Part shown: piece by piece, positions 1 through 64,000 of the stretch
How positions within the stretch are numbered: the first letter of the stretch is position 1
How the letters are laid out: every line of letters begins with the position of its first letter
Source of the DNA: Promethearchaeota archaeon
GTDB lineage: Archaea; Asgardarchaeota; Lokiarchaeia; Sigyniarchaeales; SOKP01
Assembly (NCBI GenBank): GCA_016839745.1
Contig: JAEOTS010000116.1
Location: 1-64,000, forward strand
Reading direction: 5' to 3'
DNA length: 64,000 bases
Program-made: the position numbers and the translations under genes
The notes under the pieces: generated by a model
Told to the model about the DNA's origin: nothing
The model's input: only the letters and a program-made list of their open reading frames with translations
Database searches by the model: none

Positions 1-125
1 AAAAAAAGGTGAGTAATAATTTTAATAGTTCTTATTAATTAATAAATAATTTTCATTAATGAAATGCGACAAAAATGGCATAGTTTTTATCTGTTAAAAT
101 TTAAAATAATCAACTGGAGATATTT

Positions 126-329
126 TTAGTAAACGTAAGAAAAGCTTACAATCACTAAGAGTAAAAGTGCAAAAAGATTAAAGAGAAAGCTATATTTACC
201 CAGTTTTGGTAATTTTTCGTCGGTTGGTCTATTATTGTTTCTTTTACTAGAAGTTATATCCATAATCAGTACAAAAAATGAAGCCATAAAAAGCCCAAAA
301 ACCAGCACCAACAAAATAAATGCAAACAT
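126..329 (-). CDS. small two-TM membrane protein, unknown
   Basis: 67-aa ORF with two hydrophobic segments. Confidence 0.4.
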   Translation of the reverse strand: MFAFILLVLVFGLFMASFFVLIMDITSSKRNNNRPTDEKLPKLGKYSFLFNLFALLLLVIVSFSYVY

Positions 330-374
330 TATAAAAAAATACTATTGAATCTTATTTAAATCTTTTCCAATTAG

Positions 375-1352
375 TTATAGGTAGTTAGCTTTTTTTAAAT
401 TATTAGCTATTCTTTCTTTTACATCTGAAACTTCAGGCTTAAATTTAAAACCTGTAATTTTTTGATAGCTCTTCATATATCTTTTTGCGAGTTCAATCTT
501 AATCTCTGAGGATATTGGAGGGATCTCTTGGCTTGGTGCGATGTTTGGGAATATATTGGGATAAGTGTCCATTAACCAACCTCGAAAAATCTCTTTGTCT
601 AAAATTTCAGGTTCCTCCCCTTTTGTGAATCTTTCGTTATAACTTTCAGAAATCCAAAATCTAGAAGAATCTTGAGTGTGTATCTCGTCAGTTACTAGTA
701 ACTCTCCATCCTTCATTCCAAACTCGTATTTAGTATCTACTAATATCAGGTCATTTTTGTAACAATAATCTTGGGCGAATTTGAATAATTTATAGGAAGC
801 CTCTTCAATTTGCTCGTAAATCTCTTTATCTACCATCTTATCTTTTAAGATTTTTTCCCTAGAGATATAAATATCGTGTCCACTCTCCGCTTTAGTGGAA
901 GGAGTCAAAATAATATCATCTAATCTCTGATTTTTATGCAATCCTTTAGGTAAAATAATACCTGAAGTAGCCTCCCCTTTGGTGTAAGCTCTCCAAGCAG
1001 ATCCCGTTATGTATGCTCTTACAATCATTTCAACTGGAATCATTTCACACTGGTGAACCACAGCAACATTAGGATCTGGAATACTAATAATGTGATTTTT
1101 CACTAAGTGTTTAGTTTTTTCAAACCAGAAAGAAGAAATTTGATTTAACATTTGACCTTTAAATGGGATTGTTGTAATTACGCGGTCAAAAGCAGATAAC
1201 CGATCTGTAGCGATTATGATTCTAATATCATCTTTTATGTAATTGTCTCGTACTTTTCCTTGATAAAATTCACCTAATGACAAAAAATTAGTGCTATCTA
1301 AAGTTTTTTCAAATTGTTGTTTAATTATTTCATTTAAATTTTCTGATTCCAT
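375..1352 (-). CDS. purC: phosphoribosylaminoimidazole-succinocarboxamide synthase (SAICAR synthetase)
   Basis: GKVRDNY, IATDRLSAFDRV, VRAYITGSAWRAY, LVDTKYEFG motifs. Confidence 0.95.
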   Translation of the reverse strand: MESENLNEIIKQQFEKTLDSTNFLSLGEFYQGKVRDNYIKDDIRIIIATDRLSAFDRVITTIPFKGQMLNQISSFWFEKTKHLVKNHIISIPDPNVAVVHQCEMIPVEMIVRAYITGSAWRAYTKGEATSGIILPKGLHKNQRLDDIILTPSTKAESGHDIYISREKILKDKMVDKEIYEQIEEASYKLFKFAQDYCYKNDLILVDTKYEFGMKDGELLVTDEIHTQDSSRFWISESYNERFTKGEEPEILDKEIFRGWLMDTYPNIFPNIAPSQEIPPISSEIKIELAKRYMKSYQKITGFKFKPEVSDVKERIANNLKKANYL

Positions 1353-1443
1353 GGTTATAATTAAGAGGAAAAAGCATAAAAACTCTTATTGTCTGTTTTA
1401 TCCAGTACTTATTAACCCAAGAATAATTAGAAAATTACAAAAA

Positions 1444-1812
1444 TTATAGTTTTTGATAAGATCCGTTATTAAATTCCTCTAAGGAATACTTATCTTTATT
1501 TTTTTCCATCTTTTTAGTAAATGCACTGGTCAAATCTAGATTTATGCTATTTACAAGGCTGACTAGATATATAAAAACATCGGCTATCTCATCAGAGATA
1601 TTTTCTAAAAGATCATAGTCACTGTTAATAGTTTTAAGTGAGATATCCTTAAATAAAAAAATTTCAGATAATTCGGATACTTCTATTCCCAACGCTTGAA
1701 TTAAGTTCTGGGGAGTATGGAATTTCGTCCAGTTTCGATCTCTAACAAATTTTTGCACTTCTTTTTTAAAAAAAGAAACAGAGGTATTATTATCATCTGG
1801 GATAGGATTCAT
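1444..1812 (-). CDS. MazG-like nucleotide pyrophosphohydrolase
   Basis: FVRDRNWTKFHTPQNLIQALGIEVSELSEIF...EIADVFIYLV, the MazG/dCTPase metal-binding pattern. Confidence 0.85.
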   Translation of the reverse strand: MNPIPDDNNTSVSFFKKEVQKFVRDRNWTKFHTPQNLIQALGIEVSELSEIFLFKDISLKTINSDYDLLENISDEIADVFIYLVSLVNSINLDLTSAFTKKMEKNKDKYSLEEFNNGSYQKL

Positions 1813-1854
1813 AAATAAACATAAACTCGAATAGTAATAAAATATTATGGTATA

Positions 1855-2691
1855 TTACTCAAGTTTTTTTATAAAATCACATATTAACTCGTTAATTATT
1901 TCTTTCCGTTGCGCAGGTGCGAAATGTCCCGCCATATCTAATACTTCCAGGCGAGAATTTGGAATTTTTTTATGAAGTTCTTCTGACATTTGTTCTGGAG
2001 CGAAATTATCTAATCGCCCAGCAATAATTAGGGTGGGGCAATTAATTCCGGAGGGGTCATATTCATTAATTTCATTAATCATACTAAAGATCTGATCTTC
2101 AATAAGCATATATAACTCGTCTTTCGTTAATTTCATGCCATTTAAAGAATCTGCTAACGAAATTAGAATATATGGAATAATTTTATCCAAGATATCCTCA
2201 ACAGAATTGGCAACCACATCTAAAAAATTTATGCGGATAAAATATGGAAGTAAATTGTAAAAAATATTTCTAATTACATTATCAATCATTATATACCCTG
2301 AATTAAGCAAAATGAGGAACTTGACATTATCCGGGTGAGTTAAACTGATTAGTTGCCCAATCATACCACCAACTAAAGAATGACCGATAATTCCATATTT
2401 TTCGTCTACACCTAAATGAGTTAACAAGTCTTCAAGATCTCTTATGATATCGTACCGTAAGTTCTTATCAAGACTTAATTTTATAGGTTGATCACTTTTA
2501 CCATGCCCTAATGCATCGAAAGCAATGATACGATAGGATTTTTTCAACATTTTTATTTGTCCTTTAAAAAATGAAGCTGAGGAGGCGAAACCATGAAGTA
2601 AGATAATAGTACCCTCTGTCTGATCCTTAATCTCACCATTGATGTCTTCGTAATACAGATTGTATCCTTCTTGGCTTCTAAAGAAGGGCAT
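1855..2691 (-). CDS. alpha/beta hydrolase
   Basis: LLHGFASSASFF, AFDALGHGKSD, GHSLVGGMI nucleophile elbow, C-terminal GH. Confidence 0.85.
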   Translation of the reverse strand: MPFFRSQEGYNLYYEDINGEIKDQTEGTIILLHGFASSASFFKGQIKMLKKSYRIIAFDALGHGKSDQPIKLSLDKNLRYDIIRDLEDLLTHLGVDEKYGIIGHSLVGGMIGQLISLTHPDNVKFLILLNSGYIMIDNVIRNIFYNLLPYFIRINFLDVVANSVEDILDKIIPYILISLADSLNGMKLTKDELYMLIEDQIFSMINEINEYDPSGINCPTLIIAGRLDNFAPEQMSEELHKKIPNSRLEVLDMAGHFAPAQRKEIINELICDFIKKLE

Positions 2692-2892
2692 GATATCATA
2701 AATTTATTTCTTGGGTTTAAATTTTTGAATATAAGAGTCAAGAAATACTTTTCTAAAATGAACATCATTTAGAATTCGGATTTAAATCTGAAAATATTAT
2801 ACAAATTAAAAATTGAAAAGTAAAATTAACTGAATTATTTTCATTTAAATTGCTGGCTTTAAAAAAGAAGTCTTTCTAATTTTAAAAAAATA

Positions 2893-4350
2893 TTATAAGT
2901 TTTTCGTTACACGCTTTTTAAGATATACATCAAGCATGGCAGGCATAAATATTCTCTTTAAAGTTTTGTAAACTTTTGCATTTCCTGGATTTGGATCTTT
3001 TACATCTACAAATCTTACCATTCTCTCAATAGCACTTTCAATACTACTATATTTTTTACACCCATAAAAACCTAGTATAGCTGCACCCATAGCTGCGCCA
3101 TCTTTGATTTCTGGCACGAAAACTTTTCTTGATAGGATATCAGCAAAGATTTGTACCCACAGTTCACTATTCATTGCTCCACCATCCACTCTCACTTCTG
3201 CTGTTTTCACTCTCGCCATTCCTTCTACTAATCCTAAATACATATTAGCACTTAATGCAGCAGATTCCATAATCGCTCTTGCCATATGACCTCTATTGTG
3301 ATTCCATCCTAAACCATGAATAGTACCCTTTCGAAATATATATAATGGAAGAAACAATAATCCTTCGCTTCCAGGGGGAATTTTTGCTGCTTCTGTCGTT
3401 AAAATATCATAAACATTAAGATTTTTTTCTTCACTTTCTTTTACTTGTAATTGTGAAAAATTTTCCCTAAACCACTTAAAAGCAGTTCCCGTTCCGGGAA
3501 TTATACCTTCTATGTTCCACTTATCTTTTATAACAGAAGGCCATGAGAAAATTGGGAAATCTCCCGCTGGATCTATAGGTCTATCTACAACAATATCTAC
3601 AAATGTACCAGTACCGGTCGTCACTTTTACTTGTCCCTCATTTATAACTCCTAAACCTAATGCTGAACATTGTTGATCTCCACCACCTAAAACAACAGGA
3701 ATATTTCTTTTTAAACCTAGAGAATCGGCAGATGTGCTGAGTAATTCACCAATTACATCTCCAGGTGTATAAAGTTCTGGCCATAAATCTAATGGTAAAC
3801 CATATGCTTCTGCAAGCTCATCATCCCACTTTAGAGTAGATCTACTTAAAATCCCCATAATTCCATTTTGGGGATCAGTTGCGCATATCCCACATAATTT
3901 CATATAGATATAAGTATCAGCATTTATTATTTTTGCAGCTCTACTAAATAATTCAGGCCTATTTTTTTTAATCCATAATATTTTAGGGATTGCTCTTCTT
4001 AAATCCGTCTCTTTTTGCCATTCTTTACCACTAGATTCTTCTCTTTCATCCATCCATGTTAAAGCAGGGTGTAAAACATTTCCTTCCTTATCAATAATTG
4101 TAGTCGTACCACGAAGGAATGAAGCCGAAATCCCTATCACATCATCTGGATTAACTTTTTTCATAACCCTATTACAAGTGTTTTTAATAGCATTCCACCA
4201 AATTTGTGGATCTTGCTCCGAAATACCAACTGGTTGGTTAACTATGGGATACTCCTCATAAGCTTTAGCAATTTCATTCCCATTAATATCAAATATAATC
4301 GAGCGAGCACCAGTTGTTCCCACATCGAAAACACATATTTTATCACTCAT
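2893..4350 (-). CDS. FGGY-family carbohydrate kinase (xylulokinase/glycerol kinase-like)
   Basis: CVFDVGTTGARSIIFD N-terminus, WMDERE, VDGGAMNSELWVQIFADIL. Confidence 0.9.
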   Translation of the reverse strand: MSDKICVFDVGTTGARSIIFDINGNEIAKAYEEYPIVNQPVGISEQDPQIWWNAIKNTCNRVMKKVNPDDVIGISASFLRGTTTIIDKEGNVLHPALTWMDEREESSGKEWQKETDLRRAIPKILWIKKNRPELFSRAAKIINADTYIYMKLCGICATDPQNGIMGILSRSTLKWDDELAEAYGLPLDLWPELYTPGDVIGELLSTSADSLGLKRNIPVVLGGGDQQCSALGLGVINEGQVKVTTGTGTFVDIVVDRPIDPAGDFPIFSWPSVIKDKWNIEGIIPGTGTAFKWFRENFSQLQVKESEEKNLNVYDILTTEAAKIPPGSEGLLFLPLYIFRKGTIHGLGWNHNRGHMARAIMESAALSANMYLGLVEGMARVKTAEVRVDGGAMNSELWVQIFADILSRKVFVPEIKDGAAMGAAILGFYGCKKYSSIESAIERMVRFVDVKDPNPGNAKVYKTLKRIFMPAMLDVYLKKRVTKNL

Positions 4351-4403
4351 ATAATCACTTTTTAATATTTTTTAACTAAATTTATTAAATTTATCATTCA
4401 ATT

Positions 4404-5672
4404 TTAGAGTGTCTTATTTAATATTTCAGACACATCCATTATTTTAATCTTTTCTTTTTCTTCTTCTTTCAGGCCATAACCTAATCCTAATTCGCATAGA
4501 GGGCACGCTGACACAAAAAGCTCTGCCCCTGTTTCTTTTAATTCATCTACTCTAATTGTAGCTTCTTTAATAGCCAATTCCCTGTCAGCCCAATGAGCTG
4601 TCCCGCTCCATCCACAACAATGAACATATTCCTTATTATAGATCGGCTCAACAATTTCTAAACCTTGAATTTTACTAAGGATGTCCCTAATAGACGAAGT
4701 ATCGTTCAGATTTCTTGCGATAAGACAAGGATCGTGAATGGTTACTTTTTTCAATTCATTAGGTACACTTTTAGTAGGTATAATTTTTCCTTCATCTAAT
4801 AATTGTGCTATGTATTCTACAATGTGGATTATTTTTTTTTCAATCTTGATTCCTAAGCTTTCGTATCTCTTCGTTACCGTTAGGATACACCCAGGACAAT
4901 CCGATATGACAATTTTAGCTCCAGTAGATTCAATTAATTCTTTATTTTTTACTGCGAAGTCTTTAGCAGTTTGTAAATCTCTAATATTAAATGAAGGTCC
5001 CCCACAACATATTTTTTTATCCAGATTTGTTGAAAATTTTACTCCAGCTTTCTTTAATATCCCAATATTTGCTTTTATTACTTCTGGGAATTTCATTGAC
5101 TCGCAGCCAAGATAATAGAATACTTCATCATTTCCATCTGTTTCAATATTTTCAATCTCATTTTCTTTATATGTTTCATAGATATTGTATCCCTCAATCG
5201 TATTTGATTCCTTCAATTTTTTGATTTGTTCTTTACAATAATCTGGCATTAAACCCTTTTCATTTAACTCATCTCTTACCGTTTCCAAAAGCGATACAAC
5301 AGAAAAATCGAAAGGACACCAAATCTTACACGATTCCTCATTTGTACATTTATACATTAGATCAATAAAATCCTTATTTTCTTCCTTATAAGGATCAATT
5401 TTCCCAATAGATAAATAATACCCTATTTTTGACTTATAACCAGGGCTCATTGATTCTTTTTGTGCTGCTTGTAATGTTCCACAATCAAACCGGCAAAGAT
5501 TTGGGCAAAGCGCACAATTTATCAAATTATCAATATCTGCTTTATGATCTCCTTCCGGAAAGAAATTCTTTTTTACGCGACTTATATTTTTAATGACTTT
5601 TCTCTTTACTTCTTTTTCAACCTTGTTAAGTTCTTCAATGAACCATCTATATTTATCTAAGAATTCTTGCAT
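4404..5672 (-). CDS. (Fe-S)-binding protein with two CCG domains (GlpC/heterodisulfide-reductase-D-like)
   Basis: CALCPNLCRFDC and CTNEESCKIWC clusters; CCGGPS and CCGWSG CCG motifs. Confidence 0.85.
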   Translation of the reverse strand: MQEFLDKYRWFIEELNKVEKEVKRKVIKNISRVKKNFFPEGDHKADIDNLINCALCPNLCRFDCGTLQAAQKESMSPGYKSKIGYYLSIGKIDPYKEENKDFIDLMYKCTNEESCKIWCPFDFSVVSLLETVRDELNEKGLMPDYCKEQIKKLKESNTIEGYNIYETYKENEIENIETDGNDEVFYYLGCESMKFPEVIKANIGILKKAGVKFSTNLDKKICCGGPSFNIRDLQTAKDFAVKNKELIESTGAKIVISDCPGCILTVTKRYESLGIKIEKKIIHIVEYIAQLLDEGKIIPTKSVPNELKKVTIHDPCLIARNLNDTSSIRDILSKIQGLEIVEPIYNKEYVHCCGWSGTAHWADRELAIKEATIRVDELKETGAELFVSACPLCELGLGYGLKEEEKEKIKIMDVSEILNKTL

Positions 5673-7160
5673 CTAATTAATACCCTCCTTCCAAATATTT
5701 TCGTAAACTTTGCCGGGATTTAGGATGTTTCGAGGATCCAAAATCTTCTTGAACTCTTTCATGATTTTCATACTCTTACCCCATTCTACTCCCATCCATC
5801 TTGCTCGATTTATTCCAATACCATGATGGTGAGCTATCGATCCACCAGAAGCCACAACTGCTTCCATTGTTGCATTCCAAACCTTTTGATAAAAATCGAA
5901 ATTAGTATCTTCTCCAGTTTCAACTCCTCCAAACGAAAAGTACATTCCCACTCCATTTGGATAGAAATGCGAAACATGTGCTGTAAATAATATAACTCCT
6001 TTAACCTTTTTAACGAAATCTAATACGTGATGATACATTATTGCTGCGTTTTCCCATGAAGAAGCTACTTCAATTGTATCAAAAGTAATCTGCATTTTTG
6101 GAGTTGTGCTTGTCTCAGTAACTCGAAATCTAGTTTCAAACCAATGTTCAACTGGATGAACACCACAATCGACTCCTGAATTCTGTTCGCATTTTTCTCT
6201 CGTAATTTCCTCTTCGAGATTGACAAGTCGTTCATTACCTTCACATACAAAAACTACCATAACTTTATCCTTAGCTTTTTCCACGTCCAAAAAATGTCTT
6301 TTAGTTTCATCTTTATCATAAATCCTAACAACAGCAGGATAAATTTGTTCTCGCAAAATTTGCCTAACAGCTTCTAAAGCATCTTCAAAGGTATTAAACG
6401 CATATGATATTAATGCTCGTTTCTCTGGATACGGCCAAATTCTTAGGGTAACTTCAGTCACTATTCCTAAAGTCCCCTCATTCCCTATAAATAACTTATC
6501 TAGTTGAGGACCCGTTGCTTTTCTAACAATTGGGTTAAAATTAATTATATCTCCTTGAGGTAAAATTATTTCCATTCCTAGTATGATATCTTCAATTTTA
6601 CCGTATTTCGTTGAAAATTGCCCCGCTGCTCTATGTGCAGTCCATCCTCCCACAGAAGACATTTGAACAGATTGAGGAATATTTCCACAGGTAAATCCTT
6701 TATTATTTAAGATACGTTCCAAATTCATACCGTTAATTCCAGATTGAACGGTTACTGTTAGATCTTTTTTATTCAATTTTAGGATCTGATTGAATTTCTT
6801 CATATCAATAATGATTCCGCCCCTAATAGGAATTGCGCCTCCGACTACTCCAGAACCCTCAGCATAAGGTATAACTGGGATTCCCTCCGAATTTGCCAAT
6901 TGTAAAATTTCTACAATTTGGTTTTTGTTTTCCGGCCATGTAATGAAATCAGCAAGAGCAGCAATCTTTCCTTCTAATGTCCAATTATATCCAATCATTG
7001 TAGAATCTTTTGTATATGCAAAGATATCAATCTCGCTGTTAGAAAAATTCTTCTCTCCAAGAATTTCGCCTAATTTCGCCTTAATCTTTTGTTTATCCTT
7101 AATTTCAGAGCGATTATTTTTGTAAATTAATTCAAAATCTTTAAAATCCATCAATATCAA
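5673..7160 (-). CDS. FAD-binding oxidase, GlcD/alkylglycerone-phosphate-synthase-like
   Basis: PYAEGSGVVGG FAD loop, GNEGTLGIVTEVTLRIWP, GGSIAHHHGIGINRARW, LDPRNILNPGK. Confidence 0.85.
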   Translation of the reverse strand: MILMDFKDFELIYKNNRSEIKDKQKIKAKLGEILGEKNFSNSEIDIFAYTKDSTMIGYNWTLEGKIAALADFITWPENKNQIVEILQLANSEGIPVIPYAEGSGVVGGAIPIRGGIIIDMKKFNQILKLNKKDLTVTVQSGINGMNLERILNNKGFTCGNIPQSVQMSSVGGWTAHRAAGQFSTKYGKIEDIILGMEIILPQGDIINFNPIVRKATGPQLDKLFIGNEGTLGIVTEVTLRIWPYPEKRALISYAFNTFEDALEAVRQILREQIYPAVVRIYDKDETKRHFLDVEKAKDKVMVVFVCEGNERLVNLEEEITREKCEQNSGVDCGVHPVEHWFETRFRVTETSTTPKMQITFDTIEVASSWENAAIMYHHVLDFVKKVKGVILFTAHVSHFYPNGVGMYFSFGGVETGEDTNFDFYQKVWNATMEAVVASGGSIAHHHGIGINRARWMGVEWGKSMKIMKEFKKILDPRNILNPGKVYENIWKEGIN

Positions 7161-7264
7161 TAGTTTCTTTTATTTACTATGATAATGATTAGAATTAATT
7201 TAAAATTTCTACTTTCAAATTAACCTTTAAAGCCTTGAAAATTTATGGAATAAAAAAGATTAGT

Positions 7265-8746
7265 TTAATACATTATTTCTCCCGTAAGCTTGTTCACTTT
7301 TAAGTGTCTGAACCTAGCATGAGTTTTATTTAACTCTGGACTCGCAGATATCTTTTCTGCTACTTCTGGTGGAAATAAATAGTTTGCCATTTTGATAATC
7401 AATTGTGGAGTCTCAATACAATTAAATAGTTTTAAGATCTCATATGAGTAGATTAGTTCAGAGATTAAATCAAAATTAGTATCTTCTGAAATTTCAAGTA
7501 GTTCCAAATTCCTGTAAATTTTAGAGATAGTGCTTTCTAACAAATCGTAATCTTTTAATTTGCTTAAAGTATTTCTCATATAATTACAAAATACTACATA
7601 ATAAGTCGCTTCTGAAGAAACAAAGCCGTCTCTATATTGTTTTATTCCTTCTGGTGCTATTCTTTGCTCCAATTCTTCTAATATTGCGTAAATATTATCC
7701 TCTACATTTCTAGCACGAATCAGATTATATATTTTTAAAATTACAACTAATTGGGATGTTTCTAAGTTCTTCAGATATGTGGTTTCAAAAAACTTAGGAT
7801 CGGTTTCGATTAATCTATTAATTTGATCATCTGTAAGCCATAATTTCATATAAAATGTAGCTTTTAGAAGATAATACACTCCATCAGTAGCTTGTACTAA
7901 AGGTGCTTCAAACTCATCGATCCCTTCCTCATATAAATCTAATAAGAAACTCTTAACTTTAGCATCATCCAACTTTATGTTCAATGCGTCTGCTAAGTAT
8001 AACCCACAATAATAGAGATCAGGATTTTTTAATGTAACCAAGGGAATAGTTATTAACCATTCGTTTATATTGTCCGAAATAAAATTCTTTATATGAGCAA
8101 AATCAAATTTTTCTTCTAAATGAAAAATATTAATTATACGATAAATAAGATATAAGAGCTGTAGTTTTTCTTTTGGATCTGGTAGATCCTCTAGCATCTC
8201 AATTTTTTCTTTATTTAATACTAATTTTTTTTCAAATTTCTTATGTATTTGAATATATTTCTTTAAATTTTCTTTTTTTTCTGGATATTTATCAATTAGA
8301 TCCTTTAAGTTTTTCAATTCTACAATAAATTCTAAGCTCAAAAAATTAGTTGCTTTCAAGTTTAGCATAATACGATTAACATTATCTATATCAACTAAAT
8401 AAGCTACTACTTTCTCAAGAAAAATCTCATATAGTATTGGAGCTATTTTTAAATCATAAATTTGATGTATCGTACATTTTTTATCAATATCGTCGAGATT
8501 AAGGTTAACAAAAGGATCTAAAAATATATATTCTAACCTCTCTCTTTCAAATCCAAGAGCAACTAATTCAGATTTAATAAATTCTAAAAGTTTAGCAAAT
8601 TGGCTATTAAAGTTATCGGTTTCATTGTTATTTTTATTCGTAAACTTATTAATTCTATCGTGAAAAAATTGATCTAATCGATTAAATAAAATGTCTTCAT
8701 TGTCTAAGTATAAGCTAGAAATATTCAATAATCCTTGAAATATCAT
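7265..8746 (-). CDS. conserved hypothetical, alpha-helical, possibly prenyltransferase-like repeats
   Basis: long ORF; weak repeat resemblance only. Confidence 0.35.
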   Translation of the reverse strand: MIFQGLLNISSLYLDNEDILFNRLDQFFHDRINKFTNKNNNETDNFNSQFAKLLEFIKSELVALGFERERLEYIFLDPFVNLNLDDIDKKCTIHQIYDLKIAPILYEIFLEKVVAYLVDIDNVNRIMLNLKATNFLSLEFIVELKNLKDLIDKYPEKKENLKKYIQIHKKFEKKLVLNKEKIEMLEDLPDPKEKLQLLYLIYRIINIFHLEEKFDFAHIKNFISDNINEWLITIPLVTLKNPDLYYCGLYLADALNIKLDDAKVKSFLLDLYEEGIDEFEAPLVQATDGVYYLLKATFYMKLWLTDDQINRLIETDPKFFETTYLKNLETSQLVVILKIYNLIRARNVEDNIYAILEELEQRIAPEGIKQYRDGFVSSEATYYVVFCNYMRNTLSKLKDYDLLESTISKIYRNLELLEISEDTNFDLISELIYSYEILKLFNCIETPQLIIKMANYLFPPEVAEKISASPELNKTHARFRHLKVNKLTGEIMY

Positions 8747-9134
8747 TTAGAGCTACGCCAATTTTTATTTTAATTAAATACTCTGATTGTAGCAATATTC
8801 TTTAAACTTTATATGTGAGAATAAAAATTAATACTTTTTTATTCAAACTTATAGTATAATGAAAATATTTGCAGATTATTATTTAATTGGGCGGTTATGT
8901 TTAAGTATGAAATTTATCAAAATATAATCTAAAATGATAATAGCTTCTTAGTGTCTTTAATGTAAGATTTATAATCTTAACTCGTAATAAAAAAGCTTCA
9001 ATAAAAATAAAGATTTAACCATTTGAATTTTTAACTTAATGGATACTTAAAATTTGAAACAATTACTTCATAAAATTAAAATTAAAAAAAAAATTATTTT
9101 ATATAAGATAATTTTTAAGGCAAAGATGAAAAAT

Positions 9135-10562
9135 ATGACATCAAATATATTTGGTACTTCAGGTATAAGAAAAGTGTTCCAAAATTATAGTGAAACAGAT
9201 CTCATGTTTACACCACAAATGGCTTTAGATGTGGGATTAGCGTTGGGTACATACTTAAAAGGTACAGGTATCGTAGTTATCGGGAAGGATATTAGAACCT
9301 CTGCTTTACCAATAGAATATTCATTAATTTCTGGGATTTTAAGTACGGGATGTAACGTGAAAACATTAGGAATTGTAACCACACCCACATTAGCAATGTC
9401 TCAACGATTTTTAGATGCGAATGCTGGAGTTATGATTACCGCATCCCATAATACTCCCGAATATATTGGATTAAAATTTTGGAATCCTTCAGGTATAGGT
9501 TATTCCTATGAACAAGAAGAAGAAATTTCGCGAATATATGACGAGAAGAATTTTCTTGATATCAAATGGGATCAAATTGGAAAAGTTACTCAGGTTAATG
9601 AAATTAACGATAAACACATTTTAGATATAACGAATCGTATAAAATTTGATGGAAGTAAACTTAATGTTATAGTTGACCCCGGAAACGGAGCGGGATGTGA
9701 AATCGTCCCAAGACTTTTAAGTGTTTATAATATAAATATTATTACAATCAATGCTCAAATGGATGGTAAATTCCCTGGAAGAAATTCAGAACCCAGTGAA
9801 AAAAATTTAATTCAGATTTCCAAATTTTTAAAAATATCAACACAAGAAGATATTGGAATAGCGCTAGATGGGGATGCTGATAGAGTTATTTTTTTAGATG
9901 AAACTGGTGAAATTGTCGATCCAATTAGGTTATTAGCCCTTTTGGCGAAATATTATATACAAAATAATAAAAATAAAATTTCTAAGAATGATATGAAAGT
10001 TTCTACCCCTGTAAACTCATCTAGTTTAATTGAGGATGTGTTACAACCATTAGGTTGCGAAGTAATAAGAACTAAAGTCGGAGATATCCAAGTAGCTGAA
10101 GCTTTACATGAGAATGGGGGATTTTTGGGTGGAGAGACCTCAGGTACTTATATTTGGCCCAGCTTCCATTTAGGACCAGATTCAATTGTCACAATCGGAA
10201 TAGTATTGCAAATGATGGTCAAAACAGGAAAAACATTAATAGAACTATTGAAAGAAATTCCAAAATATCCCTATTACCGTCAGCAATTTCAGCTTATAAA
10301 AGATATTCCCTTTACTGAGGAAATAAACCAAAAAATTATTACTGAAATGAAAGAGAGCTTCGATTCTATCGGAAAAAAATTAAAATCTACTAATAAAATG
10401 GATGGTTGTAGATTCGATTACGATACGGGATGGATTTTAATAAGACGTTCGGGAACAAGCCCTTACTTAAGAATTTCCGGTGAATCCAGTATCGATATAA
10501 ATCAATCAATTGAAATGAATAAAATAGCAGAAGATAAAATGAAAAAATTAAATTTAATATGA
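9135..10562 (+). CDS. glmM: phosphoglucosamine mutase/phosphohexomutase
   Basis: FGTSGIRK, GVMITASHN, ALDGDADRVIF, GGETSGTYIW, RRSGTSPYLRI; start at ATG 9135 preferred over the TTG at 9054. Confidence 0.9.
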   Translation: MTSNIFGTSGIRKVFQNYSETDLMFTPQMALDVGLALGTYLKGTGIVVIGKDIRTSALPIEYSLISGILSTGCNVKTLGIVTTPTLAMSQRFLDANAGVMITASHNTPEYIGLKFWNPSGIGYSYEQEEEISRIYDEKNFLDIKWDQIGKVTQVNEINDKHILDITNRIKFDGSKLNVIVDPGNGAGCEIVPRLLSVYNINIITINAQMDGKFPGRNSEPSEKNLIQISKFLKISTQEDIGIALDGDADRVIFLDETGEIVDPIRLLALLAKYYIQNNKNKISKNDMKVSTPVNSSSLIEDVLQPLGCEVIRTKVGDIQVAEALHENGGFLGGETSGTYIWPSFHLGPDSIVTIGIVLQMMVKTGKTLIELLKEIPKYPYYRQQFQLIKDIPFTEEINQKIITEMKESFDSIGKKLKSTNKMDGCRFDYDTGWILIRRSGTSPYLRISGESSIDINQSIEMNKIAEDKMKKLNLI

Positions 10563-10595
10563 AGTTTTTGTTAGTATTAATTTTTTTGTTCGAAG

Positions 10596-11558
10596 TTAAC
10601 TGCTCTTAATTTCTATTTCTATTCCTTTTTGTTCAAGCTTTTTTTTATTTGCAACAAGTTCTCGACCAGCAATTTTATCCAAAATGTAAATTAAATTGCC
10701 TCCTTTTTCCGAATACAACTGACCATAAGATATTGGAACATCTGGAGAAGGTTCATTTAGTATTGATTCAGTAACAGACATAGTTTTGCGTTCTCCGTTA
10801 GCTAATAATAATACTGTTTTTGCCTTATATACTAGCTCAGCACCCATACTAATAGCAAAATGAGGACACTCATCTTCTGAGTTAAATTGTCCATCGATTA
10901 CTGCATTACTTACGGTATTTTTATCAAGTTTTATTAACATGACTTTGCTTCCTTCAAAGGGAATTCCTGATTCATGGAATGCAACATGTCCACGTCCTCC
11001 AACACCTATAATTTGTAAATCAATACCACCAGATTTTTCGATTTTTTGGGCATATCCCTCTAAAATTGTTTCCTGAATCCAGCTTAAATATTCAGAAGAT
11101 GCTTTATCTTTAATAACAATTGATTTTCCTGAATCTGTTCCTAATTCAGTCCAATCATCAGGATGGGATGATAGTTCTTGCATCAGTATTTTTTGATCGA
11201 TTAAACAAGCATAAGGTAAAGTTGTTTCAATAAATTTATTGTTAAGAAGCCCAAAGAATTCTTTAATCATAAAGTAGCAATAACTTTGTGGGTGTATAGT
11301 GCGTTGTTGAGCATTCTCTCCCGGAAGACCAATATATTCATCGAGATTAAAACTGCGAACTCTACTACTGTCGAATTTATTAGCATTTGCCATTTGGGCA
11401 AGTTCTTTGTATACACCCGTTGGTGAATTTCCTGTTGCAAGCCCTAAAACATATAAACTCTTATCTTGTAATCCTTGAATAATTTTTTCTTTGACAATTT
11501 CTGCTGCAACCTTACTCAACTCTTCGAAATTATCTGTAATAATTACATTAATCGCCAT
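10596..11558 (-). CDS. nagB: glucosamine-6-phosphate deaminase/isomerase family
   Basis: GLATGNSPTGVYKEL, FNLDEYIGL, GVGGRGHVAFHE; longer than typical because of an internal insertion. Confidence 0.85.
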   Translation of the reverse strand: MAINVIITDNFEELSKVAAEIVKEKIIQGLQDKSLYVLGLATGNSPTGVYKELAQMANANKFDSSRVRSFNLDEYIGLPGENAQQRTIHPQSYCYFMIKEFFGLLNNKFIETTLPYACLIDQKILMQELSSHPDDWTELGTDSGKSIVIKDKASSEYLSWIQETILEGYAQKIEKSGGIDLQIIGVGGRGHVAFHESGIPFEGSKVMLIKLDKNTVSNAVIDGQFNSEDECPHFAISMGAELVYKAKTVLLLANGERKTMSVTESILNEPSPDVPISYGQLYSEKGGNLIYILDKIAGRELVANKKKLEQKGIEIEIKSS

Positions 11559-11663
11559 AAATAGTACCTTGAGAAATAATTTATACTAAAAAAAGTTCTG
11601 TTTAATAAAAATTTAATTATATGAGCTTAGCAAATCACTTTTATGTTATCTCCTTTCGAGAGC

Positions 11664-11682
11664 AAAAAATTATTTAAATTTC
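11664..11682 (+). promoter_or_regulatory. putative archaeal TATA box for a near-leaderless glmS transcript
   Basis: AAAAAATTATTTAAATT about 25-30 nt upstream of the ATG at 11703; no Shine-Dalgarno between them. Confidence 0.4.
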
Positions 11683-11702
11683 TAAAAATTTTCTATTTAT
11701 AA

Positions 11703-13556
11703 ATGTGTGGTATTTTTGGAATAGTTACAAAGAATCAAGAAATCTCTGTAGGTAAAGTTGTCTTCGAAGGAATAAAGCGTTTAGAATACCGTGGATATGA
11801 TTCTTGTGGTATTGTTTCACTTTACAATTCAAAACTATTTATTAAAAAAGAAGCTGGAAAAATTGATGAAATTCATAAAAAGATCAAATTAGATGAATTT
11901 CCTAGTGGTTCAAAACTTGCGTTAGCCCACACAAGATGGGCTACTCATGGAGCACCCACTAAACAAAATAGCCATCCACATTTAGATTGTCTAAACAAGA
12001 TTGCAGTTGTACATAATGGAATAATAGAGAATTTTTTAGAATTACGAAATGAACTCACTTCTCGAGGACACACATTTAAATCTGAGACTGATTCTGAAGT
12101 GATTCCCCATTTAATTGAAGATTTTATGAAAAGTGGTAATAATCTTAAGGATGCTATTATTAACGCATTAAAAAAATGCAAAGGAGCGTACGCAATTGCA
12201 GTTTGTCAGATTAATAACCCCGATTTAATCGTAGTTGCTCGAAAAGAATCTCCTTTAATAATTGGAATAGAAGAAGGAAAAACAACTTATTGTTCTTCAG
12301 ATATTCCTGCTTTTTTACCATATACAAGAAAATGCTATATAATGGAAGATGACGAACTTGCTGTTTTGAAAGCGGGAGAAGTAAAATTTTTTGATCTTAA
12401 AAACGATAACGAATTGATTAGAAAAGAAATGCAAAACATTGAATGGAATATTGATGCAGCAGAAAAGGGAGGTTACGAGCATTTTATGCTAAAAGAAATT
12501 TACGAGGAACCAAATGCATTAAGGTTTACTATGAAAATTTCAGACCAGCTATTAAGCAAGTTTGCAAACGCTTTAATCTCAGCAGATAATATATATATTA
12601 CTGCAGCGGGTACATCTTATCACTCAGCGTTAGCAGGAAAATTTATAATTTCTAAATTTCTTGGTAAACACATTCAGGATATAGAATGTTCTGAATTTGA
12701 GACTCAGCTAAACGGTAATTTGAAAGAAAATTCCGTAATTATTGCAATTTCACAATCAGGTGAAACCATTGACACGATAGAAGCGATTAGATGGGCAAAA
12801 AATACAAAATCTGTTAAAATTTTAACAATTACTAATGTTGTAGGCTCATCAATTACAAGGTATTCCGATCATGTGATCGTTACAAATGCAGGACCTGAGA
12901 TTGGTGTTGCAGCAACAAAAACATATAGCACGCAAGTTCTTGCTCTTGCGTTGATAGCGGTATCAATTGCAAAAACTAGAAAAATAATATCTAATGAAGA
13001 AATAACAAAATATCACGATGCTTTAGCTGGAATTCCTAATATCATTGAAAAATTCCTTGAGAAAAATGTTGATTTAATCAAATATATTGTAAACAATTTA
13101 GAAAAAAATTTGAATTATTTCTTTTTGGCAAGAGGGATATCAATTGCCACTGCCAAAGAGGGAGGTTTAAAATTGAAAGAAGTTGCTTGCCGGTTTATCG
13201 AAGGTTATTCCGCAGCTTCTGCTAAACATGGACCAATTTCTTTAGTACGAGAAGGATTTCCTATCATTTTTATCGCTCCTCCTGACGAGACATATAATAG
13301 ATTAGTTGGGAATGTAATGGAGTTCAAAGCTAGAGGTGGTAGAATTATTTCTGTTGTTGTGGAAAGTGATGTAAAGATAACAAAATTAAGTGATATTACA
13401 ATTCGAATTCCTCAACCCGCTGATAAATTTTATAATCTATTCAGCCCAATAACTTTCATGCCAGCCTTACAATTATTAGCCTATTATGCTGCCTTAGCTC
13501 ATGATCTAGACCCTGATAAGCCATTAAATCTTAGTAAGACTGTGACAGTTCATTAA
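11703..13556 (+). CDS. glmS: glutamine-fructose-6-phosphate aminotransferase (isomerizing)
   Basis: MCGIFGIV N-terminal Cys, RWATHGAPT, SIS domains (TSYHSA, ISQSGET), C-terminal LSKTVTVH. Confidence 0.97.
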   Translation: MCGIFGIVTKNQEISVGKVVFEGIKRLEYRGYDSCGIVSLYNSKLFIKKEAGKIDEIHKKIKLDEFPSGSKLALAHTRWATHGAPTKQNSHPHLDCLNKIAVVHNGIIENFLELRNELTSRGHTFKSETDSEVIPHLIEDFMKSGNNLKDAIINALKKCKGAYAIAVCQINNPDLIVVARKESPLIIGIEEGKTTYCSSDIPAFLPYTRKCYIMEDDELAVLKAGEVKFFDLKNDNELIRKEMQNIEWNIDAAEKGGYEHFMLKEIYEEPNALRFTMKISDQLLSKFANALISADNIYITAAGTSYHSALAGKFIISKFLGKHIQDIECSEFETQLNGNLKENSVIIAISQSGETIDTIEAIRWAKNTKSVKILTITNVVGSSITRYSDHVIVTNAGPEIGVAATKTYSTQVLALALIAVSIAKTRKIISNEEITKYHDALAGIPNIIEKFLEKNVDLIKYIVNNLEKNLNYFFLARGISIATAKEGGLKLKEVACRFIEGYSAASAKHGPISLVREGFPIIFIAPPDETYNRLVGNVMEFKARGGRIISVVVESDVKITKLSDITIRIPQPADKFYNLFSPITFMPALQLLAYYAALAHDLDPDKPLNLSKTVTVH

Positions 13557-13590
13557 AGATATCCTTTATTTCTAAAAGTAAAGATACTTT

Positions 13591-14844
13591 TTAAATAAAA
13601 GATGGAAGATACTTCATTATGGTATTTCGTGTATTTTCAACCATGCTCAGTAGCCAAGAAGTTCCTTCTTTTTTGTTATATTCATTTAAATTTTGTATTA
13701 CGTTGATGTAATCCTTCCCGGTTTTGTTGTAGATGTCATCTATATTCTTTAAAAACTCAACTCTCTTTTTCTCGTCTCCAGAATACGCAAGACATTTTTT
13801 AAAACTACTTTCAATTTTTTGTATATTCTCAAAAAGTTCTCTTTTTTGATTAATCAGCTCTTCTGATACTTCATTACCCATTATCGATCTATATAATTCT
13901 ATAGATTTTTCCATCTTGTTAGCTAGCTGTTTGAATCTTTTAATTCTCTCATTGAAAATAAGGTCAAGCTTTTCAACTGCCCCCTCATAAAGCATTTTTT
14001 CCATATCACTTCCCTGATAGAACTTAGAACGTACAATTAGGTACCATTGTCTAAGAGCTATTATATTTGCGATATATTCAATACAATTTATAACTCTTGT
14101 CTTAACACTCCAATATAGTCCAGGATAGAAATCCATATCCTCTTTTTGAGGTTTTTTACCCATTAAGAGTTTCTGACCTTGAGGACAATTTCCGCGGTAA
14201 ATAACTCCAGCTGCAATTACTGTCTTATAACCTATCTGACTTGGACCTACTAGTCCGCCTTGTCCCCCTAAAAAAATAGGAGGTTGATTGAGCATAACAC
14301 CATAAGCTACATCTCCAATTAAAGATGCAGTTGCTTTATCCTGATTAGGGGTATAATTAAAATGAATATATGAACTACCAACTTCACTATGGTTTTTTCT
14401 ATTCGTCCCGCCTGCCATTAAAATGTCACAAAAATTAATAATGCTCCCTAATGTCACAAATGGAAAAAGTATTGTTTGTTTAAGACCTACCGTATGAGAA
14501 CCATTAGCCTCCTCCTCCAAGAGGCATCCTTCTCGGACTTCGGCACCATCACCCATATTCGCAGAATCCAGAAATGTTGATCCTTCAAAATATCCCCCTT
14601 TTAATTCAACTTTTTTACCTAATTGACAATTTTTAATAGTAACTGGAGATCTACTGCCCAGCTTAACTCCCGGCATAATAAGTGTCTTTTTGCCAAAAAT
14701 TTTACATCCTGAGTGTATCATTACATCTTCAGATGATATCAGGTTAATGTTGACTTCCTCACTTATTTCAACCGAAGAAGGATTTGGTATTTTGACTCCC
14801 TTTTCAATTAAAGCAGTTATTAAAGAGTTTTTATTATATCCCAT
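13591..14844 (-). CDS. left-handed beta-helix (hexapeptide) protein, GlmU/UAP-like acyltransferase fold without a nucleotidyltransferase domain
   Basis: hexapeptide-like repeats (VMIHSGCKIFGKKTLIMPGVKLG...); AGGTNRKNHSEVGSSYIHFNYTPNQDKATASLIGD. Confidence 0.65.
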   Translation of the reverse strand: MGYNKNSLITALIEKGVKIPNPSSVEISEEVNINLISSEDVMIHSGCKIFGKKTLIMPGVKLGSRSPVTIKNCQLGKKVELKGGYFEGSTFLDSANMGDGAEVREGCLLEEEANGSHTVGLKQTILFPFVTLGSIINFCDILMAGGTNRKNHSEVGSSYIHFNYTPNQDKATASLIGDVAYGVMLNQPPIFLGGQGGLVGPSQIGYKTVIAAGVIYRGNCPQGQKLLMGKKPQKEDMDFYPGLYWSVKTRVINCIEYIANIIALRQWYLIVRSKFYQGSDMEKMLYEGAVEKLDLIFNERIKRFKQLANKMEKSIELYRSIMGNEVSEELINQKRELFENIQKIESSFKKCLAYSGDEKKRVEFLKNIDDIYNKTGKDYINVIQNLNEYNKKEGTSWLLSMVENTRNTIMKYLPSFI

Positions 14845-14908
14845 ATGATCATATCACTTTTCTGGTTCATTTTTCTTATTTTTTTAATATAAATAAATTC
14901 TAACTTTT

Positions 14909-16405
14909 TCATACTTTTTCTACGCGAAAGATATGGCTCTTCCAACCATCTAATTCAATATATAATCCATTTTTGTTTAGATTTTCTCCTTTATAGTTAT
15001 ACTTATTCCCCGTTAAAAGATCTGTAAATCGCCAGTTAAAGAGCTCATAGTCTATGTCATCGATTATTATATGCGCTTTAGAAGAATTGGAACTATAATT
15101 GACCGTAATTAATAATCTTTGGTCATCTATTAACCATTGATATGAGATGATGTTGTTATGAGAATTATCATTCATACTCACAGGCTTAGTTTCGCATAAT
15201 GACCACCTAGCTTCATCAAACTCTCTTCCGGGAGCAACCCTTAACAATTTATCGTAAAATTCTATTAGATTTATATCATCTTCTTCAATTGCCCCCCTTC
15301 CTAGTTGAACTGGTATTTTGACTTTATATCCCCGGGTCTGTCCTTCAAATATTAATCGGGCACCTGGTAATGTTAAAGCAATGATAGAAGCAGCTTTAGA
15401 AGTTTCATGTCCAAAAGTTGGTATTGCTCTTGGTTCGTCGTGGTTTTCAATAAATCGAAGTAATTTATTCTGATAATCTAAATCTGTTTTAAGATGATCT
15501 CGTACGCTCTGAACTTTAAGACTAGCTAGACATTCGTATAATCTTTTGTCATAACAATAATTAAATCCTTGCTGAATTAATTCCCATTCCATATCCCAAT
15601 ATACCTCAGCTATGAACTTAAAATCCGGGTATTTATTTTTTACAGCTTGGATTATTTCTCCCCAAAACTCTTTTTCGGGTGGTGAACCTGCTTTATCACT
15701 CCAAGTTTTATTAAAAACACTGTTAGTCATTAACATTGCCATATCACACCTAACCCCATCGCATTGCTGAGCAATCGAGAGTAAAGTGTTGATAGTTTTT
15801 GAGCGTGCTTCAGAAGAAAATGCGTTTATTTGAACCGTATCTGTCCAAGGTGGAAAATTAGGATCTTTTCCGTGTGCATATACCTTATCTCCAACTGAAA
15901 AAAAATCATAGGGTTTAGTCATCAATTCATTTAAAGTCCCCTTAATAAAAACATCAGATTTCTCAAGAATCCAGAGGTGATCAATTGAAACGTGATTAGG
16001 AACATAATCCAATATCAATAATTTATCGCGTGCTGCTAAATCTTCTCGGAAGTTTTTTAAAGCTTCAGAACCTCCTAAATAAGAGCTAACATGATAATAA
16101 TAAACTGAATAAGGTGAACCTACAACATCCTGTGTGCTATAATATCGTAGCACTCTTCGATATTCTTCTTGTAAACCCTCATGATTCATCGCTATTTCTT
16201 TTCCTATAGGACTTCGCTCCCAAACTCCCATTAACCAAACTATATCAAAGTGCTTTAATTCATGGTCAATTATTTCAACTGGTATTGAATCTAATTTTAT
16301 AGGATGACCATATATTTCGGATAATTTATTTAACCAAGGCCAAGTATTAATTTCGTAAATTTTGGGATGGTTAAGCCAAGTGAGTTTTCTTTTTGACATA
16401 ATCAA
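14909..16405 (-). CDS. GH13-type alpha-amylase family glycosidase
   Basis: DYVPNH, GVRCDMAML, IAEVYW, ENHDEPRA catalytic motifs. Confidence 0.85.
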   Translation of the reverse strand: MIMSKRKLTWLNHPKIYEINTWPWLNKLSEIYGHPIKLDSIPVEIIDHELKHFDIVWLMGVWERSPIGKEIAMNHEGLQEEYRRVLRYYSTQDVVGSPYSVYYYHVSSYLGGSEALKNFREDLAARDKLLILDYVPNHVSIDHLWILEKSDVFIKGTLNELMTKPYDFFSVGDKVYAHGKDPNFPPWTDTVQINAFSSEARSKTINTLLSIAQQCDGVRCDMAMLMTNSVFNKTWSDKAGSPPEKEFWGEIIQAVKNKYPDFKFIAEVYWDMEWELIQQGFNYCYDKRLYECLASLKVQSVRDHLKTDLDYQNKLLRFIENHDEPRAIPTFGHETSKAASIIALTLPGARLIFEGQTRGYKVKIPVQLGRGAIEEDDINLIEFYDKLLRVAPGREFDEARWSLCETKPVSMNDNSHNNIISYQWLIDDQRLLITVNYSSNSSKAHIIIDDIDYELFNWRFTDLLTGNKYNYKGENLNKNGLYIELDGWKSHIFRVEKV

Positions 16406-16598
16406 AATTAGTTTTTTTAATTCTTTTGATAATAATTATTAATAAATATGCCCCTTAGTTTAAAAAATGAATTCAATTAGGAATATAATTATCGTATAGA
16501 AGCCAAATTCTAATTTTTTGCGAAGTTTTTTAAAAATAAATATATATAAATTATTAGATAATCATATGTTTTATTAAGAAGAATAAAAGAAGTGATTT

Positions 16599-17180
16599 TT
16601 GAAAGTGAGTGAAGAGAAAGAAGCAATTCGAAAGTTAATAATGCTCATCTCCGACCTTCGGGCAAAGGATGAGGAACGTTACGAAGCCCATGTTAATTTC
16701 ATGAACGAAACTATCAAAATGATCAGCGCAATCGAATCTCAAATGAACAAGCATTGGTCTACAGTATTGGATTCCCTTAAAGAACTGAACGATAATATTA
16801 ATACTAATTTAGATTCACTACTTACGGGTATAAATCCTAAAGGGCTTAGAGAAACTTCGAAATCCCTTCAAGAAATCATGGACACAATGAATAAGAGCGT
16901 ACAATCAATGAATTTAGAGAAAGTTTTAAGCGAATTGAAAGTTTTAAAAAGTTCAACTCAATCTAGTGGCCAAGCACCTCTTACATCTCAATCCATTCCT
17001 GTTACTAAACCACCTGAACCAATAACTGCAAATATCAATATTACGCCTCCTTTGGGCATACCTCCTTCAACAGCACAAGATACTGAAGTATATGGATATG
17101 TTCCTGGAAAAAAAAAGAAAAAGAAAGAAGAAGAGGAGGAGCCCCACCTTATGAAACCATCAGATTTATTTAAAAAATAG
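16599..17180 (+). CDS. hypothetical, coiled-coil, Lys/Glu-rich tail
   Basis: ORF with GAAGTGAT SD; C-terminal GKKKKKKEEEEEPH; GTG at 16605 is an alternative start. Confidence 0.6.
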   Translation: MKVSEEKEAIRKLIMLISDLRAKDEERYEAHVNFMNETIKMISAIESQMNKHWSTVLDSLKELNDNINTNLDSLLTGINPKGLRETSKSLQEIMDTMNKSVQSMNLEKVLSELKVLKSSTQSSGQAPLTSQSIPVTKPPEPITANINITPPLGIPPSTAQDTEVYGYVPGKKKKKKEEEEEPHLMKPSDLFKK

Positions 17181-17188
17181 CTAAATAT

Positions 17189-18547
17189 TTATTCAATATT
17201 CTTTAATCTATCCATAAAAGGTTCTACGCGAGTTTTAACTTGTTCTATGTTTTCTCCTATTTTTTTGAAATTTATGACTATTGCAGGAATATCTAATTCA
17301 GATTTTAGTTTTTCTTTTAATTTGTCGTAAGTTTTTGATATTGAAGGACAACCAAATACTTGATTGAAGATTAAACCATCTATATCCATATTTTCTGCTA
17401 CTGCTAAGTACGAACTCGTCATGTTTTCATCGTTACATCCAATGCCTTTTGCTGACGCATTCAAGAGAAATCGAGCGTATTCTTCAATTGGATCGGAGTG
17501 ATTTGATATGGATATTTCTTCCAAAAAACCTAATACGTCCCAATCTGCATAAATTACTCTTCCTCCCAAATTATAGATAATTTCATGTATTTCTGGTTCC
17601 CATCCTTGATACATTGGGGCAAATAACAACCTTGGCATTTTATAGACGTCCATACCTATGCCTTTTCTTATACGCTCTCTCATTTCTTTAACTAATTGGC
17701 TTAGATTTTCTAAATATCGTTGAGCATTGGAATTATAATCCTGAAATGTTATTGTTAAAAGAGCTAAAATTTCAGAAAATGTTGCAGGATTACAAGGGTA
17801 GAAATCTGAACCGCCAATCTCGTAAAGAATAGTCTTATAAAATCGTTTTACCTGGTTTCCGATTCGGAATTGCTTCTGTAAGCTATTATCTGATACAAAA
17901 TTGCCCGTAATGTTTTCTAATTCGCTAATTCCAGTCTTTATATTATCGACCATCTGTTTAAGAGCTTCATTTTCATTATACGAAGTTTTAGGAGGAACAT
18001 CAATTAATATTTGTCTCGGAACAATTGTCTTCAATGATTCATAGAACTTATTCCATCTACCACAGCGCATTGCGAAATTAAGATTAGCATCCACATTTTT
18101 TCCTTTTGATTTATGCATTCCGTAAAGAGCGTTAATTCCATAGCATAATTCTGAAGGAACACCATTATTAACGCCTAATTCGTACATTTCATTATATTTA
18201 CTGTTTATCGATGTAATAACATCTTCAAGAATTTTATCAACTATTTTTAGCACATCAAACTGGCGAGCGAAATCCAGAAATTTTGATGTCAAATCCCAGC
18301 CTAGAACCGAAGTAGCTGATGTTATTGGTGTTAGATATCTGCTAAAATCAAAAGTTTCCATCCTGATTGGAAAAACCGGAACTGCTCCAACCGCAAAAAC
18401 TAAATCGGGGAATCCTAAAGCAACAGAAATTAATTTCTTCTTTTCTCGAAATTTTTTCTTCCGTAAGTAATCTCTCCCCGTTAAAAAATTTGAAGCCATT
18501 TTTAGAACAGATGTGAAACTTAGGACATCATCAGCGTATATACTCGT
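17189..18547 (-). CDS. 2-hydroxyacyl-CoA dehydratase/benzoyl-CoA reductase-type subunit, paralogue 1; start proposed at ACG 18547..18545
   Basis: homologous along its length to 20446..21801; conserved Cys (ELCYG, MRCGRW, FGCPSI); N-terminal extension from ACG aligns without gaps to the paralogue's ATG start. Confidence 0.85.
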   Translation of the reverse strand, partial: TSIYADDVLSFTSVLKMASNFLTGRDYLRKKKFREKKKLISVALGFPDLVFAVGAVPVFPIRMETFDFSRYLTPITSATSVLGWDLTSKFLDFARQFDVLKIVDKILEDVITSINSKYNEMYELGVNNGVPSELCYGINALYGMHKSKGKNVDANLNFAMRCGRWNKFYESLKTIVPRQILIDVPPKTSYNENEALKQMVDNIKTGISELENITGNFVSDNSLQKQFRIGNQVKRFYKTILYEIGGSDFYPCNPATFSEILALLTITFQDYNSNAQRYLENLSQLVKEMRERIRKGIGMDVYKMPRLLFAPMYQGWEPEIHEIIYNLGGRVIYADWDVLGFLEEISISNHSDPIEEYARFLLNASAKGIGCNDENMTSSYLAVAENMDIDGLIFNQVFGCPSISKTYDKLKEKLKSELDIPAIVINFKKIGENIEQVKTRVEPFMDRLKNIE

Positions 18548-19113
18548 TTTGGGATCATCTCGAGTTACTGTTTAAATTTATGTTTTGTAGGACTACAATT
18601 TAAAATTAGTTATATAAAAGTAATAAAATTTATGAGCCAAATTATAAGGTTTTCAAACACTATTTGAAACATTTATTACCAATTTTTAAAGTATAATTGA
18701 TATATTATAGTTTTAAAACAGATTCAAAATTTCTCTCGAAGGAAGATTGAAAAACATATCCTTCAAAGCATCCAAATTAGAAAGTTTTTTAATAGAAATC
18801 TTATAAATTATTTAATTTTTAATTCTCTGTGTTTATAAAATTATATATTTACACATAAAATTAAATAATATCAATCCTTTATATAAATTATATATATTGA
18901 GTATTTGGTTTTCCCGTTCCTGTAAAATTTTTTAGGAATTTGGCTTAAAAGATAATATTAAGATAGGCACTGACTGTATCAAATTAATTTTTGCCTACTT
19001 TCAGTAGAAAAAAGCTAAATTGTTAATTATAAAATATCTAATTTCTTAAGGTATAATTAGCAATCAAATACTCTCAAGTGAAATTTTAGCAATAAAATGA
19101 AAAAAACAAGAGA

Positions 19114-20421
19114 GTGATTATAATAAGGACAAAAATTATTGAGAAATTAATAACTATGAACGAGATTTCTTTAACTACCCAAAAAATTTTTAAATCTCAA
19201 TTCAAGATTTCTAAAAAATCAATTATTTCTGAGGATTACCTACTAATAATAGGTATCAGTGAAAAAGGTTTTATTTCAGTGGTTCAATCTTCAATAGATA
19301 AGAATTTTGAGAGAACTCGCATATCCATTTTGGTGTTTAATACTCAATCTTTAGCTAAAGAATTAAAAATACAACAAGAATCGCAGAATTGGATAAATCT
19401 TATTGAAGAAAAATTGATTCGATCATTGAAAACTGAGGTTAAAAATGAATTTCACAATCCATTTACAGAACTTTCTAAATTTCAATTAGAGAAAGCTCAA
19501 GAAAAAAGGAAAATATTTACGCTCGAAACTAGAATTCTAAATGTATTAATAAAGCATTTATATCGTATTAATGACTTTTCAGATGAAATTATGAAATTTC
19601 CTTTTTCTATTAACCACATTGATGGAAAGTGGGAAGAATGGGATAAAATCTATTATCCATATATTGAATTAATTGAAAATAATATACTTAAAACCCATGA
19701 AGAGAACACAAAAGTGTATCGTAATTATAATTTCGCATTAAAGGATGATACCTTTCAAAGGGTAATAGATTTATTGTTAATTACTACTACAGATTCTCAC
19801 TCAGAAACCGATAATAAGGTAAATGAAGATTTAAATCCCTATGATTATGAGATTACTTTTATTTACTGTAATAGAACATCTAAACCATTTAAATATATGA
19901 ATTTCTTAAAGTTTGTGAATGAAATTAAGTCATTTTCAAAGAGATTCAAGAATGATAAAAAAAATGAGTGTAATAATGTCAAATCACAATTAATCCTGGT
20001 TTCACTATTTGGTTATGACCTAGGAATTAAAAATTATTTGAGAACCCATTTGGTTAGAGAAGTAGATTATACTATCCCTTTAATTTTAGTACCCCCTTTC
20101 GATAATGAAGTGTGGCATAATTTTATCGAGAAAGAGGATTTAAAACAACAAAAACGAAATGAATTAGAAAATATTATACGAATCGGCAATAAGAGACAAG
20201 TATCACCTTCATATCGAAATAATATGGTAAAGTCCGCTAAAAGTGAATATAAACAGATAATTGAAAGAGATAAATTGGTAAAATTCGATAATGATTTTCT
20301 AGATAAGTGGCATTGTATATTAAATGTTTCTAAATCAGCGGAAATTCTAAAACTTAGTAAAGATAATGAGAAATTAGACAAAGATATTAATATCGTAAAA
20401 GAGGAGATATCAATATATTAA
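19114..20421 (+). CDS. hypothetical protein inside the dehydratase cluster, opposite strand
   Basis: 435-aa ORF; no recognised motif. Confidence 0.55.
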   Translation: MIIIRTKIIEKLITMNEISLTTQKIFKSQFKISKKSIISEDYLLIIGISEKGFISVVQSSIDKNFERTRISILVFNTQSLAKELKIQQESQNWINLIEEKLIRSLKTEVKNEFHNPFTELSKFQLEKAQEKRKIFTLETRILNVLIKHLYRINDFSDEIMKFPFSINHIDGKWEEWDKIYYPYIELIENNILKTHEENTKVYRNYNFALKDDTFQRVIDLLLITTTDSHSETDNKVNEDLNPYDYEITFIYCNRTSKPFKYMNFLKFVNEIKSFSKRFKNDKKNECNNVKSQLILVSLFGYDLGIKNYLRTHLVREVDYTIPLILVPPFDNEVWHNFIEKEDLKQQKRNELENIIRIGNKRQVSPSYRNNMVKSAKSEYKQIIERDKLVKFDNDFLDKWHCILNVSKSAEILKLSKDNEKLDKDINIVKEEISIY

Positions 20422-20445
20422 GGTGTATTCCGTAATTAGGTAAAA

Positions 20446-21801
20446 TTATTTGAACATTTCCATAAATGCGCCTAATCTAGTTTTTACTTGATCGATTGAT
20501 TCTCCGATTTTATTAAATGTAATAGCAGTTGTAGGTATTTCTAATTCTCTCCTTACTTTTTCCCTTAGCATCGTGTAGCAATTTGAAATAGAATGACACC
20601 CAAATAATTGGAAAAAGACCAATCCATCGGCATTTAAATCTTTTGCCATTCTCAGATAAGATTCCGTTAATTTATCGTTATCACAACCAATTCCTGTTTC
20701 TGTAGCGTTCATGAGGAAGTGAGCATATTCTTCTGCGGGGTTTGAATGATTCGATGTGGGGATTTCTTCTAATAATTTTAACAATTCCCAATCAGCATAT
20801 AAAGCTCTTCCACCTAATTCATAGAGAATTTCGTGGCTTTTTGGTTCCCACCCTCCGAACATTGGTGTTACAAATATTCGTGGTCTATCGGATACATCCA
20901 TCCCAATTCCTTTTCTGATCCTTTCTCTCATTTCCTTTTCAAGCGATACCATATTGTCTCTATATCTGGTTGCGTTTGAGTTATAATCTTGAAAAGTAAT
21001 GCTTAAAAGTGCCATAATCTCGCTAAATGTTGCTGGATTGCAAGGGTAAAAATCGGAAGCGCTAATATCATATATTATATTTTTGTATGCTCTTTTTACT
21101 TGGTTACCAATTTTGAAATGATCTCTTAACTGATTATCCGTAATCGTATTACCTGTTAAATTCTCAAAATCTTTAATCGCGTCTGAAATATTATCAGTTA
21201 GTAATTCTATAGAATTTCCTATGTTTCTAGGAGGAATATCGATCCATATTTGTTTAGGCCCCTGGTTAATTGCTTTCAGTGATTCTAAATATTTATTGTA
21301 AGCACTACAACGAATTGTAACGTTAAGGCAAGCATCTACATTGCTACCTTTTGAGATGTGCATACCAACTAAACTTTTTAATCCATAACAAAAATCAGTT
21401 GAAATTCCACTCTCAATTCCAATATCATACATTTCATTGTACTTTTTATTTATAACATCAATTACCTCTTCGATAATGTTATCTACTATTTTACTGACGT
21501 CTTCAATTCCAAGATTCCTAATAAAACCGAGAAAATTTGATACTGAATCCCAACCAAAGATACTTGAAGCCGAACCTAAATATGTAAGATATTTATTTAT
21601 CTCAAATTGATGCATTCTTATTGGAAAAACAGGGATTGTGCCTGCCGCAAAAGCTAAATCCGAAAACGGTAAGGTAACCGCTACTAATTTCTCTTTTTCC
21701 CGAAATTTTTTCCTTTTCAAATAATTACGACCTGCCAGCAGGTTGTAAGCGATACGTAACACACTACTGAATTGTATAATCTCGTCTGCAATTAAACTCA
21801 T
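20446..21801 (-). CDS. 2-hydroxyacyl-CoA dehydratase-type subunit, paralogue 2
   Basis: DFCYG, IRCSAYNKY, YPCNPATFSE, FGCHSIS. Confidence 0.85.
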   Translation of the reverse strand: MSLIADEIIQFSSVLRIAYNLLAGRNYLKRKKFREKEKLVAVTLPFSDLAFAAGTIPVFPIRMHQFEINKYLTYLGSASSIFGWDSVSNFLGFIRNLGIEDVSKIVDNIIEEVIDVINKKYNEMYDIGIESGISTDFCYGLKSLVGMHISKGSNVDACLNVTIRCSAYNKYLESLKAINQGPKQIWIDIPPRNIGNSIELLTDNISDAIKDFENLTGNTITDNQLRDHFKIGNQVKRAYKNIIYDISASDFYPCNPATFSEIMALLSITFQDYNSNATRYRDNMVSLEKEMRERIRKGIGMDVSDRPRIFVTPMFGGWEPKSHEILYELGGRALYADWELLKLLEEIPTSNHSNPAEEYAHFLMNATETGIGCDNDKLTESYLRMAKDLNADGLVFFQLFGCHSISNCYTMLREKVRRELEIPTTAITFNKIGESIDQVKTRLGAFMEMFK

Positions 21802-22943
21802 TTCATCATCTCTAAATATGCTTCAATTCTTGTTGATAATTGACCTCTATTTGCTCGAGAATAATCTCTTTCTAAATTTAGAACTTGTATTCCTTTTTCC
21901 TGAAGTCGATCTTTTAAGAAAGACGACATTAAAGAGATATGGTCACAAAATTTTATGATGTGGTTGATTACACCTAATTTTTTACCTTTTGTCTTTGAAT
22001 AATCTTGGTAATAATTCTCGATTTGAGATATTTTGTGTTCGAGAAAATTAGGTACTGAATGGTCGCCATATACATTATTCTTAAACTTCAAAACTAGTAA
22101 ATCTAAAGGATCTTTTTCCATATTTATACTATTATCGTTTATAATTTGGGAATAATAATGATTCCCAATCCAAGTATCGAAAAAAACTATGTTTCCTCCT
22201 CCTTCCTCGATTAAATCTACCATATTATCGTTAATAAAGATCGAGCAACCAGTAAATAAAATATCTTTAGATGTCTCTGATATAGGGGATGGATTTTCTT
22301 TAACATATTGAACAAATTTATCTAAATCGGGTTGAAACTCTGGACCATAAAGCATCGCTCTATGTATAACTTTTAATTTTTCTGATCCTAAAATCTCTAA
22401 CTCATTAACTTCTAATAAGACTTTTTTAAATTGATTATACTTATTTATACTCTCAAGTAATCTCTCGTTAGTTATTTCAGCTCCTATAATACCTTCAAGT
22501 TTGTTCTTTAAGTCTAATAATTCTAATTTAAAATATTTCAGACTGCTTTCATTTTTCGTATAAGGAACATAAAAGTTCAATCGAGAGATGTTAAAATATC
22601 TGGAAATAATTTCTGACACACAGACATCTGAAACGCAGTGATTAGAAACTATAAAATAATCTACTAATTCCAAGAATTTAAAAAGATTAGGTTTTGTTGA
22701 AAACAATCCTATACAGGACTGAGCGAAAGCACAGGTAGATGGAGGTAAATAATCATGGCTCGCGTCCATCAAATCGTCATTCCCTCCAAATATCATCCTT
22801 AAAGGAAAGAATCCAGCAGCATCAAGCAATTCTTCGGGGATATTATCGTGAGCTAAGTAAGCAACAATTTTATACCCTTCTGATTTTTTTTCCTTAAGAA
22901 ATAGAGAAAAATCAGATAATAAACTTAAATCATCCATAATCAA
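21798..22943 (-). CDS. 2-hydroxyacyl-CoA dehydratase-type subunit (HgdA/HgdB family)
   Basis: IPEELLDAAGFFPLRM, LPPSTCAFAQSCIG, SNHCVSDVC, LFTGCSIF; 4-nt overlap with the downstream gene. Confidence 0.85.
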   Translation of the reverse strand: MIMDDLSLLSDFSLFLKEKKSEGYKIVAYLAHDNIPEELLDAAGFFPLRMIFGGNDDLMDASHDYLPPSTCAFAQSCIGLFSTKPNLFKFLELVDYFIVSNHCVSDVCVSEIISRYFNISRLNFYVPYTKNESSLKYFKLELLDLKNKLEGIIGAEITNERLLESINKYNQFKKVLLEVNELEILGSEKLKVIHRAMLYGPEFQPDLDKFVQYVKENPSPISETSKDILFTGCSIFINDNMVDLIEEGGGNIVFFDTWIGNHYYSQIINDNSINMEKDPLDLLVLKFKNNVYGDHSVPNFLEHKISQIENYYQDYSKTKGKKLGVINHIIKFCDHISLMSSFLKDRLQEKGIQVLNLERDYSRANRGQLSTRIEAYLEMMK

Positions 22944-23050
22944 AAATTCGGCAGTATAAATGTATTTATCAGAAAAACATTAATTCTTTTTAAAAGTTTA
23001 CCGACTTAAAATATAGATAATAATATTAATTTAAATAAGATTTATTAGTT

Positions 23051-23830
23051 TTAATTAGAATTGTTTTCTTGGGCTATTAATGCGGCACCAATAGCTCCTG
23101 TTAATTGAGGAAACTCGGGTGTTTCAATTTCATAGCTAAGTTCTTCTTCTAAATATTTTTTCACTGCAGGATTTTTCGCGACTCCACCACAAAATACTAA
23201 TTTGGGGCCAACTCCAATGCGTTTTGCCATTCCAGCAACCCTTCTCGCGATTGATCTATGGATTCCGCTAGCTATTTCTTCTTTAGAAGCGCCTCTTGCA
23301 AACAAGCTAATTACTTCACTTTCCGCAAAAACTGTGCATGTCGAACTAATTGAAGCAGATTTGTTAGATCTTAAAGCTAAATTTCCAAATTGATCAATAG
23401 GAACCTCTAAAGCATGAGCCATGACTTCTAAGAACCTACCTGTCCCTGCTGCGCATTTATCATTCATTTGAAAGTCAACGACATTTCCCGTTTTCTTAGA
23501 TATTACAATTGCTTTACTATCCTGGCCACCAATATCAATAACCGAGTGGACATCTGGAAAAAAATATTGCGTACCTTTTGCATGGGCAGTAATTTCGGTT
23601 ACACGGTCATCTGCTATGTCTATTGTGTTCCTTCCGTAACCAGTACTCATCAAAAACACTTCATCTTTGTTTAAATTATTCTTTTTTAATAGATCATCGA
23701 ACAAATTGTGCCCTATCCTTTTGAAATCATATGTGGATCTTTCCGTTCGGTAATCAATTAATTTTCCTTCACTTATAAGTGCAATCTTTGTTGCTAAAGA
23801 TCCAATATCAATCCCTATGAAAGTTTTCAA
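23051..23830 (-). CDS. 2-hydroxyacyl-CoA dehydratase activase (BadF/BcrA/HgdC type)
   Basis: FIGIDIGSLATK, STGYGRN, DIGGQDSKA, NDKCAAGTGRFLE, STCTVFAESE, FCGGVAKN. Confidence 0.95.
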   Translation of the reverse strand: MKTFIGIDIGSLATKIALISEGKLIDYRTERSTYDFKRIGHNLFDDLLKKNNLNKDEVFLMSTGYGRNTIDIADDRVTEITAHAKGTQYFFPDVHSVIDIGGQDSKAIVISKKTGNVVDFQMNDKCAAGTGRFLEVMAHALEVPIDQFGNLALRSNKSASISSTCTVFAESEVISLFARGASKEEIASGIHRSIARRVAGMAKRIGVGPKLVFCGGVAKNPAVKKYLEEELSYEIETPEFPQLTGAIGAALIAQENNSN

Positions 23831-23914
23831 TTTAAATCAGTCAAATAAATTAAGTTTTTGTAAAGAAATTATTTTAAAAATTTTAATTTTTCGATAATAA
23901 TTTTAAATTTTATC

Positions 23915-24634
23915 CTAGTTTAACAATAAAATGGATATTACCATAGTTATCCCAAAAGCAGCCAACATTTGAAGGATGTTTTTTAATATCGATTCTTGCG
24001 AAATAAAGCCTACAAAACTACCAAGCAGAACAATAAAAACAAAGATAACTAAAAAGGAATAGATAAATGTTTCAACATTCGCTTTTTCTGTTAAAAAGAA
24101 AGGTATAAGAGGAATTGTCCCTCCTAAAAAAGGAGCACCACCATTTACAAGTGAAACAACTATGGATGCGAATCTTTCTGCTTTCTCCTGTATAGTTTTT
24201 ACTCTTTCCTTCTTAATTCTTGGATTCTTTATACCTCTTTTTTTTTTCTCATTTTTACGATTTAGATTTACTGTTATCATAGCTTTCTCGATTTCTTCAT
24301 TTTCCATTTTGATATCTTCCTCATTTTTTTGTTCCTCCTCTACGAGAACCATTGCTTTGTCTAACTCTAATTTCAGTTTTTTTTGCTCTGCTTTTTCTGA
24401 AATATATGACCCACTCAACCCAGATACTAACATTGAAATAGAAGTAGCAAGACCAGTCAATAAAACAAGATAACTATCTATGGTTAATTGACTTCCTCTT
24501 AATATAGATATAAAAAAACCAAGAATAATACCTAATACAGTCAACATTCCGTCGTAAAAGTTATTTACAAAATAACGACGGGCAATTGAAAAAAAATCGG
24601 TAATATCGGCGTACGTTCTAACTTTTTCAATCAT
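23915..24634 (-). CDS. VIT1/CCC1-family transporter
   Basis: FFSIARRYFVNNFYDGMLTVLGI...SGLSGSYISEKAE; FVGFISQES; C-terminal TMs. Confidence 0.75.
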   Translation of the reverse strand: MIEKVRTYADITDFFSIARRYFVNNFYDGMLTVLGIILGFFISILRGSQLTIDSYLVLLTGLATSISMLVSGLSGSYISEKAEQKKLKLELDKAMVLVEEEQKNEEDIKMENEEIEKAMITVNLNRKNEKKKRGIKNPRIKKERVKTIQEKAERFASIVVSLVNGGAPFLGGTIPLIPFFLTEKANVETFIYSFLVIFVFIVLLGSFVGFISQESILKNILQMLAAFGITMVISILLLN

Positions 24635-24808
24635 TTTATATTATCTTTACTGGGATTACGATACGTTTTAATGATCTTTATTATCCTAAATTTGTTTGTT
24701 CTAAAAATTAATCTGAGATTCTAATAGCTCTTTATTCCTATTTGGTTATTATCACTTATATAAATAATGTTTGAAAACTAATGAAATAAATTTTAATTTA
24801 AATTTAAA

Positions 24809-25606
24809 TTAAGGAGAGATTGCTAACTCAAGCAGCAGGGAAACGATTAAAGTAGTGATACCCGCTGTAACAAGGTGTAAAGTATATTTTAAACGCCCTC
24901 CATCAGAAATTTTTCCGAGGAAGATCCCTAAATAAACTAATATACCGACCAATACGGCGTAAGAAACGATAAAATGAAACAACGATAAATCTGTACCAAA
25001 GAAAAATGGCAATAGCGGGAGAATTGATCCTAAAACAGGAGCACCTCCGTCGACTAAAGATGCAACTATGGTTGCAAATCTTTCTGATTGCTCGATTAAT
25101 GATTTTTCCTCATTTTTTTTTATCTTAAGAATGGATTTACTAGACTTATGAGTTTGTTCCATATTAATTGGAGTTATCATCGCTTTTTGAATCGCGATCT
25201 TCTCTAACTTCAACTTTTCTTCAAACTCTTTTCTACGAATCTCCTTATCTTTATTCTGAAGTTCTTCCTCAATAATTACCATTTCTTTCTTTAAATCCAT
25301 TATCTTTTTCTTTCGCTCAGCTTCTTCGGAGAGAAATGCGCCCCATAAACCACTTATGCCAATTGCTAAAGCTGTAGATAACCCTGTTATTACTATAACA
25401 GTTGAACTTAAAATTTGACTTGTATTTGATAGGAAATTTGGTAGGAATATTATAAAGCTTCCGCTCACTATACCCGCACAAGTTAAGGCTCCGTCAAAGG
25501 CGTTGTTAAAAAATTTTCGTCGTGCGATAATCCCTAAATTAGACATTTCAGAATATTTACGCCATCTAGCTACTTTAGCCTTTAATCCCATTTTAGGTAA
25601 ATACAC
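24809..25606 (-). CDS. VIT1/CCC1-family transporter, paralogue
   Basis: NNAFDGALTCAGIVSG, SGLWGAFLSEEAERKK, ASLVDGGAPVLGSILPLLPFF; similar to neighbour 23915..24634. Confidence 0.75.
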   Translation of the reverse strand: MYLPKMGLKAKVARWRKYSEMSNLGIIARRKFFNNAFDGALTCAGIVSGSFIIFLPNFLSNTSQILSSTVIVITGLSTALAIGISGLWGAFLSEEAERKKKIMDLKKEMVIIEEELQNKDKEIRRKEFEEKLKLEKIAIQKAMITPINMEQTHKSSKSILKIKKNEEKSLIEQSERFATIVASLVDGGAPVLGSILPLLPFFFGTDLSLFHFIVSYAVLVGILVYLGIFLGKISDGGRLKYTLHLVTAGITTLIVSLLLELAISP

Positions 25607-25782
25607 CCTTATTAACGAATTCTATAAATTTTAGATTTAAATAGATATGATTTAAAATCTATTATAATTCTTATAAATAATAGAAACTATTAATCTTTTT
25701 TACTTAAATTTACTTAAAAACTGATGATTTTTATTTATTTATTCATATTATAATCATAGAATATTTAAAATTTAGTGATTCT

Positions 25783-26427
25783 ATGTCATCCAATAGAAAG
25801 GTAAAAGAAGAAATAATTACGCTTCTCATAGAGCATTCTAGAATAATTTATAGTGTAACTAGTGATATGGGAGTATATTACTCCGCTTGGGCAGAAGATT
25901 TTGAATCTAATAAAAAAAATCTAGAGAAGAAAAAGAGTAAAATGCAACTATCTGAAGAAGAAGCTGACGAGTTAAAAATTCGGTTAATACAAAACTTTTC
26001 AGAAGCAGAAGCCTTTAATCTTGGGGCCTATGTAAATTTAGTGTTGAAAATGGATAACATCATTAATTATCCTCTTGAATTTGTTGATATGCTGACTAAA
26101 ATTAATATTGAAGGAAAGATTGCAAAACAAATTAAAAAGAAATATCATAAGTTATTAAACCAGGTTATGGAAATGGTTGATATTTTAAAAACTGCTATAA
26201 AAAACTTAAGAGACCAACCAGATATGGTTTTTGGAAATACTACAACAATTCATGAACTTGAATCCGAGATCGACAAAACTTACAGGCAATTTCTTGAGTT
26301 CATATACTCTAATATTGAAGACATCAGAACACTATTGAGAATTAGAGATAGTATAGTTCTTTTAGAACAGATGGCAGATCGAGTTCACGATGTTGCTGAT
26401 TTAATGAGAGTGTTATTATACCAATAA
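25783..26427 (+). CDS. DUF47/PhoU-like phosphate-transport-associated protein
   Basis: FSEAEAFNLGAYVNLVLKMDNIINYPLEFVDML, LEQMADRVHDVADLMRVLL. Confidence 0.75.
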   Translation: MSSNRKVKEEIITLLIEHSRIIYSVTSDMGVYYSAWAEDFESNKKNLEKKKSKMQLSEEEADELKIRLIQNFSEAEAFNLGAYVNLVLKMDNIINYPLEFVDMLTKINIEGKIAKQIKKKYHKLLNQVMEMVDILKTAIKNLRDQPDMVFGNTTTIHELESEIDKTYRQFLEFIYSNIEDIRTLLRIRDSIVLLEQMADRVHDVADLMRVLLYQ

Positions 26428-26582
26428 ACATAAAATTCCTATAAATCAGATTCTTTATTATTCTTGAACCAACTTATTGATTTTTAGGCAAATTTCGATT
26501 TTATAGGAAAAAGTAGAAAAATTTATACACCTACTTTTACTATTCTATTTTAAAATAATATTTATAAAAACAAGTAAAAGTT

Positions 26583-26954
26583 GTGAATTCTATGAATGGA
26601 AAGAAGAAATTTTATATTTTACTCGGATTTTTCCAATTAGTATTGGTAGCTATTGTATTCCTAAGCGTAGATGGCGTTATAACGATGGTAGCGGCACAAA
26701 CAGAGAGTTTTGATTATTATAATTCTCCAACAGCGGCAATTTTGGCAGTTTCCGCAGCAATATCTCTCGCTGCATCAGTATTAGGAAGTGCTATGGCTAT
26801 AAGAACAGTAGGTACAGCAGCTATATCGTCCTTATCCGAGAGAGAAGAAAGTTTTTTTAAGGCATTTTTAATCGTAGCATTATGCGAAGCTTTAGCCGTG
26901 TATGGTTTAATTGTAGCAATCCTATTCTGGACAAAAATACCTAATCCGATATAA
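26583..26954 (+). CDS. A/V-type ATPase proteolipid subunit K (c)
   Basis: AAISLAASVLGSAMAIRTVGTAAI hairpin and ALCEALAVYGLIVAILFW with membrane Glu; first gene of the ATPase operon. Confidence 0.9.
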   Translation: MNSMNGKKKFYILLGFFQLVLVAIVFLSVDGVITMVAAQTESFDYYNSPTAAILAVSAAISLAASVLGSAMAIRTVGTAAISSLSEREESFFKAFLIVALCEALAVYGLIVAILFWTKIPNPI

Positions 26955-26995
26955 TTTCGTTTATTATTTAAATTCTATAGTTAGGTGATTTTTGC

Positions 26996-28051
26996 ACGAG
27001 TATAATTATTCCATCTTATGCGTATACATTTATCAAAATCGATTATTTAAAGAATTTAATTATTGATGATGATACTTTAAGAAGATTGAAAACTGTATAC
27101 GATATTGAAACTTTTATAGACATCATAAAACCTTTTTATCCGAATATAGAGATAAAGGAATATACTATAGAAGAAATTGAAGGAGTTTTAATCAATAATT
27201 ATATTCAACTAATTGGAAAAGTTCAACAGTTTTCTCCTCTTAACATGAGAAAGTTCTTAAAAAACTATCTGATGAAGTTCGAAATTCAAAATCTCAAACA
27301 AGTTATCATCAGTTTAATTATAGGGATGGGACAAGAGGAAAGGAGAAAAAATATTAACTTCTTAGTTGAGGTCTATTTAGATAACACAGAATTCATTGAA
27401 GATTTGCTTAAACTCACCACTTTAGATGAGATTCAAATATTTCTTAAAAAATCTTTATATAATATTCCTATTAGAGAAGGGATCCTTTACTTTAAGAAAA
27501 ATAAAGAAATTTTTGTCCTGGAGGCATTTTTAGATCAACTATATTTTAATCATCTCAGAGAGCAATTAAAGAATTTAAATAAAAAAGAAAAAATAATGAT
27601 CTCATTATTTGTGAAGTATAAAACTGAGATTTATAACTTAAATGTGATTTATAGAGGAATTAAAAATAAAATCGATAGAAAATTACTATCACAATTTTTA
27701 GTGAATGATTATTTATTTTTAAATGAAGATAAACTCAACCATTTGTTAAATCTTAATACTCCTGACGATTTTCTCTCAAATGTGGAGTTATATCTTAAGA
27801 ATATAACAAAAACAGAGCAGATTTTTATCACATTAAAAATTGACCCTAAGCATATAATTAGGTCAATAGAACAATTTTATATTACTTATTATTTCAAGAA
27901 ATTTAAAATTAAAATCGACGATATTAACTTTTTCACAATATCAAAAATTTTGGAAGTCTTAATAAAAAAGGAAAAAGAAATCAAGTTTGATATCCTACCA
28001 AGAGTTATTAAAATCATTCATAAGAAGTTTAGAGGATTAAAAAAGTTATAG
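26996..28051 (+). CDS. A/V-type ATPase subunit C (d-like); start proposed at ACG 26996
   Basis: operon position; in-frame upstream codons encode SYAYTFIKIDYLKNLI, matching the conserved subunit-C N-terminus (YxYxxxRVRAMKSKL); SD GGTGAT at 26984-26989. Confidence 0.8.
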   Translation, partial: TSIIIPSYAYTFIKIDYLKNLIIDDDTLRRLKTVYDIETFIDIIKPFYPNIEIKEYTIEEIEGVLINNYIQLIGKVQQFSPLNMRKFLKNYLMKFEIQNLKQVIISLIIGMGQEERRKNINFLVEVYLDNTEFIEDLLKLTTLDEIQIFLKKSLYNIPIREGILYFKKNKEIFVLEAFLDQLYFNHLREQLKNLNKKEKIMISLFVKYKTEIYNLNVIYRGIKNKIDRKLLSQFLVNDYLFLNEDKLNHLLNLNTPDDFLSNVELYLKNITKTEQIFITLKIDPKHIIRSIEQFYITYYFKKFKIKIDDINFFTISKILEVLIKKEKEIKFDILPRVIKIIHKKFRGLKKL

Positions 28052-28104
28052 ATATGAAATTAATCATTTAATAAATAAAAAATAGTAAATAAGGTGCTAG
28101 AATA

Positions 28105-28416
28105 ATGGAAATTTTTAAATGGGTTGAAGAAATCGAAAAAATTTATGATGATTTAATTGAGAAAGCTAAAAAAGAAAGTTTAGAAGATATCCGAAAAGCA
28201 AGGACTTCTCAAGAAAAAGAAATGGAAAATACAATTTATAAAAATCAAGAAATTATTAACGAGGCGCTAGCTAAAGTTTCCAAAGAGGTTAGTGAGAATT
28301 CTGAAAATTTTGAAGAATTATTAAAGAATTTATGTAATAAGATTGAAAAATATTACCAAGAAAATAAAGAAGGATTATCAAGTATACTATTTGAAAAATT
28401 AGGTTTTGATTTTTAA
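28105..28416 (+). CDS. A/V-type ATPase peripheral-stalk subunit (H/G-like coiled coil)
   Basis: short charged coiled coil at the expected operon position. Confidence 0.65.
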   Translation: MEIFKWVEEIEKIYDDLIEKAKKESLEDIRKARTSQEKEMENTIYKNQEIINEALAKVSKEVSENSENFEELLKNLCNKIEKYYQENKEGLSSILFEKLGFDF

Positions 28417-28733
28417 TGCCGGATGCAAAAATACATGTCATTGGTTACGACGAGATAGTCTCCTTGCTTGGTCTTCTAGGTATCGAAGGGACTATAGCCA
28501 ATAATAAAGAAGAATTTATCAAAAAATTCGAGAATTTGATAAAAAGACCATCAATTGTAATGATAATTATAAATATGGAGTTGCCAGACGATACTTTTGA
28601 ATATATTATGGATTTTAAGATTAATAATAGGATTCCTTTTATATATCTTTTACCCGATATCTTTCAACCAGATATTAGAAATCACGATAAATTATTTGAT
28701 AGGATTCATGAATTAATAGATGAAATTATTTAA
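28416..28733 (+). CDS. A/V-type ATPase subunit F
   Basis: IHVIGYDEIVSLLGLLGIEG..., typical F-subunit N-terminus and size. Confidence 0.8.
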   Translation: MPDAKIHVIGYDEIVSLLGLLGIEGTIANNKEEFIKKFENLIKRPSIVMIIINMELPDDTFEYIMDFKINNRIPFIYLLPDIFQPDIRNHDKLFDRIHELIDEII

Positions 28734-28749
28734 TTGAAGGTGATTAGCC

Positions 28750-29472
28750 ATTAGTGAAGGACAAGAAATTAAGGGAAGGTTTGGGAAATTAGGGTTGTAT
28801 TTAATAAGCCAAGCAGAAAATGATATAAAGACCATTAATCAACAAACTCTCTTTCAAATAGCAGAAGCTAAGAAGAAAAACAAGGAGAGAACTAGAGAAA
28901 GTTCTTTAAAGATGAAAGCGCACTTTAATGAAACCTTTAACAAATTATTAAATAGCTCTCTATCTTCAACTCTTTTAAAAATTAAAGAAGAAGTATTGAA
29001 ATCTAAAAATAAGTTAATGTTAGAGCTTATTTCTGACTTAACAGATTTAATAAACAATAAAATAAAAAACAACTATCCAAATTACACTAAGTTTATACTA
29101 ACAATTCTTAAAAATATTAAATATATTGTTGATAAGCCACCAGAGATTATTATTACATTAAATTCAAGAGATTACGACTTTTTTAGCAATAATAATGAAC
29201 AAATAGAAGAAATTTTTAAGAATAAAGTCAAGCTAAAGAAATCGGAGAAAAAATTCACAGGTGGTTTTATTTGCGTTGTATTGTCAGGAAATATTTCATA
29301 TAATTATACGATTGAAAATCAGTTAAAAAAAAACACTTCAATTATAGAAATTGAGTTTTCAAAGATTTTTTCAGATTCAGAATCAGATATTAAAAAGCTT
29401 GAAAACGATTATGTTCAATTTATACAAAATCAAAAGTTAGCTGTAGATAATTACTTAAAGGATTATGAATGA
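28750..29472 (+). CDS. A/V-type ATPase subunit E; start proposed at ATT 28750
   Basis: helical N-terminus and operon position; frame open to 28744; SD GGTGAT 28739-28744 lies 5 nt before ATT. Confidence 0.75.
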   Translation: MSEGQEIKGRFGKLGLYLISQAENDIKTINQQTLFQIAEAKKKNKERTRESSLKMKAHFNETFNKLLNSSLSSTLLKIKEEVLKSKNKLMLELISDLTDLINNKIKNNYPNYTKFILTILKNIKYIVDKPPEIIITLNSRDYDFFSNNNEQIEEIFKNKVKLKKSEKKFTGGFICVVLSGNISYNYTIENQLKKNTSIIEIEFSKIFSDSESDIKKLENDYVQFIQNQKLAVDNYLKDYE

Positions 29473-31306
29473 AACTAAAGAAGAGATTAAATCCGGATAC
29501 ATTTCATCCATAAATGGAACCTTAATAGAGATTAAGGGCTTAGAGGACCAAGTTCGACTTCATGATTTAGTAAGAGAATCTAAGCATAAAATTTTAGGTG
29601 AAGTAATCCAAATTTATTCTGATCATGTGATTGCAAAAGTGTTTGAAAACACTTTTAATCTAAAACTAAATGAAGAAGTACTAAGTTTACAAGAACCCCT
29701 ATCAATGGAATTAGGTCCGGGATTATTAGGTAAAATTTTTGATGGAATTCAGAGACCACTCGAAGCAACTTTTTTAAAGTCTGGAGGGGGTGGTTTTTTA
29801 GAGAGAGGTGCAGATATTCCTTCCTTATCAAGGAAGAAAAATTGGTCTTTTAAGCCATTACGGAAGATTGATGATTTTGTAAGCACGGGTTATGTTATAG
29901 GAGTTGTTCAAGAAACTCAACTTATAGAACACAAAATAATAGTACCAGTAGGAGTTTTTGGAAAAATAACTTATATAGCAGAGGAAGGGGAATATACTGT
30001 AATTGATGAAATTTATCGCCTAAAAAGAGGATCAAAAGAAAAATCCTTTAATATGATTCAGAAATGGCCAATTACTAAACATAGACCTTATAAGGAACGA
30101 GATTATCCTCAAGAACCGCTAGTAACAGGAATGAGAGTGATTGATTTATTATTTCCAATAGTAAAAGGAGGCACGGTAGCCGTTCCTGGTGGTTTTGGAA
30201 CTGGTAAAACAGTTATTCAACAATCTCTAGCAAAATGGTGTAATGCCGACGTCGTCGTTTATATAGGCTGTGGGGAGCGAGGAAACGAGATAGCAGATGT
30301 TTTAAAACAATTCTCTGAAATCACTGATCCTAAGACTGGTCATTCGTTACTAGAACGAATTGTTATCATTGCGAACACTTCAAATATGCCTGTTTCCGCT
30401 CGAGAAGCGAGTATTTTTTCTGGAGTTACTATTGGAGAGTATTACAGAGATATGGGTTATGATGTTGCCGTTTTAGCTGATAGCACTTCAAGGTGGGCAG
30501 AATCTCTGAGAGAAATCTCGGGGTTATTAGAAGAAATGCCCGCTGAAGAAGGATATCCGGCCTATTTACCTTCAAAAATTTCTAGTTTTTATGAAAGAGC
30601 CGGAATTGTTAATCTTTATGGGGATGAAGATTTAGGAAAAGAGAATTATGGTTCTTTAACTATTATCGGTTCAGTATCACCTCCTTCAGGAGATTTCAGT
30701 GAACCCGTAACTTCAACAACTAAGCGTTTTGTTCAAGCATTTTGGGCATTAGACGCAAATTTAGCTTACTCCAAGCACTACCCTGCAATAAATTGGCTAA
30801 ACTCGTACTCAAAATATCCTGAATCCATTTCTGATTGGTGGTATGAAAGAGATATTTATTGGCCTGAGATAGATATAGATTGGTATGAGTGTCGAAAACA
30901 AATAAATTACATTCTATCTCAAGAGAATGAACTAAAAAATATTGTCCAATTAGTTGGGGAAGAAAATTTACCTGAAAATCAACAATTTATCCTCTTTATT
31001 GCTAGAATAACGAGAAATAGCTTTTTAATTCAAAATGCATTTGATTCGATTGACTGCTTTACAGGGATTAAAAAATTAATTGGGTTCGTGAAACTTATTT
31101 TATTATTGTTTAACGAAGGTAAGCAATTAATAAATCAAGGATTTTTGATCGAAGAAATCAAGGAACTTAAAGTTGTAAATGATATCCTTAGAATTGGTCG
31201 ATCAGTTCCTAACGATGATTTTAAAAGATTAGAAAAATTAAGAACTAAACTGATTAATGAAATAGAAACTTTAAAGTTATTACATGGTGTTTTTAAGAAG
31301 AAATGA
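29465..31306 (+). CDS. A/V-type ATPase catalytic subunit A (copy 1)
   Basis: GGFGTGKT P-loop, [51 protein letters not shown]. Confidence 0.96.
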
Positions 31307-32694
31307 GCGTCATTTATAAAAAGATAAAGAAAATTATTGGACCTTTAGTGTTTTTAGATAATAAACATGATGTACAATATGGTGAGATCGTCAAAATCAG
31401 AACGGACGATGGTAAAGAACGAACGGGCCAAGTTGTGAAAATGGACGAGAGTACAATAACTATCGAAGTATTTGAGGATACAGCTGGACTGTCTTCCGAA
31501 AATTCTACAATTACCTTCACTGAAGATTCATTTAAAATAAAAATATCTAGTGATATGTTTGGAAGGGTGTTTAACTCCTTAGGAAAACCGATTGATATCA
31601 ATACAAAACAAGTATTAGAATCTGATATTTTAACTGAAATAGAAAGAGATATAAATGGTTTACCTATTAATCCATTTGCTCGAGAATATCCTTCAGAAGT
31701 TATTCAAACAGGAATCTCTGTGATAGATGGTCTTTTTACGTTAATTAGAGGGCAAAAACTCCCAATTTTTAGCGATCAAGGAATGCCCCATAATTTATTA
31801 GCAGCACAAATTGTTACTCAAGCCAAAGTTTTAACCGAAGAACCATTCTTAATAATTTTTTGCGGGATAGGAATCATCCAAGATGAAGCAATTTTTTTCA
31901 TGAAGCGTTTTCAAGAGAGCGGAAACATTCAGAATATTATTTCTTTTATCAACTTTGCTGATGATCCAATAATGGAAAGATTAATTGTTCCTCGTGTAGC
32001 TTTAACTACCGCGGAATATTTTGCATTTGAAAAAGACATGCATGTTCTCGTAATTTTAATTGACATGACCAATTACGCAGAAGCATTGAGAGAGTTAAGT
32101 TCAGCTAAAGAAGAGATTCCTAGCAGGAAAGGATATCCCGGATATTTATATACTGATTTTGCATCTCTCTACGAAAGAACTGGAAAAATTAAGGGCAAAA
32201 AGGGAACTATAACACAAATTCCGATTCTAACAATGCCAGGAGGAGATATAGCCCACCCTATTCCGGACACTACTGGATATATTACCGAAGGTCAATTAGT
32301 TCTAAATCGCAATTTGGACAAAAAAGGAATCTATCCTCCGCTTGAGGTTTTAGCTTCTATTTCCCGGTTAATGAAAGATGCTATTGGTAAAGATACTACT
32401 AGGGAAGACCATGCGGATGTTAGTTCTCAATTATTATCTTCTTACTCCGCTGCTCTTGAAGTTAGAGACCTTATATCAATTGTTGGAGAAGATGGATTAA
32501 GTTTTAATCAGAAAGCATTATTGAAATTTGGAGAAGTTTTCGAGCAAACTTTTTTAAATCAAAGTCATTCTGAGGAAAGAGATATTAAATCAACGCTAGA
32601 TATAGCTTGGAAGGCTTTATCTCATATACCAAGGCATCAATTATTTAGGATTCATCAAGAATTAATCGATAAATATTATGTTGGAGAGGTGTAA
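31303..32694 (+). CDS. A/V-type ATPase subunit B
   Basis: [85 protein letters not shown]. Confidence 0.96.
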
Positions 32695-33339
32695 CCAAAA
32701 GCGTCTTTTCGTGAATTCCGGCCCACCAAAACTAATCTACTCTCGCTGCAGAAGAGATTAAATTTTGCGGTCAAGGGTGAAAACTTTTTGAAATTTAAAT
32801 TAGAGCAATTAATGGTTGAGATCAAAGGAAATTGGGAAAATTATTTAAAGAGTCGTGAAATCTTTATCGATTTATACAAAGAAACTATGATTAAACTTCA
32901 TCAAACTTATAAAGAAATGGGAAAAAGAGACTTTAGCTTAGTCAGTAAGTTGAGTAAACTTCAATACAAACCTACGATAGATGTAAAGTATTTTAAAAAG
33001 ATTGGATCGTTAATTCCTGTAATTGAATATAAGTTGATAAAGGAGGAATTACTTCCTGCTTATTCATTTGAAAATTCAAGTCATTACCTTGATGACTTAA
33101 TAATAGTTTTAGAAATTTTTTTTGAACAACTCATTATCTTTGCAAAATTAGAAGATATAATGTTAAAGATCTCTCTGTCTTACAAGAAAATAAACCGAAG
33201 AATTAGAGGATTAAAAAATGTGATTATTCCTGAATTACAACTCGAAATAAAAAAAATAAAAGAGATATTAGAAGAAAACGAAAGAGAAAACTATGTTCGC
33301 TTAAAGAATACAAAAGACTTGATAACTAAAGAAATTTAA
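32695..33339 (+). CDS. A/V-type ATPase subunit D; true start unresolved (ORF track starts at 32788)
   Basis: codons upstream of 32788 encode FREFRPTKTNLLSLQKRLNFAVKGENF, the conserved D-subunit N-terminal helix, in frame. Confidence 0.8.
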   Translation, partial: PKASFREFRPTKTNLLSLQKRLNFAVKGENFLKFKLEQLMVEIKGNWENYLKSREIFIDLYKETMIKLHQTYKEMGKRDFSLVSKLSKLQYKPTIDVKYFKKIGSLIPVIEYKLIKEELLPAYSFENSSHYLDDLIIVLEIFFEQLIIFAKLEDIMLKISLSYKKINRRIRGLKNVIIPELQLEIKKIKEILEENERENYVRLKNTKDLITKEI

Positions 33340-33356
33340 TTAGAAGTGATTTAAAA

Positions 33357-35681
33357 ATGGCAGAAAAAAGTGTTATGGTATTATTTAGGGTTAATATTAA
33401 TCAAAATTACAGGGATCTCCTCCTACAACATCTATCTCAACTATATTTGGTTCACATTAAAACTAGACCAGAAGAAAGTGCGAAATTTGAAAGGGATGAT
33501 GTTTTATTTGAGAGAATTAATAACTTGAGTCAGAGTTTAGAATCCTTATTTAAAAGTCTTGATATTACAGAATCTGATTTCCAAAAATTAAGTTTTGAAC
33601 CTGATGAGAGGAAAAAATTTGAAGTGAAAGATATTGACGATTTAATAAACCAACTTGTAAATGAAATTAATTATTATTCCAATCGGATTAATGAGTTAAA
33701 AAATAATCGTACTTCTATTGAAATTGAGCTAGAAAAAATCAACACAATCCATGGAAGTTATCTATTTTTAGAGAAATACAAGTTAACTCGAGATAAATTA
33801 ATGAAATTCAAACTTTTGGAATTTAAAGCCTTTACAACATTCGCAAAGAATCTAGAAAATATTGAAAATATCTTTGAATTCTCGCATTTTCCAAATTTTC
33901 TTCATTATGATTATCTAAGTAATGAAAGAATCGCATTTTTTATAATCTATCCTAAGGAAAACGAGGATGAATTTAGAGAAAGGATACGGCTAATTCACGC
34001 CGAAGAGGTACCGATTCTAAAAAAGTATTTACTCTCTGATGGGATAAACTTTCCTCGAATAGCAAAAGAAATCAAGTTTGTAATTACTTCTTTAAACAAA
34101 AATCAAAAGGAATTAGATAGATTAAGGGACGATCACCTCCTTCTGTTTGCTGCGGCTTATGAGATAGTAAAAAATCTGGAAGAATATAACTGGGTTTCTC
34201 ATCAATTCGAAGAATTATCCTTAAATCGATTAAGTTTGAGTTTTTACCTGCCTAAAGGCAAAGAGAAAGAAATCCAACAAGGGTTAATTGAGAAATTTGA
34301 AGATAAAATTACAATCGATTCGATCGATATTACAAAAAGTAAATTTGTAAGTCTGAAAGAGGATAGGGATCACGTACATTCTGGGAAGTCTAAAGATGCA
34401 AAAGAAGGAACAATTTCAAAAGAAGAAACAGCAGTGAAAGAAAAAGAAGAAGAAAAAAAAGATTTAAGACATTCTGCTCCTACTATCATGAGGAATAATT
34501 TCTTTGTGAGACCTTTTGAAACAGTTACTAAAATGTATGGGGTTCCTGCGTATTCAGAAATTGATCCGACCCCAATTATTGCTATAACATTTCCAATTTT
34601 GTTCGGGATAATGTTTGGAGATATTGGACATGGTCTTGTCTTAATTATTGCAGGTTTAGTTGGTGCGATAATTTATAGAAACAAAAAAGGAAAGGATTTT
34701 TTAAATTTTTGCTGGATCATTCTATATTGTGGTGTTGGAGCGGTGATAATTGGATTTCTTTACGGTGAATTTTTTGGAATGCACGAAATTAAGTTATTTA
34801 ATACAGTTTTCATGCATTTAGAACCTATGACGATTCCTATATTGAATATTACATTGTACAATCCCTTAGATAATATAATGTCAGTTTTTAAGTTTGCAGT
34901 CTTGGTTGGAGTGTTCCACCTTAATTTGGGCTGGTTCGTTCAATTTTTAAATTATTGGAAACAAAAAAGAAAATTCTTAGGTTTTACTGATTCCTTAATG
35001 AAAATATTGTTATTGACTGGAGGAACTATTCTAATTTTTACTTTTGGATTTGACGTTTATTCTTGGTTAGAACCTCAAGTAATATTCAACTTTGGAGCCT
35101 TTACATTTAGTACCTTTCCCATTTTATTGCCGCTAGTTCCAGGTTTACTCTTGATTGTGTTAAAACCTTTAGGTAAAGTATTACATATATCTTATTTGAG
35201 CGAAGAATCTGTTGGCGGACTTATTGGAGAAGGTACAATGGAGACTTTTGAAACGCTACTATCAATTATGAGTAACGTAGCGTCTTATATAAGATTACTA
35301 GCGTTAGCCCTAGCACACATATCATTAATGGTTGCAATCACAGCAATGGGTAATTTAGTTCAAGGTGAGGGTATAGTTAACGATATTATCAATCTCGTAG
35401 GTTCTATATTTGGGAATATGATTGTTATTCTGCTAGAAGGATTATTAGTCTTTATAAATGCTATCAGACTTCATTTCTATGAATTTTTCTTTAAATTTTA
35501 TCAAGGTAGTGGTGTAAACTTCATTCCATTCTATTCAGACGATATATATTCAGTAATAAATTTCAAGATAAGTAGCATTAAAGATGTAATATCCGAAGAA
35601 ATAGATAGAGAAATCGAGTCAAAAATAACTCAAAAAGACATAATGGAAGCAGAAAAACTTGTTTCTAAAAAATATATGTAA
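33357..35681 (+). CDS. A/V-type ATPase subunit I (a)
   Basis: AYSEIDPTPIIAITFPILFGIMFGDIGHG; SNVASYIRLLALALAHISL; membrane half and coiled-coil N-half. Confidence 0.95.
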   Translation: MAEKSVMVLFRVNINQNYRDLLLQHLSQLYLVHIKTRPEESAKFERDDVLFERINNLSQSLESLFKSLDITESDFQKLSFEPDERKKFEVKDIDDLINQLVNEINYYSNRINELKNNRTSIEIELEKINTIHGSYLFLEKYKLTRDKLMKFKLLEFKAFTTFAKNLENIENIFEFSHFPNFLHYDYLSNERIAFFIIYPKENEDEFRERIRLIHAEEVPILKKYLLSDGINFPRIAKEIKFVITSLNKNQKELDRLRDDHLLLFAAAYEIVKNLEEYNWVSHQFEELSLNRLSLSFYLPKGKEKEIQQGLIEKFEDKITIDSIDITKSKFVSLKEDRDHVHSGKSKDAKEGTISKEETAVKEKEEEKKDLRHSAPTIMRNNFFVRPFETVTKMYGVPAYSEIDPTPIIAITFPILFGIMFGDIGHGLVLIIAGLVGAIIYRNKKGKDFLNFCWIILYCGVGAVIIGFLYGEFFGMHEIKLFNTVFMHLEPMTIPILNITLYNPLDNIMSVFKFAVLVGVFHLNLGWFVQFLNYWKQKRKFLGFTDSLMKILLLTGGTILIFTFGFDVYSWLEPQVIFNFGAFTFSTFPILLPLVPGLLLIVLKPLGKVLHISYLSEESVGGLIGEGTMETFETLLSIMSNVASYIRLLALALAHISLMVAITAMGNLVQGEGIVNDIINLVGSIFGNMIVILLEGLLVFINAIRLHFYEFFFKFYQGSGVNFIPFYSDDIYSVINFKISSIKDVISEEIDREIESKITQKDIMEAEKLVSKKYM

Positions 35682-35716
35682 CTTATACTTTTGATTTTTA
35701 AGTAGGAAATTATACA

Positions 35717-36226
35717 ATGAAAAATGAGAATAACCAGAGAGGAAGATTTGTAAAAACATTAATTCTAATCATTTATTTAGTTTTTGTTGTTTTCCTCTTC
35801 TATATTTTATTTATATTTGGGATTAATCCAGTTATTATAGTATTATTACTCATATGTATATCTTCAATCATTCTAGGAATTTTCTTTAGACAAAAAAAAA
35901 AATCAATTTATTCAGAATTATATCCTGATAAAAAACGAAATAAAATTCAGCGTCCTCCTAGAAAGTTAGAATTGAACATTGAAACAGATTCTGAGAAATT
36001 AGTACAAAAAAAATTGAGAAATGTGGACCTGAATTTTAAATATCGCAAATCTCTTATCAATAAATGCGAAAACTGCGGAATGATGATAACTGGTTACAAG
36101 AAAAGGTGTCCTACATGTGGTAAGGATTTTGAATTAAAAGAAGTAATCAAGAAATGCAAAACATGTGGAATGATGATTCCCAAATCTACAAAAAAGTGCC
36201 CAATCTGCGGAACGCGAACATTATAA
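35717..36226 (+). CDS. membrane protein with tandem zinc ribbons
   Basis: two TM segments, then CENCGMMI..CPTCG and CKTCGMMI..CPICG. Confidence 0.7.
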   Translation: MKNENNQRGRFVKTLILIIYLVFVVFLFYILFIFGINPVIIVLLLICISSIILGIFFRQKKKSIYSELYPDKKRNKIQRPPRKLELNIETDSEKLVQKKLRNVDLNFKYRKSLINKCENCGMMITGYKKRCPTCGKDFELKEVIKKCKTCGMMIPKSTKKCPICGTRTL

Positions 36227-36260
36227 TATTTAAAATAGATAAAAAATTGAGATTATAAAA

Positions 36261-38090
36261 ATGGTTTTAGCTATTAACGAATCCAAGGAAGGATTTATCT
36301 CTGCGGTTAATGGTTCATTAGTGGAAATAAAAGGCCTAGAGAATGATGTCAGACTTAATGACTTAATAAAAATAAGCAATCATAATTTTTTATGTCAAGT
36401 AATCCAAATATTTTCCAACCGCGTTATTGCTCAATCCTTTGAAAACACTAACAGTATTAAATTGAACGAGAAAGTCGTCAGCCTTAAAGAACCTTTATCT
36501 ATGGAATTAGGTCCTGGGTTAATAGCAAATGTCTTTGATGGAATACAGCGACCACTAGACCTTACTTTCGATTTTTTTCAAGAAGGAAGATTAAATAAAG
36601 GACTTGAATTTCCATCTCTTTCAAGAACGAAAAAATGGCACTTTGTTCCAACTAGAAAAATAAATGAGATCGTGGATAGTGGTGACGAGATTGGAACGGT
36701 TCAAGAGACTCCTACTTTATATCATAAAATAATGGTGCCACCTGGAAAATCAGGCGTATTATTTTCAATTGTAGATGAAGGTGATTACACTATTATTGAC
36801 GATATCTATAGTTTAAAAAGTGATAACAAAGAGGAATCGTTTTGCATGCTGCAAAAATGGCCAGTTACAAAGAGAAAGCCTTTTAGTGAAAAAGAGCAAC
36901 CTAGCGAGCCGTTGTTGACTGGTGTGCGGATAATTGATTTACTATTTCCTGTAGCAAAAGGTGGTACTTTTGCTGTTCCAGGAGGATTTGGAACAGGTAA
37001 AACAATTATCCAACAGAACATCGCTAAGTATTGCAGTGCAGATTTAATTGTCTTCATAGGTTGCGGGGAACCTGGGAATGAGATAGCCAACTTCCTTAAA
37101 CAGTTTACTGAAACAATTGATCCTGATACTGGAAGACCGTTACTGGACCGGATCGTCCTTATAGTAAATACTTCAAACATGCCTGTATCAGCACGAGAAG
37201 CAAGCCTTTTCTCAGGCATAACAATCGCAGAATATTACAGAGATATGGGTTACGATGTTGCGGTTATTGCAGATAGCATATCAAGATGGGCAGAATCTTT
37301 AAGAGAGATCTCGGGATTATTAGAGGAAATGCCTGCTGAAGAAGGTTATCCCGCTTATTTACCATCGAAATTATCAAGTTTCTATGAACGAGCTGGTGTA
37401 TTTACGACTCTAGGGCACGATCCTAAGGGGAAAAAAAGAAAAGGGTCTATATCTATTATAGGATCAATATCTCCCCCCGCAGGAGATTTTAGTGAACCAG
37501 TTACCTCCGCTACAAAACGCGTGGTTCAAGGAATCTGGGCTCTAGATCCAAAATTAGCATATCTGAAACATTATCCCGCTATTAGTTGGATAAATTCCTA
37601 TTCAAATTACCCTGAATATTTAGCAGATTGGTGGGAGAAGATAGATAAAATTTGGCTTGATTTAAAACTAAATTGGTTTGAATGTAGAAAGCAGGTAAAT
37701 GAGATATTAGCAAAAGAAAACGATCTGAAATACATTACTCAATTACTTGGACAGAAAAATTTAGCTGAAGATCAAAAATTAGAACTATTTACAGCGGATC
37801 TTATAAGAAATGCTTTTTTTATTCAAAACGCTTTCAATGAGGTCGATAATTTTACGAGTAGTAAAAAAATGTTAAGTCTCATCAAGGTTATTCTTCTCTT
37901 ATACAATAAAAGCAAATCGCTTATAAAACGAGGTTTTATAATGAACGATAGAAAATGTGATGAAGTCCTCAACGAGATCATGCGAATTAGCCATTATGTT
38001 CTTAACGAAGATTTTGAACCAATTGAAAAGCTAAAGAAGAACATTAGTAATGATGCAGTGAGCTTGGTTTACACAACTCAACATAAGTAG
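36261..38090 (+). CDS. A/V-type ATPase subunit A paralogue (copy 2, divergent)
   Basis: full-length homologue of 29465..31306; [43 protein letters not shown]. Confidence 0.93.
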   Translation: MVLAINESKEGFISAVNGSLVEIKGLENDVRLNDLIKISNHNFLCQVIQIFSNRVIAQSFENTNSIKLNEKVVSLKEPLSMELGPGLIANVFDGIQRPLDLTFDFFQEGRLNKGLEFPSLSRTKKWHFVPTRKINEIVDSGDEIGTVQETPTLYHKIMVPPGKSGVLFSIVDEGDYTIIDDIYSLKSDNKEESFCMLQKWPVTKRKPFSEKEQPSEPLLTGVRIIDLLFPVAKGGTFAVPGGFGTGKTIIQQNIAKYCSADLIVFIGCGEPGNEIANFLKQFTETIDPDTGRPLLDRIVLIVNTSNMPVSAREASLFSGITIAEYYRDMGYDVAVIADSISRWAESLREISGLLEEMPAEEGYPAYLPSKLSSFYERAGVFTTLGHDPKGKKRKGSISIIGSISPPAGDFSEPVTSATKRVVQGIWALDPKLAYLKHYPAISWINSYSNYPEYLADWWEKIDKIWLDLKLNWFECRKQVNEILAKENDLKYITQLLGQKNLAEDQKLELFTADLIRNAFFIQNAFNEVDNFTSSKKMLSLIKVILLLYNKSKSLIKRGFIMNDRKCDEVLNEIMRISHYVLNEDFEPIEKLKKNISNDAVSLVYTTQHK

Positions 38091-38122
38091 TAGAATTATA
38101 GTAGTTATTCATTTTATCTGGT

Positions 38123-38725
38123 TTAGGGTTTGAACCATTCAAAGAAGTAGTAACTCATAGTTAGAGGATTAGCGATAACGAACTTCTTCCTTACTGATGT
38201 AGCCAAACGTCCTGCACGAACCATATCAATAGCGGTTATTTTTGCGTCATTAGGCAAAACATGAGCTATAAATGGTGAGTGCTCTAATCCCGGTCCTTTT
38301 TTGTATACTACAAAATCAGCACCAAACTTTAAACCGGGTCGGGGGATGTACCCTTTTTTTCTTAAATCTTGATAAATTACAAATTTTTCTTCAAATTTAT
38401 GGTGATTATTTTTACTTATATCATAGAATTCATCATGTGAGTAGTATTTATCTAGTTTAGGGTCGTAAATAGTAATTTTATCATTTTTTAACAAATACAT
38501 TGCTTCTATTAGGGATAGCTCCGAAGGTTTAGAAAAATATTCTAATCGAGGTTTGCTTATTCCAACTGGAGACCCAAAAAACTTTTGTTTTACATATAAA
38601 TACGAAGCAAAGAGAGGATTAAAAACAATAACGCGATTATTGATAAATTTAGTTGGAATTTTTTCTGGGATGTCTTTTTCGTCTATATCCTCCAGTGAAA
38701 TAGGAGATTCTTTTTCGTCAGTCAT
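38123..38725 (-). CDS. endA: tRNA-splicing endonuclease
   Basis: GLKFGADFVVYKKGPGLEHSPF...SVRKKFVIA carries the catalytic Tyr/His/Lys. Confidence 0.9.
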   Translation of the reverse strand: MTDEKESPISLEDIDEKDIPEKIPTKFINNRVIVFNPLFASYLYVKQKFFGSPVGISKPRLEYFSKPSELSLIEAMYLLKNDKITIYDPKLDKYYSHDEFYDISKNNHHKFEEKFVIYQDLRKKGYIPRPGLKFGADFVVYKKGPGLEHSPFIAHVLPNDAKITAIDMVRAGRLATSVRKKFVIANPLTMSYYFFEWFKP

Positions 38726-38832
38726 CTAATAAGATGTATTAAAAATTATTTAATAATTCTTTTAATTAAGTAAACAACAAATGAAAGTATATATATTTCT
38801 CAATAAATGTTATTTATGGGAAGGTGATAAAT

Positions 38833-39714
38833 TTGGTTATAAGAAAAGCATCACACGCGGGAAGTTGGTATCCTAGTAAAAAAGAAGTTCTAATAAAAGA
38901 TCTGGAGTCTTCTTTTTACGATAGCGAATTCGGTCCTGGTAAATTGCCTAAATCGCTAAATGCGGAAACAAGAACAATAGTCGGAGCAGTATCTCCTCAT
39001 GCGGGATATGCTTTTTCGGGAAGATGTGCTGCCTTCACCTATTTAAATTTATTTAAAGAGAGAATCCCAGACACAGTTATTGTACTAGGAACTGATCATG
39101 TCGGTTATGGAGGAGTCGCTCTTTTAGGGGATGGAGCCTGGGAAACGCCAATAGGAAACTTGGAGATCGATATCGAATTATCTCAGAAGATTCTTGAGAC
39201 TAGCGATATTATTGTTGATGATTCTTCCGCTTTTACCGGATTTATGGAACAAGAACATAATATAGAGATTCAATTACCTTTCATTAAATATTGCTCGAAA
39301 GATAAAGATGTTAAAATAGTAACTATAAAAATTGGGGGTAAAAAGGAGTACTCTATGTTTGAAGCATTAGCAAATGATATAGCAACATCAATTAATGCTC
39401 TGAATAAAGATGTTGTCATAGTAGCTTCATCAGATATGTCCCATAAAAATGTTTCTAGTACAGAGCAGTTAGATCAGTTCAAAAAAATAGATCATAGTGT
39501 TATTGATGCTTTTGTAGAATTTGATCCTAAAAAGACTCTTTTAGCTGCTTCGCAAACAACTGTATGTGGAGCACAAACGATAACGACATTAATGTTGATT
39601 TGCAAGAATTTAAATTGCAGTAGCGGTAAATTATTGAAGTACTATACTAGTACCGATGTCAGAGGAGAATATGGATATTGTGTTGGATATTTTTCCGGAA
39701 TATTAGTGAAATAA
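38833..39714 (+). CDS. MEMO-family protein
   Basis: VIRKASHAGSWYPS, VSPHAGYAFSGRCAA, LGTDHVGYGG; TTG 38833 lies 4 nt after GGTGAT, so the listed GTG 38824 overlaps the SD. Confidence 0.88.
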   Translation: MVIRKASHAGSWYPSKKEVLIKDLESSFYDSEFGPGKLPKSLNAETRTIVGAVSPHAGYAFSGRCAAFTYLNLFKERIPDTVIVLGTDHVGYGGVALLGDGAWETPIGNLEIDIELSQKILETSDIIVDDSSAFTGFMEQEHNIEIQLPFIKYCSKDKDVKIVTIKIGGKKEYSMFEALANDIATSINALNKDVVIVASSDMSHKNVSSTEQLDQFKKIDHSVIDAFVEFDPKKTLLAASQTTVCGAQTITTLMLICKNLNCSSGKLLKYYTSTDVRGEYGYCVGYFSGILVK

Positions 39715-39757
39715 CGTAAATAAATAAACTAAAATTAAAGAAAAAATTTTGAGAAAC

Positions 39758-40834
39758 ATGTCAGAGGAAAATGAGAAGGTTGAGGATTTTATAAGTTTAT
39801 GGAAAAAGAAATTATCAACAGAAAACACCCCCTCCGTAATTGGAGATCTACAAAAAGAAAACGAACTTTTACGGAGCAAAATCACGACAAATATAGAACT
39901 GATTACTAAATCTGAGGATATACTAAAAAAAGCTGTCGAGGAAAAAGAAAAATTAAGAGTAGAAAAAGATGAGGCAGTAACAGAAATAAGCATAAAACTG
40001 GGCGAATTAACACAAGAAAATTCCGAGTTAGGAAGTAAAGTAAAAAGTATGATAAAACTGTTGTTAGAAAAAGACGAAGAAATTAAAGATAAAGATAAAT
40101 TGATATCTAATTTACAAAAAACAGGGGGATCTCCAGGACAAGCAGAGTTTACGTCAGATAATGTATTAGTGGATGAATTAAGAGCTCAAATAATTGACAA
40201 AAATTCTATAATACAAGATATGGAGATGAAAGTTTCAGACTTAACAAAAGAACTAGAGAAGTTAAACGAAGAACAAGTTGAAAATTTAAGAGGTAAACCT
40301 GTGGATTTCGTCGTTGAAGTATCTCCTACTGAACCTTCAGTGATTAAACCTCTACCTCCTGAACCATCCTCAAAGCCGCTTGAAATATTATGTCAGGACT
40401 TACAATCAGATTTAACGAAGTATAAACGAATAATCGATAAATTAAAACAAGAAAAAACAGAACTTAAAAGCGCGTTAGAAGGAGAAGGTCAATTTAGCGA
40501 TAAAGATTTAGAGGAACTGAAAAAAGAAAATGAATCTCTTAAAAATGATCTGGCAGATATGCAAAAATCTCTCAGTAAGGGGAAAAAGGAAACAGTACAA
40601 GTTGATACTAGTCAGCTTGATTTACAAATTTCGAATCTCCAAAACAAACTAAGAGAAAAAGATAGCATAATAGCAGATTTAAAATTATCAGCAATTTCTC
40701 CAACCGAAGTTTCGGGCAATCCTATGGCAGAATTGGTTGAGAACTTGCAAAAGAATATTAATAAATTAAAAACTACGATAAATGAAAAAGATAAAAAGAT
40801 TTTAGAGTTAAATAAAAGAATCTCGCAAATGTAA
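39758..40834 (+). CDS. coiled-coil protein
   Basis: heptad-rich; LQKENELLRSK...; MSEENEKVED start preferred. Confidence 0.6.
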   Translation: MSEENEKVEDFISLWKKKLSTENTPSVIGDLQKENELLRSKITTNIELITKSEDILKKAVEEKEKLRVEKDEAVTEISIKLGELTQENSELGSKVKSMIKLLLEKDEEIKDKDKLISNLQKTGGSPGQAEFTSDNVLVDELRAQIIDKNSIIQDMEMKVSDLTKELEKLNEEQVENLRGKPVDFVVEVSPTEPSVIKPLPPEPSSKPLEILCQDLQSDLTKYKRIIDKLKQEKTELKSALEGEGQFSDKDLEELKKENESLKNDLADMQKSLSKGKKETVQVDTSQLDLQISNLQNKLREKDSIIADLKLSAISPTEVSGNPMAELVENLQKNINKLKTTINEKDKKILELNKRISQM

Positions 40835-40985
40835 TTAATAGATTTTTTACAAATTTATTAAATACACTCTTATTTTAATTATTTATAAAATGATTTTCTT
40901 TACTCAGACTTAAACCATAAATACAGTTTTCAAATATAATGAATGAGTAAGTTTTTTCAATAATAAGAGATTAAAAGAAGAAAAC

Positions 40986-41975
40986 ATGGGTATTCATAAG
41001 AAAAAAACGGAATCAAACTTCAACATCTGTTTTATCGGACACTTAGCAGTTGATAGTATTGTAAGATTTAAGCAAAAAAGAAAACCATCTTTAGGTGGAT
41101 CTGTTACTTTTGGTTCCTTGTCTCTGAAAAAGTATGAAAAGACGGTAAATATAGGGATTATCTCAAATTTAGGTACTTTAAACTTTGATAAATCCCTGTT
41201 GAAGCGATTTGACGACAAATTTATCGATCTCAGGGGTGTTAAATCGCTAGATGTTGCTAATACTAATTTTTTACTAGAGTATTCAGATCATTCAAGAACA
41301 TTAACGCTCAAATCTAGGAGCCCGAATCTTAAATTTGAGGATATTCCTGATTTCTATCTGTCAAGTCCTCCTCAAATCATCGTATTAGCTCCATTATGTA
41401 ACGAAATTTCTTATGATTATGTTTCTAAAATAGTAGAAACATTCCCTAACGCTTATATTGGAATAGATTTGCAAGGATTTATTAGGAAAATTGATGAGCA
41501 TGGAAAAGTTTTATATATCAGAGAAGAATCCATTATAGAGAATATAAAAAAAATAATTAGATTGATAGGCGATAAGTTAATTCTTAAAGGCTCTGAAATT
41601 GAAATGAAGATTTTATCAAATCTAGAAGACCCAAACAAAATAATGGATTGGTGTAAGATTTTTGAAAATAACGCGATATATATAATGACAATGGGAGAAG
41701 CAGGTTCAATGATAATGAAATGTGGAGAAGATGTCATAAAAATCCCCGCGTATAAACCCAAGAGAGTTGTAGATGAAACAGGTCCTGGTGATGTTTACTT
41801 AGCTATATTTTTATATGAATTAATCAATTCTGATAAATCTTGGAAAAAAATTGAAGAAATAGGGTATATAGCATCAGCAACAGCGTCTTTTTTAGTTGAA
41901 AAAAAGGGCCCTGAGGGATTTGAAACAAAAAATAAAGTAATGAAAAGAGTTAGAAATAAAAAATATATTTTATAA
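40986..41975 (+). CDS. PfkB/ribokinase-family carbohydrate kinase
   Basis: CFIGHLAVDSIV, GGSVTFGSLSL, DETGPGDVYLAIFLYEL. Confidence 0.85.
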   Translation: MGIHKKKTESNFNICFIGHLAVDSIVRFKQKRKPSLGGSVTFGSLSLKKYEKTVNIGIISNLGTLNFDKSLLKRFDDKFIDLRGVKSLDVANTNFLLEYSDHSRTLTLKSRSPNLKFEDIPDFYLSSPPQIIVLAPLCNEISYDYVSKIVETFPNAYIGIDLQGFIRKIDEHGKVLYIREESIIENIKKIIRLIGDKLILKGSEIEMKILSNLEDPNKIMDWCKIFENNAIYIMTMGEAGSMIMKCGEDVIKIPAYKPKRVVDETGPGDVYLAIFLYELINSDKSWKKIEEIGYIASATASFLVEKKGPEGFETKNKVMKRVRNKKYIL

Positions 41976-41995
41976 TTCATCTTAAGGATAATAGA

Positions 41996-42583
41996 ATGCA
42001 TATAAACAGTCATTTTGCCGTAGGTGTGATATTAGCTTCAATTTTACACCATTTCTACAGCTTTTCTTTACTTGAATTCTTTTTTATCCTTACATTTTCT
42101 TTTATTTGTGATTTTGACGTATTTTTTGCTAAATATGCTATAAATCACAATCACAGAATGCTAATTTCTCATTCAATAATTCCGGGTTTTCTAATACTAG
42201 TGTTTGGAATTATTATTAATTGGCCAGTATTAGCTTTTAGTGGTGCAGCATATTCTATACACATCATCATAGACACTTTTGATTGGGGTACGAACTTCTT
42301 CTATTTTCAAAAGAAGCAAGTTGGATTAAAGCTACTCATAACAAAAGAAGAACTTGAAAATTTACCCGAATATCTATCAAAATTTAAAAAAGCAGAATCC
42401 TTTTTCGATGCAAAATATTATAGCAGTAGAATAAGTTTAGGAATTGAAGTAACACTTTTTATACTTATGATGGTATTTATTATTATTTTTGCTTTTGAAT
42501 TTGTTCTAATCTCGTTATTTTATTTTTTGGGCTTGTATTTTCATTTATCTCGACATTTCATGCTAAAAAAATTCGAAGCATAA
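41996..42583 (+). CDS. membrane-bound metal-dependent hydrolase-like protein (YdjM type)
   Basis: MHINSHFAVGVIL, FICDFDVFF, NHRMLISHS, IHIIIDTFDWG. Confidence 0.6.
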   Translation: MHINSHFAVGVILASILHHFYSFSLLEFFFILTFSFICDFDVFFAKYAINHNHRMLISHSIIPGFLILVFGIIINWPVLAFSGAAYSIHIIIDTFDWGTNFFYFQKKQVGLKLLITKEELENLPEYLSKFKKAESFFDAKYYSSRISLGIEVTLFILMMVFIIIFAFEFVLISLFYFLGLYFHLSRHFMLKKFEA

Positions 42584-42691
42584 AAGTAGATGCTCTATAA
42601 TTAAAAGGAAAAAGATTTAAGAGTAAACTGATCGTTTTACCTCATATTATCTTATAAATGATCATTAATGATTATAATGAAGTGAAAAATA

Positions 42692-43129
42692 ATGTCTGAA
42701 GGAATGAAACCAAAAGTAGGAATAACTCTGGACAAAGAGATGATATTCAAATGCGACCTTGGTGATATGAAAGTAAAAGATTGCTATATTGATGATACTC
42801 ATAAAAATGAAGTAGATATGCTAGGTCCTAATCCTTCTAGAATGTTAGGATTAGCACTATTAGGGTGTTTGAGTGCCAGTTTCATCTTTTGTTTGAAAAA
42901 GAAAAATCTTACACTAGATGATTTAAATGCAGAGGCGGAACTAACAATAGCTCGTAATGAAAAGGGATTTTGGAGAGTCATGAAAGTGGATGTCGATATT
43001 AATATTAAGATTAGTGATCTGGTTACGCGTAAAAGAGCAGATCAATGTAAAAAGATGTTCGAGCAATATTGTGTAGTCACTCAGGCCGTAAGAGAAGGTA
43101 TTGATGTTGAAGTAAATCTTAATTATTAG
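42692..43129 (+). CDS. OsmC-family protein
   Basis: GPNPSRMLGLALLGCLSASF...CKKMFEQYCVVTQAVREGIDVEVNL. Confidence 0.75.
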   Translation: MSEGMKPKVGITLDKEMIFKCDLGDMKVKDCYIDDTHKNEVDMLGPNPSRMLGLALLGCLSASFIFCLKKKNLTLDDLNAEAELTIARNEKGFWRVMKVDVDINIKISDLVTRKRADQCKKMFEQYCVVTQAVREGIDVEVNLNY

Positions 43130-43169
43130 TTTTTTTAATATTTTTCTTTCTTTAATTAATCTTAATTAA

Positions 43170-44168
43170 CTAATCTTTTATACCATCCTCTGTTATTGAA
43201 AATATAGCTTCCGCTTCTGCTAAATGTGGCGCATCGATCATTTTGGCTACTCTCTGTTCTCCCTTTCCTTTTCTTAGATAGATTCTTACCGTAGCACCAT
43301 GAGCGAGAATGTGGCCGCCCGTGGCCACTGTTGGATTTCCATAGAAAACATCAGGTTTCGAAGAAACTTGATTAGTAAAAATCACAGCTAGCTCGTCAAA
43401 TATTTCTGTTAGTCGTAATAAATCGTGAATATGGCCGTTAAGAATTTGTTGTCTATTTGCTAAAGTGCCCCTTCCAACATATTCGCTACGAAAATGACCT
43501 ATTATCGAATCCACGACTATTAATTTAATATTTTTTTCTTTTACTATTTTTGAAGCTTCTTGAATTAATAGCACTTGATGATCGCTATTATAAGCACGCC
43601 CAACAATGATATTTTGCAAGGTTTTATTATAATCTAAATCTTTTGCTTCTGACATTTGAATTATTCTCTCAGGTCTAAAAGTTGCTTCTGTGTCGATGTA
43701 AAGAGCATTACCTTCCAAACCTCCTTCCTCATAAGGTAATTGAACATTAACGCAAAGTTGATGAGCAATTTGAGTCTTACCTGTTCTATATTCTCCATAA
43801 AACTCAGTAACAGAACCTGGTTCAATACCTCCTGCTAAAATTTCGTCTAGGTTCGAACTATTTGTTGTCAAGCGGTTCAGTTGTCTTCTTTTTTCCCAAA
43901 TAATATCAGCACTTTTAAACCCCATGTTTTCAATGTCTTGGGCGGCTTTAATTATTTTTTGAGCTGTTTTTTCCCCAATGCCTGCTTCATCCATTAACTT
44001 AGTAATGGGATAAATAGCAAGAGTTCTGATTGAAACAATTCCCGCATCCTTCAGCTTCTTTACAGTCGTATCTCCGACTCCCGGTAAATCCTTTAAATCA
44101 TAAACCACTTCAGTCTTTATCGAGCCTTTACTATTGGTTTCTTCTGAATCTTCATTTTTTTTTGCCAT
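43170..44168 (-). CDS. radA: DNA repair and recombination protein RadA
   Basis: HhH N-domain (LPGVGDTTVKKLKDAG), GEYRTGKTQIAHQL, LIVVDSIIGHFRSEYVGRGTLANRQQ, FTNQV. Confidence 0.97.
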   Translation of the reverse strand: MAKKNEDSEETNSKGSIKTEVVYDLKDLPGVGDTTVKKLKDAGIVSIRTLAIYPITKLMDEAGIGEKTAQKIIKAAQDIENMGFKSADIIWEKRRQLNRLTTNSSNLDEILAGGIEPGSVTEFYGEYRTGKTQIAHQLCVNVQLPYEEGGLEGNALYIDTEATFRPERIIQMSEAKDLDYNKTLQNIIVGRAYNSDHQVLLIQEASKIVKEKNIKLIVVDSIIGHFRSEYVGRGTLANRQQILNGHIHDLLRLTEIFDELAVIFTNQVSSKPDVFYGNPTVATGGHILAHGATVRIYLRKGKGEQRVAKMIDAPHLAEAEAIFSITEDGIKD

Positions 44169-44281
44169 AAGCTTATCGCCAATATAATAGTAAATATAAT
44201 TATAAATAGGTTATATGTAATTTCGATAGTTTATTATCCTTTATATTTAAAAATAATAACAAAAAAATAAAAATTAAAGTT

Positions 44282-44974
44282 TTACTTCATTTTCTTGACT
44301 TCTTTACCGCTTCGAGTAATAATCAACAGAACTATGAATAGGATTACGCTCATAAGAAAGGTTAATACTCCCATTGCTTCAGGTAACCATATGTAGCTCA
44401 AGTAGAGAAAAGGTAAAATAAACAGACCAATTATAATTATAAAAACGGGTAGAGGTACTTCTTCGTCCCTAAGATCTACGAGTAGTGGTACAATTACCAA
44501 TCCAATTAATACTGTTGCCAAAACTCTAAAAGCAAACAAAATTGTAAGATTTACCCACGCTTCAATTCCATAAGTAGCAGTGTAAATATCTGGAAAATAG
44601 AAAAACCAGTATGGGGTGGTATTGGTTTGCATCGTTGCATTAGAAACTGGTAAAATCGCCGTAAGGATTGCTTGTATTACAATTCCCAAAGCTAAGTATA
44701 AAACTATATCATTAATTTCTTTTGGATCCTTTTTTCTTACAACACCGAATAAATCCCTCAATAAACACAAATTCCACAGAATAAATAAAATTAAATAAAC
44801 CCCAAGAACATCAAATTGAAAAAACCATAAGAAATTTATAGGTATCAGAGCAACTATGTATGCTAAATAGCCATAGCGTTCATTCCTTTTGAAAAGATCG
44901 AAAAACAAAAAGACGCCAAATATTACAAATAAAGTTCCAGTAATGATAATGGAATTAATATCAAATGCAGCCAC
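44282..44974 (-). CDS. polytopic membrane protein, unknown
   Basis: multiple hydrophobic segments. Confidence 0.5.
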   Translation of the reverse strand: MAAFDINSIIITGTLFVIFGVFLFFDLFKRNERYGYLAYIVALIPINFLWFFQFDVLGVYLILFILWNLCLLRDLFGVVRKKDPKEINDIVLYLALGIVIQAILTAILPVSNATMQTNTTPYWFFYFPDIYTATYGIEAWVNLTILFAFRVLATVLIGLVIVPLLVDLRDEEVPLPVFIIIIGLFILPFLYLSYIWLPEAMGVLTFLMSVILFIVLLIITRSGKEVKKMK

Positions 44975-45158
44975 TATAAAAACTTCCTTTTAATTATTAT
45001 TTTTAATTTTGTTAATAATTATATATAATATAACAACATATTATTTTAAATTAATACCAGACCATTATTATTCTAACTTCAGAAAATTTATCCTCGTCCT
45101 GTAAAATGGTTAAGAAATTAATTGGTAGCTTAAATCAATTAAAAACATTCTATGATTG

Positions 45159-46544
45159 TTATAATTTCGAAATTATTTTGGATAACCTTAATATCATTTT
45201 CTCTGATTTACTCGTATTCTCTGATTCCGCAGATAATAATATAGCGTTTCTATTTAAAGCGACTTTAACAGTAACATACACGTCATCATCTATTATTTTT
45301 AACTCATTTATAATATCTTGGTACTTCAAATCATGTTCATCAACAAACTCAATTAGCTTATTATGAATGGTCTCTATAGTTTCGGCGGAAACTGGTATAG
45401 TTTTATTGACTTTTATACCCTTAGGGAAACCTTTGGTAAGAGAGCTGATTAAATCATTTTGAATAGACATTATTTCTAAGATTTTTAGTAAAATATAATT
45501 ACCGTCGCTGAAAGGTGAATAATTGGGGAAATAAAATTTCAGAGAATCAGAGGCAGCAAAACAAGCTCTTTCTTGTCTTATTTGTCTCGATAATTCTCCT
45601 GGGGTATTTTCTACAAGTTTAATTGGATGACCCGTTTCAATAATGAAGTTTTTGACGACTGGAGAAACAGAAGGTGTAACTATTATTGTGCTATTTTTAG
45701 AATTTCTTATTTGCTGATCGTATGCAACAAATAACATTAGCAAATCTTCAAAATTAATTTCTAACCCATTTTCGTCTAGCACTAATATTCGTGATCCATC
45801 GACATCAAAACATACTCCTAAATGACTGTTAGATGCTTTTACAATATCTGCTGCATTCTTGATTGTATTGATACTCGGTACTGGTACGATAGATCTTTCA
45901 CGATAGTGAGTATTAAGAGCAATAACTTCTACACCTACCTCGTTAATTAATAGTGGAGTTATTTTTCCCGTTGGGCTGAAAGAACAATCTACTACTACCT
46001 TTAAATCGGCATCTCTGATTTGATTTTTATTCACAAACTGCTCTAAGGATTTTATGTATACATCTTGAGTTTGAGGGATAGCAATTATGCGTCCTATCCT
46101 TCTTGGGTCAACGCGTCTAATTTGGGAAGGATAAGTATTAAATGATTCAATAATTTTTTTTATTTCTATGGAAGATAGTTCAATCCCTCCCGCATCGGCA
46201 AATCTCACGCCCACATCTTCACTGTATAGATGACCTCCTGAAAAATAAGCCCCTCCACTTGCCCCAAATCGTCTAATTGTGAATTGTAATAATGGATAGG
46301 TGCAATCTGATAGATTTAAGACATTTATTCCAGTGCTCATCATTCCTGAAGTATATCCTCTCTTTAACATGCGACTATCGTTATGATAATCCCGACCAAT
46401 AACAACAGTTTCATCCAATTTAAATGAACTTCCATGAATAGAACCAATTGAGCTTGAGATTTCAGGAGTAAAAATGTAATTTGCCCTTCCTACTATTCGA
46501 CCCTTTTTATAGAGTTCATCTAAATTTTGGACACGCGAGGACAA
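45159..46544 (-). CDS. phosphohexomutase-family protein, apparently catalytically degenerate
   Basis: family layout retained (YFSGGH for TASHNP, CFDVDGSRILVLDE for FDGDADR) but active-site residues replaced. Confidence 0.75.
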   Translation of the reverse strand: MSSRVQNLDELYKKGRIVGRANYIFTPEISSSIGSIHGSSFKLDETVVIGRDYHNDSRMLKRGYTSGMMSTGINVLNLSDCTYPLLQFTIRRFGASGGAYFSGGHLYSEDVGVRFADAGGIELSSIEIKKIIESFNTYPSQIRRVDPRRIGRIIAIPQTQDVYIKSLEQFVNKNQIRDADLKVVVDCSFSPTGKITPLLINEVGVEVIALNTHYRERSIVPVPSINTIKNAADIVKASNSHLGVCFDVDGSRILVLDENGLEINFEDLLMLFVAYDQQIRNSKNSTIIVTPSVSPVVKNFIIETGHPIKLVENTPGELSRQIRQERACFAASDSLKFYFPNYSPFSDGNYILLKILEIMSIQNDLISSLTKGFPKGIKVNKTIPVSAETIETIHNKLIEFVDEHDLKYQDIINELKIIDDDVYVTVKVALNRNAILLSAESENTSKSEKMILRLSKIISKL

Positions 46545-46694
46545 TTTAAATCATTAAAGTTTGGAATTTTCGATTTGTAAAATATAATTATTATAGCTTG
46601 TTTTACATTAATAACTTTAGTTAAAAAATCAATCATAAAATAATAAATCGGGTATAATTAATTATAAGATTATAAATAATAAAGTGAATTCTCT

Positions 46695-49600
46695 ATGAAA
46701 ATTTCGAGAGATGCGAGAAATAAATATGGATTAAATGATTTTAAATTTACCGAAAGAGGAGATCTTGAATTTGACGGTGATACCCATTTAGTTAGATTAT
46801 TTGTACAGAAATTAAATCAAAAGAGAGATTTGATTAACTACCCTGAAATAGCTATTAGGATCGGTGAATTCAATGGAATGGCACTAATGTATGAAATAAA
46901 AAAATATTTATTAGATTTGTACAGACAAGAAACCAAAAATGAACTTCTAACCCTTGAACTTTTTGATTATTTAAAAGATAAAATTGGAGATTTAAGACTG
47001 AATGAGGCAATATATTCTTTGATCGAAGAATTTCCTCCTGAAAAAGTATATCAAGAAGAAGTTAATATAGAAGAATTTTTGAAAGAAGAAGTTCAAGGAG
47101 TTGGAAACGAAATCCATCTTGTTGATGAATTCATAAATTTATGGCTTGGAAATAGTAATCCTTCTTATTCTCCTTTTATCGAACTATTTGATGATGAATC
47201 CCTTGAAAAGAGGACTGCTTATAGGGAAATTATTGATGAAATTACAACTTTTTTCGATGACAAAACTAGATTTGGTCCAGATGATCAAAACTTAATAGAA
47301 ATGCTAAATGAACCCGCTATTAAATATCCCCATTCAATACGTGAGCAATTAGAATATATCCATGAGAAATGGGGAGAACTGGTCGGAAAATACCTATTCA
47401 GGATCTTAATTGCTATTGATATCATAAGAGAAGAAGAAACTCTAAGAGGATTAGGCCCAGGAGAGTCAGAGGCTTATGATTATGACGCATTGGAACTTGA
47501 AAATTACACTCTCGATAAAGAATGGATGCCTAAGGTTGTTATGATCGCTAAAAATGTATATGTTTGGATGAATCAATTATCTGTAAAGTACCAGAGAGCT
47601 ATACACAAATTAAACGAAATACCTGATGAAGAATTAGATATCCTAAAAGAATGGGGCTTTACTGGACTGTGGCTTATTGGTTTATGGGAGAGAAGTCAAG
47701 CATCAAAAACTATTAAAAGATGGTGTGGAAATCCAGAAGCAGAAGCAAGTGCTTATTCAACATATGATTATTCTATTGCTTATGACTTGGGGGGGTATGA
47801 GTCTTATAAGAATTTAAAGGAGAGAGCAATGGCGAGAGGAATTCGTCTCGCTTGCGATATGGTCCCTAATCATACAGGAATTGTCTCAAAGTGGGTGAAG
47901 GAGCATCCTGATTGGTACGTATCTCTACCGTATTCCCCGTTTCCCTCCTATACTTTTTCTGGAGATAATTTATCTGGTGATCCAAATATAGGAATTTATT
48001 TAGAAGATAAGTATTTTTCAAGAACCGACGCAGCTGTGACATTTAAACATGTTGATTTTCGATCAGGAGAAGAGAAATATATCTACCATGGAAACGATGG
48101 AACAAGTTTTCCTTGGAATGACACTGCTCAATTAAATTTTCTAAATCCTGAAGTACGAGAGGCTGTTATAAAAACAATAATACAAGTTTCTAAGATGTTC
48201 CCGATCATTCGTTTTGATGCGGCTATGACTCTAACGAGAAAGCATTATCAACGTTTATGGTTTCCTGAACCCGGAACTGGAGGCGCAATTCCGTCAAGAG
48301 CGGAACACGGTATTTCAAGAGATGAGTTTTATAAATTAATGCCACAGGAGTTCTGGCGTGAAGTTGTAGATAGAATCAATGAAGAAAATTCTGATACTTT
48401 GTTGCTAGCAGAAGCATTTTGGTTACTCGAGGGATTTTTCGTAAGAACTTTAGGCATGCATCGTGTGTATAATTCTGCTTTTATGAATATGCTCCGAGAC
48501 GAAGATAACGCCATGTATCGATTAGTTTTAAAAAATACTTTACAATTCGACCCTGAAATCCTAAAACGATTTGTCAATTTCATGAATAATCCAGACGAAG
48601 AAACTGCTATTAAGCAATTTGGGGATGGTGGAAAATATTTCGGCGTTTGCTTAATGATGATAACTATGCCTGGTTTACCTATGTTTGGACACGGTCAAAT
48701 AGAGGGTTTTCACGAAAAATACGGTATGGAATATAGGCGCGCTTATTGGGATGAAAAAATCAATTTGGGCTTGCTTCAACAACATGAAAGAATAATATTT
48801 CCTATAATGAAGAAACGCTACTTATTTGCTAATGCAAATAATTTTTTACTTTATGATTTTTGGAGTGGAAATATGGTTAATGAAGATGTGTTTGCGTATT
48901 CAAATAGAGTTAATAATGAACGCGCTTTGATTATTTACCATAATAAATATGCAGAAACAAAAGGTTTTATTAAAAATTCTGTTGGTTTTACTGTTAAACA
49001 AGAAAATGATAAATTTCAAACCCAAAAAACCTTAAACGAGGGGTTAAAATTACCAAAAGATGGATATTGCATCTTTAAAGATTACTTAACTGGATTAGAA
49101 TATATTAGACGAAATCAAGATCTTCACGAACAAGGTTTATATTTAGAACTCCAAGCATTTCAAAGCTTTTTATTTATGGATTTCCAGATAGTTAATGATA
49201 ATGAATTCTTCCACTACGCTCAATTGTACGATCTTCTAGGGGGAAGGGGTGTACATAACATTAATGAGACTCTCCATGAAATAATATACCAACCATTACT
49301 CGAATCCTTTAAGAAAATAGTCAATATCAAAAATTTTAAAAATCTATTAGAAACTCAGAAAACAGAATTAATTGTAGAGGGCATAACTAAAAAACTCAAT
49401 TCATTTTTATTTGAAGTGAAAAAATATTCTTCGAGTAATAAGGATGTGGCCAACATAGAAAAAGAAATTCGTTCAAAATTAATAGTATCTTTACAATTAC
49501 ATAACGGCTTGACACATTTAGATATTTCTACTAATTTGAAGAACACTTTAGCTAATATTCTTCCTAAGTCTGAATTTGAATGGGGGATATTAATTTCTTG

Positions 49601-50102
49601 GTTATTTATCCATCAATTAGGAAGAGTAATTTCAGAAAAGAACTATGAATTAAAAAGTCGAAGTTTGTTTGATGAGTGGCGATTATCAAAGTATATAGGA
49701 AATACATTGAGAGAATTATCAATAAACGAGGATGAGAAAAAAAAGGAAGTTGGGTCAATTATAAAGATAATGGTTTCTCTCCAAAACTGGTCTAATTCAA
49801 TAGATTATTCAGAAAAAAACTTTTATGCGATCTTTCAATCTTTCTTTAGGGATCCTGAAATACAAGTATATTTAAAAGTAAATAGATATCATAACCTTCT
49901 TTGGTATAGTGCAGAAGATTTTGCCAATTTTACAAGGTGGATTTGGTTAACTGCTATAATTGATAAAATAGCAAAACCTAATAATAGGATAGGTAATGAG
50001 CTAGAAGAACTATTAGGGTATCTCCAAAAAATTACTGAACTAGCGAAAACCTCAAAATTTCAAGTCAATCAATTTTTAGAAGATTTGCAAAATTCGACTT
50101 AA
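46695..50102 (+). CDS. large GH13-type alpha-amylase family protein (1135 aa)
   Basis: CDMVPNHTG, IIRFDAAMT, LLAEAFW, FMNNPDE; extra N- and C-terminal helical regions. Confidence 0.88.
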   Translation: MKISRDARNKYGLNDFKFTERGDLEFDGDTHLVRLFVQKLNQKRDLINYPEIAIRIGEFNGMALMYEIKKYLLDLYRQETKNELLTLELFDYLKDKIGDLRLNEAIYSLIEEFPPEKVYQEEVNIEEFLKEEVQGVGNEIHLVDEFINLWLGNSNPSYSPFIELFDDESLEKRTAYREIIDEITTFFDDKTRFGPDDQNLIEMLNEPAIKYPHSIREQLEYIHEKWGELVGKYLFRILIAIDIIREEETLRGLGPGESEAYDYDALELENYTLDKEWMPKVVMIAKNVYVWMNQLSVKYQRAIHKLNEIPDEELDILKEWGFTGLWLIGLWERSQASKTIKRWCGNPEAEASAYSTYDYSIAYDLGGYESYKNLKERAMARGIRLACDMVPNHTGIVSKWVKEHPDWYVSLPYSPFPSYTFSGDNLSGDPNIGIYLEDKYFSRTDAAVTFKHVDFRSGEEKYIYHGNDGTSFPWNDTAQLNFLNPEVREAVIKTIIQVSKMFPIIRFDAAMTLTRKHYQRLWFPEPGTGGAIPSRAEHGISRDEFYKLMPQEFWREVVDRINEENSDTLLLAEAFWLLEGFFVRTLGMHRVYNSAFMNMLRDEDNAMYRLVLKNTLQFDPEILKRFVNFMNNPDEETAIKQFGDGGKYFGVCLMMITMPGLPMFGHGQIEGFHEKYGMEYRRAYWDEKINLGLLQQHERIIFPIMKKRYLFANANNFLLYDFWSGNMVNEDVFAYSNRVNNERALIIYHNKYAETKGFIKNSVGFTVKQENDKFQTQKTLNEGLKLPKDGYCIFKDYLTGLEYIRRNQDLHEQGLYLELQAFQSFLFMDFQIVNDNEFFHYAQLYDLLGGRGVHNINETLHEIIYQPLLESFKKIVNIKNFKNLLETQKTELIVEGITKKLNSFLFEVKKYSSSNKDVANIEKEIRSKLIVSLQLHNGLTHLDISTNLKNTLANILPKSEFEWGILISWLFIHQLGRVISEKNYELKSRSLFDEWRLSKYIGNTLRELSINEDEKKKEVGSIIKIMVSLQNWSNSIDYSEKNFYAIFQSFFRDPEIQVYLKVNRYHNLLWYSAEDFANFTRWIWLTAIIDKIAKPNNRIGNELEELLGYLQKITELAKTSKFQVNQFLEDLQNST

Positions 50103-50127
50103 ACCAAACTCCCATCTAAATGGATTC

Positions 50128-51276
50128 TTAAATATTTGTGCCAAGTTCCAGAGTTTTATCTCTTATTTGAGTATCACTGCTAATTTTACTATTTGGTGCA
50201 ACTATTGCATTATGTAAAACGACATTATCCCCAATTTCGCAGTTATTACAAACTATAGAACTATCAATATGACACCCTGCTCCAATATCTACATCATCCC
50301 AAATAACGCTTTTTTCTATTAATGTATCTTCACCTATTTTGACATGGTTTCCAATAGAGCTAAGTGGTTTAATCCTTACTCGATTACAGAGTTCAACAAA
50401 TTCCCCAAAACAAGTAGGTTTTTCGATGCTTACATTTTGACCAGAATTGATAATTCCCATGAGAAAAACTCCATCGTATTCTTCGCCATTCGGAGTAATA
50501 GGCCAAGAATATTTTCTTAATAAATCCCAATTTGCCCACAAATAAGTTTGGGAGTTACCACAGTCAAGCCAATAATAATTCTTTACAAAACCATATAAAT
50601 CATAATTATTCTCGAGGAGGTAAGGGAAGACTTCACTACCGAAGTCCATTAAACTAGTTTCTTGTAACATTACATCAATTTCTTTTTTAAAACAATAGAT
50701 TCCTGTATTTATAATGTTTGTATGTAAAAATAAATCTGTTCTTTGAGCCATGCTACTTAAATATAGTTCCATAGGGGCAGGTTTTTCTAAAAATAGATAT
50801 ATTTTTCTATTGTTATCTAGAAGAACAACGCCATACTGGCTCGTATGACTTTCACTGGTTTTCATAGAAATAGTACTTATTCCACCCTTCTCTAAGTGAA
50901 AATCCATAAAACTTCTCATTGGGAGGTTGGTAACGATGTCTGCCATACTCACAGCGATATTTTCTGAGTCTATTCTATCGGTTAATAATCTGTATGCATC
51001 TGCAGTACCCTTACTTTCCTGAATGATACACTCTAACTCAACATCACCTAATTTGTCAGGTGTCCATGTTTTTTCTATATATTCTTTTAATTCTTTACCC
51101 ATATAAGCCAAGGCAAGAACAATATGCTTGATATTTGCATATATAAGGTGAGCTATTGAATAATCTACCATTGGTTTATTTGTTACCTTCACTAATGGTT
51201 TAGTGATAAGTGAAGTTAAAGGTAAGAGTCTTTTTCCTCTACCTCCAGCGAGTATTATAGCAGACCATTCTTTCAA
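50128..51276 (-). CDS. sugar-phosphate nucleotidyltransferase with C-terminal hexapeptide repeats
   Basis: AIILAGGRGKRLLPLTSLITKPLVKVTNKPMVDYSI; LbH C-terminus. Confidence 0.92.
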   Translation of the reverse strand: MKEWSAIILAGGRGKRLLPLTSLITKPLVKVTNKPMVDYSIAHLIYANIKHIVLALAYMGKELKEYIEKTWTPDKLGDVELECIIQESKGTADAYRLLTDRIDSENIAVSMADIVTNLPMRSFMDFHLEKGGISTISMKTSESHTSQYGVVLLDNNRKIYLFLEKPAPMELYLSSMAQRTDLFLHTNIINTGIYCFKKEIDVMLQETSLMDFGSEVFPYLLENNYDLYGFVKNYYWLDCGNSQTYLWANWDLLRKYSWPITPNGEEYDGVFLMGIINSGQNVSIEKPTCFGEFVELCNRVRIKPLSSIGNHVKIGEDTLIEKSVIWDDVDIGAGCHIDSSIVCNNCEIGDNVVLHNAIVAPNSKISSDTQIRDKTLELGTNI

Positions 51277-51337
51277 ATTGAACCTCTCACAAAATTTTAC
51301 ATTATTTATATGGTGAATAATAGATATAAATCTATTA

Positions 51338-52594
51338 TCATTCTATTTCATTAACATATTTTTCAATTGATTTTTGAATTTCACTAGCAGCTATATGAGG
51401 TAATTTCCTCGCGACTCTCATATCCTCAACCATTTCAGCACCTCCTATAATCTCGTGAGGGATGATATCTCCAAATAGATGGAAATTTGCATCGTAGTGA
51501 AAAGGACAACAATTGAATAAAATATTTCGATTTTTGTCAATTGAAATATCATCCAAACCTTGGAAAATAACCTTTAGAGTTTTAGCAAGGTCGTTTAGTT
51601 GATTAATCTTCAGTTGAGAAAACCTACGTAAATGCTCATTTGGGTGAAATCGGATGTGATAATTTCTTACTGGGCTTCCTGTGGTGTAAAATGTCCAAAA
51701 CTTGGTTTTAATGATAACCCTATCGCTATCTCCATGTGATGTCTGACAAAGATGACAATCTTCTCCCATTTCTTTAAATGCTTCAAGATGTCCTTCTAAT
51801 CGGCTTCCATGACCGTCCATGTTTAGATCGATATACACTTGACTATGTATACGCGGTTGAGAACCTCCTACTTTTAGTCCTATGTTGAAAAAGGGAGAAA
51901 TAGGAATATCGTAAAAATCTCTTTCAATCGCCTCTTCAACACAATAAAGAATTGCGGCTTTCATAGATAAGAAGATACTAGCTAATATTTCTTCGGGGAT
52001 TAATTTAAAACATAAGGAAGGATAGAAATTCCTTGAAATTGTAACCAAATTTATGCCTTTTGAGAGTTTTAAATGTGAAGGTAATTTTTCGGTTATTAAT
52101 TTTTCAATATCGGGATCGACAATCCGAGCCATCGAAGGATATCTATTAATCAGTGTCAAGGCTTTACAGTCATCTGATACTTTTTGATTTGTACGTGGTA
52201 TTTCCGAAAAGGGATTGTCTTTCCTCTTCTCATCTTCAGTAATTATCATTGTATAACCATCACCTAATTGTTTTCCCCAATCATCGTAAATAGTTTTTCC
52301 CTCTGTTATCGATGTGAACACATCTTTATGCTTTAAAGCGACTTTCTTCGAACAATCATAAAATTGTCTTTTTTCTTCAGCACTGGAAAAACCTTTAGGT
52401 CTGGCACTTCTTATTGGTGATATGTAAGCAAAATGTCCATAATATCTTTGTCGCTCTTCTCTAAAACCAAAGTCCTTAGTTCTTATAGTCACTGTTGATA
52501 ATGGATCCCATCTCTTAATTGGAACATCATATGATGTTTTACCTTTAAAATTCTCCTTGTTTATGATTCCCCATTCCATAAAATGGGGTAACAT
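51338..52594 (-). CDS. galactose-1-phosphate uridylyltransferase-like (HIT superfamily)
   Basis: RWDPLSTVTI, HFAYISPIRSARP, CHLCQTSHGD, IHSQVYIDL, CCPFHYDANFHLFGD. Confidence 0.65.
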   Translation of the reverse strand: MLPHFMEWGIINKENFKGKTSYDVPIKRWDPLSTVTIRTKDFGFREERQRYYGHFAYISPIRSARPKGFSSAEEKRQFYDCSKKVALKHKDVFTSITEGKTIYDDWGKQLGDGYTMIITEDEKRKDNPFSEIPRTNQKVSDDCKALTLINRYPSMARIVDPDIEKLITEKLPSHLKLSKGINLVTISRNFYPSLCFKLIPEEILASIFLSMKAAILYCVEEAIERDFYDIPISPFFNIGLKVGGSQPRIHSQVYIDLNMDGHGSRLEGHLEAFKEMGEDCHLCQTSHGDSDRVIIKTKFWTFYTTGSPVRNYHIRFHPNEHLRRFSQLKINQLNDLAKTLKVIFQGLDDISIDKNRNILFNCCPFHYDANFHLFGDIIPHEIIGGAEMVEDMRVARKLPHIAASEIQKSIEKYVNEIE

Positions 52595-52933
52595 TTTTTT
52601 GCTTGAAATTATATTACACCCTTTAATTTACGATATTACTTTAATAGAAAATACCACTATTAAATATTTTACTTAAACATTCATAGATATAATACTATTT
52701 TTATAAAGCAATCAATCATTTAGCTATATTTAAAGATACATCTAGTTAAATTAAAATTTTTTTTAGGATAATAACTAAACATAAAAATTTGTTCAATCTT
52801 ACAAAAATGTCGGAAAAGCTAATCCTATAAATTCTCTTGGAAATTTAGAAAGAAAAAAAGAAAAAAGAAAAAAAAACTAAATATTACTAATAAACTAACT
52901 ACAGAATATATTTAAATGTGTATATAGAAATCT

Positions 52934-53224
52934 TTAGTGTTCTAACCTCTTTAAGATTTTGTAAGTTTTAAATTCTCGCACCGGTTCGGAGTTTTCATTT
53001 ATCCCTTCAACTGGTACTCGAACAAAATTTTGATCATCAAAATCTTCTATCTCTACTTCATTATATTTTGCCATATTATTAGCAAGTTTAAGTTCTTTTA
53101 TAAGGAATTCTCGGACAGCACATCTTATTAATTCAGATCGACTGGGATACAATCCATCTCGTCCTATTAATTTATTTATAGCATCTATATAACTTTCAGG
53201 TACATTAACGGTAACAATCTTCAT
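52934..53224 (-). CDS. ribbon-helix-helix (CopG-type) transcriptional regulator
   Basis: KIVTVNVPESYIDAINKLIGRDGLYPSRSELIRCAVREFL. Confidence 0.85.
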   Translation of the reverse strand: MKIVTVNVPESYIDAINKLIGRDGLYPSRSELIRCAVREFLIKELKLANNMAKYNEVEIEDFDDQNFVRVPVEGINENSEPVREFKTYKILKRLEH

Positions 53225-53774
53225 CCAATCGCCTTAACCATATTTTTTTTTGATTATTCTATATATAATTATTTATACAAAAATAATATATAAACATTAT
53301 TTTTTAGTGGGTTAATATATTTTTATAAAATGTATTTTACCCAAAATCTTAATAAGGAAACTATCGCTTCTCATTTTCCATTTAAGTTATAGAAATAGAA
53401 ACAAATTTATGGATATCGATTTTAAAGTTATTCATGAAAATATTTTTGAAAATTTTTTAAAGTAGGTAAAATTTTTTTAAAAAAATTAATAGTTATTATT
53501 TACAAATAATGTCGAACTTTTAAATTTGGAAAAAAAAATTATATGTCATGTTTTTCGCGAGAAAATTCTGAAATAAGCAAATAATGTAGAAATATGAAGA
53601 AATATCTGAATTGACAGAATTTTAATTCGAATTTCTTTTAAAATACTCAGTTTTTCAAGCATTATGATAAAAACCTTTAAATTATTTTTAATTTCATATT
53701 CTTAATTACTATAAACAATTTACTAATACTTTGGAGAATGAATGAACATATTTAATTCCAAATTAACTATTAAA

Positions 53775-54800
53775 TCAATATTCCTCTTCAAGATTAACAA
53801 CATTAATTAAGTTTTTATGCCCCTTAGCCATACGACTAACATTTTCCACTACTTCATTCCACCTTAACAGATCACTGAAAGGAGAGTATCCCCTATGCGG
53901 AGATAAAATAATGTTGTCAAGTGTATGAAAAGGGAATTCATAAGGTCGTTTAACACCGTTTTTATTTGGATGTGGGTGATAATCATACCAGACATCTATA
54001 GCTGCACCCGAAATTATTCTATTTTTCAAAGCATTGTAAAGATCTTCTTGATTAATAATTTCTCCTCTAGCAACATTAACAATTAGTCCATTTGATCCTA
54101 GTAAACTAATTTCCTCGGCTTTAATTAATCCTGATGTTAACAAAGTAACTGGAACTGCTATTATTAAAATATCAATTTCTTTTAAAAAATCATTAAGTTG
54201 GTTGAAATTATATTTTTTTGCTGGAGTCAGCAATTCGTCCTTTTGTTTATTCCAATTATTTCTTAAGATATGGAATTTAACATCAAACCCCGAGAGAAAT
54301 CGATGAACTTTTTGGTTGATTGCACCATAACCTAGAAGCCCTATATCTCGAGAACGTAATGGAATCGACATCGCATCGTTATCTCCAGTACGCCACCTTC
54401 CTTCTTTCATCCATACATGATGAGGAATAGTTTTATTCATAAGAGTTAGAAGTAAGGCAACGGCATGTTGAGCTACAAAATATGAATTTCCGTGTCCGTT
54501 AATCAACAAAACTTTCCGTTTTTTATTTAGTCTAGTAAATAAATCTAAAAGATGATTTACACCGGCACCCGGATTAATGAATACTTTTAGTTTGGTTGCT
54601 CTGTCTAAAATGGTTTTCGAAGGTCTCCATCCAATTAACACGTCCGCATTAGGAACTATCTTTGATAAAGATTCTTCAGAAGTATCTTCTGGATATATAA
54701 TCTCTACATTTGAAAGCTTTTTAAGGTTTTCTGTTAAGTAATTTTGGACATCTTTTGAAACCGCAGAAATGAAACAAACTATGATATTCTTTACACTCAT
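53775..54800 (-). CDS. D-isomer-specific 2-hydroxyacid dehydrogenase-like
   Basis: GLLGYGAINQKVHRFLSGF, NVARGEIINQEDLYNAL, SPHRGYSP. Confidence 0.85.
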   Translation of the reverse strand: MSVKNIIVCFISAVSKDVQNYLTENLKKLSNVEIIYPEDTSEESLSKIVPNADVLIGWRPSKTILDRATKLKVFINPGAGVNHLLDLFTRLNKKRKVLLINGHGNSYFVAQHAVALLLTLMNKTIPHHVWMKEGRWRTGDNDAMSIPLRSRDIGLLGYGAINQKVHRFLSGFDVKFHILRNNWNKQKDELLTPAKKYNFNQLNDFLKEIDILIIAVPVTLLTSGLIKAEEISLLGSNGLIVNVARGEIINQEDLYNALKNRIISGAAIDVWYDYHPHPNKNGVKRPYEFPFHTLDNIILSPHRGYSPFSDLLRWNEVVENVSRMAKGHKNLINVVNLEEEY

Positions 54801-54936
54801 TTTATCTTCACACTAATCTAAAATTTATGATTAGTAATAACTACTAGTGAAATGACTAAGTTTTAAATAAATTTTTATATTCATTTCGTTGCTATATTTA
54901 TAAATAGAATTTAATCGATAGAGTAAGGTTTAGAAA

Positions 54937-56361
54937 TTGTCAGAAGCGAAACTGTTTGAAATCTTTAAAAATAGTCTTAATTTTGAAGTAAGCGAATATT
55001 TGGTGGAAGAGCTCACAGAACTTCAAAAAGATATCATAAACGATGCTACATTCATTCTAAAAGATAACATTGTAGGAGATGTAAAATCCTTTGGAGGATC
55101 AATGAAAAAAAATGAGGAAAAGTTCAAGGAATTTATGAAACAGGCTGAAACCGAGCTTGAAAAAGATAAATATAAAGAAATCAAAAAAAAATTAAAAGAA
55201 TACCTTAAAAAACTATCAGAATTAATAATTAAGACTTGTGTAGCAATAATTCCCGTAAAAGAAATGCCATGGGTCGATGTAGTATTTCGAACTATCCCAC
55301 GGATAATATATAACGATAAAGTAGAACTTTTGGATAACTCTATTGCCTACTGCGGAGAAATTAAATGTTTTATTGGCAGAACAACGTTATATGGGGAGAT
55401 AAAAGATCAAGAACCTTTGTTTGCACCTTTTACAGGTAATTTAGACCTGGGCGATTACAAATTAGATGCTACTCAAAATGAACCTAAATCTCAATTATTT
55501 CCATATGTTAGTGCTCTCATTAATTCCTTAGATTCTGCAATAACTAAAAATCAATTAGCAAAATATCACGAAGAATTTCAAAGACATGGTGACCCTATCT
55601 GCGATTTTTTGATGAAGGATGATGAGTTAGTTAATTCTATGAAAAAGGTTACCACTGCCTTAAAATCAGGAAGAATCACATCAGATATTGCTGTGTGTAG
55701 TATAGCAGTACCTTTACCATCCGAGAAAAAAAGCATTGTCTTAATCACTGACGAGAGTCAGGGAGATTCTCGATATGGAAACTGTTTTGAAGCTTTATTA
55801 AGATTATCCTCTTCATATTGTCAAGTGCCTTCACAAGGTCAACAAACGCCTACTCAAGGCGTATCTGTTTCAGGATCAACTGGAGGGGGGATCAGAACCC
55901 CCGGAGGGCAGGAATTGAAAACATGGACTGCTGAAGAACTCTCTAGTGAAGCTCAAAAAAGGTTGACAGCACAACCAGATCTTCCAACTTGGAGTGAGGA
56001 GGAATTAGGAAAATTCGCAGAAGAACGTGGTTCAGGTATACCTGAAGGGATGGAAGTTTGGAAAGAAGAAGAATTGCAGGACTTAGCAGAGAAAAGAAGA
56101 AGAGGAGGATTGAATATTCCTGAATGGCAACCTGATCAAGATATGTCTGAATGTTCTAGCTGTGGATATAGTTTAAGACCTGGTTGGACGAAGTGCCCCG
56201 TGTGTGATACTCCTGTTGGAGAAAAACCTTCTGAAGAAGTAAAAGAAGAACCCAAAGAACCCTCTGAAGAAGTAAAAGAAGAGCCCAAAGAACCCTCTGA
56301 AGAAGATCAAGATGAGATTATAGAACAAGAAGATGAAGGTAAGGAAGAAACAGACCCATAA
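54937..56361 (+). CDS. uncharacterised protein with Trp/Glu-Glu-Leu repeats, zinc ribbon and acidic repeat tail
   Basis: TTG start after AAGGTTTAGAAA; CSSCGYSLRPGWTKCPVCD; repeats near C-terminus. Confidence 0.7.
   Translation: MSEAKLFEIFKNSLNFEVSEYLVEELTELQKDIINDATFILKDNIVGDVKSFGGSMKKNEEKFKEFMKQAETELEKDKYKEIKKKLKEYLKKLSELIIKTCVAIIPVKEMPWVDVVFRTIPRIIYNDKVELLDNSIAYCGEIKCFIGRTTLYGEIKDQEPLFAPFTGNLDLGDYKLDATQNEPKSQLFPYVSALINSLDSAITKNQLAKYHEEFQRHGDPICDFLMKDDELVNSMKKVTTALKSGRITSDIAVCSIAVPLPSEKKSIVLITDESQGDSRYGNCFEALLRLSSSYCQVPSQGQQTPTQGVSVSGSTGGGIRTPGGQELKTWTAEELSSEAQKRLTAQPDLPTWSEEELGKFAEERGSGIPEGMEVWKEEELQDLAEKRRRGGLNIPEWQPDQDMSECSSCGYSLRPGWTKCPVCDTPVGEKPSEEVKEEPKEPSEEVKEEPKEPSEEDQDEIIEQEDEGKEETDP
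56227..56304 (+). repeat. tandem in-frame 33-nt repeat (PSEEVKEEPKE), 2.4 copies
   Basis: CCTTCTGAAGAAGTAAAAGAAGAACCCAAAGAA repeated at 56227, 56260 and partially at 56293. Confidence 0.9.
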
Positions 56362-56528
56362 AGTTTTTCCTTAAAACTCTTAATTTAGCTTGTTTTATTA
56401 TTTTTCTGTTTGTTTATTAATGACTCAATAGCATAAAGTTTATAAGAGAGGTTATTCGTCCAATTCCAAACTTTTTTTAAGCATTTTTTATTTACATCCT
56501 TAAGGGAATAAATGATAAGGAGAATTCT

Positions 56529-57560
56529 GTGTTATTAAAAATATTTTTGTTAAAACGTAAAAATTCTCACGATTTAAATAACCTTGATATCTATAGTTAT
56601 CCCGAAGATATAGATAAAAAAGAAAATAATGAAATTGTTTTAAAAATCATTCACGGTCATGATCATGGCTCCCTAACAGAACCTTGTTGTGGCGATATTA
56701 ATACCTCAAGAGAAAAAAACGATACAAACACAAATTCTAAACCATTCGTAATTAGTAGTCCTGTTTTGCAAATCATTGGTGACCAAAATATATATACTGT
56801 ATGTGTTAACTCTGAAATGCTTATCGGGTTAATCTTTGAAAAAGACGATAATCCCTTCGACTATAAGGAAATTTTTGAGGATTTATCCAATGAATTGCTA
56901 AATACAGAAAAATGGTGTTCTTTTAAAGACGAAAGGGAGATAGAGAACTTATTAATAACCTTATTTATCGATATAAAAAGATTCGGAGACGAAATCCTTG
57001 AAGAAGCCCCAGAAGTTTCTTTTCACCCCTCCGGATTATTTACAAAAGTATTTTTATTTGGAATTGACAATGTTGGAAAGACATCCTTAACTAGAAGGAT
57101 TAAAACAGGTCAATACAAAGATAATTTTTTTACACCAAACAAGAGATTTAACATTGAGTATATCCAAAGAGAAGATGGTCTTCTTTCGATTTGGGATTCT
57201 CCTGGTCAAAGCTCTTTCAGAGAAAGATGGCTACTTGGGCTTCAGGATTCGAATATTATCATATACATGATTGATGTTGCCAACCAATTACGCTTTGACG
57301 AATCAAAAACTGAGTTTTGGAGAATATACAACGAAAACGATCTAAAAGACATACCTCTTTTAATCATTGGTAATAAGATTGATTTAATTAATCATAACAA
57401 TAATGATGAACAATTAATAAGAACAGAAAAAGAAATTAATAACTATTTTGAATTTGATAACCTACAGCATAGCAATTGGAAATTTGTTTTCACATCAGTT
57501 AAAACTAGCTTTAATATTGAAAAAGTATTAAACACGATTTTTACCTTAGTCTCAGCTTAG
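56529..57560 (+). CDS. Arf/Ras-like small GTPase with ~165-aa N-terminal extension
   Basis: FGIDNVGKTSLT (G1), WDSPGQSSF (G3), GNKIDL (G4). Confidence 0.85.
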   Translation: MLLKIFLLKRKNSHDLNNLDIYSYPEDIDKKENNEIVLKIIHGHDHGSLTEPCCGDINTSREKNDTNTNSKPFVISSPVLQIIGDQNIYTVCVNSEMLIGLIFEKDDNPFDYKEIFEDLSNELLNTEKWCSFKDEREIENLLITLFIDIKRFGDEILEEAPEVSFHPSGLFTKVFLFGIDNVGKTSLTRRIKTGQYKDNFFTPNKRFNIEYIQREDGLLSIWDSPGQSSFRERWLLGLQDSNIIIYMIDVANQLRFDESKTEFWRIYNENDLKDIPLLIIGNKIDLINHNNNDEQLIRTEKEINNYFEFDNLQHSNWKFVFTSVKTSFNIEKVLNTIFTLVSA

Positions 57561-57684
57561 AAAATCTATATAAATATTGGTTTGTCAATAAATTTATAAG
57601 CCTAGCAATTTAAATTTCTATTATATTAAATACTTTCAAAATATTGTTAGTTGAGATTTATCATTATTAGACAAGGTTGAAATC

Positions 57685-58281
57685 ATGATCAAACGACTAA
57701 AAAAAGATCTACAAATAAATGTTGAAGAAAAGGAAGGACAACTATTTTTAGGTGAAAAAGATAAAGATATGAGGCTCGTTATGCTTCGTCCTAATGAAAT
57801 CATGGAGTTTTGCGAATTCGCTGGAACAAACGCTGAAGATATCCTTATATGGGTTGGAAAATCTCTCGGTAAAATATTTATGGAGAAGTTTTTTTATAAT
57901 AAAGATTGGAATAGTGAGGCTATGGCTACTAAAAAGGAAGTCGTATTGGGCGCACTCGAGGTTATGATGCTAATGGGTTATGGCGGGCTCACGGGGATGT
58001 TCAAAAAAGATCACATTATTATAAATGTGTATGATTCATTAGCAACCCAAGAAAAAGGGAATATTATGGCTAAAAACTTGTGTTTACTGTATCTCGGTAT
58101 TTTCAACAGTGTTTTTGATGTGTTAGGCCTCGATGTGGACGGTGAAGAAGTAGAATGCATTCTAACAGGAGGAGATAAGTGCTCGTTTAAATTCGATCTT
58201 CTCGTAGACGAATTGGAAGATGGCTTAGTCGATGATGAAATGTCTGATTTAGCAGTATCGGATTTTTTAGCTTCTTTGTAA
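57685..58281 (+). CDS. V4R-domain-like protein (TRAPP/Bet3-related fold)
   Basis: GLDVDGEEVECILTGGDKCSFKFD C-terminal V4R signature. Confidence 0.6.
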   Translation: MIKRLKKDLQINVEEKEGQLFLGEKDKDMRLVMLRPNEIMEFCEFAGTNAEDILIWVGKSLGKIFMEKFFYNKDWNSEAMATKKEVVLGALEVMMLMGYGGLTGMFKKDHIIINVYDSLATQEKGNIMAKNLCLLYLGIFNSVFDVLGLDVDGEEVECILTGGDKCSFKFDLLVDELEDGLVDDEMSDLAVSDFLASL

Positions 58282-58394
58282 TAAATAGGAATTATTCTTC
58301 CTATTTTTCCTTATTAAAAATGTTACACCCAACTTCATAAAATCTAATTATTTTCTTAGTTTTTAATACTCAATAAATATAAATATTGATTAGA

Positions 58395-58604
58395 ATGGTA
58401 GAAAAACAAATATTAAAGCTTTCCAAATTATGCGAGCATTGGGCGGCACATAACAACACTCATAAAGAAAGCTATATAAAATGGAGAGATGTCGCAAAGG
58501 AAAAAGGTTTAAATTCTGTAGTAGAAAAAATCAATAAAGCAATTGAGATGATGGATAAAAGTACCGAATTTTTGCTTTCAGCAAGAAAAGATCTTGAAAC
58601 CTAA
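58395..58604 (+). CDS. small helical protein
   Basis: EHWAAHNNTHKESYIKWRD; ATG 58395 preferred. Confidence 0.55.
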   Translation: MVEKQILKLSKLCEHWAAHNNTHKESYIKWRDVAKEKGLNSVVEKINKAIEMMDKSTEFLLSARKDLET

Positions 58605-58697
58605 GTAAAACTTTTTTACGATTTCAATTCTTTTATTTCAGCAAAAGAAGATTTGAGCGAATAAAGATTAAATTATAACTTATGAAAAAATGTTTGA

Positions 58698-59906
58698 TTA
58701 AAGAAATAAATTAATCAAAGGTAGGAGCTGCATTTTGAAGAAGCCGATTTTTTCGTAAATTAAGTCCACATTGTCTGATAGAAGCCACAAATAAACAGGT
58801 ATTTTTAGTTCGGAATATTCAAATAATTTTTCTCCTCGAATAGCAAATCCATTCAGAGGAAAATCAAGCGTCATGGAAGGTTCTCTTGTTAATCCGATGG
58901 AATTATGAAAGTTTGAAAGCGTTTGCATGATTAAAGCAGTATTATTTAATAATGCTTCATCAATATCTGAACTCGTATAACTACCAAATATTAAGCCATC
59001 CATAGAAATTAAACTTGTAGCCTTTCCTTCTATCGTAGTTGTAAAATCCTCAAGGATATTTTCTATAATTTCAGATGTTTCAGATACTAATTTTAATGCT
59101 TCGCTAAACATCTGCAGAATAGTTTCTTTTTGATATATTGTTGTATCGGAATAACTAATTGAAGTTTTTTCGTGTTCCTTTACTATATTATTAAACTTAT
59201 TTTTTATCGCAGATACGTTATTCTGCCACTCGAGAGATGTGCGGATGTCCTGATCGCTTTTTGATAACACCACTAAAACTGGAGGAAACTCGTTTAAATC
59301 GTTTAATACATTCAAAACTTGACGGAAATAGTTCGCTGATTCTGCGAATCTATCACTATCCTGCGTATCAATAACATATAAAACTATATCCGCTTCAGTA
59401 AAAAATAATTCAGGTCTGTTGAAGTATAGTTTTTCCCTATATTGAACTTGTCCTCCTAAATCCCAAGAAAGTATTGGATAACCAAAAAAATCTAATTTTT
59501 CGCGTTTTACTCCCCTTGTTGGCAGAAGAGACTTGATTATTGAGAATTTGTCTTGAAGAACAGCTAATATACTGGTTTTTCCACCATTATCCAAACCAAT
59601 CATTAATATTTTTTTATGAGTTTTTATTTTTTCCTTTATTGCTTTTTCTAATACTTGAGCGATCTTAACCCATTTTATAAGTACATTATTTGGTATTTCT
59701 TTAATATTAGGAAGGTTCTCTAAAGAGAGATGTGCTAACTCTTCTATGCTTTTAACATTGTTCTCATTTAATTTTTCAGAAGAAATTTGATCTATCCCAA
59801 TTAGAGTATCTGGCTTGAATTTTAATGTTTCATCTAATTCGTTAAGAATAACCGACCTTTTGAAAAAATCTTTAATGACAATGTTCTTTGTATTCTCTTC
59901 AGACAT
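58698..59906 (-). CDS. HhH-like N-domain + Arf-like GTPase + C-terminal roadblock/longin-like region
   Basis: IGIDQISSEKLNENNVKSIEELAHL, GLDNGGKTSILAVL, WDLGGQVQYREKLY, LSKSD. Confidence 0.8.
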   Translation of the reverse strand: MSEENTKNIVIKDFFKRSVILNELDETLKFKPDTLIGIDQISSEKLNENNVKSIEELAHLSLENLPNIKEIPNNVLIKWVKIAQVLEKAIKEKIKTHKKILMIGLDNGGKTSILAVLQDKFSIIKSLLPTRGVKREKLDFFGYPILSWDLGGQVQYREKLYFNRPELFFTEADIVLYVIDTQDSDRFAESANYFRQVLNVLNDLNEFPPVLVVLSKSDQDIRTSLEWQNNVSAIKNKFNNIVKEHEKTSISYSDTTIYQKETILQMFSEALKLVSETSEIIENILEDFTTTIEGKATSLISMDGLIFGSYTSSDIDEALLNNTALIMQTLSNFHNSIGLTREPSMTLDFPLNGFAIRGEKLFEYSELKIPVYLWLLSDNVDLIYEKIGFFKMQLLPLINLFL

Positions 59907-60084
59907 GGTACATCGGATTTAATATCAATTTAACTTAATTTATACTATAACTTTATTTTATAGTAAAATATCTAATTAATAAAATTTTAGTTTTGTGGAA
60001 AACCATAATTATTTATTCTAATTGTATCATATAAATTTTAGAAATAAATAAGGGCTTTTGTAAAAGCATAAATGGTATTTGATA

Positions 60085-61278
60085 TTGTCTGAACGGCACC
60101 CAGAAAATATAGTTATCTGTATTGACACATCTAGATCGATGTACCGAGCAGACTATAAACCAAATCGCTTGAAAAGTAGCGTAGGCGCCGTGAAAAAATT
60201 AATAAATGAAAGATTTGCCGAAGATACTTCTAGTGCCTTTGCGGTTGTTAATTTTTCAGATAAACCAAAAAAAAAAATGGATTTTACAAATAGCGCGAGT
60301 AAAATTTTCGAAGCCCTAGACTCTTTGGAAGTCTCTGGGAAATCTGCAATGGGAGAGGCTTTAGGACTTTCAATTAAATTGATTATCTCAGAACTACGCA
60401 AAATTGAGGCTAAAATTCCTCGTATTCTTGTGATATCTGACGGAAACTTCACTAAGATGTCCATTGATCCCTTGAAAATGGCTCGCTTGGCTCAAGGTTT
60501 AAATATAAAAATAGATTCATTTCGTCTGGGCGAACTATCTCCTCTTAATACCTTAAAAAGGATGAGTGATCTCACGGGGGGCAATTATTATTATAATAAC
60601 GACGAGAAATCCTTATTACAAGCAGCACACGACTTAGCAATCTCAAATATTAAAACATATGGTGATGGGGCTAACTCGCTTATCGAAAATCCTGCTTTTC
60701 TCAGAAAAATTGCCGCTGATCTTTTAAGAGTTCAAGATTTAACTAAAGACCAGGAACAGCGCTTGTTACAAATAAGAGGTTTAGCAGATTATAAAAAATG
60801 TTCGATCTGTTTTTCTGATGAAAATCCATATACGAAAAGTTCGTTTTATGTTAGCGGTAGATATTGTCCTAACTGCCAAGCACCATATCATGTGCATTGT
60901 TTATCCTCCTGGGCTAATTCCCAAAAGGAGAGAAAAATGAAACAGGCTGGAGCGGTACGATGCCCTCATTGTTACTACTTGCTAAAAATTCCAACTGAAG
61001 TTTCCCAAGCTCAAAAACTAACATCTCTAGCGAAACCAATAATTAAAGAAAATAAAGGTCCCGCAAGACCCGAACGTTCTCATGTAGAATCAATTAAATT
61101 CAGCGACTTAGATTCGGACGCGATGTTTAATTCTTGTCCTGTGTGTAATTTTATATTTGAAGAAGGGCAAAATATCTTAAAGTGTCAAAACTGCGATACT
61201 CTGTATCATGGAAAATGTTTTAAAGATTTACAAAATAGTAGATGTAAAAACTGTGGTGTTAAATTGCATCAATATTAA
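60085..61278 (+). CDS. VWA-domain protein with two C-terminal RING/PHD-like zinc fingers
   Basis: VICIDTSRSM MIDAS, SGKSAMGEAL, VISDGNF; C-x2-C...C-x2-C-x4-H-x2-C...C-x2-C twice; TTG 60085 preferred. Confidence 0.85.
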   Translation: MSERHPENIVICIDTSRSMYRADYKPNRLKSSVGAVKKLINERFAEDTSSAFAVVNFSDKPKKKMDFTNSASKIFEALDSLEVSGKSAMGEALGLSIKLIISELRKIEAKIPRILVISDGNFTKMSIDPLKMARLAQGLNIKIDSFRLGELSPLNTLKRMSDLTGGNYYYNNDEKSLLQAAHDLAISNIKTYGDGANSLIENPAFLRKIAADLLRVQDLTKDQEQRLLQIRGLADYKKCSICFSDENPYTKSSFYVSGRYCPNCQAPYHVHCLSSWANSQKERKMKQAGAVRCPHCYYLLKIPTEVSQAQKLTSLAKPIIKENKGPARPERSHVESIKFSDLDSDAMFNSCPVCNFIFEEGQNILKCQNCDTLYHGKCFKDLQNSRCKNCGVKLHQY

Positions 61279-61370
61279 TCTTCTTTTATAAAACATTCAT
61301 GCAAATATCATCTATAAATATTGATGAAAGATAATTTATCTTATCAACTAATTTATTTAACGAACCAAAT

Positions 61371-62252
61371 ATGATAGAAGATTATTATCTGTATGGTGAT
61401 GCGAAATTAGGGCGTGGTAAGTTTGAGTTACCCCCAATTTTAATTGGCACAATGTTTTATCAGGGTCAAACACTTATTGACAGAAAGGATGAGCGTCAAT
61501 TTGATGTCAATAGGGCAAAAAAAAGAATTGAAGCACAAAAAAGTTTAGCAAATCAGTATAAACTTCCAGATCTAGTTGAAATATCTGCCATTACACCTGA
61601 AGCTATGGTTAAATATCTCGAATTTTATTTGGACAACTATGATCCCCCGTTTGTTTTAGGTGGTAGTTTTGATGCAAAATCTGCTGGAATAGAATACTTA
61701 AATGAAAATGGTATTAAAGCAGACGAGTATATATATAATTCTATATCAAATCTAAAGAGTAAAAAAGAACTTGAACTCATAGAGAAAAACAGAATATCTT
61801 CGGTCGTAATTTTAATCCTTGGAGCCAGTAACATGAGTTCAACGCAGAGGTATGCTTATATTACAGAAAAGAACCAACCGGGTAATCTTAGTATTATAGA
61901 TGGATTGAAAGAACTTGGCGTAGAGAAAATCTGGATCGACGGAGGTGTTATTGATATTGAAAGCTTCTCCCACATTCTTGACACACAACAAATAGTTAGT
62001 AAATCTCTTAAACTCCCTGTTGGTACAGCACCTACGCTTTTTCTTTTTAAATATTCTTCACCTAGACTAAATCTTAAATATCATACTAAATATCGTAAAG
62101 CAAGCATAATGTTTATAGCGTCCTGGTACTCTAACTTTATATTTTATGGAGCAATAGAAGATGCAAAAGAATGTTTTGCGTCAGTTTATCAAGCTATAGA
62201 GCTGAAAAACGTGATGAAAAACAACAACATTAGGCTGTTTGATAATTTGTAA
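61371..62252 (+). CDS. MtrH-like methyltransferase (tetrahydromethanopterin S-methyltransferase subunit H family)
   Basis: PPILIGTMFYQGQTLI, VEISAITPEAMVKYLEF, YNSI, IDGGVIDI, LPVGTAPT, FIFYGAIEDAKECF. Confidence 0.85.
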   Translation: MIEDYYLYGDAKLGRGKFELPPILIGTMFYQGQTLIDRKDERQFDVNRAKKRIEAQKSLANQYKLPDLVEISAITPEAMVKYLEFYLDNYDPPFVLGGSFDAKSAGIEYLNENGIKADEYIYNSISNLKSKKELELIEKNRISSVVILILGASNMSSTQRYAYITEKNQPGNLSIIDGLKELGVEKIWIDGGVIDIESFSHILDTQQIVSKSLKLPVGTAPTLFLFKYSSPRLNLKYHTKYRKASIMFIASWYSNFIFYGAIEDAKECFASVYQAIELKNVMKNNNIRLFDNL

Positions 62253-62402
62253 AAGTTAAAAATAAGGTAATAATTAATTATCAAAATTTAAATAAGGTTA
62301 ATTGCATACAATTACTAAGGTAATATAGCATATAGATTACTTAATTAGGTTTCCTAATTACCAATATCACATTAATCTCTAAAGAAAAGTGTAATCCTGA
62401 TC

Positions 62403-63548
62403 ATGTATAACAACGACGAAAAAGAAGAAAAAGAAGTTGAAGCGATCAAACTAATTGATTCTGCTGAAATATTAGCCGATAAAGGAAAGGGAGAAGAAGC
62501 AATAAGAGAATATGAGAAAGCAGCACAAATTTATCTCGATTTAGGCGGTTATATTAAATTAGATGAATTGTATATCAGAATTACTCAGATAATTTCTCAA
62601 TTTAGGAACAACATTCAAGCGACATACAGATTAAAATCAATCATTCGAAAAACTGAAGAATTAAAACTATACGAAATATCGGCAAAGTTGCTAATTCAAT
62701 TAGGAAACATTTCTTTTAGAATGAAAGATTGGGAAACTGCAGGGGAAAGTTGGAAAAAAGCTTCGGATTATTTACTAGAATCTGATCCAGAAGAATATAG
62801 AAATTTAGCTTCTATTCTCCTATTAGAAGCGGGTCAAGCGTTTGAACGATCCCAATTAACAAAAGATACGGGAAAACAATTGATTTTAAAAGCAGTCATG
62901 ATCTTAAATGAATTCGACGAACTTTATAAGCAAGAAGAAAAAAAAGCCCACTCTTTACTTATTAATAAAGAATTCGAAGCCGCTGCAGATAAGTTTTATA
63001 CTATTTCCACATATTTTAAAAAATCGTTAGAGAACCTTGAAGATTTATTAAAAGATGCAGAATCCAAAAACACAGTACTAAACGCGAAGGCTAGATTCAT
63101 TCATTTTGTAGCTGAATATCAAACATTTTCAGCGATTTGCTTAACTGCTACAAGGAATGTAGAATTTAACGATAGAATTGAAAGTCTTGGACTCGATTCC
63201 ATAAAGCTATTCAAAGAATCAATATCGCTACTTAAAGACTATCTTTTTCACACTGAAAAAGATTTCGATAGAGAAATCATCTTAAGAGTTACTTTTGACA
63301 CAATGCTGTTATCAATTATTCATAGAATTTTAAATATCGAAGAAATAAAATGTAGTGATTATTTGTTAAGCGAACTCGAAGAAAATAAAGCGCTCGTTAA
63401 AAAGCTCAAAAAAAGCCCATATTTTAAAATAATAGAGAAAATTGAAAAAGCTGGTTTAAATGACGCGTTAGAAGATCTCCTATCAGTAAATTTAGGACAC
63501 TTTGAAAAGATCAAGAATGTGTTAATTTCTAACTTCCAGGAGAAATAG
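62403..63548 (+). CDS. TPR/SNAP-like helical repeat protein
   Basis: ILADKGKGEEAIREYEKAAQIYLDLG, ISFRMKDWETAGESWKKASDYLLES. Confidence 0.6.
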   Translation: MYNNDEKEEKEVEAIKLIDSAEILADKGKGEEAIREYEKAAQIYLDLGGYIKLDELYIRITQIISQFRNNIQATYRLKSIIRKTEELKLYEISAKLLIQLGNISFRMKDWETAGESWKKASDYLLESDPEEYRNLASILLLEAGQAFERSQLTKDTGKQLILKAVMILNEFDELYKQEEKKAHSLLINKEFEAAADKFYTISTYFKKSLENLEDLLKDAESKNTVLNAKARFIHFVAEYQTFSAICLTATRNVEFNDRIESLGLDSIKLFKESISLLKDYLFHTEKDFDREIILRVTFDTMLLSIIHRILNIEEIKCSDYLLSELEENKALVKKLKKSPYFKIIEKIEKAGLNDALEDLLSVNLGHFEKIKNVLISNFQEK

Positions 63549-63590
63549 TCTCAATTTATACTAAAACTCTCGCGAAAAAAAAGTAGTTGC

Positions 63591-63977
63591 TCAGATATTT
63601 ATGATTACTTTATCAAATTTCAATTTACTTATTTTTCTTACACCATGATTACCCGAGCAATAGTCGCAATAGATTAACCCTGCTTCTTGAAGTTTTTTGA
63701 TTTGAGCTGATATATTAGCTTCTGTCATGTTTAAAATTGAAGCAATGTTAGAAACATCCATCCCTTCATTTGAGTTTTGAATTAGGTGAAGGATCGCGCG
63801 TCTTGTTTCTGAAGTGAGTGCTTTAGCTACCTTTTCGATTTGTTTGTCAGAATTTTTCGTGTAAGAATCATGATTTTCTTCGTACAGGTCTAATTCTAAT
63901 ACTTCATTCAATTTTGAATTTTTCAACTCTGAATCTGTCAATTCAGAATTTGGTAAATTAGTTTCACTCAATTCCAT
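63591..63977 (-). CDS. winged-helix ArsR-type transcriptional regulator
   Basis: KALTSETRRAILHLIQNSNEGMDVSNIASILNMTEANISAQIKKLQEAGLI. Confidence 0.85.
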   Translation of the reverse strand: MELSETNLPNSELTDSELKNSKLNEVLELDLYEENHDSYTKNSDKQIEKVAKALTSETRRAILHLIQNSNEGMDVSNIASILNMTEANISAQIKKLQEAGLIYCDYCSGNHGVRKISKLKFDKVIINI

Positions 63978-64000
63978 AAATATCGTTCAACCCTAAACAA

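Follow-up and report, generated by a model that had tools for sequence, protein, structure and literature searches.

The ATPase operon and its subunit C gene

The window, i.e., the whole 64,000-nucleotide stretch of DNA that was analysed, comes from a metagenome-assembled genome (MAG) of 3.5 Mb in 192 contigs. Inside its ATPase operon sits the gene for A/V-type ATPase subunit C, whose called start is TTG 27086. The initial annotation had proposed that decoding begins 30 codons upstream of that TTG, at an ACG, and re-reading of the window sequence found all the coordinates that it gave for this start to be correct. An in-frame stop, TAG 26978-26980, is 5 codons ahead of the ACG; the Shine-Dalgarno (SD) element GGTGAT is followed by TTTTGC, the ACG and then AGT ATA, with the frame open from there to the end of the gene (Table 1). 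Between that TAG and TTG 27086 there is no in-frame ATG, GTG or TTG, and the TTG at 26992 is out of frame, with its reading ending at TGA 27064.

The encoded protein is, by profile comparison, a divergent member of the broader PF01992 (AC39) family, which it matches at 85.8 bits (cut-off 29) over profile positions 7-318 of 339. It misses the cut-off of the NCBIfam equivalog TIGR02923 (AhaC), 74.4 bits versus 240.5, and its residue 7 aligns with position 4 of that profile. The subunit C profile had no match among solved structures.

Table 1. Coordinates in the window of the genes and initiation signals discussed in the text
Feature	Position	Strand	Remarks
GATGAT element	18554..18559	-	6 nt before ACG of the dehydratase-like gene
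2-Hydroxyglutaryl-CoA dehydratase D-component family gene	17189..18547	-	PF06050; ACG 18547-18545
Shine-Dalgarno element GGTGAT, subunit C gene	26984..26989	+	6 nt before ACG
Proposed ACG start codon, A-type ATPase subunit C	26996..26998	+	homologous codon counted in 54 family loci
Full-length A/V-type ATPase subunit C gene	26996..28051	+	351 aa including the start; stop 28049-28051
Shine-Dalgarno element GGTGA, subunit E gene	28739..28743	+	6 nt before ATT
Subunit E gene	28750..29472	+	PF01991; proposed start ATT 28750-28752
Subunit D gene	32695..33339	+	PF01813; CCA AAA GCG after the stop of subunit B

Conservation of the ACG codon

How widely is this ACG shared? The protein as read from it was searched for in 65 genomes belonging to the window's Lokiarchaeia family, 54 of which matched, and 54 orthologous loci with a readable start, from nine genera, were compared. 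The homologous start codon is ACG in 47 of the 54, ATG in six and TTG in one, and at none of the 54 is it a threonine codon other than ACG. Because each conserved threonine column elsewhere in subunit C uses three or four threonine codons, and because all four are in use elsewhere in these genes with ACG having a share of just 17%, the ACG appears to be kept as a start and not as threonine. From the ACG codon onward a peptide, TSxIxPSYAYTxIK, is retained in most of the 54 loci, so that the called TTG does, as had been claimed, cut off conserved sequence, and the orthologues lend support to ACG 26996-26998 as the probable start. A GGTG-type element is present 5-9 nt, mostly 5-8 nt, upstream of the ACG in nearly all of the 47, i.e., the putative start has GGTGA or similar at a usable SD spacing and is one base from the ATG that six orthologues carry.

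On a tree of the 54 proteins, made with the first residues omitted and by a quick method that gave two long branches, the start codon changes seven times, with ATG and TTG confined to isolated tips, e.g., the ATG locus L029 beside the ACG locus L028, and L030, also ATG, beside L053, again ACG. Since, wherever this could be judged, subunit C starts with ATG in the order's other families as well as in other classes, the ACG start looks to be a trait of this particular family.

The window has a second ACG site, on the opposite strand at 18547, in a gene of the 2-hydroxyglutaryl-CoA dehydratase D-component family. It had been described as having the very arrangement of subunit C; the N6-ACG-AGT-ATA part of that description stands, but the element ahead of it is GATGAT (within GAGATGATCC) and not GGTGAT. 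Counting the window's copy, 29 loci were compared: at the homologous start position 16 have ACG and 13 have ATG, with AGY always next, and in a paralogue at 20446-21801 the codon that aligns there is ATG.

Other genes with proposed unconventional starts

As with subunit C, the TTG codons called as starts for subunits E (28795) and D (32788) lie inside the genes. In the window's subunit E gene the likely start is the ATT of GGTGA-N6-ATT (28750), a position at which about 32 of 39 relatives (counted by eye) have ATT, ATA or ATC, mostly ATT, a few having ATG or TTG. For subunit D, the codon at the start place in 37 loci is ATA (9), ATT (9), ATC (5), ATG (9), GCG (2), TTA (2) or CAT (1), and further relatives bring another five ATT and another GCG, so that ATT, ATA or ATC is there in most of them. 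The copy of subunit D in the window is at odds with the explanation preferred below, as after the stop codon of subunit B it has CCA AAA GCG TCT TTT (32692-32712), and not one of its three initial codons differs from ATG by a single base; in its closest relatives an ATT is at the start place, followed by AAA GCG or ACA GCG.

Is this confined to the ATPase? The gene for PheRS-beta (pheT) in 30 genomes of the family starts with ATA in 14, ATG in seven, TTG in six and GTG in three. The copy in the host genome (L048 263-290, G000:C9) has an ATA start after GAGGTGA, and in the alignment to TIGR00471 the residue after that ATA takes profile position 2. When parts of the host genome were sampled and their 258 ORFs scanned for coding potential, about eight (3%) had candidate starts other than ATG, GTG or TTG, a rough share and not a verified count; beside PheRS-beta, the candidates include a small GTPase, a response regulator and a cytidylyltransferase. 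In the G029 stretches, compared with other loci, few genes were flagged, among them a DapL-like aminotransferase with GGTG-N6-ATT as its candidate start.

Coding seems to extend upstream past every ATG, GTG and TTG in five minus-strand ORFs, L036 (from 12536), L042 (from 4587), L035 (from 6321), L201 (from 5760) and L204 (from 14562). Their products are a small GTPase, a response regulator, a cytidylyltransferase, a DapL-like aminotransferase and an unknown protein, and most of these ORFs have GGTG(A) ahead of ATT or ATA.

Across two family genomes, 748 kb in all, the codons that follow GGTG near ORF starts were scored. ATT, ATA and ATC were at 11 of 35 sites 7 nt after GGTG, versus 46 of 461 at the spacings that served as control (p=0.0008, with the spacing chosen post hoc), and at spacings 6-8 the enrichment has p=0.005. 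ATG, GTG and TTG were likewise enriched at 7 nt (9/35 versus 34/461). A small sister-family control of 118 kb was uninformative, and a cruder scan for SD and codon within the opening 60 codons of ORFs gave hardly any enrichment even for ATG. ACG starts as a genome-wide rule were rejected: across the host genome the counts of GGTGAT-N5-7-ACGA and GGTG-N4-9-ACGAGY were near those of the reversed control, and so ACG starts are presumably few there. Nor does the near-cognate habit seem to be general to all genes, since in 20 genomes of the family the neighbouring genes of uL2, a small sample with no ribosomal protein cluster there, have ATG, GTG or TTG starts.

Initiation machinery and a proposed mode of readout

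An initiator-type tRNA stem-loop with a CAU anticodon is present in seven genomes of the family, and none among the matches listed has an initiator-type stem with a CGT anticodon; a dedicated ACG-reading initiator tRNA was considered and not seen among them. The 16S 3′ end, GGATCACCTC / TGCGGCTGGATCACCTC, with its anti-SD, was found in 36 of the 65 genomes and matches the GGTGAT element; the host genome's own initiator tRNA and 16S 3′ end were not recovered from what is an incomplete MAG. Sulfolobus aIF1 counteracts non-AUG initiation complexes, according to work cited in passages of PMC6237735 and PMC8211752. Loss of this factor was rejected as SUI1/aIF1 is present in the host genome and most relatives.

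The reading that we prefer, and to which we would assign a probability of about 0.8, is that ACG 26996 is the start of subunit C, with SD-anchored initiation by ordinary Met-tRNAi on a near-cognate codon. GGTGA(T) would pair with the ordinary archaeal anti-SD, so setting the ACG in the ribosomal P site, where Met-tRNAi, with its CAU anticodon, would initiate despite one codon-anticodon mismatch. With both the ribosome starting at ACG and methionine being the first residue as predictions, the product would be Met-Ser-Ile-Ile..., its N-terminus being (M)SIIIPSYAYTFIK or SIIIPSYAYTFIK, and TSIIIPSYAYTFIK were the ACG to be read as threonine. Subunit C would then be one case of a wider habit of the family, in which SD-led genes start at ACG, ATT, ATA or ATC. 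That start selection at SD-led genes is relaxed in this family, with ACG and ATH as regular starts for a few percent of genes, core ones among them, and kept over nine genera in the case of subunit C, we consider reasonably probable.

Alternative explanations

Could the ACG owe its existence to a sequencing or assembly error, or to an isolated mutation? That the host genome is a fragmented MAG would speak for this, but independent projects have yielded this codon at 47 loci, the complete chromosome CP070805.1 among their sources; the orthologues refute the idea and its probability is negligible. Similarly, an indel that would place TTG 26992 in frame is excluded as a general explanation, the same arrangement being in dozens of independent MAGs. 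A different thought is that the conserved stretch is not the start of the protein, and that initiation is really downstream, at TTG 27086, or upstream, at an in-frame codon in the SD. A search limited to ATG, GTG and TTG does pick TTG 27086, and 18 of the 47 ACG loci have some in-frame ATG, GTG or TTG upstream, often a GTG within the SD element, which counts against our preferred reading. However, the other 29 have no such codon between the upstream stop and the ACG, and in six orthologues a stop codon directly precedes the ACG; the nearest downstream in-frame ATG, GTG or TTG is anywhere from 4 to 97 codons away, its position not being conserved among orthologues, whereas conservation of the protein begins at the ACG codon itself, where six orthologues have ATG. 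We regard a start elsewhere as very unlikely.

A further rival is that the ribosome never meets the ACG at all, C-to-U editing of the transcript having provided it with an AUG, as in plant organelles. Both the subunit C and dehydratase sites have only ACG and never another threonine codon, and they share the context ACG-AGY, both of which speak for editing. Yet AGY also follows ATG in nearly all of the ATG orthologues, so that the shared context needs no editing signal, and the ATT, ATA and ATC starts of subunits D and E and of PheRS-beta in the same genomes would be left unexplained. A literature search, of limited coverage, yielded no archaeal mRNA editing of this kind. SD-anchored near-cognate reading is favoured because it covers the ACG and ATH starts together and C-to-U editing deals just with ACG; editing is thus improbable here. 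Of another nature, since it extends the preferred reading, is the suggestion that the ACG is a deliberately weak start that lowers or regulates the output of C relative to the many-copy subunit K encoded just upstream. The ACG persists in nine genera though a single change to ATG works, as is seen at the isolated tips, and K mostly starts with ATG or GTG. Against this, F, which also is present as one copy per complex, mostly starts with ATG, and the variation of D, E and PheRS-beta among ATT, ATA, ATC, ATG, GTG and TTG has the look of tolerance and not of fine control. A regulatory role is possible, though we lean somewhat against it.

Relation to known systems

The bacterial infC gene, for IF3, has an AUU start that is tied to IF3 autoregulation. 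As with subunit C, a core gene here keeps a near-cognate start codon behind a strong SD, and infC provides a comparison in principle for reading the ACG as a means of translational attenuation; unlike it, the lokiarchaeial genes have no known link to initiation fidelity. Asgard archaea are the closest known prokaryotic relatives of eukaryotes, their proteins are widely used for reasoning about eukaryote origin, and start-codon fidelity (aIF1/eIF1) belongs to that story.

In passages of a review of archaeal initiation (PMC7531240), AUG, GUG and UUG are the only start codons named, either after an SD or leaderless. The family shares with ordinary archaea SD-led initiation, GGTGA-type elements and an ordinary initiator tRNA, and its ACG and AUH starts fall outside the set named there. 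Closer is the AtubA tubulin of Kariarchaeaceae (Heimdallarchaeia), for which a likely rare ATT start has been proposed (PMC13394414, 2026). There too, in an Asgard archaeon, the database start cuts off a conserved N-terminus and a near-cognate codon has an upstream ribosome binding site; in contrast, it involves one gene in one genome of a different class, with ATT and not ACG, and no conservation survey. This is the sole direct precedent found, by a search of limited coverage, so that the absence of others is weak evidence of novelty. In plant organelles, ACG starts are often repaired by C-to-U editing (compare PMC12548569 and PMC9845219), and the likeness is that conserved genes have ACG in their DNA at the start; the difference is that the Lokiarchaeia family also has ATT, ATA and ATC, which C-to-U editing could not convert to AUG.

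If relaxed start selection is real, automated annotation systematically truncates conserved N-termini in the family's protein sets, and its initiation machinery would tolerate a near-cognate codon given an SD to hold the ribosome in place.

A separate observation concerns subunit A of the ATPase in two relatives, L052 and L064, where the match to subunit A picks up again behind an in-frame stretch whose last residues are HNFIGGITPFILHNT / HNFIGGPQPIILHNT; these resemble an intein's C-terminal splice junction.

Follow-up and report, generated by a model that had tools for sequence, protein, structure and literature searches.

An invariant arginine-to-proline change suggests that Lokiarchaeia have retained a crippled A subunit to serve their rotary ATPase as a brake or spacer

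The single A/V-type ATPase operon in the window analysed here (the whole stretch of 64,000 nucleotides) is followed by a second gene for the A subunit, A2, in which the arginine after the catalytic glutamate is replaced by proline. A2 is a conserved paralogue of the canonical catalytic subunit A1, neither a pseudogene nor a recent duplicate, and the invariance of the replacement suggests that evolution may have retained a crippled subunit to brake the motor or to act as a spacer in it. We give roughly even odds (about 0.5) to the reading that A2 is a pseudo-catalytic A paralogue kept for its altered nucleotide site and serving as a brake in mixed A1/A2 heads.

Open reading frames together with Pfam and NCBIfam matches place the genes in the order K-C-(H)-F-E-A1-B-D-I, followed by a zinc-ribbon membrane protein and then A2; this is the order that had been predicted, with the H assignment coming from position. 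In the whole 3.5 Mb assembly (about 89% complete), PF00006 has three matches, in A1, B and A2, so that the assembly encodes no other rotary-ATPase head, and this one has a single B gene as had been proposed. The genes are:

26583..26954, + strand: K/c, membrane rotor subunit (PF00137)
27086..28051, + strand: C/d, central-stalk adaptor (PF01992)
28105..28416, + strand: H/G, putative peripheral-stalk subunit (assigned from its position and from conservation in relatives; no Pfam family reaches its cut-off)
28416..28733, + strand: F, central stalk (PF01990)
28795..29472, + strand: E, peripheral stalk (PF01991)
29465..31306, + strand: A1, canonical catalytic A subunit, 613 aa (ORF, Pfam, NCBIfam)
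31303..32694, + strand: B, sole B subunit, arginine-finger motif SISRLMK kept (ORF, Pfam, NCBIfam)
32788..33339, + strand: D, rotor shaft (PF01813)
33357..35681, + strand: I/a, membrane stator (PF01496)
35717..36226, + strand: membrane protein with a double zinc ribbon, 169 aa, encoded after I and before A2 (PF12773/PF13240)
36261..38090, + strand: A2, second A-subunit gene, 609 aa (ORF; PF00006, PF16886 and PF22919; NF003220)
38123-38725, opposite strand: tRNA-intron endonuclease gene, convergent with A2

A2 starts 34 bases after the zinc-ribbon gene, outside the overlap that joins A1 and B, and a Memo-like gene comes after the endonuclease gene. The zinc-ribbon protein adjoins I in most genomes of the family, with or without A2, and is possibly an undescribed ATPase accessory. 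We considered it as a partner of A2 and rejected this; its presence in relatives both with and without A2 makes it no obligate partner.

By sequence and fold, A2 is an A-subunit homologue. It shares 61% identity and 80% similarity with A1 over 603 aa, with no rearrangement, and it matches the A/V-type ATPase subunit A model NF003220 over its full length with 699.6 bits (cut-off 470), in line with the predicted second, divergent, full-length A subunit. Both genes miss the stricter equivalog cut-off of TIGR01043 (972; A2 695, A1 756), so this cut-off does not separate A1 from A2. A2 carries the A-specific bulge (PF16886, ATP-synt_ab_Xtn) and the C-terminal domain PF22919, and does not pass as a subunit B, scoring 135.9 with the B model NF003235 (cut-off 349) and keeping its P-loop. 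Its AlphaFold model (pLDDT 88.5, pTM 0.89) has an ordinary A-subunit fold, with the E. hirae A chain 3vr6_B as best fold match (Z 53.6, rmsd 2.1 over 586 residues).

We aligned 37 A2 subunits with 52 A1 subunits of the same family and 29 outgroup A subunits from outside it. The positions within the two genes of the window that matter here are:

36981..37004, + strand: intact P-loop GGFGTGKT of A2 (K247 in 37/37; T/S at 248 in 35/2)
37071..37073, + strand: A2 codon 271, CCT, Pro in place of Arg
30278..30280, + strand: A1 codon 272, Arg, counterpart of A2 Pro271
37206..37208, + strand: A2 codon 316, Leu, where all family A1 have Ile (a mild change)
37755..37757, + strand: A2 codon 499, Lys where A1 is acidic, at the site of the first acidic residue in the DELSEED-like rotor-contact loop

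The site after the catalytic glutamate is proline in all A2 subunits (37/37) and arginine in every family A1 (52/52) and every outgroup sequence (29/29), the motif reading GCGEPGNE in A2 and GCGERGNE in A1 of the window. The original prediction had named this proline in place of an invariant arginine; it had also allowed that the A2 residues might prove normal in many active A subunits, and the proline is absent from the normal A subunits compared. All four proline codons are used (CCT 17, CCA 12, CCG 5, CCC 3), so that the amino acid has been kept while the codon drifts. Of the 131 columns that are invariant within both the A1 and the A2 sets, only two differ between them, this Arg-to-Pro change and the Ile-to-Leu change at codon 316. 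A1 and the outgroups share 128 conserved columns; at least 95% of A2 sequences retain 102 of these, and the arginine alone is lost in every A2. Beyond the family, the GEPGNE pattern was found in only 2 other of 227 Asgard genomes, in frames unlike ATPase, and across 80 loci of A2 relatives in prokaryotes proline occurred at the site only in 4 Lokiarchaeia loci.

Alignment with an Enterococcus A subunit (L152), in which the catalytic glutamate is residue 261, places the proline at E. hirae A-262. We take E. coli F1 beta-R182, a gamma-phosphate ligand, to be the counterpart of E. hirae A-R262, the two being matched by motif. In the E. hirae enzyme, R262 contacts an incoming ATP at its terminal phosphate, and E261 has a key part in starting hydrolysis (PMC6371843), which agrees with the earlier placing of the change at the nucleotide site. 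In E. coli, both beta-R182Q and beta-R182K abolish Pi binding and lose ATP synthesis; the R182Q F1-ATPase runs at 0.020 as against 42 umol/min/mg in the wild type, with MgADP binding unaffected (PMC3268026). For the change from arginine to proline at this site we found no measurement in the literature, and proline differs from glutamine, lysine and alanine.

The remainder of the nucleotide pocket is kept. The lysine and the threonine or serine of Walker A (GxxGxGKT), the catalytic glutamate and the Walker B aspartate are each present in 37/37 A2 subunits, so that the P-loop and the glutamate, both read as intact in this gene, are conserved throughout. The equivalents of E. hirae K238, T239 (serine in two A2), E261, R303 and R318 (the other two conserved arginines), D329 (the Walker B aspartate) and Q503 (on the adenine side) are likewise kept. 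A second change that had been pointed out, DSTSR to DSISR, is real in this genome but does not stand as a hallmark of A2: the position is variable across A2 (Ile 21, Thr 15, Met 1; n = 37), and DSISR is also present in L087, the sole A subunit of its genome and in other respects a normal one. Since A2 lacks in 37/37 cases the arginine of GERGNE that marks a competent catalytic subunit, and otherwise belongs to the A family, we class it from its sequence as a pseudo-catalytic variant and not as a competent A subunit.

A further difference, absent from the first reading of the sequence, lies in the loop that meets the rotor. Residue 499 of A2 falls in the alignment column of E. hirae A-D480, which opens the segment 480-DSLSDND-486; the authors of the E. 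hirae work regard this segment as the DELSEED-equivalent loop in contact with the D shaft (PMC3879392). This column is Lys or Arg in 32/36 A2, Glu in 50/51 A1 and Asp or Glu in 28/29 outgroup sequences. Mutations adjoining the DELSEED-like loop in E. hirae alter shaft affinity and ATPase rate (PMC3772951, PMC3879392). We also looked for a matching signature in the D subunit and rejected it, as no D residue separates genomes with A2 from those without, indicating that the same kind of shaft serves both.

These data suggest a model in which the P-loop and the adenine pocket of A2 would still let it bind nucleotide, but it would have no grip on the gamma-phosphate or Pi and would thus hydrolyse or synthesise ATP at no useful rate. 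As the operon has a single B and a single D, and the assembly no other B, A2 presumably shares B and shaft with A1, which would yield mixed (A1/A2)3B3 heads; conservation of its residues would also fit A2 as a component of the mature head. In such a head at least one of the three catalytic sites would be idle and the motor slowed or parked, so that the A2:A1 ratio would throttle the motor, limiting ATP waste or ion leak in energy scarcity, and the lysine in the loop that touches the shaft would adjust the way in which the rotor comes to rest at the A2 site. F1 mutants without catalytic residues still rotate, 10^3 to 10^4 times more slowly (PMC5380711), so that 'inactive' may mean 'very slow' for A2. 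Work on an engineered V1 shows that the motor can be tuned allosterically by giving its head a further pseudo-active site that binds nucleotide (PMC10624635). A tentative extension, to which we would give a shade less than even odds, is a natural catalytic ring that combines active A subunits with a second kind, in which the phosphate site is disabled and the rotor contact carries a changed charge. The composition of such a ring would set speed or parking, and the ring would recently have replayed the ancient origin of the non-catalytic subunits.

The same single B and D could also serve a head built from A2 alone. According to this explanation, (A2)3B3DF would replace the A1 head in starvation or storage, as a plug that seals the membrane part without ATP turnover, and mixed rings would not form. 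It would accord with the ring and pocket residues kept in A2, with the separate position of its gene behind a 34-base gap, away from the A1-B overlap, and with an altered shaft-contact charge that could suit a parked rotor. However, A1 and A2 are about 60% identical with conserved contacts, and pure rings would need a sorting mechanism, of which there is no indication, making this doubtful compared with mixed heads.

A2 is found in 37 of the 65 genomes of the same Lokiarchaeia family and in 6 of its 9 genera, as pattern and protein searches agree, and the named relatives that carry it are 'Candidatus Lokiarchaeota/Lokiarchaeia' MAGs. Most of these genomes share the arrangement I, zinc ribbon, A2, tRNA endonuclease, Memo; in several relatives without A2, the zinc ribbon and the endonuclease follow I with nothing or an unrelated gene in between. 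Since many relatives without A2 have an otherwise intact operon, A2 is not required by the ATPase as such. No remnants of A2 were seen in this slot in two A2-less relatives (G030 and G070), which have another gene there. This gene (in L071 of G030, about 10800-11880, and in L196 of G070, about 4160-5370) looks to be of the FBPase/inositol-phosphatase type.

Two genomes, G076 and G029, have A2 at a distance from A1 and B. G076 (L202, L203), a single 3.3 Mb contig, has its operon split between D and I, with E-A1-B-D and I-zinc ribbon-A2 about 0.86 Mb apart. Tight co-expression is thus not obligatory, and such locations could be expected if A2 were a free or transient protein outside the mature head, as an assembly chaperone, a holder of the B subunit or a nucleotide sensor. 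The divergence between A1 and A2 is greatest at the very C-terminus, which would also fit this explanation. Conservation of A-subunit residues throughout, combined with a directed change in the rotor loop, would however be hard to explain without contact with the rotor, and we consider a free A2 unlikely.

Could A2 be active, as an isoform whose kinetics or direction have changed and in which other local adjustments offset the lost arginine? Its catalytic glutamate, Walker A and Walker B are intact, and in F1 an arginine introduced nearby recovers part of the phosphate binding (PMC3268026). A compensating basic residue near the pocket was considered; none was seen in the A2 alignment, where conserved Lys or Arg is gained at only two positions, 431 and 499, neither of which lies at the phosphate pocket as judged from sequence. 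Proline being in addition an unlikely stand-in for arginine, we think an active isoform highly improbable.

As to its evolution, distances among A2 subunits track those among the A1 subunits of the same genomes (r = 0.92, slope 1.10; 34 genomes), and between close relatives dN/dS ranges over 0.06-0.28 in A2 and over 0.06-0.16 in A1. A2 is under purifying selection, much like A1. On the question raised with the original prediction, whether A2 is a conserved paralogue or a recent duplicate, a duplication confined to this genome was rejected given the presence of A2 across the family and its divergence alongside A1; the opposite outcome envisaged there, an A2 missing from relatives and evolving as a pseudogene, is not what the genomes show. 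Although A2 is patchily present in the family, a decaying duplicate or an assembly artefact is barely credible in view of full-length open frames in dozens of independent genomes, conserved synteny, dN/dS well below 1, and a proline kept invariant through all four of its codons.

In the A-subunit tree, all A2 subunits form one group except those of two genomes (G028 and G058), where A1 and A2 of the same genome pair up. The best tree sets this pair apart, and monophyly of all A2 is not rejected (p-AU 0.416). In these two genomes A1 and A2 are 81% identical overall, as if homogenised, and the stretch around residue 271 is still A2-like, with a local low in A1-A2 nucleotide identity at codons 271-300 (0.78 in G028 and 0.73 in G058). 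This pattern is suggestive of selection against gene conversion over the proline, with which it would fit, but it is not proof. The presence of A2 needs about six changes on the B tree, implying that A2 has been lost or transferred on occasion.

Canonical A subunits (NF003220; E. hirae NtpA, T. thermophilus AtpA, P. horikoshii A) share with A2 the full length, all four A-subunit Pfam domains, the fold, the P-loop, the catalytic glutamate, the Walker B aspartate and the adenine pocket. They differ in having the gamma-phosphate arginine (E. hirae R262) where every A2 has proline, and in a DELSEED-like loop that starts with Asp or Glu where most A2 have Lys or Arg; A2, moreover, is a second gene beside a canonical A1. 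The duplication behind catalytic and non-catalytic subunits has been dated to before LUCA (PMC10656485). Like the non-catalytic B and F1 alpha subunits, A2 is a paralogue of a catalytic subunit whose catalytic capacity appears lost, its membership of the ring being presumed; unlike B, it is young (one archaeal family) and A-like, keeps the P-loop where B lost it, and presumably fits A positions only. The E. coli beta-R182Q and R182K proteins have lost the equivalent arginine (PMC3268026), but are laboratory mutants, whereas A2 has a natural, conserved proline in a dedicated paralogue. The engineered V1 likewise has a pseudo-active nucleotide site in its head (PMC10624635), but one that was restored by design, lies in B and speeds the motor, whereas that of A2 is natural and lies in the catalytic subunit.

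The heads of rotary ATPases are usually taken to contain three identical catalytic subunits. Known inhibitor-type controls of these enzymes are epsilon, zeta, IF1 and reversible disassembly. If built into the head, A2 would be a composition-based brake, unlike these controls, and a young natural example of a catalytic subunit turning non-catalytic, a step inferred to be pre-LUCA for alpha/beta and A/B. Its hosts, the Lokiarchaeia, are relatives of the ancestors of our own cells, and energy conservation in them bears on models of eukaryote origin. We found no published description of the A2 paralogue in the open-licence literature, an absence that is no proof of novelty, and term searches of the main texts of works on ATP-synthase evolution (PMC10656485), Asgard transporters (PMC7997004) and a rotary-ATPase database (PMC11738941) gave no mention of it.

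Some minor observations concern the other ATPase genes of these Lokiarchaeia. PF00006 has no match in five genomes (G034, G069 and G085, also G012 and G064), which either are without a rotary ATPase or have the operon in assembly gaps; the first three are 92-98% complete, two of them in about ten contigs. Two genomes (L046 of G013 and L057 of G031) have a second, A2-less ATPase operon beside the one with A2, which may be contamination. The single A subunit of six genomes (L073, L074, L078, L085, L196 and L212; G033, G035, G044, G052, G070 and G084) is interrupted in frame by some 500-550 aa, an insert that looks like an intein and of a kind seen in no A2 gene. It sits directly after the P-loop GGFG(T/S)GK and, in the four cases read closely, ends in HN before T(V/M).

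Follow-up and report, generated by a model that had tools for sequence, protein, structure and literature searches.

Introduction

The p44/Ssl1 subunit of TFIIH has a VWA domain at its N-terminus and two zinc modules after it, the second being RING-type. Within TFIIH, p44 stimulates XPD through its VWA domain and holds p34 through its RING, and Ssl1 has been proposed to act as an E3 (PMC4094531). According to a 2026 review, archaea have no TFIIH-like assembly (PMC13024598). Work on archaeal E3s has so far dealt with a small, free-standing RING encoded in a ubiquitin operon (PMC5654768). In this protein, srfp of Ca. Caldiarchaeum subterraneum, mutations of I30 and W58 impair ubiquitylation (PMC5654768). 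A related surface is known from FANCL, in which Ile309, Trp341 and Pro360 contact Ube2T and the substitutions I309A and W341A abolish binding (PMC3979106). An N-terminal VWA domain and a C-terminal RING are also combined in plant RGLG ligases, which have been shown to be E3s (PMC12647413).

Here we analyse a gene from a stretch of 64,000 nucleotides of a Lokiarchaeia genome (the window, by which we mean that whole stretch). Lokiarchaeia are an Asgard archaeal class related to the ancestors of eukaryotes. In the literature on Asgard archaea combined with Ssl1/TFIIH or VWA/RING, of which our coverage is incomplete, we found no description of the protein that this gene encodes.

The gene and its VWA domain

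The longest open reading frame spans 60079-61278 on the forward strand and yields 399 aa from its first TTG (60079), from which all residues are numbered below. According to the ortholog alignment and a reading of the DNA, a second TTG at 60085 is aligned with the start codon of orthologs. Since these begin M-S-E-R at that codon, 60085 is the better start, as the sequence-only reading had proposed. About 80 genomes encode the family in uninterrupted frames, most of them full-length. The gene and its parts are as follows.

60085..61278, + strand: VWA-RING-RING gene, 397 aa from TTG 60085 (open reading frame and ortholog starts)
60100..60648, + strand: VWA domain with MIDAS D16-S18-S20...S89...D121, Ssl1-type by Pfam PF04056
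60799..60972, + strand: finger 1 (C241-C298), predicted C4HC3 RING of the FANCL/Listerin/Nse1 type, with I243, W278 and P296
61135..61254, + strand: finger 2 (C353-C392), predicted C4HC3 RING/C1-like module, nearest to canonical RINGs and the p44 C-terminal RING

The VWA domain is matched by Pfam PF13519 (9e-18) and PF00092 (2.4e-14). It had been described from its sequence as having an intact MIDAS. D16, S18, S20 and D121 are invariant in an alignment of 42 sequences, and the place of the expected Thr is taken by Ser89 in the window protein. The Ssl1 model PF04056 scores 28.6 bits on the window protein against a cut-off of 27 and matches 40 of the 42 family members at E<1e-3. Among 227 Asgard genomes, 79 yield a match above this cut-off, and among 14 control genomes none does; those of the listed matches above the cut-off that were compared by eye are all members of the VWA-RING-RING family. 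VWA_2, on the other hand, passes its own cut-off in each of 12 Asgard genomes tested and in 12 of the 14 controls. Given the absence of PF04056 matches from controls in which VWA_2 is common, and their location on family members, the Ssl1 signal is specific. It falls on VWA domains that precede RING-type modules.

The best single sequence-profile match is Rpn10 (3e-19). It is confined to the VWA domain, so a relation of the whole protein to Rpn10 was dropped. The earlier comparison with Rpn10 thus holds for the VWA domain, while the RING modules are left unaligned: the two proteins share the VWA, whereas the C-terminal half of the family protein is RING-type. We also considered DxSRSM...DxxPxR as a eukaryote-type signature and abandoned it, since similar VWA domains are found in bacteria too.

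Two RING-type zinc modules

The ligands of finger 1 are C241, C244, C263, C266, H271, C274, C295 and C298, and those of finger 2 are C353, C356, C369, C372, H377, C380, C389 and C392, both following the pattern C-x2-C...C-x2-C-x4-H-x2-C...C-x2-C. Across 42 aligned relatives, down to 27% identity, 14 of these 16 ligands are invariant, including all eight of finger 1, and C353 and C380 are missing in one relative each. Such near-invariance over this range of identity means that the C4HC3 modules are not a matter of chance and substantiates the proposal, made from the sequence alone, that two of them follow the VWA domain.

We modelled the zinc region also on its own (pLDDT 80.3). Foldseek searches with this model gave no match at E below 0.001, and we relied on VIA instead, whose Z-scores are modest here, as expected for domains so small. 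Finger 1 matched the FANCL RING 4ccg (Z 7.0, 2.6 A over 69 residues), 7kzp (Z 6.7, 1.7 A over 63 residues) and Listerin (Z 5.9). For finger 2, the matches were the C-terminal RING of p44 (Z 6.9) and those of RNF38, RNF165 and RNF12 (Z 6.4-6.7). The p44 central C4 finger was absent among the matches listed for finger 1 with this model, which excludes nothing. Plain zinc ribbons without similarity to Ssl1 or RINGs would have spoken against the RING likeness suggested earlier. We reject them on the basis of AF2 models compared by Foldseek and VIA, since both modules are predicted to have a RING-type fold, and by themselves resemble RING E3s and the p44 C-terminal RING.

Finger 1 also keeps the positions used for E2 docking: I243 in 41 of 42 sequences, W278 in 40 (Tyr in the others) and P296 in 36. 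These residues correspond to FANCL I309, W341 and P360. A profile of finger 1 reproduces this register when aligned to FANCL, although its E-values (0.025-0.1) are weak. I243 and W278 likewise correspond to I30 and W58 of srfp. Finger 2 is without the E2-docking Trp and Pro.

Canonical RINGs carry an Arg or Lys linchpin after the last Cys. In the 42-sequence alignment, neither finger has it: position 299, after the last Cys of finger 1, is F, Y or L, and position 393, after that of finger 2, is mostly G. The linchpin is not universal, because FANCL also lacks it, having Ser363 at the comparable place (PMC3979106), in a register set by sequence. With an aromatic residue or Leu at this position of finger 1, transfer may depend on a different helper residue, or there may be none.

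Thus, the FANCL RING, together with those of Listerin and Nse1, resembles finger 1 in fold, spacing, the I/W/P positions and the absent linchpin; FANCL itself, however, bears RWD-type domains and no VWA. The resemblance to srfp lies in its being an archaeal RING that needs an Ile and a Trp for work with E2 (PMC5654768), whereas srfp is small, is encoded in a ubiquitin operon, has an Arg linchpin (R69) and no VWA. RGLG ligases, likened here by description and not by sequence, share the N-terminal VWA and C-terminal RING but are eukaryotic and have one RING.

Comparison with p44/Ssl1

The AF2 model of the window protein (mean pLDDT 83.8) was compared with PDB structures. Full-length chains of p44/Ssl1 take the first 17 places among the Foldseek matches (E 2e-17 to 1.8e-13), outranking BatB, Rpn10 and every VWA-only chain. 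Model residues 2-394 align co-linearly with p44 51-387, the domain orientations being different (rmsd 13-19 A). VIA gives p44 a Z of 24.8 over residues 4-394; in the comparison of VWA folds, p44 has a Z of 24.2, bacterial BatB-type VWAs 23.5 and Rpn10 about 22-23. As VWA-only matches score nearly as high, the VWA fold alone does not single out p44. The Ssl1/p44 likeness first noticed in the sequence is nevertheless upheld by the top 17 Foldseek matches and by PF04056 scoring above its cut-off.

Profile comparison of the zinc region with human p44 gave a weak match, limited to finger 2 (hhalign probability 7%, E 0.005). A small VWA tree placed p44 and Rpn10 on the side of the family, apart from other Asgard VWAs and 4rck (support 86/90, very long branches), with p44 inside the VWA-RING-RING family (support 86/73, very long p44 branch). 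Support in this tree is modest and its branches are too long to decide the grouping, so that common descent with p44 is suggested but not established. There are also differences. Both family fingers are C4HC3, whereas p44 has a C4 finger and a C4C4 RING; the family has an E2-docking triad in finger 1; it keeps the MIDAS residues where p44 has DGSRT at the motif; and, unlike p44 in TFIIH, the family gene was not found linked to any other TFIIH subunit.

Distribution

The family occurs in 81 of 227 Asgard genomes, all of class Lokiarchaeia and usually with two paralogs per genome; named records that bear it are Lokiarchaeota, Helarchaeota and Sigynarchaeota. At E<=1e-20, none of the genomes outside Lokiarchaeia among these 227 has a member, and within the class almost every genome has one, two (G081 and G159) being without it. 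Matches to the zinc profile in a sample of 79 genomes (77 outside Lokiarchaeia plus G081 and G159) are single RING-like fingers on unrelated scaffolds with no family VWA. The viral contigs that we searched contained no relative of the protein.

Several other arrangements of these modules were seen. Three variants of the family (L056:8857-10683, L059:9719-11575 and L065:8135-10192, from G082, G083 and G080) combine the VWA and finger 1 with a different long C-terminal part, which in the L056 variant ends in a weak PCI match. The window's own genome encodes a 378 aa protein (L066:9905-11038, G000:C2) with a C-terminal finger-2-like (C1/PHD-like) finger and a different N-terminal domain. Proteins of 288-312 aa (L190:808-1671, L194:739-1674 and L210:1495-2394) have a UQ_con/RWD domain, a second RWD and a C-terminal RING, match FANCL_C and zf-RING_2, and thus have the domain order of eukaryotic FANCL. 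The protein with this order is present in G076-G079 and in G159, which may be contaminated, with weaker partial matches in G082, G041 and G043. In other Asgard genomes, predicted membrane proteins (L198, L200, L202, L204, L192 and L193; family f12) carry one C-terminal RING-like finger, of the HxxHLxxW type, and Superfamily-1-like helicase ORFs in G012 and G015 (L209, L215) also have a C-terminal RING-like finger.

Proposed function

We consider the protein to be best read as a p44-shaped, E2-recruiting, E3-like scaffold, to which we give a probability of about one half. This reading is favoured because layout, fold and E2 surface come together: the layout is that of p44/Ssl1, with a MIDAS-type VWA at the N-terminus and then two predicted RING-type binuclear zinc modules. 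The VWA domain would most likely bind a partner or substrate. Finger 1 could dock one of the cell's own E2s through I243, W278 and P296, and finger 2, without an E2 surface, may serve for contacts between proteins, as the C-terminal RING of p44 does. Ubiquitin transfer would then be carried out by this scaffold, which probably works in connection with the Rag/Arf-like GTPase of the divergent gene described below. Several findings speak against this reading: both fingers lack the linchpin, the zinc modules resemble p44 weakly in sequence, VWA fold scores do not set p44 apart from BatB-type VWAs, and linkage to ubiquitin genes was not seen. The host genome encodes E2-like proteins, three of them strong matches (G000:C144, C104 and C37), ubiquitin-like genes and XPD (G000:C105), besides the family paralog (G000:C52). 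The co-occurrence with ubiquitin and XPD that the sequence-only reading had looked to is therefore present at the level of the genome but not of the locus, as no linkage of the family gene to ubiquitin, XPD or XPB genes was seen in the loci compared.

It is rather doubtful, in our view, that the protein is instead a p44-like non-enzymatic scaffold that holds a helicase or another machine (e.g. archaeal XPD), its RINGs being structural only, as in TFIIH. Such a role would agree with the full-length p44/Ssl1 structural match, the Ssl1 Pfam model, the missing linchpin Arg/Lys, the XPD in the host genome and what is known of p44 biology (PMC4094531); the usual two paralogs per genome would parallel p44 and p34, the two VWA subunits. 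However, the family occurs in a single class, whereas most archaea have XPD-type helicases (PMC7776575), no linkage to XPD or XPB was seen, and archaea are said to be without a TFIIH-like assembly (PMC13024598). Moreover, finger 1 keeps an E2-docking triad that a purely structural role does not require.

Gene neighbourhood

The surroundings of the gene bring in further candidates for partners.

58698..59906, - strand: Rag/Arf-like GTPase (Pfam Arf 2e-20, Gtr1_RagA 5.5e-20; synteny)
59907..60084, no strand: intergenic region between the GTPase and VWA-RING-RING genes, spacing mostly 173-290 bp in relatives
61371..62252, + strand: MtrH-like methyltransferase, the next gene downstream (Pfam, synteny)
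62403..63548, + strand: TPR/SNAP-like protein (Pfam, synteny)

The strongest linkage is that of the GTPase gene, which is divergently paired with the family gene at 52 of the 54 ortholog loci; in the distant G084, G087 and G088, too, the genome's best GTPase match adjoins the family ortholog. The MtrH-like gene lies downstream in 49 of 57 loci within the family and is lost farther out. The TPR/SNAP-like gene lies downstream in 44 of 51 loci and is found near the family gene in more distant relatives too; the match of its product to SNAP (soluble NSF attachment protein) is weak. Beyond the GTPase, window positions 54937-58281 hold genes for a coiled-coil/double zinc ribbon protein, a second Arf-like GTPase and a V4R-domain protein, in an order kept in most relatives.

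These neighbours could also mean that the protein is a GTPase effector or trafficking scaffold, working with the Rag/Arf-like GTPase and the TPR/SNAP-like protein and transferring no ubiquitin, comparable to RING-bearing tethering or GATOR-type subunits. The frequency of both pairings and the Gtr1_RagA match speak for this, as does the persistence of the GTPase pairing in other families of the order. Yet the pairing is not seen at the Helarchaeota loci L046 and L047, the best GTPase match of G158/G160 and of G083 is on a different contig from the ortholog, and the neighbours of the paralog differ (ordinary synteny, MetRS, a peptidase). A shared promoter region can also give such synteny, and we regard this role as quite unlikely.

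Finally, it is improbable that a generic prokaryotic VWA protein with a stress- or chelatase-related role gained two RING-like fingers independently and so converged on the p44 layout: bacterial VWAs do match p44 in score when the VWA is taken by itself, many different Asgard scaffolds carry a single RING-like finger and plant RGLG ligases are a further case of a VWA fused to a RING (PMC12647413), but the Ssl1 Pfam signal is specific and the tree, though weak and with long branches, puts p44 and Rpn10 on the family side (86/90).

Implications

If the protein is indeed an E2-recruiting, E3-like scaffold, its p44-like shape and E2-docking RING, conserved throughout the class Lokiarchaeia, would link the ubiquitin system with TFIIH core subunits before eukaryotes. 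In a bolder version, which we think unlikely, the family would be a genuine sister group or the ancestor of p44/Ssl1 in archaea, with E2 docking and ubiquitin ligation retained; were it true, p44 would have started as an E3 ligase and its scaffold would later have become part of TFIIH. The family would also offer a concrete protein for testing the E3 activity proposed for Ssl1.
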